Assembly (NCBI GenBank): GCA_949283025.1
Contig: CASDRB010000006.1
Location: 1 to 50,031, forward strand
From: an uncultured bacterium
GTDB taxonomy: Bacteria > Bacillota_I > Bacilli_A > RFN20 > CAG-826
Length of the DNA stretch: 50,031 nucleotides
Direction of reading: 5' to 3'
The notes below the pieces were generated by a model. The model was not told the origin of the DNA. It saw nothing but the letters and a program-made list of their open reading frames with translations, and ran no database searches. This document shows, piece after piece, positions 1 through 50,031 of this stretch; position 1 is the stretch's first letter; each line of letters starts with the position of its first letter. A program made the position numbers and the translations under genes.

Positions 1-225
1 GTGGTCCCACTTTTTGATTTCGCTAGTCCATGTATTAATGCACACTCTAATAGGAGCTACAACTAAAACTTTATGAACAAGAAAATAATCAAATAAAAGA
101 TCATTAATTGCAGTAAGAGCAATTGAACTCTTGCCTAAGCCTAAATCCAAGAGTAAGGCACTTTCTTTATGAGTTTCAACAAAGTCAATTGCATATTTTT
201 GATATTCATGTGGTTGATAGTTCAT
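1..225 (-). CDS. SNF2/DEAD-type phage helicase, N-terminal part only
   Basis: This is the first 75 residues of a helicase that runs off the left edge of the window. The product begins MNYQPHEYQKYAIDFVE, the usual Q-motif-like opening of phage SNF2/DEAD-box helicases. A Walker A-like LDLGLGKS follows near residue 30, then a VLVVAPIRV motif Ia region. The ATG at 225 has a strong AAGGAGG-type ribosome binding site, and the start overlaps the end of the upstream nuclease gene by 20 bases. In many Firmicutes phages and integrative elements such a helicase follows a VRR-NUC gene and acts in phage DNA replication or recombination. That role is inferred from family and order. Confidence 0.85.
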   Translation of the reverse strand, partial: MNYQPHEYQKYAIDFVETHKESALLLDLGLGKSSIALTAINDLLFDYFLVHKVLVVAPIRVCINTWTSEIKKWDH

Positions 226-511
226 CGTTCCTTCCTCCTTCAATTTCATCGAGTATCTTTTCTATTTCCTCTTTCTTATCTAGTACATACACTTTGAACC
301 CTAAATTTCTTAATTCTTCATGCCTTTTAAGCTGTATAGGTCTTGCCACTTTATTAGGTGCTTTAAGTTCTACAAAACCAATATGGCCAAATGCGATAAG
401 AACTAATCTATCTGGAACACCTATATAGCTAGGTGAGTAAAGCTTTAGAGCCAGTCCTTTCCTTTTCTTCACTGCTTTTATAAGCAATTCTTCTAGGTAT
501 TTTTCTCTCAT
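206..511 (-). CDS. VRR-NUC domain nuclease (phage)
   Basis: A 101-residue single-domain PD-(D/E)XK nuclease of the VRR-NUC family. The catalytic pattern is visible: an N-terminal Glu in the first helix (REKYLEELL), GVPDR at residues 31-35 supplying the metal-binding Asp, and ELK at 48-50, followed by a conserved Gln at 60. The length fits the stand-alone phage form, which is thought to be a structure-specific (Holliday-junction-like) endonuclease. It lies between the primase and the SNF2 helicase, a common order in Firmicutes phage replication modules, and its last codons overlap the helicase start. Confidence 0.88.
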   Translation of the reverse strand: MREKYLEELLIKAVKKRKGLALKLYSPSYIGVPDRLVLIAFGHIGFVELKAPNKVARPIQLKRHEELRNLGFKVYVLDKKEEIEKILDEIEGGRNDELSTT

Positions 512-665
512 ATGACCTCCTACTTTTTCATTATTTTTTTAGCATCAAACAAGGTTTATACGAGGTCTACGAAGTCAATTCCTTAATATATATATAATTT
601 ATTTTTTTCTTTTTCTCGCTACGCGTAAGTATTATAGAAATGACCTCGTAGACCTCGTAAATTTA
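512..665. repeat. Intergenic region with 18-bp imperfect inverted repeat
   Basis: This gap between the primase and the VRR-NUC gene carries ACGAGGTCTACGAAGTCA at 560-577 and TGACCTCGTAGACCTCGT at 641-658. These are reverse complements except for one base and flank 63 bp of AT-rich sequence. The right arm is itself a tandem GACCTCGTA duplication. The unit is more GC-rich than its surroundings. Nothing coding is seen. It could be a protein binding site pair or a long-stem RNA structure in the leftward transcript. Confidence 0.6.
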
Positions 666-3011
666 CTAGTTTAGGAAGTCAAAATCCGCGATAATATCGA
701 TGTTTTTTATACCTAAACCTAGCACTGTGAGCTCTCTTTTATTTAACTCATTTTTGAACTCAATTCTCTTATAGCCTTGTCTTTCAAGCTCAGAATAGAA
801 GTCAATTGTGGCTCTTGGACGCTCACCACGTGCTAAAGAAAATTCTCTATAAGTTTGGTATAGCCTAGACGAACTGCACTTAAAATCTTTATTGACTTCA
901 CAGCATTCATTTATGAAAATTCCAAACCAGTCATTTTGCTTTTTATAGTTGTTGATTGCTTCTTGAACTATTGATGGATTTCTTAACTTAAAGTTAGACT
1001 CATAAGCTTTCTTGGCACCTTCAATTACCCAAGTTAAAACAAACTCTCCTGCTTCTTCATAAAGGACATCACTATAGTTTTTAATGTCGGTATTATCCTT
1101 CGTAAATTTATGATTGAAAGGAATGACGATTATTCGTCTCCAAATGCCATCATCAGTTCCTTTAACTTTTGGTAGATGATTAGTGTATAAAACAAGTGTA
1201 TGTGTTGGAGTGAAATCAAATGGATCTTTAAACTTCTTCTCTGCTCTAATATCATCAGTCGAACAAAGCTCCTTTATCTCACTATCATTAAGCCTTGCCC
1301 CCTCTTGGCTTTCTGAAGCAATAATAAGCCTTTTACCGCGAAGTTCTGCTAGCTCCGGCTTAACATTCCTCTTACAGTTAGTTGTCAAAGCATCGGCGCT
1401 TATTTTGCCATAATACGAGCCTAGAACCCTTGCTATCGTATTCCAAAAAGTTGACTTCCCATTACCGCCATCACCATAAGAAATAATAATGCCTTCTATA
1501 TAAACTTTACCTATTACTGCAAGCCCACATATCTTTTGAACGTAATCAATTAATTCTTGGTCATTATCAAAGCACTCATTGAGAAAAGATAACCACTTAT
1601 CCTTTCCTTTAAGTGATGGACTTACTGTCGTAGATTTAGTAATCATATTTTTAGCATCAGGATTTAGTTCGCCATCAATTCCTTTTCTTAAATCGTAGGT
1701 TTTAGTCGGTGTTGAAAGTAAAAAAGGATCTTTATCTAGGTCTTTAACATATACTTGCACTAAGGGTTTTAGTTCCTCTAACGAACTTTGTAACTTAGAT
1801 GAATTTCTTCTCTTTATGATGTAATTTTCATACACTTTGGCTTCTTCAACTTCAGTTGCAATTTTCATTAACTTTGGATCGGTTCCACTTTTAATGGCAG
1901 CAGTAATGTCTACACTTTGACCTGCATATTGATTTAATTTCTGATTAGCACTAAAGAATTGATTTTTTGCTTCTTCTAATTGCTTATCCGTGATAATTTG
2001 AGCACATCTTTTGGAATACACAGGATCTTCTTGCCAATAATTATCTTTATAAACTAAGAAACCTGTCGCATTTGAATAAGCGATTTTGCCATTAAAGTAT
2101 TTAGCCATAACTTCTGCTTGTCCTAAATCAGTAAAGTCTTTTGGCTTGAGTGTTTTAATGACTGCACTTTTTTTGAAATACTCCTGTGGTGGAATGTATT
2201 TCTTTTGAGCTTTCATTCTGGCTAAATATGCTTGGTTGCTTTTCCAAATATTAGTAAGTTCACCTTCGCTTAAAGGAGGATTGCAAAATTTGGCTTGTTC
2301 TAAGAAAAGATCATGAGCAAAGTCCGTATCATCATGGCGCCAGATAAACTTTCTAGCTAATTTAAACATTGTAGCATTACGATTACCCTCGCCTATTTCT
2401 TCTCTTATGATCTCCTTATTACTTGAAATATCATTAGAGTCTATGACTTCACCATTTTCATCGATTTCATATGACATATCGTTAAGTGAGTAGATACTAA
2501 GAAAATCGTCAATGCCTAGTTCACCATCGTAATGTTCAACTTTAGGTTCTTCAGTTCCATAAAAGAACCTAGCTGCATCTAAAGCATTATCATCAACATA
2601 AGGAAAGAACTTATAAAAGAGGTTTTTAAGTCTAATATAATCGTCTCTATTTGAGCACTTCTCACACTTAAAAAAGATATGAAACTTAGGTCTAGCCTTC
2701 TTCCCATCTTTTTCCTTCATGTTATTTCTCGAATAATGAACAAAGAACTCGACATCAGGAAATCTCCTAGCGACATCACTTGGTTTAATCCATTTCTTTT
2801 CATCTTCTGTGTGGTCATTATCAATATCAAATGGAAGGCAATCAGACTCAATAAAGTTGTCGTTTCCTCTTTTATTGTTCTTATATTTTGCACATACATA
2901 GTCATTTGAAACTGCTGATTTTAGGTCATTAACACTGCAAATCTCAACTTTTCTTCCATATATTGTATTCTTTTCATTTTGTCTAAAATTTGAAATATAT
3001 AAGGTAATCAT
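666..3011 (-). CDS. Phage P4-type primase/helicase (D5 family)
   Basis: A 781-residue replication protein. The N-terminal third looks like an archaeo-eukaryotic prim-pol domain: PFDIDNDH near residue 60 would supply the metal-binding acidic pair, and KFHIFFKC lies near 115. A linker leads into a D5_N/P4 superfamily-3 helicase with the Walker A GDGGNGKST near residue 512, a LIIASE Walker B region, and a YTNHLP-type sensor segment. Such fused primase-helicases open and prime the phage origin. It follows the DNA polymerase gene by about 20 bases, so the two are probably co-transcribed. The domain call is from motifs; the exact class of the N-terminal primase is less certain. Confidence 0.92.
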   Translation of the reverse strand: MITLYISNFRQNEKNTIYGRKVEICSVNDLKSAVSNDYVCAKYKNNKRGNDNFIESDCLPFDIDNDHTEDEKKWIKPSDVARRFPDVEFFVHYSRNNMKEKDGKKARPKFHIFFKCEKCSNRDDYIRLKNLFYKFFPYVDDNALDAARFFYGTEEPKVEHYDGELGIDDFLSIYSLNDMSYEIDENGEVIDSNDISSNKEIIREEIGEGNRNATMFKLARKFIWRHDDTDFAHDLFLEQAKFCNPPLSEGELTNIWKSNQAYLARMKAQKKYIPPQEYFKKSAVIKTLKPKDFTDLGQAEVMAKYFNGKIAYSNATGFLVYKDNYWQEDPVYSKRCAQIITDKQLEEAKNQFFSANQKLNQYAGQSVDITAAIKSGTDPKLMKIATEVEEAKVYENYIIKRRNSSKLQSSLEELKPLVQVYVKDLDKDPFLLSTPTKTYDLRKGIDGELNPDAKNMITKSTTVSPSLKGKDKWLSFLNECFDNDQELIDYVQKICGLAVIGKVYIEGIIISYGDGGNGKSTFWNTIARVLGSYYGKISADALTTNCKRNVKPELAELRGKRLIIASESQEGARLNDSEIKELCSTDDIRAEKKFKDPFDFTPTHTLVLYTNHLPKVKGTDDGIWRRIIVIPFNHKFTKDNTDIKNYSDVLYEEAGEFVLTWVIEGAKKAYESNFKLRNPSIVQEAINNYKKQNDWFGIFINECCEVNKDFKCSSSRLYQTYREFSLARGERPRATIDFYSELERQGYKRIEFKNELNKRELTVLGLGIKNIDIIADFDFLN

Positions 3012-3033
3012 TTAGTTTAAGTTCCTCCTTTGA

Positions 3034-4965
3034 TTAATCTTTTTGATAGAAATCGCACTCATATCCATCTGCTCTTAAAAGTAAGTCATTAGCCCATGAA
3101 GGCGATTTACTCATAAGCGAAGTTACTTCATCTAACTTAGTGTCTAAACTTGCTTCAATAACTACTTCATCGTGAATATGCATCACTATGTCGTAGGCTT
3201 TTAAGTTATGAATGGAATTGCAAAGTATATCCCTAGCTGTTGCTTGAACGATGTTTTCAACAAACTTAGGGCCATAAGATTCAATCTCTCCCCATTTATT
3301 GTTTGGAAGTTTCCCTTCATAAGTTATCGATTCATCTTCCCTTGCTCTAAAACGCACATAAGCGATACTTCTTCCACTAGGCAAGGTGATATACATTATT
3401 GAACCCTTATAATTGAATAAGAGGTTATTAAGTCTAACCGTTACTCGCTCTGAATAGGCCTTTTTGATTGCTTTATCAACATCCCACCAAAACTTAACAA
3501 TATGAGGATTTGCGCTTCGCCAAGTATCAACTAACTCTTGAAGTTCATCTTCTTTTAATCCTGCATCAAGTGCTCCCATTGCTTTAAGTGCACCGACACT
3601 TCCGCCGTATCCACAGCTTAATGTAGCCTGCTTACCTTTCTGTCTTAAATCACCATTTATGCTGTGCTTTACAACAGGCACTCCATACATTTTGCTTGCA
3701 GTAGCACAGTAGATATCTTCGCCATTCTTAAAGGCATCAAGAACCCAAGTTTCACCTGCATACCAAGCCAAAACTCTAGCTTCAATAGCACTAAAATCAG
3801 CTACTATAAACTTATGATCTTTCTTAGGAATAAAGGCTGTTCTTATAAGCTGAGAAAGTACATCTGGTATATCGTCATAAAGTAAATTTAATGCTTCAAT
3901 GTCGCCATTTTTTATAAGTTCTCGAATATCGGATAAGTTTGATAAGTGATTTTGCCTTAAGTTTTGAAGCTGAACGAATTTAGAAGCATATCTACCAGTA
4001 CGCGTGGCACCAACAAACTGAAACATGCCTCTTACTCTACTATCTGAACATTTGCAGCTTTTAATAGCCTCATATTTTTTAATTGAAGATTTGGATGTTT
4101 GAAGTCTTAAAGCAAGAACTAAATTTATAAGATCACTTGGAGCATTCTTTATAATGTTTTGCACATTTTTCTTGCCTAGATCTTCTACTTCTAATCCTTG
4201 TTCTTTTAACCAATTTTTAAGTTGCATCACTGAGTTTGGATTTTCTAAATTAGTCAACTTTTGCAGGGTATTTTTAAGAATTAATGTAGTTTTATCGGAT
4301 ATATCAATAGCATTATTTACTAGTTTTTCGTCTATTAAGACTCCTCTATCATTAACGGATTCACTTTCTCCATATTCCATCCAAATTGTGCTTACTAGAG
4401 AGTGTGACTCTAATCTTTTAATAATCTCACATTCAGTTTCAACATCACGCTTGTTATAAGCCTTAAAGGTCTCCCATCTTATTAGATCATCACTTGGCAA
4501 GTTCCTAGTCCTATAGTTATTGGATTTTGTTGGTTTACAAGGAACGCTAAAATACTTAATTAGCTCTTTCCCTTTTTCTAGCTTTTGCTTATCGAGGTTT
4601 AGGATATACCCTAAGTCTTTAAGTGACTTTGGAAGAGATAAACAAGAGGCATATACCATCGAACAGCGCCATGAAGATGGATCTAAATAAGTGTGAATAG
4701 GTAAGCCTAGATATCTCGAAAGACAGACCCTTTCAAACGATGCATTATGAGCCCACTTAAGAACATCATTACTTTTAATTGCTTCTATTATTTCTTGAGG
4801 TATTACCTCACCTCTAGCTAATTCAACTACTCTAACTTCACCAAAATCTACACTATAGCCAAATAGTAAAATCTCAAAATCTTTAGCTTCTGCATAGCGA
4901 TAAACACCACATTTTGAGATATCCTCACTAGAATACGTTTCTATATCAATAATTAAATTCTTCAT
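3034..4965 (-). CDS. Phage family A DNA polymerase
   Basis: A 643-residue DNA polymerase I-like enzyme. The N-terminus carries the 3'-5' exonuclease Exo I motif (LIIDIETYS, residues 4-12) with an Exo II-like WAHNASFE and an Exo III-like YNKRDVETE. The polymerase part shows motif A DFSAIEARVLAW near residue 390, an O-helix region with R..GKQATLSCGYG, and motif C HIHDEVVIEA near 595. It lacks the 5'-3' exonuclease domain of cellular PolA, which fits phage polymerases of this size. It sits between the DUF2815 and primase genes and would replicate the element's DNA. Confidence 0.95.
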   Translation of the reverse strand: MKNLIIDIETYSSEDISKCGVYRYAEAKDFEILLFGYSVDFGEVRVVELARGEVIPQEIIEAIKSNDVLKWAHNASFERVCLSRYLGLPIHTYLDPSSWRCSMVYASCLSLPKSLKDLGYILNLDKQKLEKGKELIKYFSVPCKPTKSNNYRTRNLPSDDLIRWETFKAYNKRDVETECEIIKRLESHSLVSTIWMEYGESESVNDRGVLIDEKLVNNAIDISDKTTLILKNTLQKLTNLENPNSVMQLKNWLKEQGLEVEDLGKKNVQNIIKNAPSDLINLVLALRLQTSKSSIKKYEAIKSCKCSDSRVRGMFQFVGATRTGRYASKFVQLQNLRQNHLSNLSDIRELIKNGDIEALNLLYDDIPDVLSQLIRTAFIPKKDHKFIVADFSAIEARVLAWYAGETWVLDAFKNGEDIYCATASKMYGVPVVKHSINGDLRQKGKQATLSCGYGGSVGALKAMGALDAGLKEDELQELVDTWRSANPHIVKFWWDVDKAIKKAYSERVTVRLNNLLFNYKGSIMYITLPSGRSIAYVRFRAREDESITYEGKLPNNKWGEIESYGPKFVENIVQATARDILCNSIHNLKAYDIVMHIHDEVVIEASLDTKLDEVTSLMSKSPSWANDLLLRADGYECDFYQKD

Positions 4966-4991
4966 TTACTATGCGCTCCTTTCATAAGGAA

Positions 4992-5028
4992 ATAAGGGCG
5001 ATAAGAGTCAGCCTCCTACCACCCTTAT
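4992..5028 (-). terminator. Hairpin between DUF2815 and polymerase genes
   Basis: On the minus strand ATAAGGGTG at the 5' side pairs with CGCCCTTAT at the 3' side (9 bp with one G-U pair), enclosing a 19-base loop. It is followed by TTCC rather than a clean T run, so it may attenuate the leftward transcript or protect mRNA rather than end it. Confidence 0.35.
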
Positions 5029-5039
5029 AATTTGATGAA

Positions 5040-5618
5040 TTAGAAGAGTATATCTTCGTCATTAAAGACATCAGTTTCAAAGCCTTTAAAGTCTGATCTA
5101 GCACTTGCTCTACCAGATAGTCTTTCACCATCTTTAATTTTTTGAAGGTTATTTAAAGAACATGCGATGCCTTTGTTTCCATTGGAGTTATAGGCATAAA
5201 ATGTAATTGATGCTCTACCATAGCACCCACTATAGACCTCTTCTTCATTAGTGATTTCTCTTAGATATTTATCAACAATGCCAGGTTTCTTATTTGTTTT
5301 AGCATTGATATAAAAAGCATTTTGATAGATTTCTTCACCTTGCTTTTCAAGGTCGCCATCATGAAGAGGAATTCTTAAAGATTCAAGAGTAGGGAGTTTT
5401 CCATTATTTCCTTTGAGTCTTGATTCACCTTCTTTATAAGCAAGTTTGATAGCTTCTTTAATAGCATTAACGGTTTGTTCATCATCTTTTGGAATGATTA
5501 AGCATAAACTATATTTAGCATTGGCCTCGTTCCCGTTTGGGTCATAAGGCTTAAAGACATGAACGAATGACCATCTTGTATTTGGTCCTGTTACGACTTT
5601 GGTTGATTGATTATTCAT
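5040..5618 (-). CDS. DUF2815 phage protein (probable ssDNA-binding protein)
   Basis: A 192-residue protein with the hallmark order of the DUF2815 family. It opens with TKVVTGPNTRWSFVHVFKP, then KYSLCLIIPKDD, a central block with PGIVDK, and SGCYGRASITFYAYN followed by KGIACSLNNLQKI. Members are encoded beside DNA polymerase and DUF2800 genes in Firmicutes phages and are believed to have an OB-like fold that binds single-stranded DNA. The acidic C-terminal tail (ETDVFNDEDILF) resembles that of single-strand-binding proteins. The start has a GAGGAAAT ribosome binding site, and the upstream DUF2800 gene ends only 3 bases away. Function is inferred. Confidence 0.88.
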   Translation of the reverse strand: MNNQSTKVVTGPNTRWSFVHVFKPYDPNGNEANAKYSLCLIIPKDDEQTVNAIKEAIKLAYKEGESRLKGNNGKLPTLESLRIPLHDGDLEKQGEEIYQNAFYINAKTNKKPGIVDKYLREITNEEEVYSGCYGRASITFYAYNSNGNKGIACSLNNLQKIKDGERLSGRASARSDFKGFETDVFNDEDILF

Positions 5619-5621
5619 AAA

Positions 5622-6764
5622 TTATATTTCCTCCTTGAATTCATCAAAATCAGTATTGGCTAGGCTAAGTTCCTCTCTCTTATCGCTTCTTAGAACAAGC
5701 GTCGGTTTGCCTTGAGGCTTATTCACATATTGTTCTAGAAGGGATTTAAACTTGGCTTTGCCCAGCTCTTTTTCTATATCGGTAATCGAACGAAGTTTGG
5801 TGTCATAAGGGTTGATGTTGTTGTCCTTCAAAACGTTTATGACGCTTCCTTCATCCGTGAACTTCCTGGTGCTTCTTCCCTCGACGAGCTTGAAGTTGAT
5901 CCACTTCTTACCGTCGAGAGCCTTAGCGACTGCAAAGTCTTTGATGTCATTTAGATATGAAGATATCTCATCGGCTTTGAGTAAGACTTTTTCAATCTCA
6001 TTATCACTAAGCAAGTTAGGGTTCCTGAATTCTTGATTTAAAATATCAAGAGCCACCTTACTTCTTTCTTTGCAGATTGCTCTAGCCTTACAAAACTTAC
6101 ACCAAGGACCACTTCTAAATATCCCTTCACCTTTATCAGCTAATTCGGCTGCAGGTCTTAAGACTTCCTCGCCCCATTTAAGCAAATCGGCTTTGGTGGT
6201 TTCCCAAGTCGAGACGTTGCCGATTCTAGGTTGATAGATGGTCAGGATTATCTTCTCGAAATCATATAGGCATTCAAGCTCTTGGATTGCCCCTAACGCA
6301 TAAATCTTGAGCTGCGAGTTTTCGGTGGCGTCGACCTTAACCCCAAGCCCATATTTGAAGTCGATGATGTGAAGTGTCTTGTTTGTGGCGGCCAAGAAAT
6401 CAATAGTTCCGAATCCGCCACCCACCCACTTGTCGTATGAGACTTGGTGTTCGACCATGACGTATGGAGCGTTACCGCCATCCTCTTCTTTCAACGCCTC
6501 GATTTGCTCCAAGACGAATGAAACATAGGAATCGGTATATTCATCCATTTCCTTATTGAAGATGGTAAGTTCCGGATACTCTAAGTTGATGCCGATAGCC
6601 CTATTGAGTTTGTATTCCGCTAGGGCGTGCGCATTGCTTCCTTCTTCGGCATAGACCGAAGTCACATCTTCCATGTCTTCGGTAAGCCTTGCGCTAGGCG
6701 GGCAATTGATCCACCTCTCACTGCTCGAACCGCCTAATAGACAGTGTTGTTTTTTATCTTCCAT
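5622..6764 (-). CDS. DUF2800 RecB-like nuclease (phage)
   Basis: A 380-residue protein of the DUF2800 family, related to the PD-(D/E)XK/Cas4-RecB nucleases. It opens with LGGSSSERWINCPPSARL and has a conserved EEGSNAHALAE segment. A GTIDFLA...IDFKYG block near residue 130-140 carries the nuclease Asp and Asp-Lys residues. A Cys cluster CKFCKARAIC near 222-232, with a later Cys, resembles the iron-sulphur ligands of AddB/Cas4 proteins. It lies upstream of the DUF2815 gene as in many streptococcal and clostridial phages and probably processes DNA ends during phage replication or recombination. Its base composition is clearly richer in G+C than the host genes to the right. Confidence 0.88.
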   Translation of the reverse strand: MEDKKQHCLLGGSSSERWINCPPSARLTEDMEDVTSVYAEEGSNAHALAEYKLNRAIGINLEYPELTIFNKEMDEYTDSYVSFVLEQIEALKEEDGGNAPYVMVEHQVSYDKWVGGGFGTIDFLAATNKTLHIIDFKYGLGVKVDATENSQLKIYALGAIQELECLYDFEKIILTIYQPRIGNVSTWETTKADLLKWGEEVLRPAAELADKGEGIFRSGPWCKFCKARAICKERSKVALDILNQEFRNPNLLSDNEIEKVLLKADEISSYLNDIKDFAVAKALDGKKWINFKLVEGRSTRKFTDEGSVINVLKDNNINPYDTKLRSITDIEKELGKAKFKSLLEQYVNKPQGKPTLVLRSDKREELSLANTDFDEFKEEI

Positions 6765-7026
6765 TGGCGATGTCCCTCACACGGCTCAAGACTTCTTCAT
6801 AGTGCTTTGGGTCAAGTTCGGATAACTTATTGGCCCCAAAGCCGATAATGACGTCTCTGATATCGCTAGTGAAGCCTTTTCTAGCAAAAGATGTAAGTTC
6901 TGCACGGATTTCATCTAAAGTTACTGCCTTTTTCTCTTCTTTCTTCCCATTAGGATTAAGAAGATTTAAGGCTTCATCGATCTTGTTTTTAGCCTCAATA
7001 AGAAGCTCGCTAATCTTTTGATTCAT
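6754..7026 (-). CDS. Small phage protein, unknown (phage replication module)
   Basis: A 90-residue protein whose last codons overlap the DUF2800 start by 11 bases. It has an N-terminal helix (ISELLIEAKNKIDEALNLL), a charged linker and a C-terminal region with a GFGANKLSELDP motif and a helix ending YEEVLSRVRDIANGR. Proteins of this kind directly precede DUF2800 in Firmicutes phages (rRNA biogenesis protein rrp5-like in some annotations). The function is not known; coupling to the nuclease suggests it works with it. Confidence 0.7.
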   Translation of the reverse strand: MNQKISELLIEAKNKIDEALNLLNPNGKKEEKKAVTLDEIRAELTSFARKGFTSDIRDVIIGFGANKLSELDPKHYEEVLSRVRDIANGR

Positions 7027-7141
7027 TTTTCTTTACCTCTTTTTCTTCTTCGTATGCATCGCGGATAAGTTCTTCATCGCGCCAAGCGTTCCAGTCCTCT
7101 TCCTCGCTTGCATAGGAAGGTTTGCATTTAAAATGGTTCAT
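7010..7141 (-). CDS. 43-residue acidic small protein
   Basis: A short reading frame that starts at ATG 7141 and ends at TAG 7010. The product starts MNHFKCKPSYASEEEDWNAW and continues with a charged helix. It begins inside an ATGA overlap with the end of the Cys-rich gene and runs 17 bases past the start of the next gene, so it fills an otherwise empty 110-base stretch in a tightly packed operon. An upstream GGAGGTAACAAACG ribosome binding site supports it. The function is unknown. Confidence 0.55.
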   Translation of the reverse strand: MNHFKCKPSYASEEEDWNAWRDEELIRDAYEEEKEVKKNESKD

Positions 7142-7332
7142 CGTTTGTTACCTCCGCATTTGCAGCCACCTGAGCAAGAACCTTGGCAACCTTTTACTTC
7201 GTTTTTTTTGTTTCTCTTGATAGCGACATCGACAACGACATCTTCAAGGTTCAATGAGAAACGAAGTGATTTAGGTTTAGGTTCAGTTCCAAAAATGGCA
7301 TTGAGTAGTTTTTCTTGTTTACTTTCTTCCAT
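7138..7332 (-). CDS. Small phage protein with Cys-rich tail
   Basis: A 64-residue protein. The N-terminal part (EESKQEKLLNAIFG) is helical, the middle is a beta-like segment (LRFSLNLEDVVVDVAIKR), and the C-terminus ends with CQGSCSGGCKCGG, giving four cysteines in ten residues. That cluster could bind a metal. The start follows a GGAGGAACC ribosome binding site. It is translationally coupled to the following small gene by an ATGA overlap. No characterised family is recognised. Confidence 0.6.
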   Translation of the reverse strand: MEESKQEKLLNAIFGTEPKPKSLRFSLNLEDVVVDVAIKRNKKNEVKGCQGSCSGGCKCGGNKR

Positions 7333-7442
7333 ATGGTTCCTCCTATCGATTAGCGAAGTAGTAGCGAGGTCTAGCTAGCTTTCAATTTGGCCTCACTACT
7401 TCCTTCCACCATCTTTAGAACTTGGACTTCCGGGTTTTTCGC

Positions 7443-8054
7443 CTATCGGTAATCTTTCAGGAGGACTTGGAGTTCTTTGATGACCTTTTCCTTCCTCCTG
7501 AATAGACTCGACATGGTCAAATGATGTTTTTTAGAGATGTCGGTCAGAGTCATTTCGCCCTTCAGGAACTTAATGATGTCCCTGTCAATCGGATTATTGA
7601 ATTTGGCTACTGCCCTATCGACCGCTTCTTCTCTTTCGATTCTCGAAGCATATTCAATAGGAGATTCACCACCAACGTAGTTTTGGGCCTCGTAGGAAAC
7701 ATCGATACCATAGACGTCCGCCATATAATCGATAGAAATATGGTTCATTCGTCTTGAACTATAGAAAGGACAATCCGCACAAGATTTTCTGCACACGGCG
7801 GTGTTACCATTTTCAGTCGTGACGATGCATTTAGTTCGTAGTTCGTATTCCTTTTTGAAACGCCATTCATCACGAACAGTCGCATCATAGATTGATTCAG
7901 GAACATAAAGTTTTTGACCTTCAACATAGATGTAATAAGGACGATCTTTGCTTGGATATCTCCAATCCTCCCTGTGATCTTCAGGTCCGCCGAAATACTT
8001 AGAATCGGCAAAAGAGTTGTTGTGGCTTAAACCACGGTTGTGAATATTGTTCAT
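7443..8054 (-). CDS. Phage sigma-70-like/ArpU-like late regulator
   Basis: A 203-residue protein. The first half is an unusual Cys-containing segment (CIVTTENGNTAVCRKSCADCPF), which may bind a metal. The C-terminal 60 residues have a sigma region 4-like helix-turn-helix: REEAVDRAVAKF, then a DIIKFLKGEMTLTDISKKHHL helix pair and a positively charged recognition helix (SSLFRRKEKVIKELQ). Such proteins sit at the head of phage replication modules in Bacillota and are annotated as sigma factor-like or ArpU-like regulators. The frame stays open upstream of this ATG back to about 8099 without a normal start codon, so the N-terminus may be altered. Confidence 0.65.
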   Translation of the reverse strand: MNNIHNRGLSHNNSFADSKYFGGPEDHREDWRYPSKDRPYYIYVEGQKLYVPESIYDATVRDEWRFKKEYELRTKCIVTTENGNTAVCRKSCADCPFYSSRRMNHISIDYMADVYGIDVSYEAQNYVGGESPIEYASRIEREEAVDRAVAKFNNPIDRDIIKFLKGEMTLTDISKKHHLTMSSLFRRKEKVIKELQVLLKDYR

Positions 8055-8362
8055 AATTGTTCCAAAGCAAGGAGCAACTACGTCATCAGGTTTTCTTCCT
8101 CACAACCTTTCCGCCACTGGACGACTATCTAGAATCAGTGACAATTTTTTTCAATCACGTCTGATTGATAAAAAAAGTATAAAAAAATGGCAAAAATAAT
8201 GATATATAGACAAATAATGTATTACATTTTAATAAATGTTATATTAAATATATTGTCTTATATTACTTTAAGTGATATATTTTTATTGTATCTTACATTT
8301 TGCATTACATTTTCTCGGATTAAAAAACATAAATTTAAAAAAACGGTAGGAGACACTATAAA
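8055..8362. promoter_or_regulatory. Divergent intergenic region, AT-rich
   Basis: This 308-bp region separates the leftward phage regulator from the rightward zinc-ribbon gene. Near 8151-8168 there is a perfect dyad TCAATC-N6-GATTGA. From about 8170 rightward the sequence becomes extremely AT-rich with repeated TTACATTT words (near 8220, 8290 and 8300). The rightward gene has a GTAGGAGA ribosome binding site just before 8363. No gene is seen in it. The change in composition marks the left border of the restriction-modification cargo. Confidence 0.5.
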
Positions 8363-9457
8363 ATGAAGAAACAAAACAAAGAAAATTTTTTCTTAAATTC
8401 GCAATTTTTATATGAAAATCAAGCTGTTAACATTTACTCTCAGCAGTCACATTATAAAAAAATAGAATATAAGTTAATTATTGAACCCAACTACGCCGTA
8501 GCTAAAATTAAATTTGCCTATCAAGCAACCAATGGTTTAGTTCGTCTTAATGAGAATGGTTCAATTGCAGAAAATAATATACTTGGTAAGTTTTTAAAAA
8601 TACGCAAAATTTGTAATAACAAAAAAAGATTGAATTCATATATAGATTTTTTTAATGATAATGGTTTTATTCTTACTATAAATACAAAAGAGGAATATGG
8701 ATTAGAAGATCTTGATTTAATTGTTGATGAGCTCTTCTACACAGTGAATTTGATGAGTTTAATAGCAAGCAACAAAAAAACAAAGTATGAAGAATTAATT
8801 AAGGAAATTGAGTTCTTATTAAATATTAATGAGGATAGAATTAATGAATATTGGAGCATCATTAATGGAGAAAATATTGGTAATTTTTATAATATAAATA
8901 CTAACGATATATATGACGACATATATAAATGTGCAACACACATTGATTTAAATACATTAATCGATATCAGCAGTAAGGCCACTGAATATAATGATTTATA
9001 TAAAATTAGTTCGTTCAACAAATCTTTCATGCCATATATAAGTCCAAGAATAAATGATTCAAAATGGTATATATGGATTTGCTTTAATGTTAACTACTAT
9101 TTAAATCTACATAACAAAAAAGAGGAGCCTCTTGATCAGCCCCTCAAAGAAGGATTAATAGTAATTGCAAAACTGCTCTACAAAGAACAGATTGATTATT
9201 ATATACAAAATATAAAACCGGTTTATGACATAAATAAATTTAGCCCTTCATGGGAAATAACTAGTTTATTATCATCCTTATATCTCTCCATTTTCTATTT
9301 GAACCCAAAACTTCAAATTTATAAAGAATGTGAATATTGTGGTGAATTATTTTTAATGAAAACAACATCAACATATAAAAAATATTGTTCACGCGAGTGT
9401 TCGAATAAAGCCAATGTAGCTAGATATAGAGCAAGAAAAAAAGGAGCCATTATTTAA
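8363..9457 (+). CDS. Unknown protein with C-terminal CGNR-like zinc ribbon
   Basis: A 364-residue, Asn- and Tyr-rich protein, the only rightward gene in the element. Residues 1-320 are mixed helical with no motif I can name. The C-terminus carries CEYCGELF and then YCSRECSNKANVARYRARKK: a CxxC...CxxxC zinc ribbon followed by a basic helix, as in CGNR-type zinc-finger and related DNA-binding proteins. It starts after a GTAGGAGA ribosome binding site and ends tail to tail with the LlaJI nuclease gene, overlapping it by 4 bases. Its AT-rich composition matches the restriction genes, so it probably travelled with them. It might be a regulator or an accessory defence gene; neither is shown. Confidence 0.7.
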   Translation: MKKQNKENFFLNSQFLYENQAVNIYSQQSHYKKIEYKLIIEPNYAVAKIKFAYQATNGLVRLNENGSIAENNILGKFLKIRKICNNKKRLNSYIDFFNDNGFILTINTKEEYGLEDLDLIVDELFYTVNLMSLIASNKKTKYEELIKEIEFLLNINEDRINEYWSIINGENIGNFYNINTNDIYDDIYKCATHIDLNTLIDISSKATEYNDLYKISSFNKSFMPYISPRINDSKWYIWICFNVNYYLNLHNKKEEPLDQPLKEGLIVIAKLLYKEQIDYYIQNIKPVYDINKFSPSWEITSLLSSLYLSIFYLNPKLQIYKECEYCGELFLMKTTSTYKKYCSRECSNKANVARYRARKKGAII

Positions 9458-10761
9458 TTATGGACTCCTTTGTTTTCTTCATAACTAGTTTCAATCATTC
9501 CCGCCAATTCTTTAATATATTTGTCATGGCTATTTGATAAATAATGATTCATTAAAAATTTTGTATCAATTAATATGCCTTGTATTTTAGCAAATTTTTT
9601 GTCTGATTTCTCACCATCGATACCGCTTTTCCATATGCCATAAGCTTCCCCGATGTAATCAATATCATTATTAATTCCAAAATCATTTTTTGCTTTGTTA
9701 TATGGCATTATAAATGCATTGTATGGATCAATATCTTTCTTTTTATGTATGTATTCCCCATATGTAATTTGCTTATTTATGCTCGAAGAATCTGGCAAAT
9801 GGCTAGGATCTGCATCCCCAAACAATCCATAGCGATAATACTTTGCATCTAATACATATATTTGATTATTCCAAATCATTATACTATCAGGTTCTAGAGC
9901 GTGTGTTGTTTTGTTTCCTTTACCAAATCTAGTCTTCCAAATTGCTCTAGGAAAATAATCATCTTTCTTTTCTTGAATACCAAAAACTCTATCTATCATT
10001 TTTTCCCAAATATGTTCAAATTTATCGGTACCAAAGTAATATTGATTTTTATCATTTTCAGTATTTTTATAATCCAACATTCTAAGCATTGCATTAAATA
10101 ATTTTTTATACTTATCTTCGAATGTTTTATTTAGTTGTTTTCTAATTATATTTTTAAAATTTTCTATGTTAACTCGTATATGAGTATTTTCAGGTACCAT
10201 TGAATTAAAAAGCCAACCCAATTTCAAAAATGCCTCATGAGTACAATACTTATGAATTTCGGTAATAAGTTGATTTTGCATTGGCGCGTCGTCGCGAACG
10301 ATTTTTTTTAAATAAATAGGCACTCCATCCTTAATGATTGGGCGCATCTTTTCAACAGTTTTGGCCCAGTCAGTTTTGCCTCTTGTATCAGTTTTATATG
10401 TAACTTCTTTTTCAGCAAAAAAATTTCCGCGAGACTCAAAATAGTAGTCAATAATGTCTAGATATGCTTTTATAGGAAAATTAACTGATACATTTGCTAC
10501 ATTACTCTTCACTTTGAGTAAAATATCTTCTCCCTTGCTAAATTCAGCTAATATTGCAAACAAGCGACGAATATCGGATCTTATATCAACATCAGATTCA
10601 GGCAAATTATAACCACATGGAAAATAAACCATGACATTTTGGAATCCATTTTCATCTCCCATAGATTTTAAACCAACAAATCTATCACCATCATTATTTT
10701 CGTCTACGTGACAGAAATCCTTTAATCTTTTTTTTCGATGAAGTTCAGTTTCACTATTCAT
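9454..10761 (-). CDS. LlaJI-family restriction endonuclease subunit (McrC-like)
   Basis: A 435-residue protein with the order of the LlaJI restriction family. The N-terminus has DRFVGLK and a conserved VYFPCGYNLP segment. A PD-(D/E)XK core follows, with EPDSIMIW near residue 290 and VLDAKYYRYG near 305 providing Asp and Asp-Lys, and a downstream Gln in INKQITYGEYI. In LlaJI, this nuclease subunit works with a McrB-like NTPase, and that partner is encoded directly upstream. The ATG at 10761 has a GAGGTAGC ribosome binding site. It would cut unmethylated foreign DNA at the site protected by the two upstream methyltransferases. Confidence 0.88.
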   Translation of the reverse strand: MNSETELHRKKRLKDFCHVDENNDGDRFVGLKSMGDENGFQNVMVYFPCGYNLPESDVDIRSDIRRLFAILAEFSKGEDILLKVKSNVANVSVNFPIKAYLDIIDYYFESRGNFFAEKEVTYKTDTRGKTDWAKTVEKMRPIIKDGVPIYLKKIVRDDAPMQNQLITEIHKYCTHEAFLKLGWLFNSMVPENTHIRVNIENFKNIIRKQLNKTFEDKYKKLFNAMLRMLDYKNTENDKNQYYFGTDKFEHIWEKMIDRVFGIQEKKDDYFPRAIWKTRFGKGNKTTHALEPDSIMIWNNQIYVLDAKYYRYGLFGDADPSHLPDSSSINKQITYGEYIHKKKDIDPYNAFIMPYNKAKNDFGINNDIDYIGEAYGIWKSGIDGEKSDKKFAKIQGILIDTKFLMNHYLSNSHDKYIKELAGMIETSYEENKGVHN

Positions 10762-10772
10762 TTGCTACCTCA

Positions 10773-13397
10773 TTAATCAGAAGAAACATTATCAATCCCT
10801 GGTTTATTTTTAGATTCATCAATAACTTTTTGTAAGTCTCTCTGAATATCTTCCTTAAAAATATTAAATCTCTCTTGGTTTGTCTTAAGAACAAAATCAT
10901 TTATAACATCTTCTAGACTTTTATATTTAGATTCAAACAAAGAACTTCTATCATATTTGAATACATCATCCCAAAGATATTTAATAACTTTTTCAGCAAA
11001 TAAATGATTTTGTTTCAACGCCTTTTGTCTTTTTTCTGCATTAGAGGATTGCCAATCTTTATCAAAATACAAATCAGTTTTTTCTACAAAATGCGTACCT
11101 AATCTCTTATCTTCAGACGATGATAACGTTTCTGATTTTTCTAAAATTAAACGATTAATTTGTTCGCAGAATTTTTCCCAAGTTAAGTCAGTATCAAGAA
11201 TTTTAACGTCACCTATACCGCTCGTATCGTCTTTAAATGTATTTGGTACAAGACGCATTTTCCATCTTCTTTGAAATGCAGTATCTAAAGTAAAGACATT
11301 CTGATCGGACGTATTCATTGTACAGAGGATAGTTAAATTTGATGGTATAAAAACCTTCTCGTTTTCAAATTCATCTCCATAAACTATTTTAGCAATATCT
11401 TTATTTGTTATTTTATATCTGCTATTTCCATCAGCATCTCTATCTAAAAGTTGGAAAACATCACCAAAAATGGCTGCTGCATTTCCACGATTGACCTCTT
11501 CAATAACCAAAAAATACATTGATTGAGGGTTCCAAAAAGCTTTTTTCAAGATACGACTAAAAGGACCAGCCGTAAATTCGTAGCTTACTGACTTATCGGT
11601 ATTTACTATAGGCATAATTTGACCAACAAAATCAGAATATGTATAGTCAGGATGGAAAACTAAACGTTCATATATTTCGTCCTCTTTTGCTCCCTTCAAA
11701 TATTCTTCCTGAACTAAGTGACTCTTACCGGCTCCTGGAACACCATATATAATCACATTTTCACCATTTTTTATTCTTTCATTGTCATTTATATTAAATG
11801 TTGAAGAAGAATTATTATTAGCGATATTTTTTTCACTATCAAACTTACCGCCTAAAATATCATAAATAATTCTTGATAATACTATGGTGCTTATATTTGA
11901 TTCTTTTGCTACTAATGTTATGCTGCCGTTTTGGACATATTTATTATCATCTTCCTCACATCCAATGGCGTTAAGAGCTTTCTTTTGCCATTCATCACTA
12001 TAAAACGGAGAAAATAAATCGTAAAAAAGAATAGTGAAATATTTAAGTACCCAGCTTTTGTCAGCTAGGTTTCCTAATTTTTCGACCATCTCTATTGATA
12101 ATTTAGAATATGCTTCTTGATCAGTTAGTTTATCCCTGTACGATTGAATCAAATTATATCCTAATAATAATTTGTCTAAAGTCTCAGATGCAATTTCTAT
12201 TGCTTCTTCGTTCGTAATATTTCTATTTTTTCTTGAGCTTCCAGTAACCCAAGTTTGCGTGTTTGATCTAAAAAAACATGGATAAACATAGGTAGAACCT
12301 CCGCCAATGCCAGTAAATAAACGAATAGATGTTTTGTTATATTCCAATTCATGACATAAATTATCTTCTTGTTTACCTAAGAAAAGATGCGCAGGTAAAT
12401 CCTCCTTTTTTATATGTTTTAAAGTTTCAGGCCCGTATTTTTCGTTAAAAAGAATCGAGTATGTTTCGGCATCTTTATCAAACGATGTATATAAAGGTTC
12501 TTTAGATTTAAACCACTCAGAAGATAAGTATTGAAAATTATTTGTGTGTTTATAAACCAAAAAACCATTTTTAGAACAAAGAAATTGAATATAATTTTCT
12601 TTTTCTATTTCATCTTTATGCAAATCGAAATTTAAAACTTTTTGTTTAATATCTTGTAGTTTTTCAATATTAAGCTCTATGCTTCTATCTTGATTGATTT
12701 TTAATGTGCTTAATAACCCTAACGCCTGATTAATCCTATTATCAAATTTCATCCTAAATTTTATCAATTTAGAATTATATTCAGGATTATCTCGAAGTAA
12801 TTTTATTAAAATTAAAGTTTCTGCAAAATCTTCATATTTTTTGGTGGTAGTAACGATGTACCTATATTCATCAAAGGTAATTAGATACTTACCAGTACTG
12901 TATCCAATTTCCAGTAATAATTTATAAAGGAATATCACAGGGTAGATAGAAAAATCTTTTCTAACATCTTGTTTACCCTCATCAATAATAGAAGACACGT
13001 ACAATTTTTCTATTTGTCTATCAATAATATGTTGGTATAGATTGATGTTTTCAAATTTGCCATTACATAATTCCTGAATTTCATAAAAAACATCAGTAAT
13101 TGATGCCTCCTCGTATTTAGAACTCTTCATTTCAATTAAACCGAAGAAAGCAGCAATTCGAAGCTGTCTATAATTTTTTTCAATATTTAAGGAAGGATTT
13201 GACTTGTTTAATGAATCTATTGAATCGTTAATGTAGGACTCTATATTTTTTGATTTATCGGTTTTTTTATAAGAATCAAGAAAATAAACCTTATAACATA
13301 AACTAGTAAAATCAACAGATTGTTTTACCAAATACCAACATTCAAAATCCTTAGATTGTTCAAGTTGTTTAATTTTTTCACTTAAAATATCACGCAT
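10773..13397 (-). CDS. McrB-like AAA+ restriction NTPase (LlaJI R1-type)
   Basis: A roughly 874-residue protein. The N-terminal half is probably a target-recognition region of no clear family. The C-terminal half is a McrB-type AAA+ domain: Walker A GVPGAGKS near residue 552, Walker B VIEEVNRGN near 632, sensor segment CTMNTSDQN near 694, and an arginine-finger region DTAFQRRW. McrB proteins hydrolyse GTP and translocate DNA with a McrC-type nuclease. I place the start at the ATG at 13397, because AGGAGG lies 8 bases before it and is embedded in the end of the methyltransferase gene. The ATG at 13403 overlaps the upstream stop but is too close to this site. Confidence 0.9.
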   Translation of the reverse strand: MRDILSEKIKQLEQSKDFECWYLVKQSVDFTSLCYKVYFLDSYKKTDKSKNIESYINDSIDSLNKSNPSLNIEKNYRQLRIAAFFGLIEMKSSKYEEASITDVFYEIQELCNGKFENINLYQHIIDRQIEKLYVSSIIDEGKQDVRKDFSIYPVIFLYKLLLEIGYSTGKYLITFDEYRYIVTTTKKYEDFAETLILIKLLRDNPEYNSKLIKFRMKFDNRINQALGLLSTLKINQDRSIELNIEKLQDIKQKVLNFDLHKDEIEKENYIQFLCSKNGFLVYKHTNNFQYLSSEWFKSKEPLYTSFDKDAETYSILFNEKYGPETLKHIKKEDLPAHLFLGKQEDNLCHELEYNKTSIRLFTGIGGGSTYVYPCFFRSNTQTWVTGSSRKNRNITNEEAIEIASETLDKLLLGYNLIQSYRDKLTDQEAYSKLSIEMVEKLGNLADKSWVLKYFTILFYDLFSPFYSDEWQKKALNAIGCEEDDNKYVQNGSITLVAKESNISTIVLSRIIYDILGGKFDSEKNIANNNSSSTFNINDNERIKNGENVIIYGVPGAGKSHLVQEEYLKGAKEDEIYERLVFHPDYTYSDFVGQIMPIVNTDKSVSYEFTAGPFSRILKKAFWNPQSMYFLVIEEVNRGNAAAIFGDVFQLLDRDADGNSRYKITNKDIAKIVYGDEFENEKVFIPSNLTILCTMNTSDQNVFTLDTAFQRRWKMRLVPNTFKDDTSGIGDVKILDTDLTWEKFCEQINRLILEKSETLSSSEDKRLGTHFVEKTDLYFDKDWQSSNAEKRQKALKQNHLFAEKVIKYLWDDVFKYDRSSLFESKYKSLEDVINDFVLKTNQERFNIFKEDIQRDLQKVIDESKNKPGIDNVSSD

Positions 13398-13399
13398 AA

Positions 13400-14497
13400 T
13401 CATTTCCTCCTAAGTATATTATGTATAAGTTCTCCTAAAAAATAGCCTATTTTAGGTGGTACAGCATTACCAATAGTTTTAGCTATAGTACTTTTGTTTC
13501 CAATAAATACAAAACTGTCTGGAAAACTTTGTAATCTTGCAGCTTCTCGTGGAGTGATGGTTCTATTTGCTGTTGGATGAATAAATCTTCCACCTGCAGG
13601 AGTGTCAAATCTTGTAGTTATTGTTTGCGATGGTTCATCCCAAGACAATCTTCCATAAGAACCACTATGAACTGAATTAATTTTTTCATCTAAAACAGTA
13701 AAATTTTCTCCACAGTGTATTTTTTTAATTCTCTCTATACATTTCGCTGAGTGTTTTGTTTTGAGATGGTTATAAATAGTTTTTGAATTACTAAATAGTT
13801 CCCTTTGATATTCGGTTTTAGGCGTTGGATTATCAACTTCACCACTTTCTGTAGGAGCAGGTAAATTACCTATAGCATCTTTTACAGTTGTTCTGTCAAA
13901 AAAATGTGGCTTTATTTGTTTTACAATTTTAATTGTATTTTCCCATTCTTTTTCTAAATCAAAATCTTTGTCAAGCAAGCCAAGAATAATGATTCGTTCT
14001 CTTTTTTGCGGTATACCCATCTCTACAGCTTTTACAATCTTATAGTGTAAAAAGTATCGATGTCCATTGAGTAAATTTGAATTAGAAAATAAAGTAAAAA
14101 TTTGTCTTAATATTTCTCCGCGCTGCATAGTTAATAAACCCTTAACATTTTCAATAATAAATGCCTTAGGCATAACTTCTTTTACTACATTAAAATAATG
14201 TTTAAATAAATAATTTCGAGGATCGTCTATAAACCCATCTCTAATCCTTGCACCGGCCATAGAAAATCCTTGACATGGAGGGCCACCAATAATTACTTCA
14301 GCACTTCCCTTTTTAAAAATTTTTTTATTATCAACATTTTTAATGTCATCTATAATCAAGTTAACCCCTTTATGATTAGCGGAATATGAAGCCGCAATTT
14401 TTTCATCAAACTCAACAGCCTGGATGATATTAAAACCTGCAAGCTCAAAACCTAAAGACAAGCCACCACAACCAGCAAATAAATCTATTACATTCAT
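13400..14497 (-). CDS. C5 cytosine DNA methyltransferase of the restriction system
   Basis: A 365-residue m5C methyltransferase. It shows motif I DLFAGCGGLSLGFE at the N-terminus, motif IV GGPPCQGFSMAG near residue 72 with the catalytic Cys, motif VI IENVKGL near 115, motif VIII QKRERIIILG, a short target-recognition region, and motif X GNAVPP near the end. It starts in an ATGA overlap with the adenine methyltransferase and ends over the McrB start, so it is translated as part of the restriction operon. It would methylate cytosine in the recognition sequence and protect the host. Confidence 0.95.
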   Translation of the reverse strand: MNVIDLFAGCGGLSLGFELAGFNIIQAVEFDEKIAASYSANHKGVNLIIDDIKNVDNKKIFKKGSAEVIIGGPPCQGFSMAGARIRDGFIDDPRNYLFKHYFNVVKEVMPKAFIIENVKGLLTMQRGEILRQIFTLFSNSNLLNGHRYFLHYKIVKAVEMGIPQKRERIIILGLLDKDFDLEKEWENTIKIVKQIKPHFFDRTTVKDAIGNLPAPTESGEVDNPTPKTEYQRELFSNSKTIYNHLKTKHSAKCIERIKKIHCGENFTVLDEKINSVHSGSYGRLSWDEPSQTITTRFDTPAGGRFIHPTANRTITPREAARLQSFPDSFVFIGNKSTIAKTIGNAVPPKIGYFLGELIHNILRRK

Positions 14498-16146
14498 CTA
14501 TTATTTCCTCCGCTAATGCGATACCTAAAAGCAAAACTTTTAATAAAATCGCTTTCTTGTTTCGTTAATGAAAAAATATCATTTATTAAGGCATCAATTA
14601 TCTGAATTTCCTTTATACAGTCTCTATGTTTATATTCATAATCCGTTTGTTTTGTGGCTACGTATATTTTCGTTTCTTCTAGTTTCTTTTCTAGATTTAT
14701 TGCCGCTTTTGTTAGCTTGCTTAATACAAGCGTATTTATATCTGGTATTTTAAATGCCAGCAATTCCTTGTTGGTTATATGCCAGCAATCAGAAACGACA
14801 ACCCAAAACCACCAAAATAACGAGGAATTAAGAATACAAAACGCTAAAACAGCACAATCTCGATCTTTACATTCATATTGTGAATATGATTTTTGAAAAT
14901 TATGATTATGTCTAAAGGCTTTAATCCAAAAAGTAGCTCTAGAATTCAAATATATTTTGTTAGTTCCTTTACTGGAAAGATAAGACAAAAGTGATTTATT
15001 GCTATCACAAGTAACCTTCTTATAAATTGAATTCTCAATAATATTTCCTATTTTTGGTATATAATCAGAGTTAACAAAATTATTTTTTATAACATTTGCC
15101 TTATCAAAAAGAAATGGCCTTTCTTCCTTATACCAATAATAATAATCACTAGTATATATTGTCTTACTTGCTGAATTTATCTTTTTCCCAATTAAAATAC
15201 ATAATTTTTGATGAACATTAGTAAACAAACAATCAGGCCTATCATTAAATGAAAGTATATGTTGTTCTGTTAATACATCATTTAATTCTTCACGTATTTT
15301 TTTCATTCTTAAGGTAGATACATAAGACAAAGGTATAATAAATCCCATTACTCCATTTTGTTTCAAATTGATAGAAGAATTTTTTAGAACATTTGCATAT
15401 ACGTTTCCATATTTGCCTAAAGTTTTATTCGTTAAATAATATTTTGAGTCTTCTACATAAGGTGGGTTCCCAACAATTAAATCATACGAAGATGAATCGA
15501 TTGTCTTTTCAATATAATCATTATTTGTAAAATTGCTATTTAAAATCGCCGATAAATTTTTAGGAAATTTTATCTTAAGCTCAGAAATAAATTTTAACAA
15601 AAGTAAAAATAATCTTGCCTTACAAATAAATGTTGAAACAAGGTCAATATCATTACCAAATATAGTTTTTGCAACTTTAGCAACGTCATTTGAAGTAATA
15701 TTGTCTTTTTGCGTTTTTAAAATTCTTAATTTCAATTTAGCAACTGAAAGCAAAAACTCACCACTACCGCAAGTAGGATCGAGAACATTACATTGAAAAC
15801 AAATCTTATTATAAGGAATTTTACTAAAATCAAATCCATCATATTCGTCAGTATTAAGACAATTTAACCACAATTTAATGGCATTAGTATTAATAAAATC
15901 ACAAACGTCAGAAGGAGTATAATAAACTCCCTTTTCTTTTTTTATTGAAGAGTTTTCATTAAAATCAGATAAGAAGTTTTGAAGTGATTCATAATCGTAA
16001 ATTTTAGCTTTATCATTTTCATCTATAATATCTTTACCGTTAAGATTATTAAACTCAGACAATATAAATTCCACATTCAAATGACTATAATTGTTTTTTA
16101 TAAATAAAATAATCGGATTACAAATTTTGTTTTTTGGATTAGTCAT
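14494..16146 (-). CDS. N6-adenine DNA methyltransferase (Eco57I/TaqI-like)
   Basis: A 550-residue gamma-class adenine methyltransferase. It shows motif I VLDPTCGSGEFLL near residue 120, motif IV VGNPPYVED near 225 (NPPY catalytic motif), and a C-terminal target-recognition half with ILNSSLFWWFW. The upstream ATG at 16170 would add eight residues, but the ATG at 16146 has an AGGGGTGA ribosome binding site and forms an ATGA overlap with the XRE gene, so I choose it. In the classical LlaJI system both methyltransferases are C5 enzymes. Here one of the two is an adenine enzyme. Confidence 0.92.
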   Translation of the reverse strand: MTNPKNKICNPIILFIKNNYSHLNVEFILSEFNNLNGKDIIDENDKAKIYDYESLQNFLSDFNENSSIKKEKGVYYTPSDVCDFINTNAIKLWLNCLNTDEYDGFDFSKIPYNKICFQCNVLDPTCGSGEFLLSVAKLKLRILKTQKDNITSNDVAKVAKTIFGNDIDLVSTFICKARLFLLLLKFISELKIKFPKNLSAILNSNFTNNDYIEKTIDSSSYDLIVGNPPYVEDSKYYLTNKTLGKYGNVYANVLKNSSINLKQNGVMGFIIPLSYVSTLRMKKIREELNDVLTEQHILSFNDRPDCLFTNVHQKLCILIGKKINSASKTIYTSDYYYWYKEERPFLFDKANVIKNNFVNSDYIPKIGNIIENSIYKKVTCDSNKSLLSYLSSKGTNKIYLNSRATFWIKAFRHNHNFQKSYSQYECKDRDCAVLAFCILNSSLFWWFWVVVSDCWHITNKELLAFKIPDINTLVLSKLTKAAINLEKKLEETKIYVATKQTDYEYKHRDCIKEIQIIDALINDIFSLTKQESDFIKSFAFRYRISGGNNR

Positions 16147-16337
16147 TTTTTGCTCACCCCTTGAGTACATTTTTTAAATAAAGAATCAAGTAAATATCTA
16201 TATCTTTTGTTAGGAATATTTTTTTTATTTTCCCACCTATTAATTGTACTAAAAGATACATTTAGTTGCTTTGCTAATTGTTCCTGAGATAAATTTAATT
16301 TAGCTCTAATAATCAATATTTTGTTTGAATAATCCAT
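16143..16337 (-). CDS. XRE-type controller protein
   Basis: A 64-residue helix-turn-helix protein: AKLNLSQEQLAKQLNVSFST is a classical XRE fold, followed by the recognition-helix end INRWENKKNIPN. It is the first gene of the restriction operon and ends in an ATGA overlap with the adenine methyltransferase start. Small XRE proteins in this place usually act as C proteins that time methyltransferase and nuclease expression. The control role is inferred from position. Confidence 0.85.
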   Translation of the reverse strand: MDYSNKILIIRAKLNLSQEQLAKQLNVSFSTINRWENKKNIPNKRYRYLLDSLFKKCTQGVSKK

Positions 16338-16351
16338 AATTCACTTGCAAA

Positions 16352-17467
16352 TTATATCATTTTATAGCATTTTTTAAAAGATAAACAGAAAATATTTTCT
16401 AATAAATCTATCGCTATCCCGTTCCCTGCCATCTTATAAAGCTGAGTGTTACTAAACTCATTAATAACTTTATCAATTTCATCATCATACCAACCCATTA
16501 GTCGCCAACATTCTCTAGGAGTCAATCTTCGAATAGATATAAGTTCATCTTTATCATTAGCGACTACTCCTATATCAGTTACTGATGTTTTGATGGTTGG
16601 AATCATTGACTTTTGGACCACTCCTCTTTTAGCTGGGCAACGATTGGTATAAACTCCATCGCCGACTTCGGCTAACGCATAGCCCTCTTTAGTCGCTTGA
16701 GGAATGATGATGTAATTGTCAGTCGGTCTATATCCTGCATGAGTGGTTATGGTAAAAGCATAATCAGCCGAAGACATATATTTTGGCTTAAACCTAAGTC
16801 CTCTAATCAAACCATGCCTATCTTTCATATCGGCAAAGCAAGTTATTAGTTTCTCACTTAGGAAATATTTCTCATCTACATCTTTTTCTAGGAGATCTGC
16901 AAGCTTTTTAGGTAAAGGGATATGTTTTGGAAATTCATAATGAGCATCTTTATCTCTTATAGAAATCATAAAACAACGCTCACGATTTTGAGGAATTCCA
17001 TAATCTTTAGCATTTAAAACCTTATAGAAATTCTTGTATCCTAAGCTTTCTAAATAATCTAACCATACTTGAAATAAGGGCATGAATTTCTTTGAGACTA
17101 TATTCTTCACATTTTCCATCAATAAGTATTTAGGAAGTTCATTATTTGCCTTGTTCACTTCAAGTAGTCTTTGTACTTCCCACAAAAGTGATGAATGGGT
17201 ATTACTACCTTTATCAAAGCCTTTCATTCTTCCACTTATTGAAATATCGGTGCAAGGAAATGAATAAGTCCATAAATCAGCTTTTGGCAATCTATCTATA
17301 TTTTTGATGTCACCTAAGTTATTAGTTGGTCCGTGAAGTAATTCATAGGCTCTACTTGCATATTTATCGTTTTCGCTCATGGCTACTATTTCATATTCTA
17401 TATCTGCTCTCTTCAATGCTTCTCTTTGACTTCCGATGCCTGCAAAAAGTTCTATAACTTTAATCAT
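16352..17467 (-). CDS. Orphan C5 cytosine methyltransferase (phage)
   Basis: A 371-residue m5C methyltransferase: motif I VIELFAGIGSQREAL, motif IV TYSFPCTDISISG near residue 68 (catalytic Cys), motif VI LMENVKN near 117, motif VIII IPQNRERCFMISIR, and a motif IX-X region ending MAGNGIAIDLL. It is not closely related to the restriction-system enzyme upstream of McrB and has the composition and sequence type of stand-alone phage methyltransferases that protect phage DNA from host restriction. It has no matching nuclease beside it. It is the rightmost gene of the element, 288 bases from tRNA-Trp. Confidence 0.9.
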   Translation of the reverse strand: MIKVIELFAGIGSQREALKRADIEYEIVAMSENDKYASRAYELLHGPTNNLGDIKNIDRLPKADLWTYSFPCTDISISGRMKGFDKGSNTHSSLLWEVQRLLEVNKANNELPKYLLMENVKNIVSKKFMPLFQVWLDYLESLGYKNFYKVLNAKDYGIPQNRERCFMISIRDKDAHYEFPKHIPLPKKLADLLEKDVDEKYFLSEKLITCFADMKDRHGLIRGLRFKPKYMSSADYAFTITTHAGYRPTDNYIIIPQATKEGYALAEVGDGVYTNRCPAKRGVVQKSMIPTIKTSVTDIGVVANDKDELISIRRLTPRECWRLMGWYDDEIDKVINEFSNTQLYKMAGNGIAIDLLENIFCLSFKKCYKMI

Positions 17468-17539
17468 CTATAAACACCTCTCAAAGTCTTTAGAACTTGA
17501 AAAGGCATTTATTTCAGTCATATCTTTAATTTTTAGGGG

Positions 17540-17674
17540 GTGTCATTTATCTAGTAGGGTGTCGTTTTTCTAGTAGCCTAACGTTTCTCTAGTAAGGGTA
17601 TCGTTTATCTAGTAGAACTAAAATTAGAAAATTCATAGGTTCGAACCAATTTATATCTACTAGCAAAACGCCAA
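17540..17674. repeat. Four tandem 19-20 bp repeats plus an inverted fifth copy
   Basis: Copies begin at 17540, 17559, 17578 and 17598. The 18-bp core consensus is GTRTCGTTTNTCTAGTAG, for example GTGTCATTTATCTAGTAG and GTGTCGTTTTTCTAGTAG. The CTAG cores start at 17551, 17570, 17589 and 17609, a spacing of 19, 19 and 20 bp, about two helical turns. A fifth copy in reverse orientation (CTACTAGCAAAACGCC) starts at 17657. Regular spacing on one face of the helix suggests binding by a repeated protein: an integrase arm-type site, an iteron-type initiator, or a repressor. Confidence 0.8.
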
Positions 17675-17702
17675 AAATTAAAAAATGCCCGATTTCTCGA
17701 GC
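17671..17702 (-). terminator. Rho-independent terminator after tRNA-Trp
   Basis: On the minus strand GCTCGA-GAAA-TCGGGC forms a 6-bp stem with a tetraloop and is followed by ATTTTTTAATTTTTGG. It lies about 55 bases downstream of the tRNA-Trp 3' end and would end that transcript before the element genes. Confidence 0.6.
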
Positions 17703-17715
17703 AAATATCGTTCAC

Positions 17716-17740
17716 TTTGATACCCTTACTTTGTATCAAA
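17716..17740. repeat. Perfect dyad beside tRNA-Trp 3' end
   Basis: TTTGATAC at 17716-17723 and GTATCAAA at 17733-17740 are perfect inverted repeats around a 9-bp centre, ending 15 bases from the tRNA 3' end. The left arm and centre contain GATACCCTTACT (17719-17730), which is the exact reverse complement of AGTAAGGGTATC at 17591-17602 inside the tandem repeats. It could be a recombinase core-like site, an operator or an RNA hairpin. Confidence 0.55.
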
Positions 17741-17755
17741 ATGTTAGTTATAAGA

Positions 17756-17829
17756 TGGCAGGGGTAGTAGGAATCGAACCCACATTAGCGGTTTTGGAGA
17801 CCGTTGTACTGCCTTTGTACTATACCCCT
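17756..17829 (-). tRNA. trnW: tRNA-Trp (CCA)
   Basis: A complete cloverleaf on the minus strand. The acceptor stem AGGGGTA pairs with TACCCCT, the anticodon loop is CTCCAAA with anticodon CCA, the T-loop is GGTTCGATTCC, and the 3' CCA is encoded. Its 3' end faces the phage element, the orientation expected if the element integrated into the 3' end of this tRNA gene. A duplicate of the 3' end was not found elsewhere in the window. Confidence 0.96.
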
Positions 17830-17841
17830 AACGCGTGTTTA

Positions 17842-17870
17842 ATTATAATCAAAAAAAATATTAAAAACAA
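17842..17870 (-). promoter_or_regulatory. Promoter of tRNA-Trp
   Basis: On the minus strand TTGTTT (17870-17865), a 17-bp spacer and TATAAT (17847-17842) precede the tRNA 5' end by 12 bases. This is a close match to the housekeeping sigma-A consensus. Confidence 0.7.
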
Positions 17871-17945
17871 GATTATTATATAGATAAGATAAAATGTCAT
17901 TTTAAACACAATTAATAAAGCATAAAATATAAATGAGGTAAAATT

Positions 17946-18638
17946 ATGAAAAATTTTAAATACGCTTGTTTAATTATTTTAGTAACATTGCTAATTGGAT
18001 GTAGTACAACAGCCAATCCCACTACATCTTCTTTAGACGAATCCACAACTTCATTAACCAGCGAAGAATCTTCTTCAAATAGCGAGACAAGTTCTTCATC
18101 TATTAGTAGTGATGTTCCTTCTATTAATGAAACAGTTACAATTTATTTTGATGATATTCAAGAAATATCTGGCGGTTCTAAAGTGGCAGATCACAAACAA
18201 ACATTTATTAAATTATTTAATGACGCTCGTCCTGATTTATTAAATGATATCAATTGTGAAGGTGTTTATGTTCAATCCATTCAAATGAAAGATAGTACAA
18301 CAAAAAACAAATTGACGATTGGAACTGGTTCAGGAACTGGATATTTAGACTTGAATTTCAATGTTGAAGTAAAAGAAATCAATATTCACTGCCGCTCATA
18401 TTTCAAATTTTTCTCTTATGGAGATACTTCTGGAGCAAGCATTGATTATAATTGCGTTTTGAAATTTGATGCTGATACATATTCCACCACTTTACAATTG
18501 CCAAGTGTCGATGGAGAGGAAAGTGAAATTCAAGTTTTAAATGAAACATTACCAACCCCTACTAATCTTATTACCTTGTCAAATGTCGGAGGCGGAAAAA
18601 ATCGAGTTTTTATCGAATCTATAAGCATTGGTTTTTAA
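17946..18638 (+). CDS. Lipoprotein with Ser/Thr-rich linker, unknown
   Basis: A 230-residue exported protein. The N-terminus has a lysine-rich start, a hydrophobic core (LIILVTLLIGC) and a lipobox with Cys near residue 20, so it should be anchored to the outer face of the membrane. Residues 21-60 are a Ser/Thr/Glu linker. The remaining domain is beta-rich (VTIYFDDIQEISGGSKVAD, TIGTGSGTGYLDLNF) and ends VFIESISIGF, with no enzyme motif that I recognise. A TGAGGTAAAATT ribosome binding site precedes the ATG. The next gene starts 2 bases after its stop, so the two are likely an operon. Confidence 0.85.
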   Translation: MKNFKYACLIILVTLLIGCSTTANPTTSSLDESTTSLTSEESSSNSETSSSSISSDVPSINETVTIYFDDIQEISGGSKVADHKQTFIKLFNDARPDLLNDINCEGVYVQSIQMKDSTTKNKLTIGTGSGTGYLDLNFNVEVKEINIHCRSYFKFFSYGDTSGASIDYNCVLKFDADTYSTTLQLPSVDGEESEIQVLNETLPTPTNLITLSNVGGGKNRVFIESISIGF

Positions 18639-18640
18639 TT

Positions 18641-19480
18641 ATGGTTATTTTTGCTAATATTATTACTTTATTTGTGATTGGCTCATTATCCGGATGGATT
18701 ATTGAAGTATTTTATCGCCGTTTATTTAGCGCTAAAAAATGGATTAATCCTGGATTTTTAGTTGGCCCTTATCTTCCGATTTATGGTTTTGGCACAATTA
18801 TATTATATGGTTTAAGCAATATCGATATGTCGTGGTTTGGATTAGAAAGATATGGCGTTTGGGCTATTATTATAAAAATTTTATTAATTGGTATTTTATT
18901 AACATTAATAGAATTTATTGCCGGTTTAATATTCACAAAATGGTTAAAAATTAAACTTTGGGATTATTCAAAACAAAAAGGTAATATCATGGGAATAATT
19001 TGTCCTTTATATTCGCTGTTTTGGTTAATTGCGGGGTGTTTATACTATTTCTTTATTAATCCATATTTAGTAAAAGCTATCACATGGATTTCTTCATTAG
19101 AAAATAATGTTTATTTCTTTTTTATCGGAGCCGTTTTTGGAATGATGTTTGTTGACTTTTGTTATTCATTTCATGTTGCTAGCAAAATCAAAGTTGCTGC
19201 TAATCAATTTAAAGTAACTGTCGATTTTGATAAGTTTAAAGAAAATGTGAAGGAAAAAACCTTGACTTTTAAACAAAATACCCAAAAATTTAATCAAGAC
19301 TTGAAAAACAATATCAAAAAGCCATTCTTTTTTCCATTTAAAGGCAATCACCAAACTATGCATGAAAGAATCAAAGACTATATGAACAGCGATGCTTATG
19401 ATTATATTCAACGTCAAAAAGATTTAAAATTAGTACAAAAGCAATCCATAAAAAATAATAAAAAGAAAAAGGACAATTAG
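18641..19480 (+). CDS. CmpB-type putative ABC transporter membrane protein
   Basis: A 279-residue membrane protein of the ABC_trans_CmpB family. The signature block lies at the N-terminus: GSLSGWIIEVFYRR, then WINPGFLVGPYLPIYGFG. Five or six hydrophobic segments fill residues 1-185, followed by a long charged cytoplasmic helix-rich tail. Family members are widespread in Bacillota with no proven substrate; the ABC label comes from annotation only. It follows the lipoprotein gene by 2 bases and ends tail to tail with the aldehyde dehydrogenase, overlapping it by 4 bases. Confidence 0.82.
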   Translation: MVIFANIITLFVIGSLSGWIIEVFYRRLFSAKKWINPGFLVGPYLPIYGFGTIILYGLSNIDMSWFGLERYGVWAIIIKILLIGILLTLIEFIAGLIFTKWLKIKLWDYSKQKGNIMGIICPLYSLFWLIAGCLYYFFINPYLVKAITWISSLENNVYFFFIGAVFGMMFVDFCYSFHVASKIKVAANQFKVTVDFDKFKENVKEKTLTFKQNTQKFNQDLKNNIKKPFFFPFKGNHQTMHERIKDYMNSDAYDYIQRQKDLKLVQKQSIKNNKKKKDN

Positions 19481-20847
19481 TCCTTTATTCCAATCATTTT
19501 TTTAAGAACTTTAAATTTAAATTTAGTATATGGTGGATATTTTAAATTTAGTTCTTTTTTATTTTTAAAAAGAAGGGACTTATAATGAGTGAAAGTATCA
19601 AATGATTTTTTGCCATGATATGAACCCATTCCAGATTTTCCTACCCCTCCAAAAGGCAAATTGTCATTGGTAAGATGCATGATGCAATCATTAAAACAGC
19701 CGCCACCATAAAATGAGGTTTTAAAAACTAAATCAGCTAGTTCTTTATCTTTGCTGAAAAAATAAAAAGCAAGCGGTTTATCTTTTAAGTTGATGATTCG
19801 AAGCAATTCAATTAAATTATCAAAACAAATTATAGGCATAATCGGTCCAAATATTTCTTCTTGCATAACTTTATCTGCAAAGTCAACATTATCCATCACT
19901 GTTGGCTCTAAACATAAGCCATTGTGTCTGCCGCCGATAATTACTTTTTTACCATCAATAAATGAGGTTACTTTTTCAAGATGTTTCTCATTGATTAAAT
20001 GTGGGAAATTATTTGTTAATTTTTCATCTTGATAATAAAACTTTTTAATGTAATATTTGACTTTTTCAATAAACGCATCGTGAATCGAATTATGCACGCA
20101 GATATAATCTGGCGCCACGCATGTTTGACCAGCATTTAAATATTTTCCCCATACAATTCTTTTAGCGGCCAAATCAATATCAGCATCCTCATTGACAATG
20201 CAAGGAGATTTGCCACCTAATTCTAAAGAAACAGGGGTTAAATGCACTGCTGCTTTTTCTAAAACCAATCGTCCAACAGTTTCTCCTCCAGTAAAAAAGA
20301 TGTAATCAAACTTTTGGTCCAACAAATCTTGATTTTCTTTTCTTCCACCTAAAACAACATGAATTAATTCTGGTCTATTTAATTCTAAAAACATATCATA
20401 GATAACTTGAGAAACATGACTAGTATAACTAGCCGGTTTTAAAACGACACAATTCCCTGCCGCAATCGCTCCCATAAGCGGCTCTAAAGTTAATTGCAAT
20501 GGGTAATTCCATGGAGCCATGATTAAAACAACGCCATAAGGTTCAGGAACAATATATCCTCTTGATGGGAAATTAATTATTGACGTTCGTACTTTTTTAA
20601 CTTTTGTCAGTTTTTTAATATGTTTTATCATGTAATTCAATTCTTGCATGACGAGTAACATTTCAGTCGATAAATAATCAAATTCGCATTTATTGAAATC
20701 TTTTAAAAACGCTTCTTTAAATTTAGAATTATACTTAATCAATAATTCTTTAATTTCTTTTAAAATAGTCAATCTAAATTCAACATCATATGTTTGATAA
20801 GAGTTAAAATATTGACGTTGCTTTAATACGATTTCGTTGATTTCCAT
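19477..20847 (-). CDS. NAD(P)-dependent aldehyde dehydrogenase (ALDH3-like)
   Basis: A 456-residue aldehyde dehydrogenase that oxidises aldehydes to acids with NAD(P)+. It shows the Rossmann segment APWNYPLQLTLEPLMGAIAAGN, GGETVGRLV, the catalytic Glu in ELGGKSP near residue 207 and the nucleophilic Cys in NAGQTCVAPDY near 239, then EEIFGPIMP and a C-terminal PFGGVGKSGMG. The lack of the long N-terminal region and the length fit the ALDH3/fatty-aldehyde group. It is a separate unit from enolase, whose terminator lies just upstream of it. Confidence 0.93.
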   Translation of the reverse strand: MEINEIVLKQRQYFNSYQTYDVEFRLTILKEIKELLIKYNSKFKEAFLKDFNKCEFDYLSTEMLLVMQELNYMIKHIKKLTKVKKVRTSIINFPSRGYIVPEPYGVVLIMAPWNYPLQLTLEPLMGAIAAGNCVVLKPASYTSHVSQVIYDMFLELNRPELIHVVLGGRKENQDLLDQKFDYIFFTGGETVGRLVLEKAAVHLTPVSLELGGKSPCIVNEDADIDLAAKRIVWGKYLNAGQTCVAPDYICVHNSIHDAFIEKVKYYIKKFYYQDEKLTNNFPHLINEKHLEKVTSFIDGKKVIIGGRHNGLCLEPTVMDNVDFADKVMQEEIFGPIMPIICFDNLIELLRIINLKDKPLAFYFFSKDKELADLVFKTSFYGGGCFNDCIMHLTNDNLPFGGVGKSGMGSYHGKKSFDTFTHYKSLLFKNKKELNLKYPPYTKFKFKVLKKMIGIKD

Positions 20848-20880
20848 AAATTTACCTCAAAATCATTATACAATAAAAAT

Positions 20881-20913
20881 AAAATAAAAAGCCCGTTAAT
20901 ATTTTTAACGGGC
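20881..20913 (-). terminator. Rho-independent terminator after enolase
   Basis: On the minus strand GCCCGTTAA and TTAACGGGC form a 9-bp stem around a short AT loop, followed by TTTTTATTTT. It lies about 20 bases after the enolase stop. Confidence 0.9.
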
Positions 20914-20935
20914 TCTTAATTAGATATTAATTAGA

Positions 20936-22240
<1,305 letters not shown>

Positions 22241-22306
22241 TCATATTCTCCTTTTGCGATTTATATTATATATAAAATGTTTTTAGTTTTAAAGTTTTAT
22301 TAACAT

Positions 22307-23533
22307 TTAAGATGTTTCATAGTTATTTTTTATATCTCTTGGGATTTGTTTTAATAATTTTTTATATGTTGAATCAATCAATAATGCACCGACTGGAGCA
22401 CTAATCAATATTGAGATGACACAAACCGTTAAGATGATGCTTCCACAAGCTAAACCATTTGCCAATGCTATACCGCCTATTGATGCTTGCACTGTCGCTT
22501 TTGGTAGATATGAAAATACAACAAATAATCTTTCTTTAAAATTGGTATTGGTTTTGATAAGACATAAAAAAACGCCAATTGTTCTAAACGATAAACCAAT
22601 TAATAAAACAAAAAGTGCCATCCAAAAATTATTCAAAGCGTAGGAAATATCAACATTTGCTCCGACTAAAACAAATAACATAATTTCAAACACTTTCTAA
22701 AGTTTATTGTATCTATCAGATATTTTTTTAGCCTTGATAGGATATTTGAAAAGCACTATCATACCCATGACCATTATTGCTAATAATGCTGAAATATCGA
22801 AATATGGTTTCAACACTTCTTCTCCAATAATCAATAAAAAAGAAAGAATTAACATTAAAATAATATTTAAATAAGTAGGCATTTTAATTTTGTTAAAAAT
22901 GTAGCATAAAACAAAGCCAGATAAAACACCAACTAAAATTCCACCAATGATAGTAATAGGTATCAAAGCAATGCTTAAAACATCAAAAGTATTATTTTTA
23001 ACAAGTCCTAAAAAAGCATAAAAAACAACTATGACATAAATATCATCAACACTTGATCCCGCTAATACCAACTTCGGAACATTTGAATTGTACCCATATC
23101 CTTTATCAATTAATTTTATCATTCTTGGTGACACAACCGCTGGAGAAACAGCCCCTAGAGCGCACCCTAATAAAATGCCTTCAAAAAGTGATAAATCTAA
23201 CAAGTAATATGACGCTAATGTAGTACCAATTATTTCCAATGTGGCAGGGATAAAACACATCAATATGGCTGGACGACCAATCTTTTTTAAACTTGCAAGA
23301 TCAAGATTTAGTCCTGATCTAGTCAAAATTATTACCAATGCAACTTGTCGCAAATATGATGAAATATATAAAATCCCAGAAGAAATAGCATTAAAGCAAT
23401 ATGGTCCAATCAAAAGTCCAACAACTATCATCCCAATTAATCCTGGGATTTTGATTTTATTCAGCACATATCCGACTACAAAACCAATAAACAAAATCAG
23501 CATTAAACTGACAAATGATGATACTATGTACAA
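22307..23533 (-). pseudogene. CPA2-type Na+/H+ antiporter interrupted by an in-frame TAG
   Basis: One continuous antiporter frame of 408 codons with a single internal TAG at 22697-22699. The first part (278 residues from a TTG start with an AAAGGAGG site) has IKIPGLIGMIVVGLLIGPY, LTRSGLNLDL and AGSSVDDIYVIVVF, typical of cation:proton antiporters. The second part continues in the same frame with KVFEIMLFVLVGANVDISYALN. Intact relatives usually have a Trp between NKL and the next residues, so one TGG to TAG change explains the break. Family members under fluoride riboswitches are thought to aid fluoride or proton balance. A GTG just after the stop could allow restart, but a split product is unlikely to work. 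Confidence 0.85.
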
Positions 23534-23580
23534 TTATTAGGTCCTCCTTTAGGCTTAAAAAAAGATGAGCCTACAAAAAA

Positions 23581-23642
23581 TTTATAGACGTCATCAGCTT
23601 TTTAGCGGTTTAGGATTAAATCCAAGGGAGAACATCATTCCC
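23581..23642 (-). ncRNA. Fluoride riboswitch (crcB motif)
   Basis: The minus-strand leader of the antiporter has the conserved parts of the fluoride aptamer in order. A first stem GGGA...TCCC encloses ATGATGTT; an optional small hairpin GGAT-TTA-ATCC follows; then AACCGC, AAAAAGCTGATG and GACGTCTATA. The defining pseudoknot is preserved: GATGTT in the first loop can pair with GACGTC at the 3' end (6 bp, two G-U). The 5' and 3' parts align well with the published Thermotoga aptamer. A TATAAT -10 box lies just upstream at 23655-23650. Fluoride binding would switch on the downstream antiporter and possibly enolase. Confidence 0.88.
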
Positions 23643-23680
23643 AATGCTGATTATACTATCTTGATTTAATAAGTAAAATA

Positions 23681-25135
23681 TTATTTATTATTTGATGTTA
23701 CACAATCATCATTTTGCAATTTTTTAAAATTGTCATCATCACATGATTTATATTCAGCAAATTTAATTTTTATTTTTTTATAAACAATAATCACGGCAGG
23801 AATTAAAATTATGTTAGCAAAAAACCAGGCAGTTACATCGCTAAAACATAAACCTTGCCATTCAAAATATTTTGTAAACAAAATCGATACAACAATTCTA
23901 GCAACTAATTCGATGGTTCCAACCGCAATAGTAATATATGATTTTCCTAGTCCTTGCAAGCTTGAACGATATACATATATGCCGCCTAAAAAACAATAAA
24001 AGCATCCTTGAATAAGCAAATAATATTGAGTTGAAGGAATGCTTTCACTAGGTACATCGCTAGACAATAAAGGCACAATATAAGGTGACAAAGGAATTGA
24101 TAAACTAGCTAAAATAATTGACAATCCAATATTGACAAATGTTGCTTGAATTAAACCGTTTTTGATTCGTTGAGCGTTTTTTGCGCCATAATTTTGACCA
24201 CAATATGTCGCCATTGCTGTTCCTAACGCCATTAAAATCGAACTTGGAAAATTATTAATTTTGGAGGCATTGACATATGCGGTAGCGTACAAATCTTGAA
24301 TGTGTCCGTCTACACCATTATAAATAGCATCTAAACTATTGACAGCACTTTGTTGAACAATTAAACCAATTGCTACAATTGAAAATTGAAAAGCCATTGG
24401 AATTGATAATTTTATATGATACAAAGTCATATCTTTTGTTAATTTAAAATCTGCCCATTTGACTCTTGTATAGGGGTATTTATAAAACATGTAGATGAAG
24501 CATGCAATACCTGCTAAAAATTGGGATAATACGGTTGCCCAACCAGCACCTGCTGTCCCCCATTTAAAAACAGCAATAAACAAAAAATCTAATCCAACAT
24601 TTAAAATTGCTGCGATAATCAAAGCAATTAATGGTGTTTTTGAATCGCCCAAAGCTCTTAACATATGAGATATTAAATTATAAAAAATAGTGGCTATAAT
24701 TCCAGCAAAAATAGCATTGATATATTGCTCGGCATTATAAAATAATGATGGCGAGGTATTAATCATTTTCAAAAGTAAATCAGAGCATAATAAAGATGCA
24801 AGTGTTAAAATAAGACCAACTACTAAAGCAATAATTATAGAAGTCGCAACCCCTCTTCTTACTTTTTCATAATCTTTAGCGCCAAAATATTGGCTGGCCG
24901 GAACAGCTAAACCACTTGCTAATCCATTGGCAAACCCTAAAACTAAAAATGTCAAAGATCCAGTTACACCGACAGCAACATACGCATTTGACCCCATCGT
25001 TTGGCCAACGATGACGGCATCAACAAAGTTATATAATTGTTGAAACACGTTTCCAATTGATATTGGAATTGTAAAAAGAACAATTGACTTTAATATATTT
25101 CCTTTAGTTAAATCTAAATTTTTTAATAGTTTCAT
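23681..25135 (-). CDS. MATE family efflux transporter
   Basis: A 484-residue multidrug and toxic-compound extrusion protein with about 12 membrane segments in two repeats. The N-terminus carries the usual LTKGNILKSIVLFTIPISIGN and QQLYNFVDAVIVGQ block. A matching segment in the second half reads MALGTAMATYCGQNYGAKN. It would export cationic compounds using a Na+ or H+ gradient. The C-terminal tail is charged and cytoplasmic. It is transcribed in the same direction as the riboswitch unit but ends before its promoter. Confidence 0.93.
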   Translation of the reverse strand: MKLLKNLDLTKGNILKSIVLFTIPISIGNVFQQLYNFVDAVIVGQTMGSNAYVAVGVTGSLTFLVLGFANGLASGLAVPASQYFGAKDYEKVRRGVATSIIIALVVGLILTLASLLCSDLLLKMINTSPSLFYNAEQYINAIFAGIIATIFYNLISHMLRALGDSKTPLIALIIAAILNVGLDFLFIAVFKWGTAGAGWATVLSQFLAGIACFIYMFYKYPYTRVKWADFKLTKDMTLYHIKLSIPMAFQFSIVAIGLIVQQSAVNSLDAIYNGVDGHIQDLYATAYVNASKINNFPSSILMALGTAMATYCGQNYGAKNAQRIKNGLIQATFVNIGLSIILASLSIPLSPYIVPLLSSDVPSESIPSTQYYLLIQGCFYCFLGGIYVYRSSLQGLGKSYITIAVGTIELVARIVVSILFTKYFEWQGLCFSDVTAWFFANIILIPAVIIVYKKIKIKFAEYKSCDDDNFKKLQNDDCVTSNNK

Positions 25136-25180
25136 AACAAAGCGATATTATAGACTTATTTTTTTAAAATAAAAGAGCAA

Positions 25181-25205
25181 AAATAAAAAAAGCGTTTATA
25201 ACGCT
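25181..25205 (-). terminator. Rho-independent terminator after glyA
   Basis: On the minus strand AGCGTT-ATA-AACGCT forms a 6-bp stem followed by TTTTTTATTTTTG, directly after the glyA stop codon. Confidence 0.88.
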
Positions 25206-25210
25206 CTTTT

Positions 25211-26443
25211 CTATCTAATTAAAGTTAGATTTTTAGTCATTTCGATAACGTCTTTTTTAATTTCGTCTTGCAATCGATTCTTTTTTAAAGCGTCATCTAT
25301 TAAATGAGCGACTTTGATAAAATCTTGTTCTTTAAATCCACGAGTAGTCATCGCAGGTGTTCCAAGACGAATACCAGATGATACCATCGGTGGCAATTTG
25401 TCATTAGGTATAGAATTTTTATTGCATGTTATATTAACCTCACCTAATAAGGACTCTGCTTCTTTTCCAGAGATGCCTGTCGTCGAATATATATCAATCA
25501 ACATCAAATGATTATCTGTTCCATTAGAAATAACATGATATCCCAATTTCATCATTTCCTTTGCAAGAGCATCCGCATTCTTAATAACCTGATTTTGATA
25601 ATTTTTAAAACTAGTATCAAGTGCTTCTTTAAAAGCCACTGCTTTCGCAGCGATAATATGCATTAAAGGCCCACCTTGTACGCCAGGGAAAACGGTCTTA
25701 TCTATTTTTTTTGCAATATCAGGATTGTTAGTTAAAATTATCCCACCGCGAGGACCACGCAATGTTTTATGAGTCGTTGAAGTAACAACATCGGCGTATT
25801 GGCAAGGGTTTTGATGCAAACCCGCCGCTACCAATCCAGCAATATGAGCCATGTCAACAAAAAGATACGCCTCAACTTTGTCGGCTATTTCTTTAAAACG
25901 TTTAAAATCAATAGCACGTGGATATGCTGATGCACCAGCAATTATCATTTTAGGCTTAATTTGCAGTGCTAATTGTTCAACTTGATCATAATTTATCATC
26001 TCTGTTTTTTCATCAAGACCATAAAAATAGGTTTCATAATCCTGCCCAGAAAACGACAATTTATACCCGTGGGTTAAATGCCCACCAGCATCCAATGACA
26101 TGCCTAATACCTTGTCTCCGTATTTTAACAACGCACGATAAACCGCCATGTTTGCTTGAGATCCAGAATGTGGCTGAACATTAGCGTATTTAACATCAAA
26201 CAATTTACATAGTCTTTCCTTAGCTAGTTGTTCAACAACATCTACATATTGACATCCACCATAATAGCGTTTATTTGGATAACCTTCGGCATACTTATTG
26301 GTCATAATCGAACCAGTCGCACTCAAAACCGCATTGGAGACAAAATTTTCACTAGCAATTAATTCTATATGATATTGTTGGCGGTTTTTTTCATTTTCAA
26401 TCGCATCAAAAACTTCAAAATCGACTTCTTTTAATGTTTTCAT
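25211..26443 (-). CDS. glyA: Serine hydroxymethyltransferase
   Basis: A 410-residue PLP enzyme that interconverts serine and glycine and loads tetrahydrofolate with a one-carbon unit. It shows [11 protein letters not shown] near the N-terminus, [15 protein letters not shown], the HSGSQAN block, [13 protein letters not shown], and the PLP-lysine motif [14 protein letters not shown] near residue 224. It ends in TAG, showing that TAG is an ordinary stop here. It starts 10 bases after the aminopeptidase stop, so the two form an operon closed by the terminator at 25181. Confidence 0.98.
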
Positions 26444-26453
26444 TTATTTCTCC

Positions 26454-27683
26454 TTAAATTGCCCAATTGCCATTTTTAAAAATATCTATATCTTTTCCAT
26501 CAAAACAATGTCCGACAATATGCAAATCCTTGGTTCCAATCATAAAATCAACATGAATCATTGAATCGTTAACGCCCATCTTTTTAAAATCATCTTTAGT
26601 GTATTTTTCATAATTTTTAATGCAATTAGAAAAACCTGCTCCTAACGCTAAATGGCAAGAGGCATTTTCATCGTATAAAGTATTAAAAAACAAGATTCCA
26701 GTATTATTTATTGGCGAATCAAATGGTACCAAAGCAACTTCTCCTAAATAGGATGCTCCTTCATCCATTGACACCATTTGTTTTAATAAAGCCTCGTTTT
26801 CTTTTGCTTTTGCTTCCACTACTTTGCCATTTTCAAACTTCACATAAAAATCTTTAATCAATTGGCCTTGATATGATAAAGGTTTAGACGAATAAACAAT
26901 GCCTTCAGCCTTACCTTTAATAGGGGTCGTAAAACATTCTTCGCTTGGAATATTCGGTGAATATTCAACATTGCTATTTAATGTTGTTTCTGAACCAGCT
27001 AACCATAATGCTTCAGGATTGAGCCACACTTTAAAATTTGTTCCGTTGTCGCTAATGTAATGCAAATATTCAATTTCCATTGAATTTAATTTTTCAATCT
27101 TATTTTTTAAATTATGGTTATGATTGGTCCAACCTAAAATTGGGTCATCGCCATCCGCGTGAGACGTTTTTAAAATAGCTTTCCACAATTCTTCAATCGC
27201 TTTATTTTTGGATAAATTTGGGAAAACTTTTTTAGCCCATCCTGCGCCAGGTACTCCAGCAATACACCATTGGTATTTGTTTTCTCTTTGATCTTTAAAT
27301 GGCTTATAAATTGGATATGTATTCATTCTGACCTTAGCCATTTTTTCTTGATTGATGCCCTTTAAACCATCTGGATCATCGCTTAATAGATAAATCATAG
27401 CAGGATTGGTAACTACTAGATGTTCTTGACGTTTAATTACCCAATCAGGAACAGCGCTTAATGAAGTAACACTACGATATTTATACGCTAATTTGGTCAA
27501 ACGATCATCGCTCCACTCTATATGAACAGAATTTGCCTTTCTTTTATAACAATATTCAACAACGAAAGTGACGAACTCAATTTGATCAAACTTAGCATAG
27601 ATAATAACATCTTGACCTTTTTGAACATTAGCGCCAACATCGACAATCAATTTGGCGTATTTTTTAAGCATTGTTTTTTTCAT
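26454..27683 (-). CDS. M29 family metallo-aminopeptidase
   Basis: A 409-residue aminopeptidase of the thermophilic M29 group (AmpS/PepS/Staphylococcus type) that removes N-terminal residues from peptides using two metal ions. It shows LIVDVGANVQKGQDVIIYA at the N-terminus, GNGK-like glycine turns, NIPSEECFTTPI, a metal-binding GEVALVPFDSPI, the CHLALGAGF His segment, and a C-terminal HVDFMIGTKDL. The leader GAGGTATCAAATATGAAAAA closely matches that of the lipoprotein gene at 29699. It is co-transcribed with glyA. Confidence 0.93.
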   Translation of the reverse strand: MKKTMLKKYAKLIVDVGANVQKGQDVIIYAKFDQIEFVTFVVEYCYKRKANSVHIEWSDDRLTKLAYKYRSVTSLSAVPDWVIKRQEHLVVTNPAMIYLLSDDPDGLKGINQEKMAKVRMNTYPIYKPFKDQRENKYQWCIAGVPGAGWAKKVFPNLSKNKAIEELWKAILKTSHADGDDPILGWTNHNHNLKNKIEKLNSMEIEYLHYISDNGTNFKVWLNPEALWLAGSETTLNSNVEYSPNIPSEECFTTPIKGKAEGIVYSSKPLSYQGQLIKDFYVKFENGKVVEAKAKENEALLKQMVSMDEGASYLGEVALVPFDSPINNTGILFFNTLYDENASCHLALGAGFSNCIKNYEKYTKDDFKKMGVNDSMIHVDFMIGTKDLHIVGHCFDGKDIDIFKNGNWAI

Positions 27684-27713
27684 ATTTGATACCTCGATTT
27701 AAAAATTGTAGCA

Positions 27714-27737
27714 TTAAAAATGAGTTTATTAAACTCA
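27714..27737 (-). terminator. Rho-independent terminator after flavin reductase-like gene
   Basis: On the minus strand TGAGTTT-AAT-AAACTCA forms a 7-bp stem followed by TTTTTAATG, about 22 bases after the stop codon of the upstream gene. Confidence 0.75.
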
Positions 27738-27758
27738 ATAATAATCAAAAAGAAAATA

Positions 27759-28328
27759 TTAACGTTTTTTAATATCTAAACCATCTTTAAATGCTGTGCC
27801 AACACGATTTTGTATTTGATAATATCCGTGTGTAAACGGATCATATGCCAATATCTCCAAAGCATCAACATCTAGTTTTCCATCTTTGAAATATTTTTCA
27901 TCAGCACTAACTCTAATTATTTTGCCAACCACTCCGATTTCATATTTATTTTCAATGAATTCGACAAATTCGCATTCAACACAAACTGGATATTCATCAA
28001 TAATTGGAGCTTCAATCAAATCTGATTTATATGAATGCAGTTTAGCAACTGATAATTTGTCTTTAACTTCATGTCCAGATACAATGCCAAAATAATCTGC
28101 CTCCTTAACATATTGTTTATTAGCGAAACTAATAGTGAAAGCTTTCTTTTTTAAAATATTACTTACAGTATGATGAGTTTTAGATAAGTTGAGCAATACT
28201 AAATTTGTTTCTAGCATCATACCCCATGCTGCATTCATAACATTGACCGTATTATCATCGTTATATGTAGCAATCAATAATACTGGCATCGGGAAAATAG
28301 CGTTGGTAGTTTTAATTGCTTTTTTCAT
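27759..28328 (-). CDS. Flavin reductase-like FMN-binding protein
   Basis: A 189-residue protein of the flavin reductase-like domain family. The FMN-binding split barrel is seen as PMPVLLIATYNDDNTVNVMNAAW, then LLNLSKTHHTVSNILKKKAFTISFA, HEVKDKLSVAKL and a VECEFVEFIE strand with GVVGKIIRV. Such proteins bind FMN and may reduce flavins or act as small oxidoreductases; no partner oxygenase gene is nearby, so the physiological role is open. It is a single-gene unit with its own terminator. Confidence 0.88.
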   Translation of the reverse strand: MKKAIKTTNAIFPMPVLLIATYNDDNTVNVMNAAWGMMLETNLVLLNLSKTHHTVSNILKKKAFTISFANKQYVKEADYFGIVSGHEVKDKLSVAKLHSYKSDLIEAPIIDEYPVCVECEFVEFIENKYEIGVVGKIIRVSADEKYFKDGKLDVDALEILAYDPFTHGYYQIQNRVGTAFKDGLDIKKR

Positions 28329-28436
28329 AATTTAAATTCCTTTCACTATTATCATAAAACAAATAAATGAATAATTATCTAAATATTTTTAATATTTTTT
28401 AATCGTGTTAGTATATATGTAATTGAGGTATGTGTT

Positions 28437-28640
28437 ATGACATTTGAAGAATATAAGAATCAAATTATTGAATTTTTTATAAAAGAGAAAAAAGAAAGCG
28501 AAGAGCAAATTAAATCTTTTATCAAGGACCATGAACAAGATATTAAAAAGATGCATGATGCAGGTACTTCAATAAAAGAAGCTGCTCAAAGTATTTTTAT
28601 GGCAATAGTATTTTCTTCATTAGCAAAGAAGAAACGATGA
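28437..28640 (+). CDS. Small charged helical protein, unknown
   Basis: A 67-residue protein that is almost wholly alpha-helical by composition: FKEYKNQ-like opening, a long Lys/Glu helix (EKKESEEQIKSFIKDHEQD), a possible second amphipathic helix (IKEAAQSIFMAIVFSSLA) and a KKKR tail. It is the only rightward gene between two leftward ones. A TGAGGTATGTGTT ribosome binding site precedes the ATG, which supports it as a real gene. No family is recognised. Confidence 0.65.
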   Translation: MTFEEYKNQIIEFFIKEKKESEEQIKSFIKDHEQDIKKMHDAGTSIKEAAQSIFMAIVFSSLAKKKR

Positions 28641-28649
28641 AACTAATTT

Positions 28650-29699
28650 TTAATCATAGATAACAATATCCACTATAACGTTAGGTGTATATAGACTTAA
28701 AATACCATTCACAAATTGATTAAAGCCTGTTGATGAATTACCGCTTCCTATCCAATCGTAGATTGGCAAAGATTGTCCTGTTCCATTTAATATGCCACAA
28801 CTTATAGAATAAGTATGTCCAACATAATATTCAAATGAATATGAATTATCAATTATGTCTTTTAAATATATGGTTTGCAAATTATTTTGTGAACTTCCAT
28901 AAATATATTGCATATCCATAATATTTATGTATAAATCAGCCATATCATAATTGGATTTATTTTCAAAAGATAATATCGCATTGAATGAGTCAAGTTTAAC
29001 ATTTCCATATTCAACTACATTAAATTTTTTTATCAACGTCCCAAGTGAGGAGTTATTAGGCTTTAAATTTACATAAATATACGTTTCGCCAACATTAATT
29101 TGTTTTAAATCTATAATTAATTTACCGCCCACGATAATATTAGAATTGCTTGATTTTGTTGGTCTAAATTCAATAGCACCGTCAGGAATAACATTTTGAT
29201 TAGATGAATAAATAGTTGCTTTTACACTGGTTATATAATTTGAAGAACTAATATTAGGAAAAAATAAACCTAACTCTTGAGTCACATCCCAACTAACATT
29301 TTTATCTTCAAAACTTGCGCAAGATATAACACCATTGACACTGCTTGCCCAATCAAGATTGTCACTATCATTATTATATTCTCCTACGTGTTTTGTGTTT
29401 ACGCTAATTGTGACATCATGCTTTGGCATAACAAATTTATATCCAAAAGAATCTTGTGTTATGTCTACTTGATTTGAATAAACATTGTCAATCTCATAAA
29501 ATACACTTGTCGATTCAACATCAAAAAATATTAATTCACCGCTTTTTGCAATATCAGGCAAATTACTAAAAGAATAGATTTTATTTTTTTCATAAATAAT
29601 ACTATATGATAAATCATCGCTACTATTTTCAGTAGAGCATGAAGAAAATAATGATGTTGCGAATGCGAAAATAAATAGAATTTTATACATTTTTTTCAT
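28650..29699 (-). CDS. Lipoprotein, probable surface protein of unknown function
   Basis: A 349-residue exported lipoprotein. I place the start at the ATG at 29699, which follows GAGGTATCAAAT and gives a proper signal peptide (MKKMYKILFIFAFATSLFSSC) with a lipobox Cys. The ATG at 29729 would put ten residues in front of the signal. The mature protein is rich in Ser, Asn, Tyr and Ile and looks beta-structured: a VMPKHDVTISVNTKHVG segment resembles repeated surface-domain edges, followed by a jelly-roll-like half. No catalytic motif is seen. It ends 9 bases from the convergent small gene. Confidence 0.8.
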   Translation of the reverse strand: MKKMYKILFIFAFATSLFSSCSTENSSDDLSYSIIYEKNKIYSFSNLPDIAKSGELIFFDVESTSVFYEIDNVYSNQVDITQDSFGYKFVMPKHDVTISVNTKHVGEYNNDSDNLDWASSVNGVISCASFEDKNVSWDVTQELGLFFPNISSSNYITSVKATIYSSNQNVIPDGAIEFRPTKSSNSNIIVGGKLIIDLKQINVGETYIYVNLKPNNSSLGTLIKKFNVVEYGNVKLDSFNAILSFENKSNYDMADLYINIMDMQYIYGSSQNNLQTIYLKDIIDNSYSFEYYVGHTYSISCGILNGTGQSLPIYDWIGSGNSSTGFNQFVNGILSLYTPNVIVDIVIYD

Positions 29700-29763
29700 A
29701 TTTGATACCTCATTTAAATTATAAAACAAAAAAAGAAATAATAGATGAAAAAATGATTTGATA

Positions 29764-29793
29764 CAAAAAAACCGAACAAAGTTAAGTGTTCGG
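29764..29793 (-). terminator. Terminator of the tRNA-Asn/tRNA-Glu unit
   Basis: On the minus strand CCGAAC and GTTCGG form a 6-bp stem (loop ACTTAACTTT) followed by TTTTTTTG, 14 bases after the tRNA-Glu 3' end. Confidence 0.9.
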
Positions 29794-29806
29794 ATAAAAA
29801 TTCAGA

Positions 29807-29883
29807 TGGTGACCCGTACGGGATTCGAACCCATGAGTGTATGCGTGAAAGGCATATGAGTTAAGCCACTTCTCCAACGGGCC
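29807..29883 (-). tRNA. tRNA-Glu (TTC)
   Basis: A complete cloverleaf. The acceptor stem GGCCCGT pairs with ACGGGTC (one G-U), the anticodon loop CTTTCAC has anticodon TTC, the T-loop is GGTTCGAATCC and CCA is encoded. It is the second tRNA of a two-gene unit. Confidence 0.95.
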
Positions 29884-29890
29884 ATAGAAA

Positions 29891-29966
29891 TGGCGCCTAC
29901 TGAGGGACTCGAACCCACGACCGATCGGTTAACAGCCGATAGCTCTACCGACTGAGCTAAGTAGGC
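29891..29966 (-). tRNA. tRNA-Asn (GTT)
   Basis: A complete cloverleaf. The acceptor stem GCCTACT pairs with AGTAGGC, the anticodon loop CTGTTAA has anticodon GTT, the T-loop is GGTTCGAGTCC and CCA is encoded. It lies 7 bases before tRNA-Glu in the transcript. Confidence 0.96.
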
Positions 29967-29999
29967 ACCTAAATACTTGCGCTAATAAGCGCATAGTGA

Positions 30000-30028
30000 A
30001 TAGTATCACAACGCTAAATTATAAGCAA
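30000..30028 (-). promoter_or_regulatory. Probable promoter of the tRNA-Asn/Glu unit
   Basis: On the minus strand TTGCTT (30028-30023), a 17-bp spacer and TACTAT (30005-30000) lie 34 bases before tRNA-Asn. The leader between them contains a GCGCTTATTAGCGC hairpin. The -10 box is imperfect, so the call is moderate. Confidence 0.45.
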
Positions 30029-30055
30029 GATTTTTTTATGTAAAAATAAGAAAAA

Positions 30056-30280
30056 TTATATTTTAGTTTCTACTAATTTAACAATATCATTAAAACATTT
30101 TAAATTTAATATTTCTTCATTTGTAAATTCAATATTGAATTCTTCTTCAATGTCCATCATTGCCTCTACTAAATCTAAAGAATCAATATTTAGTTGGCTT
30201 AATGGCGTTTCGACAGTTGCGTCTTTAACATTGACATGTTTTGACATTATTTTTTTAATTTTTTCAGCAACATTTTCCAT
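30056..30280 (-). CDS. acpP: Acyl carrier protein
   Basis: A 74-residue acyl carrier protein. The phosphopantetheine attachment Ser lies in NIDSLDLVEAMMDIEEEF near residue 34, the canonical DSL motif. The four-helix layout and acidic character fit type II fatty acid synthesis carriers. A GGAGG-type site precedes the ATG. No fatty acid synthesis genes are adjacent, so it may supply fatty acid, phospholipid or another acyl pathway. Confidence 0.95.
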   Translation of the reverse strand: MENVAEKIKKIMSKHVNVKDATVETPLSQLNIDSLDLVEAMMDIEEEFNIEFTNEEILNLKCFNDIVKLVETKI

Positions 30281-30363
30281 TTATAATCCTCCACGGAAGT
30301 TTTAAAAATCTGAAACATTCTTTCGTGAATATTATAAATTATTTTTAAAAATAGTCTAGTTAA

Positions 30364-30384
30364 TAAAAAACGCCCGAAGGCGTT
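30364..30384 (-). terminator. Terminator of the Tad pilus operon
   Basis: On the minus strand AACGCC-TTCG-GGCGTT forms a 6-bp stem with a stable TTCG tetraloop followed by TTTTATTAAC, 9 bases after the pilin stop. It marks the end of the eight-gene operon. Confidence 0.92.
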
Positions 30385-30392
30385 ATCATTAA

Positions 30393-30587
30393 TCAATAGC
30401 TTTGAAGTTGTTGATCTAATGAATTGTCTGCTGGTTTTGCTCTGTATTCGCTTGTTAAAATTTCACTAACTTTTTCTTCGGCTTTTTTTGTCAAATTAGT
30501 GAACATAACACCTAAAGCTGTTGCTACTGTACCAAAAATTATGGCAACTAATACAATTCCCAACAATTGACCTTTAATCTCAGACAT
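30393..30587 (-). CDS. Flp-like type IVb pilin (candidate)
   Basis: A 64-residue protein with a short polar leader (MSEIKGQ), a 22-residue hydrophobic helix (LLGIVLVAIIFGTVATALGV) and a charged C-terminal part. Size, layout and place at the end of a Tad operon fit the major Flp pilin. It lacks the clean Gly-x4-Glu-Tyr processing motif of Proteobacterial Flp, so the cleavage site is unclear; K-G/Q near residue 6-7 is the best candidate. A GGAGGAG-type site precedes the ATG, stronger than those of the upstream genes, as expected for a highly made subunit. Confidence 0.7.
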   Translation of the reverse strand: MSEIKGQLLGIVLVAIIFGTVATALGVMFTNLTKKAEEKVSEILTSEYRAKPADNSLDQQLQSY

Positions 30588-30598
30588 TTTCTCCTCCT

Positions 30599-30940
30599 TT
30601 AATTATAATATCCGATAACCGTAGAACGAAATACGGAGACTAACACAACATGATTATTAATAATCAATGGATTATATTCGTCCTGCAGTTTATATTCGAC
30701 AACATCACCAAATTTTGGATTGCAATTATTTAAACATGTAAACAAAACATCATATTTTTGTTCTATATAATCAATATATTCATCATCAAAACCACCGCGT
30801 TTTGCGATTAAATAACCAATAGTAATTGCTTTTTGATCTAATTCAGAATATGTTAATTGTAATCCGATCATATCAATTCCAAATAAGAAAAATAAAACGA
30901 CAAAAAACATAGAAAGTATCAATCCAAATTTAAAAGACAT
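30599..30940 (-). CDS. TadE-like pseudopilin
   Basis: A 113-residue protein with one N-terminal membrane helix (FGLILSMFFVVLFFLFGID) and an extracellular domain with two cysteines (FTCLNNC). This is the layout of TadE-type minor pilins. I use the ATG at 30940, since GGGGGA lies 10 bases before it; the TTG at 30943 is less likely. It overlaps the end of the TadC gene by 11 bases and lies 11 bases before the pilin gene. Confidence 0.6.
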   Translation of the reverse strand: MSFKFGLILSMFFVVLFFLFGIDMIGLQLTYSELDQKAITIGYLIAKRGGFDDEYIDYIEQKYDVLFTCLNNCNPKFGDVVEYKLQDEYNPLIINNHVVLVSVFRSTVIGYYN

Positions 30941-31595
30941 CAATTATTTCCCCCATTATTAAAATTATCCCAATTGACAAAAAAACAACAATTAAGGCAG
31001 CGCCTATTAAAGGAAAGGTCGATAAAGCATCTAATTTTTGTCTTTTTTTATCCACTAATTTCATCTGATGGTTTTCACTATGTGAATGAAATAATAAATC
31101 GAAGCGGTTTAATTTATTAACGTCTTCTCCTTCGTCTATCATCTGAAATATAAAAATCATAATATCTTCATATATAGCAGTTTTAAATTGTCTTGCAAAA
31201 TTGACAAAAGGAACTACCGATTTATCTTTATCAATTTCATTTAAAAATTGTTCTATTTTTTGTCTCATCCATTCCGAACAATATTTTTGAACTTCAATAA
31301 AACAATTATAGACGTTTATTCCATTAGACATGAATATTTCAAAATAATTGATTACATAAATAAATTCTTCTTCCCTTTCATTTTTTTGTTTTTCAAGTAA
31401 TGACCAATAACGATAAAATATAACACCTATAACAACAATTAAAATCGCTATACCAATAAGCACCATCAACAAATCAAAAAATATCGCTAAAAATAAGGTG
31501 GCTAAAAATCCACATGCAATACATATTAAGATAATAAAAACTTCTTTTTTAAAAGATAGTCCTAGATTCTCGATTATGATTTTAATTTTTTTCAT
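30930..31595 (-). CDS. Tad pilus inner-membrane platform protein (TadC-like)
   Basis: A 221-residue protein of the type II secretion F domain family. Two N-terminal hydrophobic segments are followed by a cytoplasmic helical domain with EIFMSNGINVYNCF and a central IFQMIDEGEDVNKL, then a C-terminal transmembrane stretch (FPLIGAALIVVFLSIGIILI). It would form the membrane platform with the TadB-like protein, against which the ATPase pushes pilin subunits. It overlaps TadB by 14 bases. Confidence 0.8.
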   Translation of the reverse strand: MKKIKIIIENLGLSFKKEVFIILICIACGFLATLFLAIFFDLLMVLIGIAILIVVIGVIFYRYWSLLEKQKNEREEEFIYVINYFEIFMSNGINVYNCFIEVQKYCSEWMRQKIEQFLNEIDKDKSVVPFVNFARQFKTAIYEDIMIFIFQMIDEGEDVNKLNRFDLLFHSHSENHQMKLVDKKRQKLDALSTFPLIGAALIVVFLSIGIILIMGEIIDVF

Positions 31596-32295
31596 AATTT
31601 GTATAGCCTCTTATATCGACATCAATTAATGTTTTTACACTGATAAAAATGCAAATTAAAAAGAACAAATAATATATTGAAAGACAGATTGGATAAAAAA
31701 CCATTTTAGAAATTTCTTCAAAAAATTGTGCAAGTCCAAACCTCATCGATATCAAAACAACAAAACTCATGGTCCATAAAACTATTAGTTCAACAACTTT
31801 CCTTATTGATAATGCTTTACATTTATAAATGTATTCCTCAATTAATCTAGCTTCTTTAAACAAATAATGAGACATCGCTAAAATATCACCGCCTTGTTCA
31901 ATATATAGTTCAATGATATTTATAAAAATATGGTACACATTAAAACAAAAAAATCTCTGCAAATATTCAATTTTTTCCATGATAGTCAAATCTTTAATGC
32001 CGTTTAGTTCTTCTTGGAAGTCTTGATCTATTTTTAAAGTTGATGTTTCAAAAGATTCTACAATAGATTTAGACGACGATAAAGAAATTATATAAGTATT
32101 GATAAATGTATAACATTGGTGATATCTTTTCCATTTAATGGTGGTTTTCATGATAGTCCAATTCAAAACTGTTGTTAAAAATAGTCCATATGATATCAGC
32201 ACACCCAATGAAAGGAAAAGGTTATTGCTAGTTATGTAACTTATCCCACCGACAAGTAATGAAAAAATAATTTCATAAACAATTAGTTTTTTCAT
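31582..32295 (-). CDS. Tad pilus inner-membrane platform protein (TadB-like)
   Basis: A 237-residue protein with paired N-terminal membrane helices, a central cytoplasmic helical domain (IIELYIEQGGDILAMSHYLF carries the Glu-x-Gly-Gly pattern of T2SF domains) and two C-terminal membrane helices. It starts in an ATGA overlap with the ATPase gene. It is shorter than Proteobacterial TadB, which is typical of reduced monoderm Tad loci. Confidence 0.78.
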   Translation of the reverse strand: MKKLIVYEIIFSLLVGGISYITSNNLFLSLGVLISYGLFLTTVLNWTIMKTTIKWKRYHQCYTFINTYIISLSSSKSIVESFETSTLKIDQDFQEELNGIKDLTIMEKIEYLQRFFCFNVYHIFINIIELYIEQGGDILAMSHYLFKEARLIEEYIYKCKALSIRKVVELIVLWTMSFVVLISMRFGLAQFFEEISKMVFYPICLSIYYLFFLICIFISVKTLIDVDIRGYTNYEKN

Positions 32296-33311
32296 TTTTT
32301 TATACCTTTTAAAAGATTGACTATAGAATCATTTATTATGACTTCATTCTTATGTTTAAAATAATTGTATATTTCAAATTTAAGGCCATAATTATTTACA
32401 AAAATTATATTTGTTAACCGACGTATTATATTGCCTTTTTTATCACACATTTTTGAAACATAAAAATAAAAATGAATGTGCGAATAAATATCTGAGATTA
32501 TATGATTGTCATCCATCTTTTTATCATTCATTTTAATCATTGAAACCATTCTGGATACGATTGTGTCCGCACTTTTACTATGTAGAGTAGTTATGATAGG
32601 AGTTCCTGTCAATGCCGAATTTAAAACATCAATCATTTCTGCGCCTCTTGCTTCAGCAATAATTAACCAGTCAGGATTGCATCTTAAAGCATTTCTAATT
32701 AAAGATGCAGTGTCCATCTTTTGAAAACGTTCGTCGCATTGCCAAAAGTTAATATCGCAAGAAGACAAAAAAGATGTTTGATTTAACTCTAATATATTGT
32801 CTATGACAATAACTCTAGATTTTTCATCTAATTTAGACAAAATATATTTTTGTAATTCTGTTTTACCTGACCCAGTTAATCCTGCTATCACAATAGATTG
32901 TTTCGCATTTAATAGTTTTTGAATAAAGTTGTCGATTTTTTTAGGAAAAAAATGATTATCGTTATTTATTCTTAATTCAGAATGAGCTATTCTAATCGAA
33001 AAATGAATCGCCTTAATATTGCATAATTTGGCGATATATGGATGGACGGCATTTATGCGGTAGCGGGAAATATTAATATCTAAAATAGGTTCAGCAATAG
33101 AAAATGATTTTTCACAAAGATTAGCTAATTGTCGAACAAAATCATATGCTTGTTCATAACATAGTGTTATATTGCTGTGCCTTCTTCCAAACAAATTATG
33201 TTGATAGAATAAATCTTTGCCATTAAAAGATATATCAGTAATGTTGCTATCACTTAATAATGGTTTTAAAAAACTATTTTCAATAAAATAAATTGCCTTT
33301 TCGTGATTCAT
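32292..33311 (-). CDS. Tad pilus assembly ATPase (CpaF/TadA/VirB11 family)
   Basis: A 339-residue secretion ATPase. The Walker A motif is GLTGSGKTE near residue 140, followed by IVIDNILELNQ (Asp-box region), PDWLIIAEARGAEMIDVLNS with the Walker B-like and Glu-Ala-Arg motif, and TTLHSKSADTIVSRM with the His box. The N-terminal ITDISFNGKDLFY segment matches the CpaF N-terminal domain. It powers pilin assembly from the cytoplasm. It is shorter than CpaF of Proteobacteria because the N-terminal extension is missing. Confidence 0.93.
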   Translation of the reverse strand: MNHEKAIYFIENSFLKPLLSDSNITDISFNGKDLFYQHNLFGRRHSNITLCYEQAYDFVRQLANLCEKSFSIAEPILDINISRYRINAVHPYIAKLCNIKAIHFSIRIAHSELRINNDNHFFPKKIDNFIQKLLNAKQSIVIAGLTGSGKTELQKYILSKLDEKSRVIVIDNILELNQTSFLSSCDINFWQCDERFQKMDTASLIRNALRCNPDWLIIAEARGAEMIDVLNSALTGTPIITTLHSKSADTIVSRMVSMIKMNDKKMDDNHIISDIYSHIHFYFYVSKMCDKKGNIIRRLTNIIFVNNYGLKFEIYNYFKHKNEVIINDSIVNLLKGIKK

Positions 33312-33736
33312 CGTCTATTATCCTTTATTTCATAAAACATAGTTTTTTGATAGTCAAAAAAATACATAATTTTACAATTTAATTTCACTTTAACTCCGCT
33401 GCAATATTCGCTTTTGCAAACAAAAGAATCTTCTGCATCATAATAATAAAAGCTAATTTGATAATTATTTGTGTATTTATGCAATGATATTTTTAAATAT
33501 TCTTCCACGCTTTTTTCTAAAATATTTTTTTGAAAATAAGGGATAAAATTAATATCATCTTGAATGATTGGTATAGAATTTTCAAATAAGGTTTTAGGCA
33601 TATTAATCATTGTCTTATTAATTCCGCCTAATTGATAATTCAAAGTGAAACATTGAAAAGAGAAAATAGCGATGCATAGTGAAATAAAAATATTAACCAT
33701 TATCAACACCACCAATGACACAAATGCTTGAGTCAT
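33308..33736 (-). CDS. TadE/TadG-like minor pilin (candidate)
   Basis: A protein of up to 142 residues with one N-terminal hydrophobic helix (LIMVNIFISLCIAIFSF) and an extracellular domain containing a CKSEYC pair. Layout and position before the ATPase suggest a TadE/G-type pseudopilin. The start is uncertain: the ATG at 33736 overlaps the upstream gene by 44 bases, while the ATG at 33700 is preceded by GGTGGTG and overlaps by only 8. The end overlaps the ATPase start (ATGA). Confidence 0.6.
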   Translation of the reverse strand: MTQAFVSLVVLIMVNIFISLCIAIFSFQCFTLNYQLGGINKTMINMPKTLFENSIPIIQDDINFIPYFQKNILEKSVEEYLKISLHKYTNNYQISFYYYDAEDSFVCKSEYCSGVKVKLNCKIMYFFDYQKTMFYEIKDNRR

Positions 33737-34664
33737 AGCAATCTCCTATCAAATTTTTGCTGCTATAATATCTTGTAGAATAAATTAAATTATTCTTATT
33801 CATTCCAAATTCTTCAAATAAAATATTAATGATATAGCCATCCATTTCTTGTTTTTTATTTCTTGGTAAATAAAAATAATTCGTTTCAATGAAGCCGTCT
33901 TTTCTATTTATCGACATTTCAAGACTAATCGGGTTTACATATAATTTACAATTGAAAGTTAATTGGAAAATGTTTTCTTGTGTTTTAATCAAAGTTAAAT
34001 CAATAAATATGGTTCTTGAACTACTTATAAATGGAAATAATTTATTTTTGTCATCAATTATCAATTTAATTTGACTAAATATAGGATAATTATCATTAAA
34101 TTCTAGCAAAAAACGATCTAATGTTAAACGATAATAATACTCGTCAAAATAATCTTGTGGAAATATAAATGATGCTTCGTCTTTAAAATATTTAGTTTCA
34201 TTATTAGTTATTTTTGCAATATATTGTGGACAAACATAATATCCATTTTCAAGATTATTTATTTGGTAAGTTTTATTTTGGTAAGGATAAATCATACATG
34301 ATGCTTTTGCATACGCTCTATTATCAATTGAATAAATTAATTTAAAAGATATTGTTAACCCACTGTCAATTAAGTAGGTAGTATTTAATTTAATATGATA
34401 TTTTTTTGAAGTGATTGTATAACTTTCAAATGGAGAAGCAAAAAATAAAAATTCACCATAATCATTATTTTTTAAATATATATGTAAAGATAGACGAAAA
34501 GAGGTGGGTAATTTGGTATTTACATTTACATCAATATAAGCTAGTTGATTCGTTTCATAAGGCCCAATTTGAGATGTTGAAATATGAAAATATACACTTG
34601 GTGCATATGTAAAACTTAACAACGGAGCAATAAATAATAAAAATAATTTAACAAATCGCTTCAT
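33693..34664 (-). CDS. Exported protein of the Tad locus, unknown
   Basis: A 323-residue protein with a signal peptide (MKRFVKLFLLFIAPLLSFTYA) and no lipobox. The mature part is beta-rich with regular aromatic residues (FRLSLHIYLKNNDYGEFLFF, YSIDNRAYAKASCMIYPY), suggesting one or two beta-sandwich domains on the cell surface. I do not recognise a family. Its place between two pilus genes with overlaps on both sides makes a pilus-tip, anchor or assembly role likely, but that is inference. Confidence 0.7.
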   Translation of the reverse strand: MKRFVKLFLLFIAPLLSFTYAPSVYFHISTSQIGPYETNQLAYIDVNVNTKLPTSFRLSLHIYLKNNDYGEFLFFASPFESYTITSKKYHIKLNTTYLIDSGLTISFKLIYSIDNRAYAKASCMIYPYQNKTYQINNLENGYYVCPQYIAKITNNETKYFKDEASFIFPQDYFDEYYYRLTLDRFLLEFNDNYPIFSQIKLIIDDKNKLFPFISSSRTIFIDLTLIKTQENIFQLTFNCKLYVNPISLEMSINRKDGFIETNYFYLPRNKKQEMDGYIINILFEEFGMNKNNLIYSTRYYSSKNLIGDCYDSSICVIGGVDNG

Positions 34665-34980
34665 AGTATCTAACCATATTTAAAAATTGTTTGCTATATG
34701 TTTTTTTGCGCCTATAAAAAGTTGAAGCCGAATAAATATTTTTCCACCACCAGTGATACTTTTCTATAAAATATTCGTTATTTATATATTCTTTTCCTTC
34801 GTATGACATATATTGAAAAGCTAAAATAACATTGCACGCAAAATTTAAATCTTCATCGTCAATTTTTAGTGAATGCGTGGATAATTTGCATTCTATATTT
34901 TTTAAACAACATAAGTATTTTTGGCAAATTGATGATACATCGCTTATTAATTCGTTCATACTATTATTAGGCGATATCAA
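34648..34980 (-). CDS. First gene of the Tad operon, unknown cytoplasmic protein
   Basis: A protein of up to 110 residues, with the frame open from a TTG at 34980; the ATG at 34959 (MNELISDVSSIC) is the more likely start. It has several cysteines in the first half (SSICQKYLCCLKNIEC) and a basic C-terminal region rich in Tyr, Arg and Lys (YRRKKTYSKQFLNMVRYY). No membrane segment or known domain is seen. Its C-terminal codons overlap the next gene by 17 bases, so it is coupled to the pilus genes and may be a regulator. Confidence 0.55.
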   Translation of the reverse strand: MISPNNSMNELISDVSSICQKYLCCLKNIECKLSTHSLKIDDEDLNFACNVILAFQYMSYEGKEYINNEYFIEKYHWWWKNIYSASTFYRRKKTYSKQFLNMVRYYEAIC

Positions 34981-35024
34981 AGCAAAAAACCAAAAAAATA
35001 TTTAAAACAATTGTCAATATTACA

Positions 35025-35036
35025 TATAATTAAAAT
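35025..35036 (+). promoter_or_regulatory. -10 box directly before the guanylate-kinase-like gene
   Basis: A consensus TATAAT at 35025-35030 is followed by only 6 bases before the ATG at 35037, with no ribosome binding site. Transcription would start at or near the A of the ATG, giving a leaderless mRNA. A convincing -35 box is not seen. Confidence 0.5.
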
Positions 35037-35576
35037 ATGATTATTCTTGTCGGTGCTTCGGCATCTGGTAAAACTGAAGTAGCCAAAATGCTACATAAAA
35101 AATATAATATTGTGAAAATGATTACTACCACCACTCGTCCGATGCGAGTTAATGAAATAAATGGCAGAGATTATTTTTTTGTAAGCAAAGAAGAATTCAT
35201 AAAACGTTTAAATAATAACGAATTTATCGAATACACATTTTATAATGATAATTATTATGGGTCAGGAAAAGATCAAATCGGGCCTAATAAATGTATAGTT
35301 GTTGATCCAAAAGGACTAAAAGCTTTTCAAAATTTAAATAATCCCTCAATTAAGACATTTTTTTTATTTTCAAAAGAAGAAACTAGGTTTAAACGAATGA
35401 TTGCAAGAGGAGATAATGAAAAAGACGCAATAATTCGCATAAAAAAAGACCGTGTCGAATTTGGAAAAGATAAATACAGCAACATCGATTGTTACGTCGA
35501 TAGTGAAAATCAAACAATTGAACAAGTTTGTGATTTTGTATACCAAAAATATTTAGAATTAATCAGTCAAAAATGA
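35037..35576 (+). CDS. Guanylate kinase-like protein
   Basis: A 179-residue P-loop kinase: Walker A LVGASASGKTE near residue 5, then TTTTRPMRVNEINGRDYFFVSKEEF, the nucleotide-binding block shared by guanylate kinases, EYTFYNDNYYGSG, and a C-terminal lid region with RMIARGD. True guanylate kinases have VSHTTR-type and Asp/Glu residues in the same places, so GMP phosphorylation is likely, but the protein is a divergent version and may be a second copy. It has no ribosome binding site and converges with the dehydrogenase gene, overlapping it by 18 bases. Confidence 0.8.
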   Translation: MIILVGASASGKTEVAKMLHKKYNIVKMITTTTRPMRVNEINGRDYFFVSKEEFIKRLNNNEFIEYTFYNDNYYGSGKDQIGPNKCIVVDPKGLKAFQNLNNPSIKTFFLFSKEETRFKRMIARGDNEKDAIIRIKKDRVEFGKDKYSNIDCYVDSENQTIEQVCDFVYQKYLELISQK

Positions 35577-36461
35577 ATTCAAAATATTTTTTGCATCATC
35601 GATAATCAAAGCATTTTTTAAAACTTTTTTAGGTATATTTATTTTTTTAGGAAATCCAGAAAAACGTCCTGGTCCTCTAGGAACCAAAACTGAACCATTA
35701 CTATTATCATTACACATTAAATTTAAAGCCGTTAGACTACCTTTTAAAGCAGTATGAAAAGCAACGCGCATAAATATATCAGCAGGAATAATCATCCAAT
35801 GTGGTAAATTATGATATATATTTGTGCGACACGCTCCAGGTTCTGCTAATAAATAACTAACATTGTGATTAGAATTATTTTTTGCTAATTCATAAAATAA
35901 ATTTTCAATGCCGGTTTTTGATAAACTATAGGATTTCAAACCGCGACTATTAATTTTCATTAAGTCACCCTGCTTATAACGAATTTTACTAGACATTAAT
36001 GATCCTTGAAAAATTATTTTTCGTTTTTTTGATGACTCATCCAAAAATGGTTTTAACAAGTACATCATATAAAAAACAGATAAAAAATTATCAGAAACAA
36101 CTTTATAAAATCCTTGCTTTGATTTTTCCTGTGGTTCCGCTTTTAAAATGCCCGCATTGAATATCATCCCGTCAAAATTAGGATATTTAGCAATGACTTC
36201 ATCGATAAATCTTTTGCAAGAATCAAAATCGTCTTGATCTAAATGGATAATATCAATTTTTGCATCATGAAATGCATTGACAATATCATGTTTTGCTTGC
36301 TCTGCTTTTTTTAAATTGCGGCACGCCATAACTATATGTCCGCCTAACTTAACTAAAGTTTTAGAAATTAAAAATCCGATGCCAGAATTCGCACCAGTAA
36401 TAATAATCGTTTGATCATGGACATTTTTTAAATTAGTATCAATATATTTTTCAACATTCAT
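35559..36461 (-). CDS. Short-chain dehydrogenase/reductase (retinol dehydrogenase-like)
   Basis: An SDR oxidoreductase of about 300 residues. From the ATG at 36461 (MNVEKYIDT), the NAD(P)-binding TGANSGIG lies near residues 22-29, a conserved NAG (FNAGILKA) in the middle and the catalytic YSLSK near 174. An ACRNLKKAEQ stretch after the second strand is typical of the retinol dehydrogenase/WWOX-type group. The frame stays open to a TTG at 36509, but that start would run across the end of the small membrane gene upstream. Substrate unknown. Confidence 0.88.
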   Translation of the reverse strand: MNVEKYIDTNLKNVHDQTIIITGANSGIGFLISKTLVKLGGHIVMACRNLKKAEQAKHDIVNAFHDAKIDIIHLDQDDFDSCKRFIDEVIAKYPNFDGMIFNAGILKAEPQEKSKQGFYKVVSDNFLSVFYMMYLLKPFLDESSKKRKIIFQGSLMSSKIRYKQGDLMKINSRGLKSYSLSKTGIENLFYELAKNNSNHNVSYLLAEPGACRTNIYHNLPHWMIIPADIFMRVAFHTALKGSLTALNLMCNDNSNGSVLVPRGPGRFSGFPKKINIPKKVLKNALIIDDAKNILNSFLTD

Positions 36462-36465
36462 ATTT

Positions 36466-36633
36466 TTAAGAAAGCAATAAATAGAATAATAAAAAGCAAC
36501 CGGCAGCAATAATTAATAAAATACAGACAGTGATTATAATAAAATTTACAATCTTTCGATCCGTCTTGTTATTTGGGTCATATTTAGGTTCATTTTCACC
36601 ACGCGGTTCTAATTTATCTCTTGGGCTAATCAT
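36466..36633 (-). CDS. 55-residue membrane protein
   Basis: A short gene that starts MISPRDKLEPRGENEPKYDP, continues with a basic stretch and then one long hydrophobic helix (IIITVCILLIIAAGCFLLFY) and ends LLLS. It ends 4 bases before the chosen start of the dehydrogenase, so the pair look co-transcribed. A TATATT box 8 bases before the ATG suggests a leaderless start. One-helix tail-anchored layout; function unknown. Confidence 0.6.
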   Translation of the reverse strand: MISPRDKLEPRGENEPKYDPNNKTDRKIVNFIIITVCILLIIAAGCFLLFYLLLS

Positions 36634-36671
36634 ATATTGTAAATATAAAATATATTGATTGCTATTTCAAA

Positions 36672-36697
36672 TAAAAAAACGCAGCGTTTGCTGCGTT
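36672..36697 (-). terminator. Terminator after the Pro-rich membrane protein
   Basis: On the minus strand AACGCAGC-AAAC-GCTGCGTT forms an 8-bp stem followed by TTTTTAT, just after the stop codon. Confidence 0.92.
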
Positions 36698-36705
36698 ATA
36701 GTTAA

Positions 36706-38337
36706 TTATTCATCATTGCCGTCTTCATTTGCCTTGTTGTCGGCAATAGTTTTTAATTGTTCAACCCAATCAATATCCAAGATTTCTCCTTGTTCTAAGT
36801 TATCTTTTTCCATGACGGTTTGAATTAAATCTTTACAACGGCGCATGGATAATTCAGATCTAACTTTAAATACGAGCGGTATTTCAGCATAGATACCTTT
36901 ATGACCAGCATCTTGAACTGGCATAGTTGTATCTTCGTAATCTTTTGGATCTAAAGCAAAATACAACTTCAATGATTTTCCAGCAATGGTGATTTTGACA
37001 TATGTCTTTTTATGCAAGCGGAAAGTATCGCCAGAATTAGACACACGAGATTTAACACCATAAGATAATATTTCATTTTTCAAAATATTATAATTTGTGT
37101 GCATTTCTTCATCGCAACCAATCATACGATCAATAAAAGATATTCTTTCATAAACCTTAGCTGGTTTTTCTTCTTCAACAGGTGCAGGAACAACTTCGGG
37201 TTCGGGTGTTGGTTCTTCCACGACTGGTTGTTCTACAACTGGTTCTGGTTTAGGTTCTTCAACTGGTTGTTCTACAACTGGTTCTGGAATCGATTCTTCC
37301 ACGACTGGTTGTTCATTTATTTCATCGTGAAATACTTCTTCCATTACTTGTTCTTCAACAACTGGTTGTTCTACAACTGGTTCTTGTTTGGGTTCTGGTT
37401 TAGGTTCTTCCTTTTTTGGCTCTGGGACCGGAGTTGGTACAGAATTAATTCCGCCTTGGAAATATTGAACAACTAATGGACCTGCAAAAGTTGCGCCTGT
37501 GATATTGCTATGAGAGTTACTTGGTTGGCAATTTCCATGACGACCACCCATATCTGAACGGGCTAATTCATCGCGAACAATATCTCTAACTGCATCGCGA
37601 ATCACTGCTGCTAAAGTGGCAGCATCAATGCCACTTAATCCAGCACCATATCCTGGTTCGGGTGTTGGTTCAGGAGCTGGTTCGGGTGTTGGTTCAGGAG
37701 CTGGTTCTCCTTCCGGCTCAGTTCCTTCTACATATGTTGGAACTGGTTCTGGTTGTGGATCTTCAAATCCGACTCTTGGTTCTTCAATCGTTGGTTCAGG
37801 AATAGAATCTGCTAAAGAATTGACATCATCAATTTCTTCGGGAGTAGAAACTGGTGATTTTTTACCCATAGCAGCCAAACCGACAAAATAGAAAATAAAA
37901 TATCCAATGGTTTCTAAACTTGCACAAGCCAAAACCAAAATAGTCATAATCAAGTCTTTTGGTTCTAAAGCAGAATTGGTCAATAAAGGTTTATACAATC
38001 CTTCAACATTTAAAATCGTGCCTATTAAAGGCAAAAATCCTAATATGACAAAAGGAATGAATCCTAAGTAGCGGGCTTTATGATTAGCAATAGAAACAAT
38101 AAACCAAATTAATAAAAATAAGATGGTTAAAACAAAGCCAGCAAAACCTACATAGGCATATATTGTCCAGCTATTAAACGTATTAAAACTTGTGAATAAA
38201 TTTTTAAATGGTGTCAAATAATCTTGAAATGAAACAGAAAAATTGCCACTGATAAAGCAATAAATTAAAACAGATGCTACCCACATAATAAAAGCGACGC
38301 CAGTGATGATAGCAAAACTGCCTAAAGCCTTTTTCAT
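36706..38337 (-). CDS. Membrane protein with Pro/Glu repeat linker and conserved C-terminal domain
   Basis: A 543-residue protein in three parts. Residues 1-165 hold four membrane helices. Residues 170-400 are low-complexity, rich in Pro, Glu and Val, with tandem PEPTPEPAPEP and VVEQPVVEE repeats around a short block that includes a GATFAGPLVVQYF segment. Residues 405-543 are a folded basic/aromatic domain (RISFIDRMIGCDEEMHTNYN, RVSNSGDTFRLHKKTYVKI, LKLYFALDPKDYED) that I know as a conserved but unnamed domain of gut Bacillota proteins. An AGGAGG site precedes the ATG. It probably sits in the membrane with the last domain in the cytoplasm or wall zone; role unknown. Confidence 0.8.
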   Translation of the reverse strand: MKKALGSFAIITGVAFIMWVASVLIYCFISGNFSVSFQDYLTPFKNLFTSFNTFNSWTIYAYVGFAGFVLTILFLLIWFIVSIANHKARYLGFIPFVILGFLPLIGTILNVEGLYKPLLTNSALEPKDLIMTILVLACASLETIGYFIFYFVGLAAMGKKSPVSTPEEIDDVNSLADSIPEPTIEEPRVGFEDPQPEPVPTYVEGTEPEGEPAPEPTPEPAPEPTPEPGYGAGLSGIDAATLAAVIRDAVRDIVRDELARSDMGGRHGNCQPSNSHSNITGATFAGPLVVQYFQGGINSVPTPVPEPKKEEPKPEPKQEPVVEQPVVEEQVMEEVFHDEINEQPVVEESIPEPVVEQPVEEPKPEPVVEQPVVEEPTPEPEVVPAPVEEEKPAKVYERISFIDRMIGCDEEMHTNYNILKNEILSYGVKSRVSNSGDTFRLHKKTYVKITIAGKSLKLYFALDPKDYEDTTMPVQDAGHKGIYAEIPLVFKVRSELSMRRCKDLIQTVMEKDNLEQGEILDIDWVEQLKTIADNKANEDGNDE

Positions 38338-38430
38338 ATATTTTCCTCCTACTATCTTTTTTTATTTTAAAATATAAAGACTTAAAAATCTATAAATTAA
38401 TGCAAAAGCCCATTATTTTAATAAAATTGA

Positions 38431-39288
38431 TTATTTATTCGAAAAGATTTTGATATGATTTGCTAATACATTAATAGTTGCATTACCTTTAGGACCTGGT
38501 TCACCATCAATGTCCCAAATATCGTTACAATTATTAAATTGTATATCAATATATTTGGCTTGGTAATGTTTAACAAGTTTTTTTGGAAAAAAGTAAGGAA
38601 ATAGACCATTAAAGGGACCGGGTTTAGAATAAAAAACATCCATTTTGCCATCGTCATTTTGACTGTGAGAATTGATATTAAAACCACCGACATGAGTAGA
38701 ATTCATAATCAACAAAAATCCTGTTTCAAAGTCTAAATATTCATTATTATCAATACATATTTTTCCAGATATTTTTTTTGTCTTAAATAAAACATCTTTC
38801 ATCGCGCGACTATAATAAGCCAATTTACCCATCTGCAATTTTTTTGAAGCGCTGACAATAATAGGTATATCGGCATATGCCCCAATACATGCAACAAAAG
38901 AAAAATAATAATCACTTATTTTTCCTATGTCAAAATATCTCGTTTTTCCTTTTTTAATAGCTTTTAAACCTTGCGATATAGAACGTATTTTAAAGTTTTT
39001 AGCGGCATCGTTGACCGTCCCACAAGGTAAAACGCCTATAATTGGTCTTTTATGCTGATTGGAAATCGATTGGATAACCATATTGAATGTCCCATCGCCA
39101 CCAGCAAAAATCAAATAGTCATATTCATTGCATGCATCTCGACATTTATTAATAAAATCTTCTTTTGATGTGGATGCATAAACATCAACGTTTCCTAATG
39201 TTTTTTCTAAACAAAAACAAATTTTAAATAATTTTCTTTTTAAAGTTCTTCTACCCGAATTTGAATTGTATATGAATAAGGTCTTCAT
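38431..39288 (-). CDS. Diacylglycerol/lipid kinase family protein
   Basis: A 285-residue lipid kinase of the DagK/LCB5/YegS family. The N-terminus has FIYNSNSGRR, the nucleotide-binding GGDGTFNMVIQSI lies near residue 63, and GVLPCGTVNDAAKNF follows. The C-terminal beta-sandwich holds GGFNINSHSQNDDGKMDVFY and DGEP. Likely substrate is diacylglycerol or another membrane lipid, for recycling to phosphatidic acid. It starts 6 bases after a TAGAAT -10 box with TTGTTA 17 bp further upstream and no ribosome binding site, so its mRNA is probably leaderless. Confidence 0.92.
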   Translation of the reverse strand: MKTLFIYNSNSGRRTLKRKLFKICFCLEKTLGNVDVYASTSKEDFINKCRDACNEYDYLIFAGGDGTFNMVIQSISNQHKRPIIGVLPCGTVNDAAKNFKIRSISQGLKAIKKGKTRYFDIGKISDYYFSFVACIGAYADIPIIVSASKKLQMGKLAYYSRAMKDVLFKTKKISGKICIDNNEYLDFETGFLLIMNSTHVGGFNINSHSQNDDGKMDVFYSKPGPFNGLFPYFFPKKLVKHYQAKYIDIQFNNCNDIWDIDGEPGPKGNATINVLANHIKIFSNK

Positions 39289-39294
39289 TTTTTC

Positions 39295-39323
39295 ATTCTA
39301 ATTCTTTACTTTTTAAATAACAA
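39295..39323 (-). promoter_or_regulatory. Promoter for a leaderless mRNA (lipid kinase)
   Basis: On the minus strand TTGTTA (39323-39318), a 17-bp spacer and TAGAAT (39300-39295) are followed by GAAAAA and the ATG at 39288. The start site would fall at the start codon. Confidence 0.6.
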
Positions 39324-39333
39324 TAATAAAATA

Positions 39334-40536
39334 TTGTTTGTGTCTGTCATATTAATCATTATTATATATTTGATTTTTGTATCATTAGGTTTACCAGATT
39401 CCCTAATTGGCTCTTCGTGGCCAGCGATGGTCGAATCTTTAAAAGTTAGCGCTAGCATGCAAGGTTATTTAACTTTTACTGTGGCCATATGCACAATAAT
39501 TTCTTCTTTTTTAACTAATAAAATCGTTCCATATTTAAAAACAGGCGGTGTTGTAAGCTGTTCAATTTTTTTAACCGCTGGTGGATTATTAGGTTCATTT
39601 TTTGCTCCTAATTTTTGGGTTTTATTAGTTTTTATGATTCCTATGGGACTCGGTGCGGGTGCTATCGACACCACTTTAAATAATTATGTAGCAATCCATT
39701 ATAAAGCTATTCATTTAAATTGGCTTCATGCCGCGTGGGGAGTAGGCGCTTCCACTTCCCCATTAATTGTTTCCGTTTTTTTAAGCGATATCAATGGATG
39801 GAGAAACGCTGCTTTAATATTAGCTATCATTCAGTTTTCTATTTTTCTTATTTCATTAATTGCCGTCCCGTTATATAAAAAAGTAGCGGATGGCATAGAA
39901 AGAAAAGAACTAGAAAGTAATCAACAAGAAATAAGAGTTGGCTTTTTTAAATCTTTTACCATTAAAGGAGTAATGTTTGCTATTATCGCCTTTTTTTCAT
40001 ATATTGCCATCGAACAATTGACAGGTCTATGGTTTGCTTCAATGGCAGTTTTTGAATTAAATGTCGCCAAAGATATTGCATCTCAATGGACTTCATTATT
40101 TTATATTGGCATTGTGGTTGGAAGAATTATTGCTGGTGTAATATCATTATATGTAAGCGATAAAAATATCATAAGAGGTTCAGAAATATTGTTGTTAATA
40201 TCTATTATATTAATGATGATGACTTTTAATATAGCAATTATGCCTGTTGCTGTATTTATTTGTGGGCTTTCTAATGGTCCAATCTACCCTGCTATTATTC
40301 ATGCTACGCCAAATCGTTTTACTAAATCACTTTCTGCAAGTGTAATGGCAATTCAAGTTGGATGTGCTTATATTGCAAATATTAGTGTTGCACCATTATT
40401 TGGCATCATTGCAAACGCCACTACATTTTTAGCCCTTCCCTATGTTTTATTAGCGTTTTTTATTATTATGTCAGTCGGCAATGAAATTGTTTTAATAAAG
40501 ACAAAAGATAAAGCAACTTTATTAAAAACAAAATAA
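39334..40536 (+). CDS. MFS transporter
   Basis: A 400-residue major facilitator superfamily protein with 12 predicted membrane helices. The opening VSLGLPDSLIGSSWPAM and the later GLGAGAIDTTLNNYVA with WLHAAWGVGASTSPL are typical of the sugar/drug MFS group related to FucP-like and Bacillus YfkF-like carriers. Substrate unknown. The start is unsure: TTG at 39334 or GTG at 39340, neither with a clear ribosome binding site. It diverges from the lipid kinase gene, 45 bases away. Confidence 0.85.
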   Translation: MFVSVILIIIIYLIFVSLGLPDSLIGSSWPAMVESLKVSASMQGYLTFTVAICTIISSFLTNKIVPYLKTGGVVSCSIFLTAGGLLGSFFAPNFWVLLVFMIPMGLGAGAIDTTLNNYVAIHYKAIHLNWLHAAWGVGASTSPLIVSVFLSDINGWRNAALILAIIQFSIFLISLIAVPLYKKVADGIERKELESNQQEIRVGFFKSFTIKGVMFAIIAFFSYIAIEQLTGLWFASMAVFELNVAKDIASQWTSLFYIGIVVGRIIAGVISLYVSDKNIIRGSEILLLISIILMMMTFNIAIMPVAVFICGLSNGPIYPAIIHATPNRFTKSLSASVMAIQVGCAYIANISVAPLFGIIANATTFLALPYVLLAFFIIMSVGNEIVLIKTKDKATLLKTK

Positions 40537-40644
40537 TAAAAACGTTAGACTATTAACCGACTTTTCTATAAATTTGAAACAACTATCTCTTATGTTTAAT
40601 TACATTAATATAGCAAAAAACAAAAAGCGAGATATATCATAAAA

Positions 40645-40684
40645 TTAAAAAATGTCTGCGTACCTCTTTTGAAGTATCAGACAT
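40645..40684 (-). terminator. Terminator after tRNA-Glu(CTC)
   Basis: On the minus strand ATGTCTG pairs with CAGACAT, with a second inner stem TACTTC/GAGGTA, followed by TTTTTTAATTTT. It lies 13 bases after the tRNA-Glu 3' end and is the only terminator downstream of gltX, so it closes the gltX-tRNA unit. Confidence 0.85.
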
Positions 40685-40696
40685 AAATGACCATAA

Positions 40697-40771
40697 TGGT
40701 GACCCCACCGGGGGTCGAACCCGGGATTAGACCTTGAGAGGGTCTCGTCTTGACCGCTTGACCATGGGGCC
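40697..40771 (-). tRNA. tRNA-Glu (CTC)
   Basis: A complete cloverleaf. The acceptor stem GGCCCCA pairs with TGGGGTC (one G-U), the anticodon loop CTCTCAA has anticodon CTC, the T-loop is GGTTCGACCCC and CCA is encoded. It lies 30 bases downstream of the stop of gltX, whose product charges it. Confidence 0.95.
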
Positions 40772-40801
40772 TTTTCAGCATGCAAATGCATGCTATATAT
40801 A
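40772..40801 (-). promoter_or_regulatory. Hairpin between gltX and tRNA-Glu
   Basis: On the minus strand AGCATGC-ATTT-GCATGCT forms a perfect 7-bp hairpin ending 5 bases before the tRNA 5' end, without a T run. It could be a processing signal for releasing the tRNA from a gltX transcript. A TTGATA-17-TAATAT promoter spans the end of gltX and could also transcribe the tRNA alone. Confidence 0.45.
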
Positions 40802-42457
40802 TTATAACGATTTAATTACTTTATCAATGCGACGATTCGATTCATTTTTTCCTAAAACTTTCATCACATAGTATAGATTAGGGGCGTTTTTCTTGTTAGT
40901 TAAAGCAATTCTTAACATTTCTGCAACATCGCCAACATGACCTTTATATGCATCCTTATTAGCCTTGTATGTCTTGTTATTAGGAGCAAATCCATGTTGT
41001 TCACCGATTTCTTTCATTTTAGTAAACCATTCTTCATTGCTTAAATTTGCATCCAATGATTTTAAATCTGAAAGAGTTTCTTTAATAATTGTTTTATCAA
41101 TATTGGGATTAAAAGCATCTAAATTAAATTGTGCATCATATATTTCATGATAGAAAAACCCAATTAAATCCAAAATTCCACCAAACTTATAATAGTCCTT
41201 TCTTGGATTTTCTACCTCGCGTTCAATGTTAATTATATCCATAAAATATCCATGGTTTAAATTGATAAAATACAATAAACGAGAATCATGATTTTTGGCA
41301 TATTCCAAAGCCATGTCTAACATTTCATGCTTGGTTTTGCGAGATAAAATCTCACGAGCAAAAAATTGCAATTTAACGATATCAAACAATGCACCATCCA
41401 AACTCATTTTATCAAAAGAAAATTGAAAATCTTGCATGTTTTTAAAGTTATTTTGGAAAATCCATTCTTCAAAATTAGAATTGACAATGGTCATTAAATA
41501 CATAATTAATGCTTCACTTGGATATCCATCATCTAAAAAATAAGAAACGGAGGCTTCAACATCTTTTCTTTTTGATAATTTTCGCTTATTACCGTTTTCA
41601 TCAATTTTCATGATGACAGGAACATGAGCATACATCGGTGGCTTCCACCCCATCGCTTCAAACAACTGCAAATGAATTGGAAGGGATGAAATCCATTCTT
41701 CACCACGAATAACTGTAGTTGTACGCATAAAATGATCGTCGCAAATATGGGCAAAATGATATGTCGGTAAACCGTCAGATTTATAAATGACAATATCTTG
41801 ATCGTTTTCAGCAATAGAAAAGGTTCCTCTAATCAAATCACTAACTTTAATTTTATTGTTGTGATTTCCATTAGAACGAAATCTTATTACAAAAGGTTTT
41901 CCTTGTTTAATCAATTCAGCCGCTTCATCAATAGTCAAACCGCGGCATTTAGCAAAAGGCCCATAATAACCAGGCAAAATTTTATTTGCCTCTTGAGCTT
42001 GGCGCAATTCATCTATGTCTTGTTGGGTACAAAAGCATGGATAAGCAAGTCCTTTGCTGAGTAAATATTTAATGCAAACCTTATAAATATCAGCGCGTTG
42101 AGATTGCACATAAGGACCATAACTACCTATTTGATGGTCGCCTAAATATCCCTCATCAGGAACGATATTAAATTGATGCATCTCTTCAAGCAATCTTAAG
42201 CCAGAACCTTCAATTTCACGTTTTGTATCAGTATCTTCTAATCTAATATAAAAAACACCATTTGTTTGTTTTGCTAATTTATGACAAATCATCGAGGTAA
42301 ATAATGAACCGGTGTGCAAAAAACCGGTTGGAGAAGGAGCAAATCTAGTTACTTCAGCCCCAATAGGGAGATTTCTTGGTGGATATTTTTTTTCTAAATC
42401 ATCAATGCTGACACTAATTTCAGGAAAGATGAGTTGAGCTAATTCTTCATAAGTCAT
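40802..42457 (-). CDS. gltX: Glutamyl-tRNA synthetase
   Basis: A 551-residue class I synthetase that charges tRNA-Glu. The HIGH motif is FAPSPTGFLHTGSL near residue 45, RLEDTD follows, and the KMSKS motif is KLSKRKD near 293. It has a 35-residue N-terminal extension before the catalytic core and a longer insertion than the usual 480-residue GltX, which matches the divergent form of clostridial and related Bacillota. Whether it also charges tRNA-Gln cannot be told from here. The ATG has an AGAGGTAT site. tRNA-Glu(CTC) follows directly. Confidence 0.96.
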   Translation of the reverse strand: MTYEELAQLIFPEISVSIDDLEKKYPPRNLPIGAEVTRFAPSPTGFLHTGSLFTSMICHKLAKQTNGVFYIRLEDTDTKREIEGSGLRLLEEMHQFNIVPDEGYLGDHQIGSYGPYVQSQRADIYKVCIKYLLSKGLAYPCFCTQQDIDELRQAQEANKILPGYYGPFAKCRGLTIDEAAELIKQGKPFVIRFRSNGNHNNKIKVSDLIRGTFSIAENDQDIVIYKSDGLPTYHFAHICDDHFMRTTTVIRGEEWISSLPIHLQLFEAMGWKPPMYAHVPVIMKIDENGNKRKLSKRKDVEASVSYFLDDGYPSEALIMYLMTIVNSNFEEWIFQNNFKNMQDFQFSFDKMSLDGALFDIVKLQFFAREILSRKTKHEMLDMALEYAKNHDSRLLYFINLNHGYFMDIINIEREVENPRKDYYKFGGILDLIGFFYHEIYDAQFNLDAFNPNIDKTIIKETLSDLKSLDANLSNEEWFTKMKEIGEQHGFAPNNKTYKANKDAYKGHVGDVAEMLRIALTNKKNAPNLYYVMKVLGKNESNRRIDKVIKSL

Positions 42458-42481
42458 TTTTCATACCTCTAAATTTTTTTG

Positions 42482-42509
42482 TTGCAACTTTGTTAATGAA
42501 TGCTATAAT
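42482..42509 (+). promoter_or_regulatory. Promoter of tRNA-Gly
   Basis: TTGCAA (42482-42487), a 16-bp spacer and TATAAT (42504-42509) lie 18 bases before tRNA-Gly, a good sigma-A match. Confidence 0.75.
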
Positions 42510-42527
42510 AATACACGCTGAATTGAT

Positions 42528-42601
42528 GCAGGTGTAGTTCAGTGGTAGAACACTACCTTGCCAAGGTAGTTATGCGAGTTCGATTCTCGTCACCTGCTCC
42601 A
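42528..42601 (+). tRNA. tRNA-Gly (GCC)
   Basis: A complete cloverleaf. The acceptor stem GCAGGTG pairs with CACCTGC, the anticodon loop TTGCCAA has anticodon GCC, the T-loop is AGTTCGATTCT and CCA is encoded. It is a single-gene unit. Confidence 0.96.
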
Positions 42602-42611
42602 TGTGATTATT

Positions 42612-42637
42612 AACACTGATTATATCAGTGTTTTTTT
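42612..42637 (+). terminator. Terminator of tRNA-Gly
   Basis: AACACTGAT-TAT-ATCAGTGTT forms a 9-bp stem followed by TTTTT, 11 bases after the tRNA. Confidence 0.92.
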
Positions 42638-42682
42638 ACTTTTTGCAACAATAATGAGATAAAATTGAGATAAAATGAAGAA

Positions 42683-42731
42683 AAAGAGGCAGCTCGTGCC
42701 AGTCGAGGGCACTTCAGGAGACTACCTCTTT
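42683..42731 (-). ncRNA. Elaborate hairpin element, probable terminator or small structured RNA
   Basis: On the minus strand AAAGAGGTAG pairs with CTGCCTCTTT (10 bp, one G-U) and the inside folds again: GTGCC-CTCGACT-GGCAC with an adjoining CTC/GAG pairing and a CTGAA bulge. It ends with TTTTTCTTC, so it can act as a terminator for the leftward membrane-protein operon, which stops about 100 bases upstream. It is more GC-rich than anything nearby and more complex than a simple terminator, so a functional RNA is possible. It does not match the SRP, 6S or RNase P cores. Confidence 0.55.
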
Positions 42732-42831
42732 ACCATTATTATAAACAAGATTATCGAATTAGCAAGACGAAAGCAATTATAAATTTTATTATTTTTTGAT
42801 TAAATTGTTGTTTTTTATAAAAACATGATTT

Positions 42832-43938
42832 TTATTTATCATCGTTTTGATGATTTTTATCATCATTAGATGGTTTAACTTCCGCATCAATTATTTTATT
42901 TTCATCATTATTTTCTTTTTTTGGCGCATCAGTTGGTTGAGATTGTTGATTTTGTCTATTTTGTTCTTCCATTTCTTTTTGTTTTCTTAAGGCATCCATT
43001 TGTTGTTCTAAATTCGACATTTGCGAATTCAAAATTTGTTCCATTCTTTTTTGAAATGCTTCAGGGGCATTGGCAAAACTATTTTCATTATAAATATAAA
43101 TTCCTTCTAAGTTATTAATAAAAAACGGAAAATACAAAACCATGGCGCCAAAGCCAATAATCATCGATACGATATTGGCAACTGTATATGTAAAATTAAT
43201 CGAATAAGATAGCCACGCTCCACCAGCATAACCAATAATAAATAAAATAAATATAGGCCAATTTGTGCCCCAATATTGCTTAATCAAATTGCGACGAATG
43301 CTATTTCTTCCCACCACATAAACTTGATTAATAAAAGCTGGATTAATATTTGGGTTTTTAATTTTAAAGTAGGTGGAAATAGAATTAAATGATGATGATA
43401 AGAAAAACATCAATGTTCCTAAACCATAGCTAGGCAAATAAGCGATATACGCCACTAATCTAAATTCTTCATTTGTAAGCAACAAATTTTGTGCCTCATT
43501 AATAGAACCTTCGCTAATTAGTTTAATTAATTCATCGATAGTCGTAGAAAAACTAGGATCAATACTTTCAACAATTGGAATTGCAATTGCTCCAAATAAA
43601 AATGTGGCACCATAAATAACTAATAACGTAAATAATGCGCTTACAATAAAGCGAAAAACCCCACGATAAAAACGATTAAAATACAATTTAAAAAAACGGA
43701 AAAATAGCCTTCCATTTGGAGCCACATTTTGTCTCAATCCAAAATGCGTTACTTGAATAGCAAATAATACTGGCATCAACAAAAATGGAAAAGCCAAATA
43801 AGTACCAAAACCATATCCCACAAAATCTATTGAGAATGTTAACACCATCATCATGACAGCCATGATAGATAAAATGAGTGAATATAGCCAATTTTTTCTT
43901 AAATTTTCGATTGTATTTTTAAAAATTTCTTTTAGCAT
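42832..43938 (-). CDS. Multi-pass membrane protein, unknown
   Basis: A 368-residue membrane protein with six or so hydrophobic segments (for example LYSLILSIMAVMMMVLTFSI, FIVSALFTLLVIYGATFLFG) spread over residues 15-285 and a long polar, Gln/Asn/Lys-rich cytoplasmic tail with a coiled-coil-like stretch (LNSQMSNLEQQMDALRKQKE). It resembles YesL/DUF624-like permease-associated and glycerophosphodiester phosphodiesterase membrane-domain proteins only in layout. The start overlaps the upstream gene by 20 bases, so both form one unit. Confidence 0.7.
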   Translation of the reverse strand: MLKEIFKNTIENLRKNWLYSLILSIMAVMMMVLTFSIDFVGYGFGTYLAFPFLLMPVLFAIQVTHFGLRQNVAPNGRLFFRFFKLYFNRFYRGVFRFIVSALFTLLVIYGATFLFGAIAIPIVESIDPSFSTTIDELIKLISEGSINEAQNLLLTNEEFRLVAYIAYLPSYGLGTLMFFLSSSFNSISTYFKIKNPNINPAFINQVYVVGRNSIRRNLIKQYWGTNWPIFILFIIGYAGGAWLSYSINFTYTVANIVSMIIGFGAMVLYFPFFINNLEGIYIYNENSFANAPEAFQKRMEQILNSQMSNLEQQMDALRKQKEMEEQNRQNQQSQPTDAPKKENNDENKIIDAEVKPSNDDKNHQNDDK

Positions 43939-44569
43939 GTCTACTTTTTCCTTTTTTGTTCATCCTGTCTAAATCTTTAATAACTTTTTGCAATTCATCT
44001 TGATTAATATCTGGTATATCTCTAGACTCAATTGCTTTGATTAGTTTAGCGAATTTATTCGATTGTATCAAATAATATTGTTTAGAAGTTTGATCGACAC
44101 TGATTGCGCAATCATCATTGACAATAGAAATTCCAATCATCAAAGATGGATCAATATTAGTAATCATAGATAAACGTTTAATTACCAGTTGAGAATCATA
44201 TAAAGGATTATCAACATATGAACGTCGTCCAGATTTATTTTCGACCAAGATCAAAGATTTATCGCTCTCTTGCCCTACTAATGAACCCTTAAAATAATAA
44301 TCATTAATGATATAAAAGTATTTTTCGCCACACATAACATGATCGATGCGTGCATACTTATTATCTTCGTAAGCAAATAAAAAGTCATTAATCAAAAAAT
44401 AATCGCCGTATAAGGTTACTTTGTAAACTTTGCTGCCATATATATCTTTAAATTTATGCTTTTCAATTTTTCTTAAAACTGGACGATATAATAATATGCC
44501 CACAATAAAAATAACAATAATCGGAACTATAATTATAAAGGCAATTTGCAATGTGTCTAAATAAATCAT
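43919..44569 (-). CDS. Membrane-anchored protein with a degenerate NERD-like domain
   Basis: A 216-residue protein. One N-terminal membrane helix (IAFIIIVPIIVIFIVGILLY) is followed by a cytoplasmic domain. The segment ARIDHVMCGEKYFYIINDYYFKG has the order of the NERD nuclease-related domain, where relatives read IDHxxxG...VIETKxxxG. The usual catalytic Glu and Lys are replaced by Asn, Asp and Tyr, so it is probably not an active nuclease. It lies between a Nudix gene and a membrane-protein gene, overlapping the latter by 20 bases. Function unknown. Confidence 0.6.
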   Translation of the reverse strand: MIYLDTLQIAFIIIVPIIVIFIVGILLYRPVLRKIEKHKFKDIYGSKVYKVTLYGDYFLINDFLFAYEDNKYARIDHVMCGEKYFYIINDYYFKGSLVGQESDKSLILVENKSGRRSYVDNPLYDSQLVIKRLSMITNIDPSLMIGISIVNDDCAISVDQTSKQYYLIQSNKFAKLIKAIESRDIPDINQDELQKVIKDLDRMNKKGKSRHAKRNF

Positions 44570-44585
44570 GTTACCCCCAAATCAA

Positions 44586-45194
44586 TTAATCAAAAATCGT
44601 CTTATCATATAAACATGCATCAAGCATTTTATACATTTCTCCACGACTCACCTTTTTTACATCGTAAGGTATATCATTAACATCAAACCATCTAACTTCA
44701 TCTGTTTCGTATTCGTGTTCATGTAAATCGCCTTTCAACTTTCCTAAAAAAACTATGACATATTCAGGAACTGATACAGGCTCTTTGAAAGGTGTTCTAT
44801 TCATTAAACCCACTAATCTGATAATTTCAACATCCGCACCAGCCTCTTGAAGACATTCGTTTTTAGCTGCTTGACTTGGCGAATCGTATAAATCGCACCA
44901 TCCACCTGGGTAAGAATAAGTTTGTGATTTTGCCTCCCTAACCATTAAAACTTTTGTTTTATCATCGTTTAAAATAATTGTTCTAACTGAAATATTGGGA
45001 GTTGGATAAATATCTCTTTCAAAATAATTATTGCGATCAAATTGAACTTCTAAAAAATTTTTTAAAAATTCAGAAGATAGTTCATTAATCTCTTTATAAT
45101 TAGTAATCGCATATGGGTCTTTTGAAAAAACTAAACCGATTTTGGCAATGGATTGAATTTTAATAATGTAATCGTATATTTCCTTTGAATTCAT
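44586..45194 (-). CDS. Nudix hydrolase with NUDIX_N_2-type N-terminal domain
   Basis: A 202-residue Nudix hydrolase. The N-terminal 65 residues form the helical domain found in ADP-ribose/nucleotide-sugar hydrolases of this group (IYDYIIKIQSIAKIGL, FERDIYPTPNISVRT). The Nudix box is GGWCDLYDSPSQAAKNECLQ followed by EAGA, in which the first Glu is Asp, the Arg is Asn and one Glu is Gln; part of this is usual in this subfamily, but the Arg change is notable. Activity and substrate are uncertain. The ATG lies 7 bases after a TATAAT box and has no ribosome binding site. Confidence 0.85.
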   Translation of the reverse strand: MNSKEIYDYIIKIQSIAKIGLVFSKDPYAITNYKEINELSSEFLKNFLEVQFDRNNYFERDIYPTPNISVRTIILNDDKTKVLMVREAKSQTYSYPGGWCDLYDSPSQAAKNECLQEAGADVEIIRLVGLMNRTPFKEPVSVPEYVIVFLGKLKGDLHEHEYETDEVRWFDVNDIPYDVKKVSRGEMYKMLDACLYDKTIFD

Positions 45195-45201
45195 ACAAAT
45201 T

Positions 45202-45250
45202 ATTATATTATGTTTTGAAAAGAATGATAACTAAAAGTTATAATACATAT
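45202..45250. promoter_or_regulatory. Overlapping divergent promoters for two leaderless genes
   Basis: Leftward: TTATCA (45230-45225), 17 bp, TATAAT (45207-45202), then 7 bases to the ATG at 45194. Rightward: TTGAAA (45215-45220), 18 bp, TATAAT (45239-45244), then 6 bases to the ATG at 45251. The two promoters interlock within 43 bp, so RNA polymerase could not occupy both at once. Both transcripts would begin at or next to the start codon. Confidence 0.6.
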
Positions 45251-45673
45251 ATGAGTGAAAAGGGGATTGTTATTTTAACAACATGTATAGTCGTTGCGTT
45301 CATTGCTATTTTCTTTTTTGTTTTAGCGTCAGTATATCATGTAAAAAAAGGACACGCTATAGTGATGGAAAAGATGCAAGAATATTATGGAATATATCAA
45401 AGCGGGTGGTATTGGTTTTGGCCATTTTTATATCATCGTGTCGGCTATTATAATTTAAAGCCAACTAAACAAATAAGGCTGTCAAATGGCAAAAAAGCCG
45501 AGATTACATACGAGATAGTTGATCTAAAAAAATATCATTATTCAAAAATTAGTGTTGAAACTTTTATTAATAAAATAACCATAGATAAAACCAATGTTGA
45601 CTTAGAATTTTTAAAAGTAAATTTAGCGCAAATCGGCATTATTTTGATAAATATTAGGCCAATTAATTGTTAA
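45251..45673 (+). CDS. Small membrane protein with SPFH/Band 7-like core
   Basis: A 140-residue protein from the ATG at 45251; an upstream ATG at 45185 would cross the promoter and lacks a ribosome binding site. One N-terminal membrane helix (VILTTCIVVAFIAIFFFVLA) is followed by YHVKKGHAIVMEKMQEYYGI and SGWYWFWPFLYHRVGYYNLK, which has the pattern of the start of SPFH/Band 7 domains (V..G.A.V.E..G.Y, pG....PF). The rest of the domain and the coiled coil are missing, so it is a miniature version. Converges with glmM, overlapping it by 11 bases. Confidence 0.62.
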   Translation: MSEKGIVILTTCIVVAFIAIFFFVLASVYHVKKGHAIVMEKMQEYYGIYQSGWYWFWPFLYHRVGYYNLKPTKQIRLSNGKKAEITYEIVDLKKYHYSKISVETFINKITIDKTNVDLEFLKVNLAQIGIILINIRPINC

Positions 45674-46997
45674 GTTTCTTAATCGTTTTGATTATTTTAT
45701 CAACATATTTTTGGCAAGTATGGCTGTCTTTTGCTTCAACCATAACCCTAATTAGCTGTTCAGTGCCACTAGGTCTAACCAATATTCGCCCATCGTCACC
45801 TAAAAGCTTTTCTACTTCATTTATATCATCTAATAATGATTGGCAAGACATAATTTGATTTTTGTTTTTCACAGGAATGTTTTTTAACAATTGCGGATAT
45901 GTTTTCATATCCTTGACAATCAAGGATGGCGACTTTTGTTCTTCATCAATAATATTCAAAAAGTGAACCGCACTCAATAAACCACATCCAGTATTCAAAT
46001 CGCTATAAAAAATAACATGTCCAGATTGTTCACCGCCTAGTGATAATCCATTTAGCTTCAAGGATTGCTGAACATATTTATCTCCTACACCAACTTCCTC
46101 ATAACCAATGCCATATCGTTTCAAAGCCTTTTTCAATCCTAAATTAGACATGGTTGTAATGACAATTTTATTTTGATTTAATTTATTGTGCTTTTTTAGA
46201 TTTAATGAAGATGCAAACATTAAAAAATCGCCATCAATTATTTGGCCATTTTCGGCGATGCACATCAAACGATCGGCATCACCATCAAAGGCAAAACCAA
46301 CATCATATTTTTTTGTTTCCATTTCTTCTATAATATGTTGCAAATGCGTTGAACCACAATTTAAATTAATATCTGTCCCATCAAAATCGCCGTTTATGAT
46401 AGTAACATCTTGATTTAACTTTTCTTGAAATAATTTTTTTGCTACGACGCAAGCCGAGCCATGGGCGCAATCTAATAATATCCGATATTTATTTTTCACA
46501 TAGCATTTACTAGCAACAAAGTCGATATATTTATCTATTAACAAGGATGAATCATGATACCTTTTTTGATAATCATCTTCATATATTTTTAAATAGTCTT
46601 TCTTACTATCAATATATTCTTCAATCAAATCTTCAATATCAGAAGAGAGCTTTTCACCATTGTTTGAAAAAATTTTAATGCCATTATCAGTAAACGGATT
46701 ATGAGATGCAGAAATCATAATCCCAAAATTAAAATCACCATTTTCAACTAAATATGAAATTGATGGCGTAGTAGTAATTCCTAATTCATATACAATTGCA
46801 CCACTTTTTAATAATCCATCAACAAGTGCTTTATCTAAAGAATCTCCACTTAATCTAGTGTCACGACCAATTAAAATTTTATTTTGTGCACCATTTGGAT
46901 ATTGTCCAATGTAGCGACCAATACGATATGCTAATTTTTTTGTAAGATAATTTGTGGCGTCACCTCTAACGCCATCAGTTCCAAAATATTTGCTCAT
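45663..46997 (-). CDS. glmM: Phosphoglucosamine mutase
   Basis: A 444-residue alpha-D-phosphohexomutase that converts glucosamine-6-phosphate to glucosamine-1-phosphate for peptidoglycan precursors. It begins YFGTDGVRGDATN, carries the phospho-Ser loop ISASHNPFTDNGIK near residue 97, the Mg-binding FDGDADR near 237, the substrate loop GGEQSGHVIF and the phosphate-binding RPSGTEQLIRVMVE. It starts 5 bases after the cdaA stop, as in the usual cdaA-(ybbR)-glmM operon, and converges with the SPFH-like gene. Confidence 0.97.
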   Translation of the reverse strand: MSKYFGTDGVRGDATNYLTKKLAYRIGRYIGQYPNGAQNKILIGRDTRLSGDSLDKALVDGLLKSGAIVYELGITTTPSISYLVENGDFNFGIMISASHNPFTDNGIKIFSNNGEKLSSDIEDLIEEYIDSKKDYLKIYEDDYQKRYHDSSLLIDKYIDFVASKCYVKNKYRILLDCAHGSACVVAKKLFQEKLNQDVTIINGDFDGTDINLNCGSTHLQHIIEEMETKKYDVGFAFDGDADRLMCIAENGQIIDGDFLMFASSLNLKKHNKLNQNKIVITTMSNLGLKKALKRYGIGYEEVGVGDKYVQQSLKLNGLSLGGEQSGHVIFYSDLNTGCGLLSAVHFLNIIDEEQKSPSLIVKDMKTYPQLLKNIPVKNKNQIMSCQSLLDDINEVEKLLGDDGRILVRPSGTEQLIRVMVEAKDSHTCQKYVDKIIKTIKKLNN

Positions 46998-47002
46998 CTT
47001 TT

Positions 47003-47791
47003 TTATTTCTCATCGACATTAAAAGCCATATAATTTTCAAAAACTCTTAAAAAATTATCAGCAGAAACACTTTCGATTTGACCATTGATTGCAAAAGATA
47101 TTCTTCCTGTTTCTTCACTGACGACAACTGTCACAGAATCGCTTACCTCACTAATACCAATAGCTGCTCTATGTCTAGAACCATACTTACCAGTAAAAGC
47201 TTTTGTCGAAGGTGTAAAAAATACCGAAGCAGAGACAATCATATTACCATGAATGATAACTGCGCCATCGTGCAATCTAGTTCCTGGATAAAAAATAGTC
47301 ATTAATAATTCTTGAGAAATTGGAGCATTTACACTAACACCATTTTTGCAAAATTCAGTCAAAGATGTCGACTTTTCAAAAGTCATCAAAGCACCAATCT
47401 TAGCTTTAGATAAAGCTTTTACTGTCGATTCAATTATTTGATAAGTAGCGTGACGGTCAAAAATTCGTTCCACTTTTTTTCGATTCAATTTAACGGCCGT
47501 TCTTTTAAAAGGATTTGCAATAAAATGACGAAAATCTCCAAGATTAGCAAACATAATAACAGTAATAATCGCACTAGTAATGCATAAAATAGCAATCAAA
47601 GATGCGTCTAAGCAAAATAAATATGACAAAATTGCTAATACATAAGAAACTATTAAAAACCAAAATGCAATCCGCCTTTTTATAACCATAATAAAAATCA
47701 ATAAAACAAAAGCGTACAATAAAGTCATTAAAATTATTTCAAATACAATATTTCCAATACCAACATTAGGTTGTTGCCAAATAAAATCCAT
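47003..47791 (-). CDS. cdaA: Diadenylate cyclase CdaA
   Basis: A 262-residue membrane-bound enzyme that makes c-di-AMP from two ATP. Three membrane helices lie in residues 10-95. The DAC domain follows with IGALMTFE, ELLMTIFYPGTRLHDGAVII (DGA motif near 175) and GSRHRAAIGISE (RHR motif near 203), then VVVSEETGRISFA. The frame is open to a TTG at 47860, but the ATG at 47791 (MDFIWQQ) has an AAAGGG site and matches the family's N-terminus. It is directly upstream of glmM; the YbbR regulator gene (cdaR) usually between them is absent. Confidence 0.95.
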   Translation of the reverse strand: MDFIWQQPNVGIGNIVFEIILMTLLYAFVLLIFIMVIKRRIAFWFLIVSYVLAILSYLFCLDASLIAILCITSAIITVIMFANLGDFRHFIANPFKRTAVKLNRKKVERIFDRHATYQIIESTVKALSKAKIGALMTFEKSTSLTEFCKNGVSVNAPISQELLMTIFYPGTRLHDGAVIIHGNMIVSASVFFTPSTKAFTGKYGSRHRAAIGISEVSDSVTVVVSEETGRISFAINGQIESVSADNFLRVFENYMAFNVDEK

Positions 47792-47895
47792 ACAAAAATA
47801 CCCTTTTGATAACATCAATATATTAACAAATAAACCATTAAATTTAAATATCTTTTGCAAAAGATAAACATTTATATCAAAAATAAAGTGGTAAA

Positions 47896-48285
47896 TTATT
47901 TATTTTTTGGAATATGAGCAATTGATTTTAGAAAAGTTTTGTTATGCTGTTTAAAAATAACGTGATGGGTTTTAAAATATTCATTAAGATAATTTTCACC
48001 AAAAACTGTTAGCGTTAAAAACATATTATCTGTTTCACTATCATATTTATAAGTTAAATATTTGTATCTAATTAGCATCGAAATTTTGAATGTTATTTTT
48101 TTAGAAACACACGAAACTAAATTTGAAAAGGTTGGTAAAAAAACAAAATTGTTTGTTTCCTCATCTTTTATACCTTTTAATATTTTATATACTCCAAATG
48201 AATTTGGAAAATAATCCATTTGATTCAAATCATGAATAGTTTTTAAAATTTTTAAATCGGAAACTGTTGGTTTAAATTCATTCAT
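47896..48285 (-). CDS. Small winged-helix-like protein, unknown
   Basis: A 129-residue protein rich in helices and basic residues. The order helix (DLKILKTIHDLNQ), helix, helix and a beta hairpin (KITFKISMLIRYKYLTYKYD, NMFLTLTVFGENYLNEYF) resembles a winged-helix or RQC-type fold, suggesting nucleic acid binding. The N-terminal methionine lies 8 bases after a TATATT box with TTGTGC 17 bp upstream and no ribosome binding site. It diverges from deoD, whose promoter lies just beyond its own. Confidence 0.6.
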   Translation of the reverse strand: MNEFKPTVSDLKILKTIHDLNQMDYFPNSFGVYKILKGIKDEETNNFVFLPTFSNLVSCVSKKITFKISMLIRYKYLTYKYDSETDNMFLTLTVFGENYLNEYFKTHHVIFKQHNKTFLKSIAHIPKNK

Positions 48286-48293
48286 ATAAAAAG

Positions 48294-48322
48294 AATATAA
48301 GATAAAACGATAAAAAGCACAA
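48294..48322 (-). promoter_or_regulatory. Promoter of the winged-helix-like gene (near-leaderless)
   Basis: On the minus strand TTGTGC (48322-48317), a 17-bp spacer and TATATT (48299-48294) precede the ATG at 48285 by 8 bases. Confidence 0.5.
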
Positions 48323-48358
48323 TTTGTAATCTTAATTTTTTTTAAAAATATTTTACGA

Positions 48359-48364
48359 TATAAT
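48359..48364 (+). promoter_or_regulatory. -10 box of deoD
   Basis: TATAAT at 48359-48364 lies 29 bases before the ATG. A GAAAGGAA ribosome binding site follows. No clear -35 box is seen, only a T run. Confidence 0.5.
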
Positions 48365-48393
48365 ATGATTATAAGTTAGAAAGGAAAAAAGTT

Positions 48394-49110
48394 ATGCCCA
48401 CACCCCATATCAACGCAAAAGAGAATGATTTTGCAAAAGTAGTACTAATGCCAGGAGATCCTTTAAGAGCTAAATGGATTGCAGAAAATTTTTTACACGA
48501 TTATCGTCAAATAACCAATGTTAGAGGAATATTAGGTTATACCGGCTACACAAAAAACAATAAAAAAATATCCGTAATGGCTTCAGGAATGGGAATACCT
48601 TCAATCGGTATATATTCATATGAATTATTTAATAATTATGGAGTAGAATTGATCATCCGTGTCGGAACATGCGGAGCTTATCAAGAAGAAATTCAATTAG
48701 GAGATGTATTAGTGTGTACCACCGCTTCAACCGATTCAAATTGGAGTGCTCAATATGGAGTTCACACCTATTCTGCTGGTGCTGATTTTGAAGCAGCGAT
48801 GGGAGCATACAACGCTTTAAAACAAAGAAATTTGCCAGCAAGATGCGGACCCATTTTATCTGCTGATGTTTTTTATGATGAAGATAAAGATGTTTGGAAA
48901 CGTTGGGCAAAATTAGGAATCATGGGCGTAGAAATGGAATCTTATGGTTTATATTGCAATGCAATGAGACTAAAAAAACGTGCTTTGTGCTTACTGACAG
49001 TCACTGATCATTTTGTTCGTCCAGAACATATGTCGAGTGATGAAAGATTAAATGGTCTAGGAAAAATGATCGAAGTAGCAATTGCAACCGCTGAACCATT
49101 TTGTGAATAA
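48394..49110 (+). CDS. deoD: Purine nucleoside phosphorylase (DeoD type)
   Basis: A 238-residue trimer/hexamer-type phosphorylase that splits purine (deoxy)nucleosides into base and (deoxy)ribose-1-phosphate. It opens PTPHINAKENDFAKVVLMPG with the phosphate-binding GDPLRAKW at 21, then RGILGYTGYTK, ASGMGIPSIGIYSYEL, RVGTCGAYQ, the Glu-Ser pair in GVEMESYGLY, and the catalytic-Asp-type TVTDHF near 203. It is a single-gene unit with its own terminator and an ordinary ribosome binding site. Confidence 0.97.
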   Translation: MPTPHINAKENDFAKVVLMPGDPLRAKWIAENFLHDYRQITNVRGILGYTGYTKNNKKISVMASGMGIPSIGIYSYELFNNYGVELIIRVGTCGAYQEEIQLGDVLVCTTASTDSNWSAQYGVHTYSAGADFEAAMGAYNALKQRNLPARCGPILSADVFYDEDKDVWKRWAKLGIMGVEMESYGLYCNAMRLKKRALCLLTVTDHFVRPEHMSSDERLNGLGKMIEVAIATAEPFCE

Positions 49111-49124
49111 ACGTTAATATTATT

Positions 49125-49150
49125 AAAAAAGGCACTAAATAGTGCCTTTT
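49125..49150 (+). terminator. Bidirectional terminator after deoD
   Basis: GGCACT-AAAT-AGTGCC forms a 6-bp stem with TTTTATTT on the plus strand and TTTTTTAAT on the minus strand. It closes deoD and the decayed gene at 49162. Confidence 0.9.
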
Positions 49151-49161
49151 ATTTATATAAT

Positions 49162-49678
49162 TTATTTTTCAGTAGCAGTTCGATCACCAATTAAGTGATT
49201 ATTAATATCTTCAAAAATTTGTTTGACAGACATTGGCTTACGACCTACCAATTTTTCAAAATCATCAGTGAATGTTGGGATTTGATATAAGCTTCAGTCC
49301 AAACATGGTCATTGACTTCATAAGTGTTGATATTCTTATCACCAGCTCCAACAATTGATGTATAAACAATTTTATTAACACCTGCTTTTACGCAAGCATC
49401 AATTGCTCTTTTATGTGCATCGCGTCGTCGCGGTCCAACAAATGGCATAGAAATTAAAATTACAACGTCTGCACCATCAAATGATTTCGCTAAAGTAGAT
49501 TCATCATTAAAATCTGCTGTTCTTAGTTCAATCCCTTTTCCCTGATATTTCTCAAGTCCTTGGTTAGTTGGTGCACAAAAAATCAAATTTTTAGAATCAT
49601 ATTGTTGTAAAAATATCTCGGCCGGCCTTTTTCCCAAAATTACCATCGACACCATTTAAATAAAAGAATTTTTTGCAT
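49162..49678 (-). pseudogene. Decayed NmrA/SDR-type NAD(P)-binding protein gene
   Basis: The pieces of a reductase-like gene are visible in three frames. The start MQKILLF at 49678 has an AGAGGTG site; NGVDGNFG follows in a second frame; the main open part (49655-49245) encodes RPAEIFLQQYDSKN, a TADFNDESTLAKSFDGADVV Rossmann-like block and KIVYTSIVGAGD. After a further frame change the end is TFTDDFEKLVGRKPMSV and then FEDINNHLIGDRTATEK. At about 170 residues it is also shorter than intact relatives of nearly 300, so part of the middle to C-terminal region is deleted. It is not expected to be functional. Confidence 0.82.
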
Positions 49679-49741
49679 AAATAACACCTCTAGAAACATT
49701 GTACATAAATTAATATGAGATGTTAATTGAACTAAATAAAT

Positions 49742-50031
49742 TTAATTGTATAATTTTCCGCCGGATACATTACCATAATTTTTATTTGAATCCCATAGTT
49801 CAGCATTTGTATTGACGTAATTTAATGCTTTTCCAACGATTCCACCAGCATAATTCCCACCACATTCAATGTCTGCATTATTGATGTTTCCACTAATTTC
49901 AACACATACATAATAATCTTTCGCACCATAGTCTGGATTATAATGTTGATACATTCCTGAGACACTTCCTGCGATACCACCAGCATAATCTCCTGAAGAA
50001 GTTATTTTTCCGTTGTTAATATTATCAGTAA
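49742..50031 (-). CDS. C-terminal end of a repeat-rich surface protein (GLUG-like), partial
   Basis: The last 96 codons of a larger protein that enters from the right edge. The frame continues upstream of the internal Met at 49954. It consists of beta-helix-like repeats: DYAGGIAGSVSG and NYAGGIVGKALN, with INNGKITSSG, INNADIECGG and NYGNVSGG between them. The alternating Asn-Gly and GGI(A/V)G pattern matches GLUG-type repeats of large adhesin-like exported proteins in gut bacteria. The protein ends soon after the last repeat without a membrane or sortase anchor, so it may be secreted or anchored at its other end. Confidence 0.72.
   Translation of the reverse strand, partial: TDNINNGKITSSGDYAGGIAGSVSGMYQHYNPDYGAKDYYVCVEISGNINNADIECGGNYAGGIVGKALNYVNTNAELWDSNKNYGNVSGGKLYN

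Follow-up and report, generated by a model that had tools for sequence, protein, structure and literature searches.

The Tad/Flp (type IVc) system comprises a TadA-like ATPase, paired platform proteins, a short pilin and TadE/F-like minor proteins, and its defining features include the prepilin peptidase TadV and an Flp pilin bearing a class III leader with E5-Y6. Cutting off the leader, the task of a prepilin peptidase, counts as central to the way type IV filaments are built in the available part of the source consulted (PMC4471445). In the accessible portion of Imam et al. 2011 (PMC3244431), Gram-positive tad-like loci are described that lack prepilin motifs ('no Flp' groups) but contain tadV, and Mollicutes are given as lacking tad-like genes. 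The ComG competence pilus likewise has a T2SSE ATPase and small pilins, together with the ComC peptidase and the ComGC prepilin.

Here an operon is described from the genome of an uncultured bacterium of the RFN20 lineage, located in a window that denotes the whole 50,031-nucleotide stretch analysed. The operon has a TadA-like ATPase, a short pilin and putative counterparts of the other Tad components listed above but differs from Tad/Flp systems in that TadV is absent from the genome, the pilin has no class III leader with E5-Y6, TadZ, RcpA and RcpC are absent from the operon, the host is probably wall-less and some relatives are motorless. The operon is Tad-like and would work in a similar way to a standard Tad pilus, but it has neither TadV nor an Flp pilin with a leader, both of them defining features, and does not belong in that class. 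It shares tad-like genes and the lack of a recognisable prepilin signal with the 'no Flp' loci; those loci, as far as the accessible portion of that source (PMC3244431) describes them, belong to Clostridia-type species and have tadV, tadZ and rcpC homologues, none of which is in this operon. Literature searches, covering listings and passages of some papers, turned up no work on pilins that lack a leader, on a Tad machine without its motor or on pili of RFN20 bacteria. A lineage that apparently dispenses with the prepilin peptidase would make the requirement for leader removal testable.

Organization and conservation of the operon

Eight open reading frames on the minus strand, numbered here as genes 1 to 8, span positions 30393 to 34980 and mostly overlap or nearly overlap. 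A short guanylate-kinase-like gene (35037 to 35576, plus strand; PF00625, E 5.7e-22) is the divergent upstream neighbor, an arrangement shared by 68 of the 88 loci that extend far enough. An intrinsic-terminator-like hairpin, identified by RNA folding (30369 to 30384, minus strand, read from 30384 to 30369; z -3.25), lies 3' of gene 8, so the downstream gene encoding acyl carrier protein (ACP; 30056 to 30280, minus strand; PF00550, E 3e-9) is probably a separate transcription unit. Of 78 loci that extend far enough, 60 have ACP as the same-strand downstream neighbor. The window also encodes a putative lipoprotein of 359 residues with no Pfam match (28650 to 29729).

A single-sequence scan of genome contigs gave no match, whereas an alignment query found 222 relatives, the best 80 of which were kept as named loci. 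Among these best 80 of 222 the carriers are metagenome-assembled genomes, many from rumen or gut, filed under Bacilli, Bacillales or Erysipelotrichaceae and including Ca. Onthovivens and Ca. Fiminaster equi. Iterated profiles recovered the operon neighbors in the same order among relatives. With the named loci added to those of the genome set, all eight genes were present in 61 of 80 loci that had enough flanking DNA, 59 of which have them in the same order and on the same strand, although these loci are not all independent because the genome set and the named contigs partly overlap (G002 and CAJOOD010000082.1, for example, look like one and the same contig). The gene absent from incomplete loci was gene 1 in 13 cases, gene 2 in five and gene 3 in one. 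Such conservation cannot be chance, and the eight-gene operon is real. A sequence-only reading of this DNA had described a Tad/Flp-like operon of eight genes lacking TadZ and a secretin; the gene complement was borne out, and neither TadZ nor a secretin was found within the operon.

ATPase and platform proteins

Gene 4 (32292 to 33311, minus strand) was assigned as a TadA/VirB11-type ATPase from its PF00437 match (E 1.5e-22), an alignment of 33 homologues (A6) and PDB matches that included CpaF chains (E 8e-12). The Walker A motif is intact, the Glu, Arg and His motifs are conserved, and the catalytic residues are invariant or nearly so across the 33 aligned sequences. The best NCBIfam scores, 110.6 bits for VirB11 and 106.3 bits for the TadA type (cut-off 373 bits), were both under their cut-offs, and the ATPase assignment made earlier holds by the PF00437 match. 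Querying with gene 4 gave matches in 39 of 58 relatives, of which 37 were of the operon type; those in G041 and G054 are distant pilus ATPases with full-length PF00437 matches and were left out of the 37.

Gene 5 (31582 to 32295, minus strand) encodes a putative TadB-like platform membrane protein, as suggested by position, predicted topology and conservation. The putative TadC-like platform protein is encoded by gene 6 (30930 to 31595, minus strand), for which T2SSF matched three of 32 family members (best E 2.3e-5). Both these assignments and the TadE/F-like ones given below draw on few weak matches, which counts against the machine proposed here. As an observation apart, ATPase and platform genes like those of the operon adjoin conjugation-like genes at locus L179 (G062), among them one for a 602-residue ATPase-like protein.

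The pilin and small membrane proteins

Gene 8 (30393 to 30587, minus strand) encodes a candidate short pilin with the N-terminus MSEIKGQLLG and no long leader. Among 114 pilin hits, 86 distinct homologues share this pattern, starting M[SGA]E[ILF][KN][GA] directly behind a ribosome-binding site that matched Shine-Dalgarno (SD) at no fewer than five of six positions in 83 and at least four in all. Residue 3 is E in all 86, as demanded by the search pattern [MVL][SGA]E[ILFM][KNR][GAS]; residue 4 is I, L or F, and Q occupies residue 7 in 82. The second residue is always one of the three (S, G or A) that methionine aminopeptidase favours. Six more loci fail the pattern through V at residue 4, one also having T at residue 2, and begin M[ST]EVKG. 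No Flp family match was listed among 33 pilin members.

Gene 7 (30599 to 30943, minus strand) encodes a putative TadF-like single-transmembrane protein, PF16964 matching five of 33 members (best E 2.5e-4). Gene 3 (33308 to 33736, minus strand) is predicted from alignment and start analysis to encode a TadE-like counterpart and had no Pfam match above chance; its start is at 33736, favoured by the SD match, or at 33700, as in most homologues. In most loci gene 7 begins M[SGA]xK, gene 3 opens with M[IVL]N or a comparable motif, and the transmembrane segment is entered within about 2-5 residues in both, with starts picked by best SD match such that some rows took implausible internal starts. No leader is apparent on either protein, and the pilins look leaderless as well.

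The nearly invariant K-G/A pair of the pilin (K at residue 5 in 85 of 86; G at residue 6 in 80 and A in six) would also be expected if an unrecognised membrane peptidase cut after residue 6 to yield a conventional mature Tad-like pilin. We consider such cleavage unlikely, since genes 3 and 7 have no common K-G/A site, the pair is not followed by Glu at +5 (neither E5 nor Y6 occurs after K-G) and no A24 peptidase was detected by Pfam or lineage profile. The earlier statement that the pilin lacks the classical processing site stands with respect to the missing Glu at +5, but has to be qualified by the K-G/A pair kept at residues 5-6.

Prepilin peptidase and competence genes

The A24 prepilin peptidase (PF01478) was absent from this genome in a genome-wide search and present in two of 58 relatives, both of which lack the operon-type ATPase. 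A lineage-specific full-length profile made from six Bacilli A24 proteins was likewise negative here and returned the same two strong hits with nothing credible elsewhere; by both searches the peptidase is absent from all 37 relatives that have the operon-type ATPase. A hidden A24 peptidase was considered and rejected, as Pfam and the lineage profile were negative and the leftover hits, from other genomes and with E values no higher than 1, were short weak fragments, the best of which (E 7e-4, in G039) contains three stop codons. The search was sensitive, since A24 was found in 147 of 346 genomes of the class; only G302 and G368 were listed from the family of this host (f1). The sequence-only reading had noted that the unit contains no prepilin peptidase and had proposed a search for a distant one; that search extends the absence to the whole genome.

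At the six A24 loci inspected, from G302 and five f17 genomes, the peptidase gene was in no case inside a Tad-like operon. Canonical prepilins of the FTLIEL, FSLVEL or FTIVEL type were found within the listed stretch at three of the six (L188, L190 and L191) and not within that of the other three (L192, L193 and L195). G302 (L188, L189) carries both an A24 gene and a leaderless operon; the A24 gene is beside canonical KAFTLIEL prepilins, and gene 7 of its own operon keeps the leaderless MAYK start. Separately, three f17 loci (L166, L173 and L174) contain longer Tad-like operons with pilin-like proteins starting M[KR]E, and their extra genes are apparently what we take to be CpaB/RcpC-like, TadZ-like and three-transmembrane TrbC/VirB2-like genes.

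ComEC is present in this genome, a result which would be expected if the operon encoded a competence-type DNA uptake machine, the alternative named in the sequence-only reading. Yet ComEC occurred in 26 of the 37 relatives that have the ATPase and in 13 of the 21 that lack it (Fisher p 0.57), no A24 peptidase and hence no ComC was found, and the operon has no ComGC-like prepilin and no pilin of the FTLxE type. A role in competence is therefore very improbable, and with no association with ComEC it was rejected.

Host cell envelope and the proposed machine

Neither this genome nor 32 of the 34 genomes of its family have the transpeptidase domain of penicillin-binding proteins (PF00905), and FtsW/RodA (PF01098), also absent from the host, was over the cut-off in one of the 34. 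Since both markers are missing, the host is probably wall-less. The description of the host as a monoderm understated the case, the wall-synthesis markers being missing too. PF00905 is missing in 31 of 37 genomes with the operon-type ATPase versus 14 of 21 others; the operon can thus coexist with loss of the wall, but the two are not significantly linked.

On balance we lean towards a peptidase-independent, stripped Tad (type IVc-like) machine, at work in a cell that has one membrane and probably no wall. Driven by the ATPase (gene 4), the TadB/TadC-like platform (genes 5 and 6) would lift the pilin (gene 8) and the TadE/F-like subunits (genes 3 and 7) out of the membrane to form a filament or a mere stub, and this may display the Ig-like protein of gene 2 for adhesion or as a structural element. 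The subunits would be made without a removable leader; the start codon, and probably removal of Met, would define their N-termini, so that a prepilin peptidase would not be needed. The earlier suggestion of a minimal pilus or pseudopilus machine gains from the conservation across an order and the genome-wide absence of A24, but its two supposedly unknown genes are not unknown, as described below.

Relatives without the ATPase

NF045770, the family to which gene 1 belongs, matched once each in 47 of 58 relatives, 15 of which have no operon-type ATPase. Gene 1 directly precedes ACP in G041, and in G056 the contig stops within the locus. Thirteen relatives, at least 90% complete, have gene 1 followed by small single-transmembrane and platform-like genes with no ATPase or pilin gene at the locus. 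At least one further operon profile matched in 11 of these 13 loci, those of G043 and G057 being assigned by position only. T2SSE was not over the cut-off anywhere in 12 of the 13 genomes, and G054 has a separate pilus ATPase elsewhere. The cleanest such locus, that of G012 from the same family as the host, consists of genes 1, 2, 3, 5, 6 and 7 followed by ACP; at the place expected for the ATPase gene, genes 3 and 5 simply overlap. Profile comparison showed that genes 2, 3 and 7 of the motorless loci are homologous to their operon counterparts (E 4e-15, 1e-7 and 1e-12; reversed controls 0.53, 0.21 and 0.08). In the f4 family the platform gene dwindles from 295 to 145 and 114 residues. The tree placed G012 inside f1, where several supports are low, and apart from families f3, f4 and f5, which indicates at least two changes; outside f1 these may be losses or a gain of the motor.

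For genes 2, 3, fused 5/6 and 7 of the motorless block pN/pS was 0.13-0.33 in two genus pairs, and the block is under purifying selection where tested. This selection, and the persistence of gene 1 and the membrane-gene block in the 13 relatives, would also fit a static or secretory membrane complex that never forms a filament, in which the platform and single-transmembrane proteins display or export the gene 2 protein and the ATPase and pilin are optional. That account is improbable for the operon itself, given that the catalytic residues are conserved in genomes bearing the ATPase and that pilin and ATPase are lost together. The best reading, compatible with the stripped Tad machine proposed above, is that the surface-protein core of a Tad-type machine can outlive its motor, and the selection on the motorless version suggests that part of a pilus machine can function without polymerisation.

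Genes 1 and 2

Gene 1 (34648 to 34980, minus strand) encodes a small helical protein of the MG284/MPN403 family, with an NF045770 match of 43 bits above the curated cut-off of 37.3 (E 3.2e-11). The same family matched 32 of 33 aligned homologues, eight of which also matched the ArpU regulator. The AF2 model (pLDDT 91) has four helices; Foldseek gave nothing below E 1e-3, and its weak matches include several sigma factors. Gene 1 is probably HTH/sigma-4-like and a putative regulator. Neither the view that it matches nothing known nor its description as Cys-rich survived, the protein belonging to a named family and its cysteines not being conserved among homologues.

Gene 2 (33693 to 34664, minus strand) encodes a beta protein predicted to be exported or N-terminally anchored (AF2 pLDDT 87.9). 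Residues ~25-129 form an Ig/FnIII-like domain with VIA-align Z of about 10 to matches that include V. cholerae RbmA, a comparison that covers mainly these residues and barely probes the second half. Proline follows the hydrophobic stretch in 57 of 92 sequences versus 33% expected from composition, a weak sign of anchoring. Structure prediction, which had been recommended for both proteins, thus upheld the beta-rich character of gene 2 and supplied the known fold that it was thought to lack.

Relationship to Mycoplasma-like genomes

NF045770 was found in 87 of 346 genomes of the class, including small f22 genomes in which TGA codons within the gene are translated. In 18 of 19 f22 loci fetched gene 1 heads a cluster with two further ORFs, X and Y (some ORFs fragmented), without the Tad platform, and an ACP-like ORF follows Y in 11 of the 19; locus L233 has neither X nor Y. 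We take gene 1-X-Y in mycoplasmas to be MG284-MG286 and MG287 to be ACP. Literature searches on MG284-MG287 and MPN403-405 returned only unrelated papers or none.

Y matched gene 3 with E 1.6e-4 (probability 50%, 58 columns; reversed control 0.22; none of 150 shuffles as good) and the smaller gene 3 profiles with E 0.0099 and 0.025, while other true profiles gave E down to 0.0026 at its hydrophobic N-terminus. X, which has no N-terminal hydrophobic stretch, matched gene 2 with E 0.11 over a collinear C-terminal stretch (none of 150 column shuffles as good) and genes 3 and 4 with E 0.025 and 0.053. Taken with the synteny, homology of X and Y to genes 2 and 3 is suggestive.

We tentatively propose, while regarding it as somewhat doubtful, that the locus is one stage in a stepwise dismantling of Tad in wall-less Bacilli, in which the peptidase is absent, motor and pilin were lost together at least twice, the platform eroded, and mycoplasmas were left with gene 1 and diverged gene 2/3 homologues X and Y beside ACP. 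If so, the conserved function would reside in the core of genes 1-3, a surface complex kept in near-minimal genomes, and the Mycoplasma link, if it holds, would give the uncharacterised genes of such genomes their first structural hypothesis. In ten or so loci listed from f25 and f20 gene 1 occurs without Tad neighbors, indicating that it is not tied to pilus genes. The window also encodes a membrane protein containing an extended stretch of Pro-Glu repeats (36706 to 38337), and a similar protein is found near gene 1 at locus L205.
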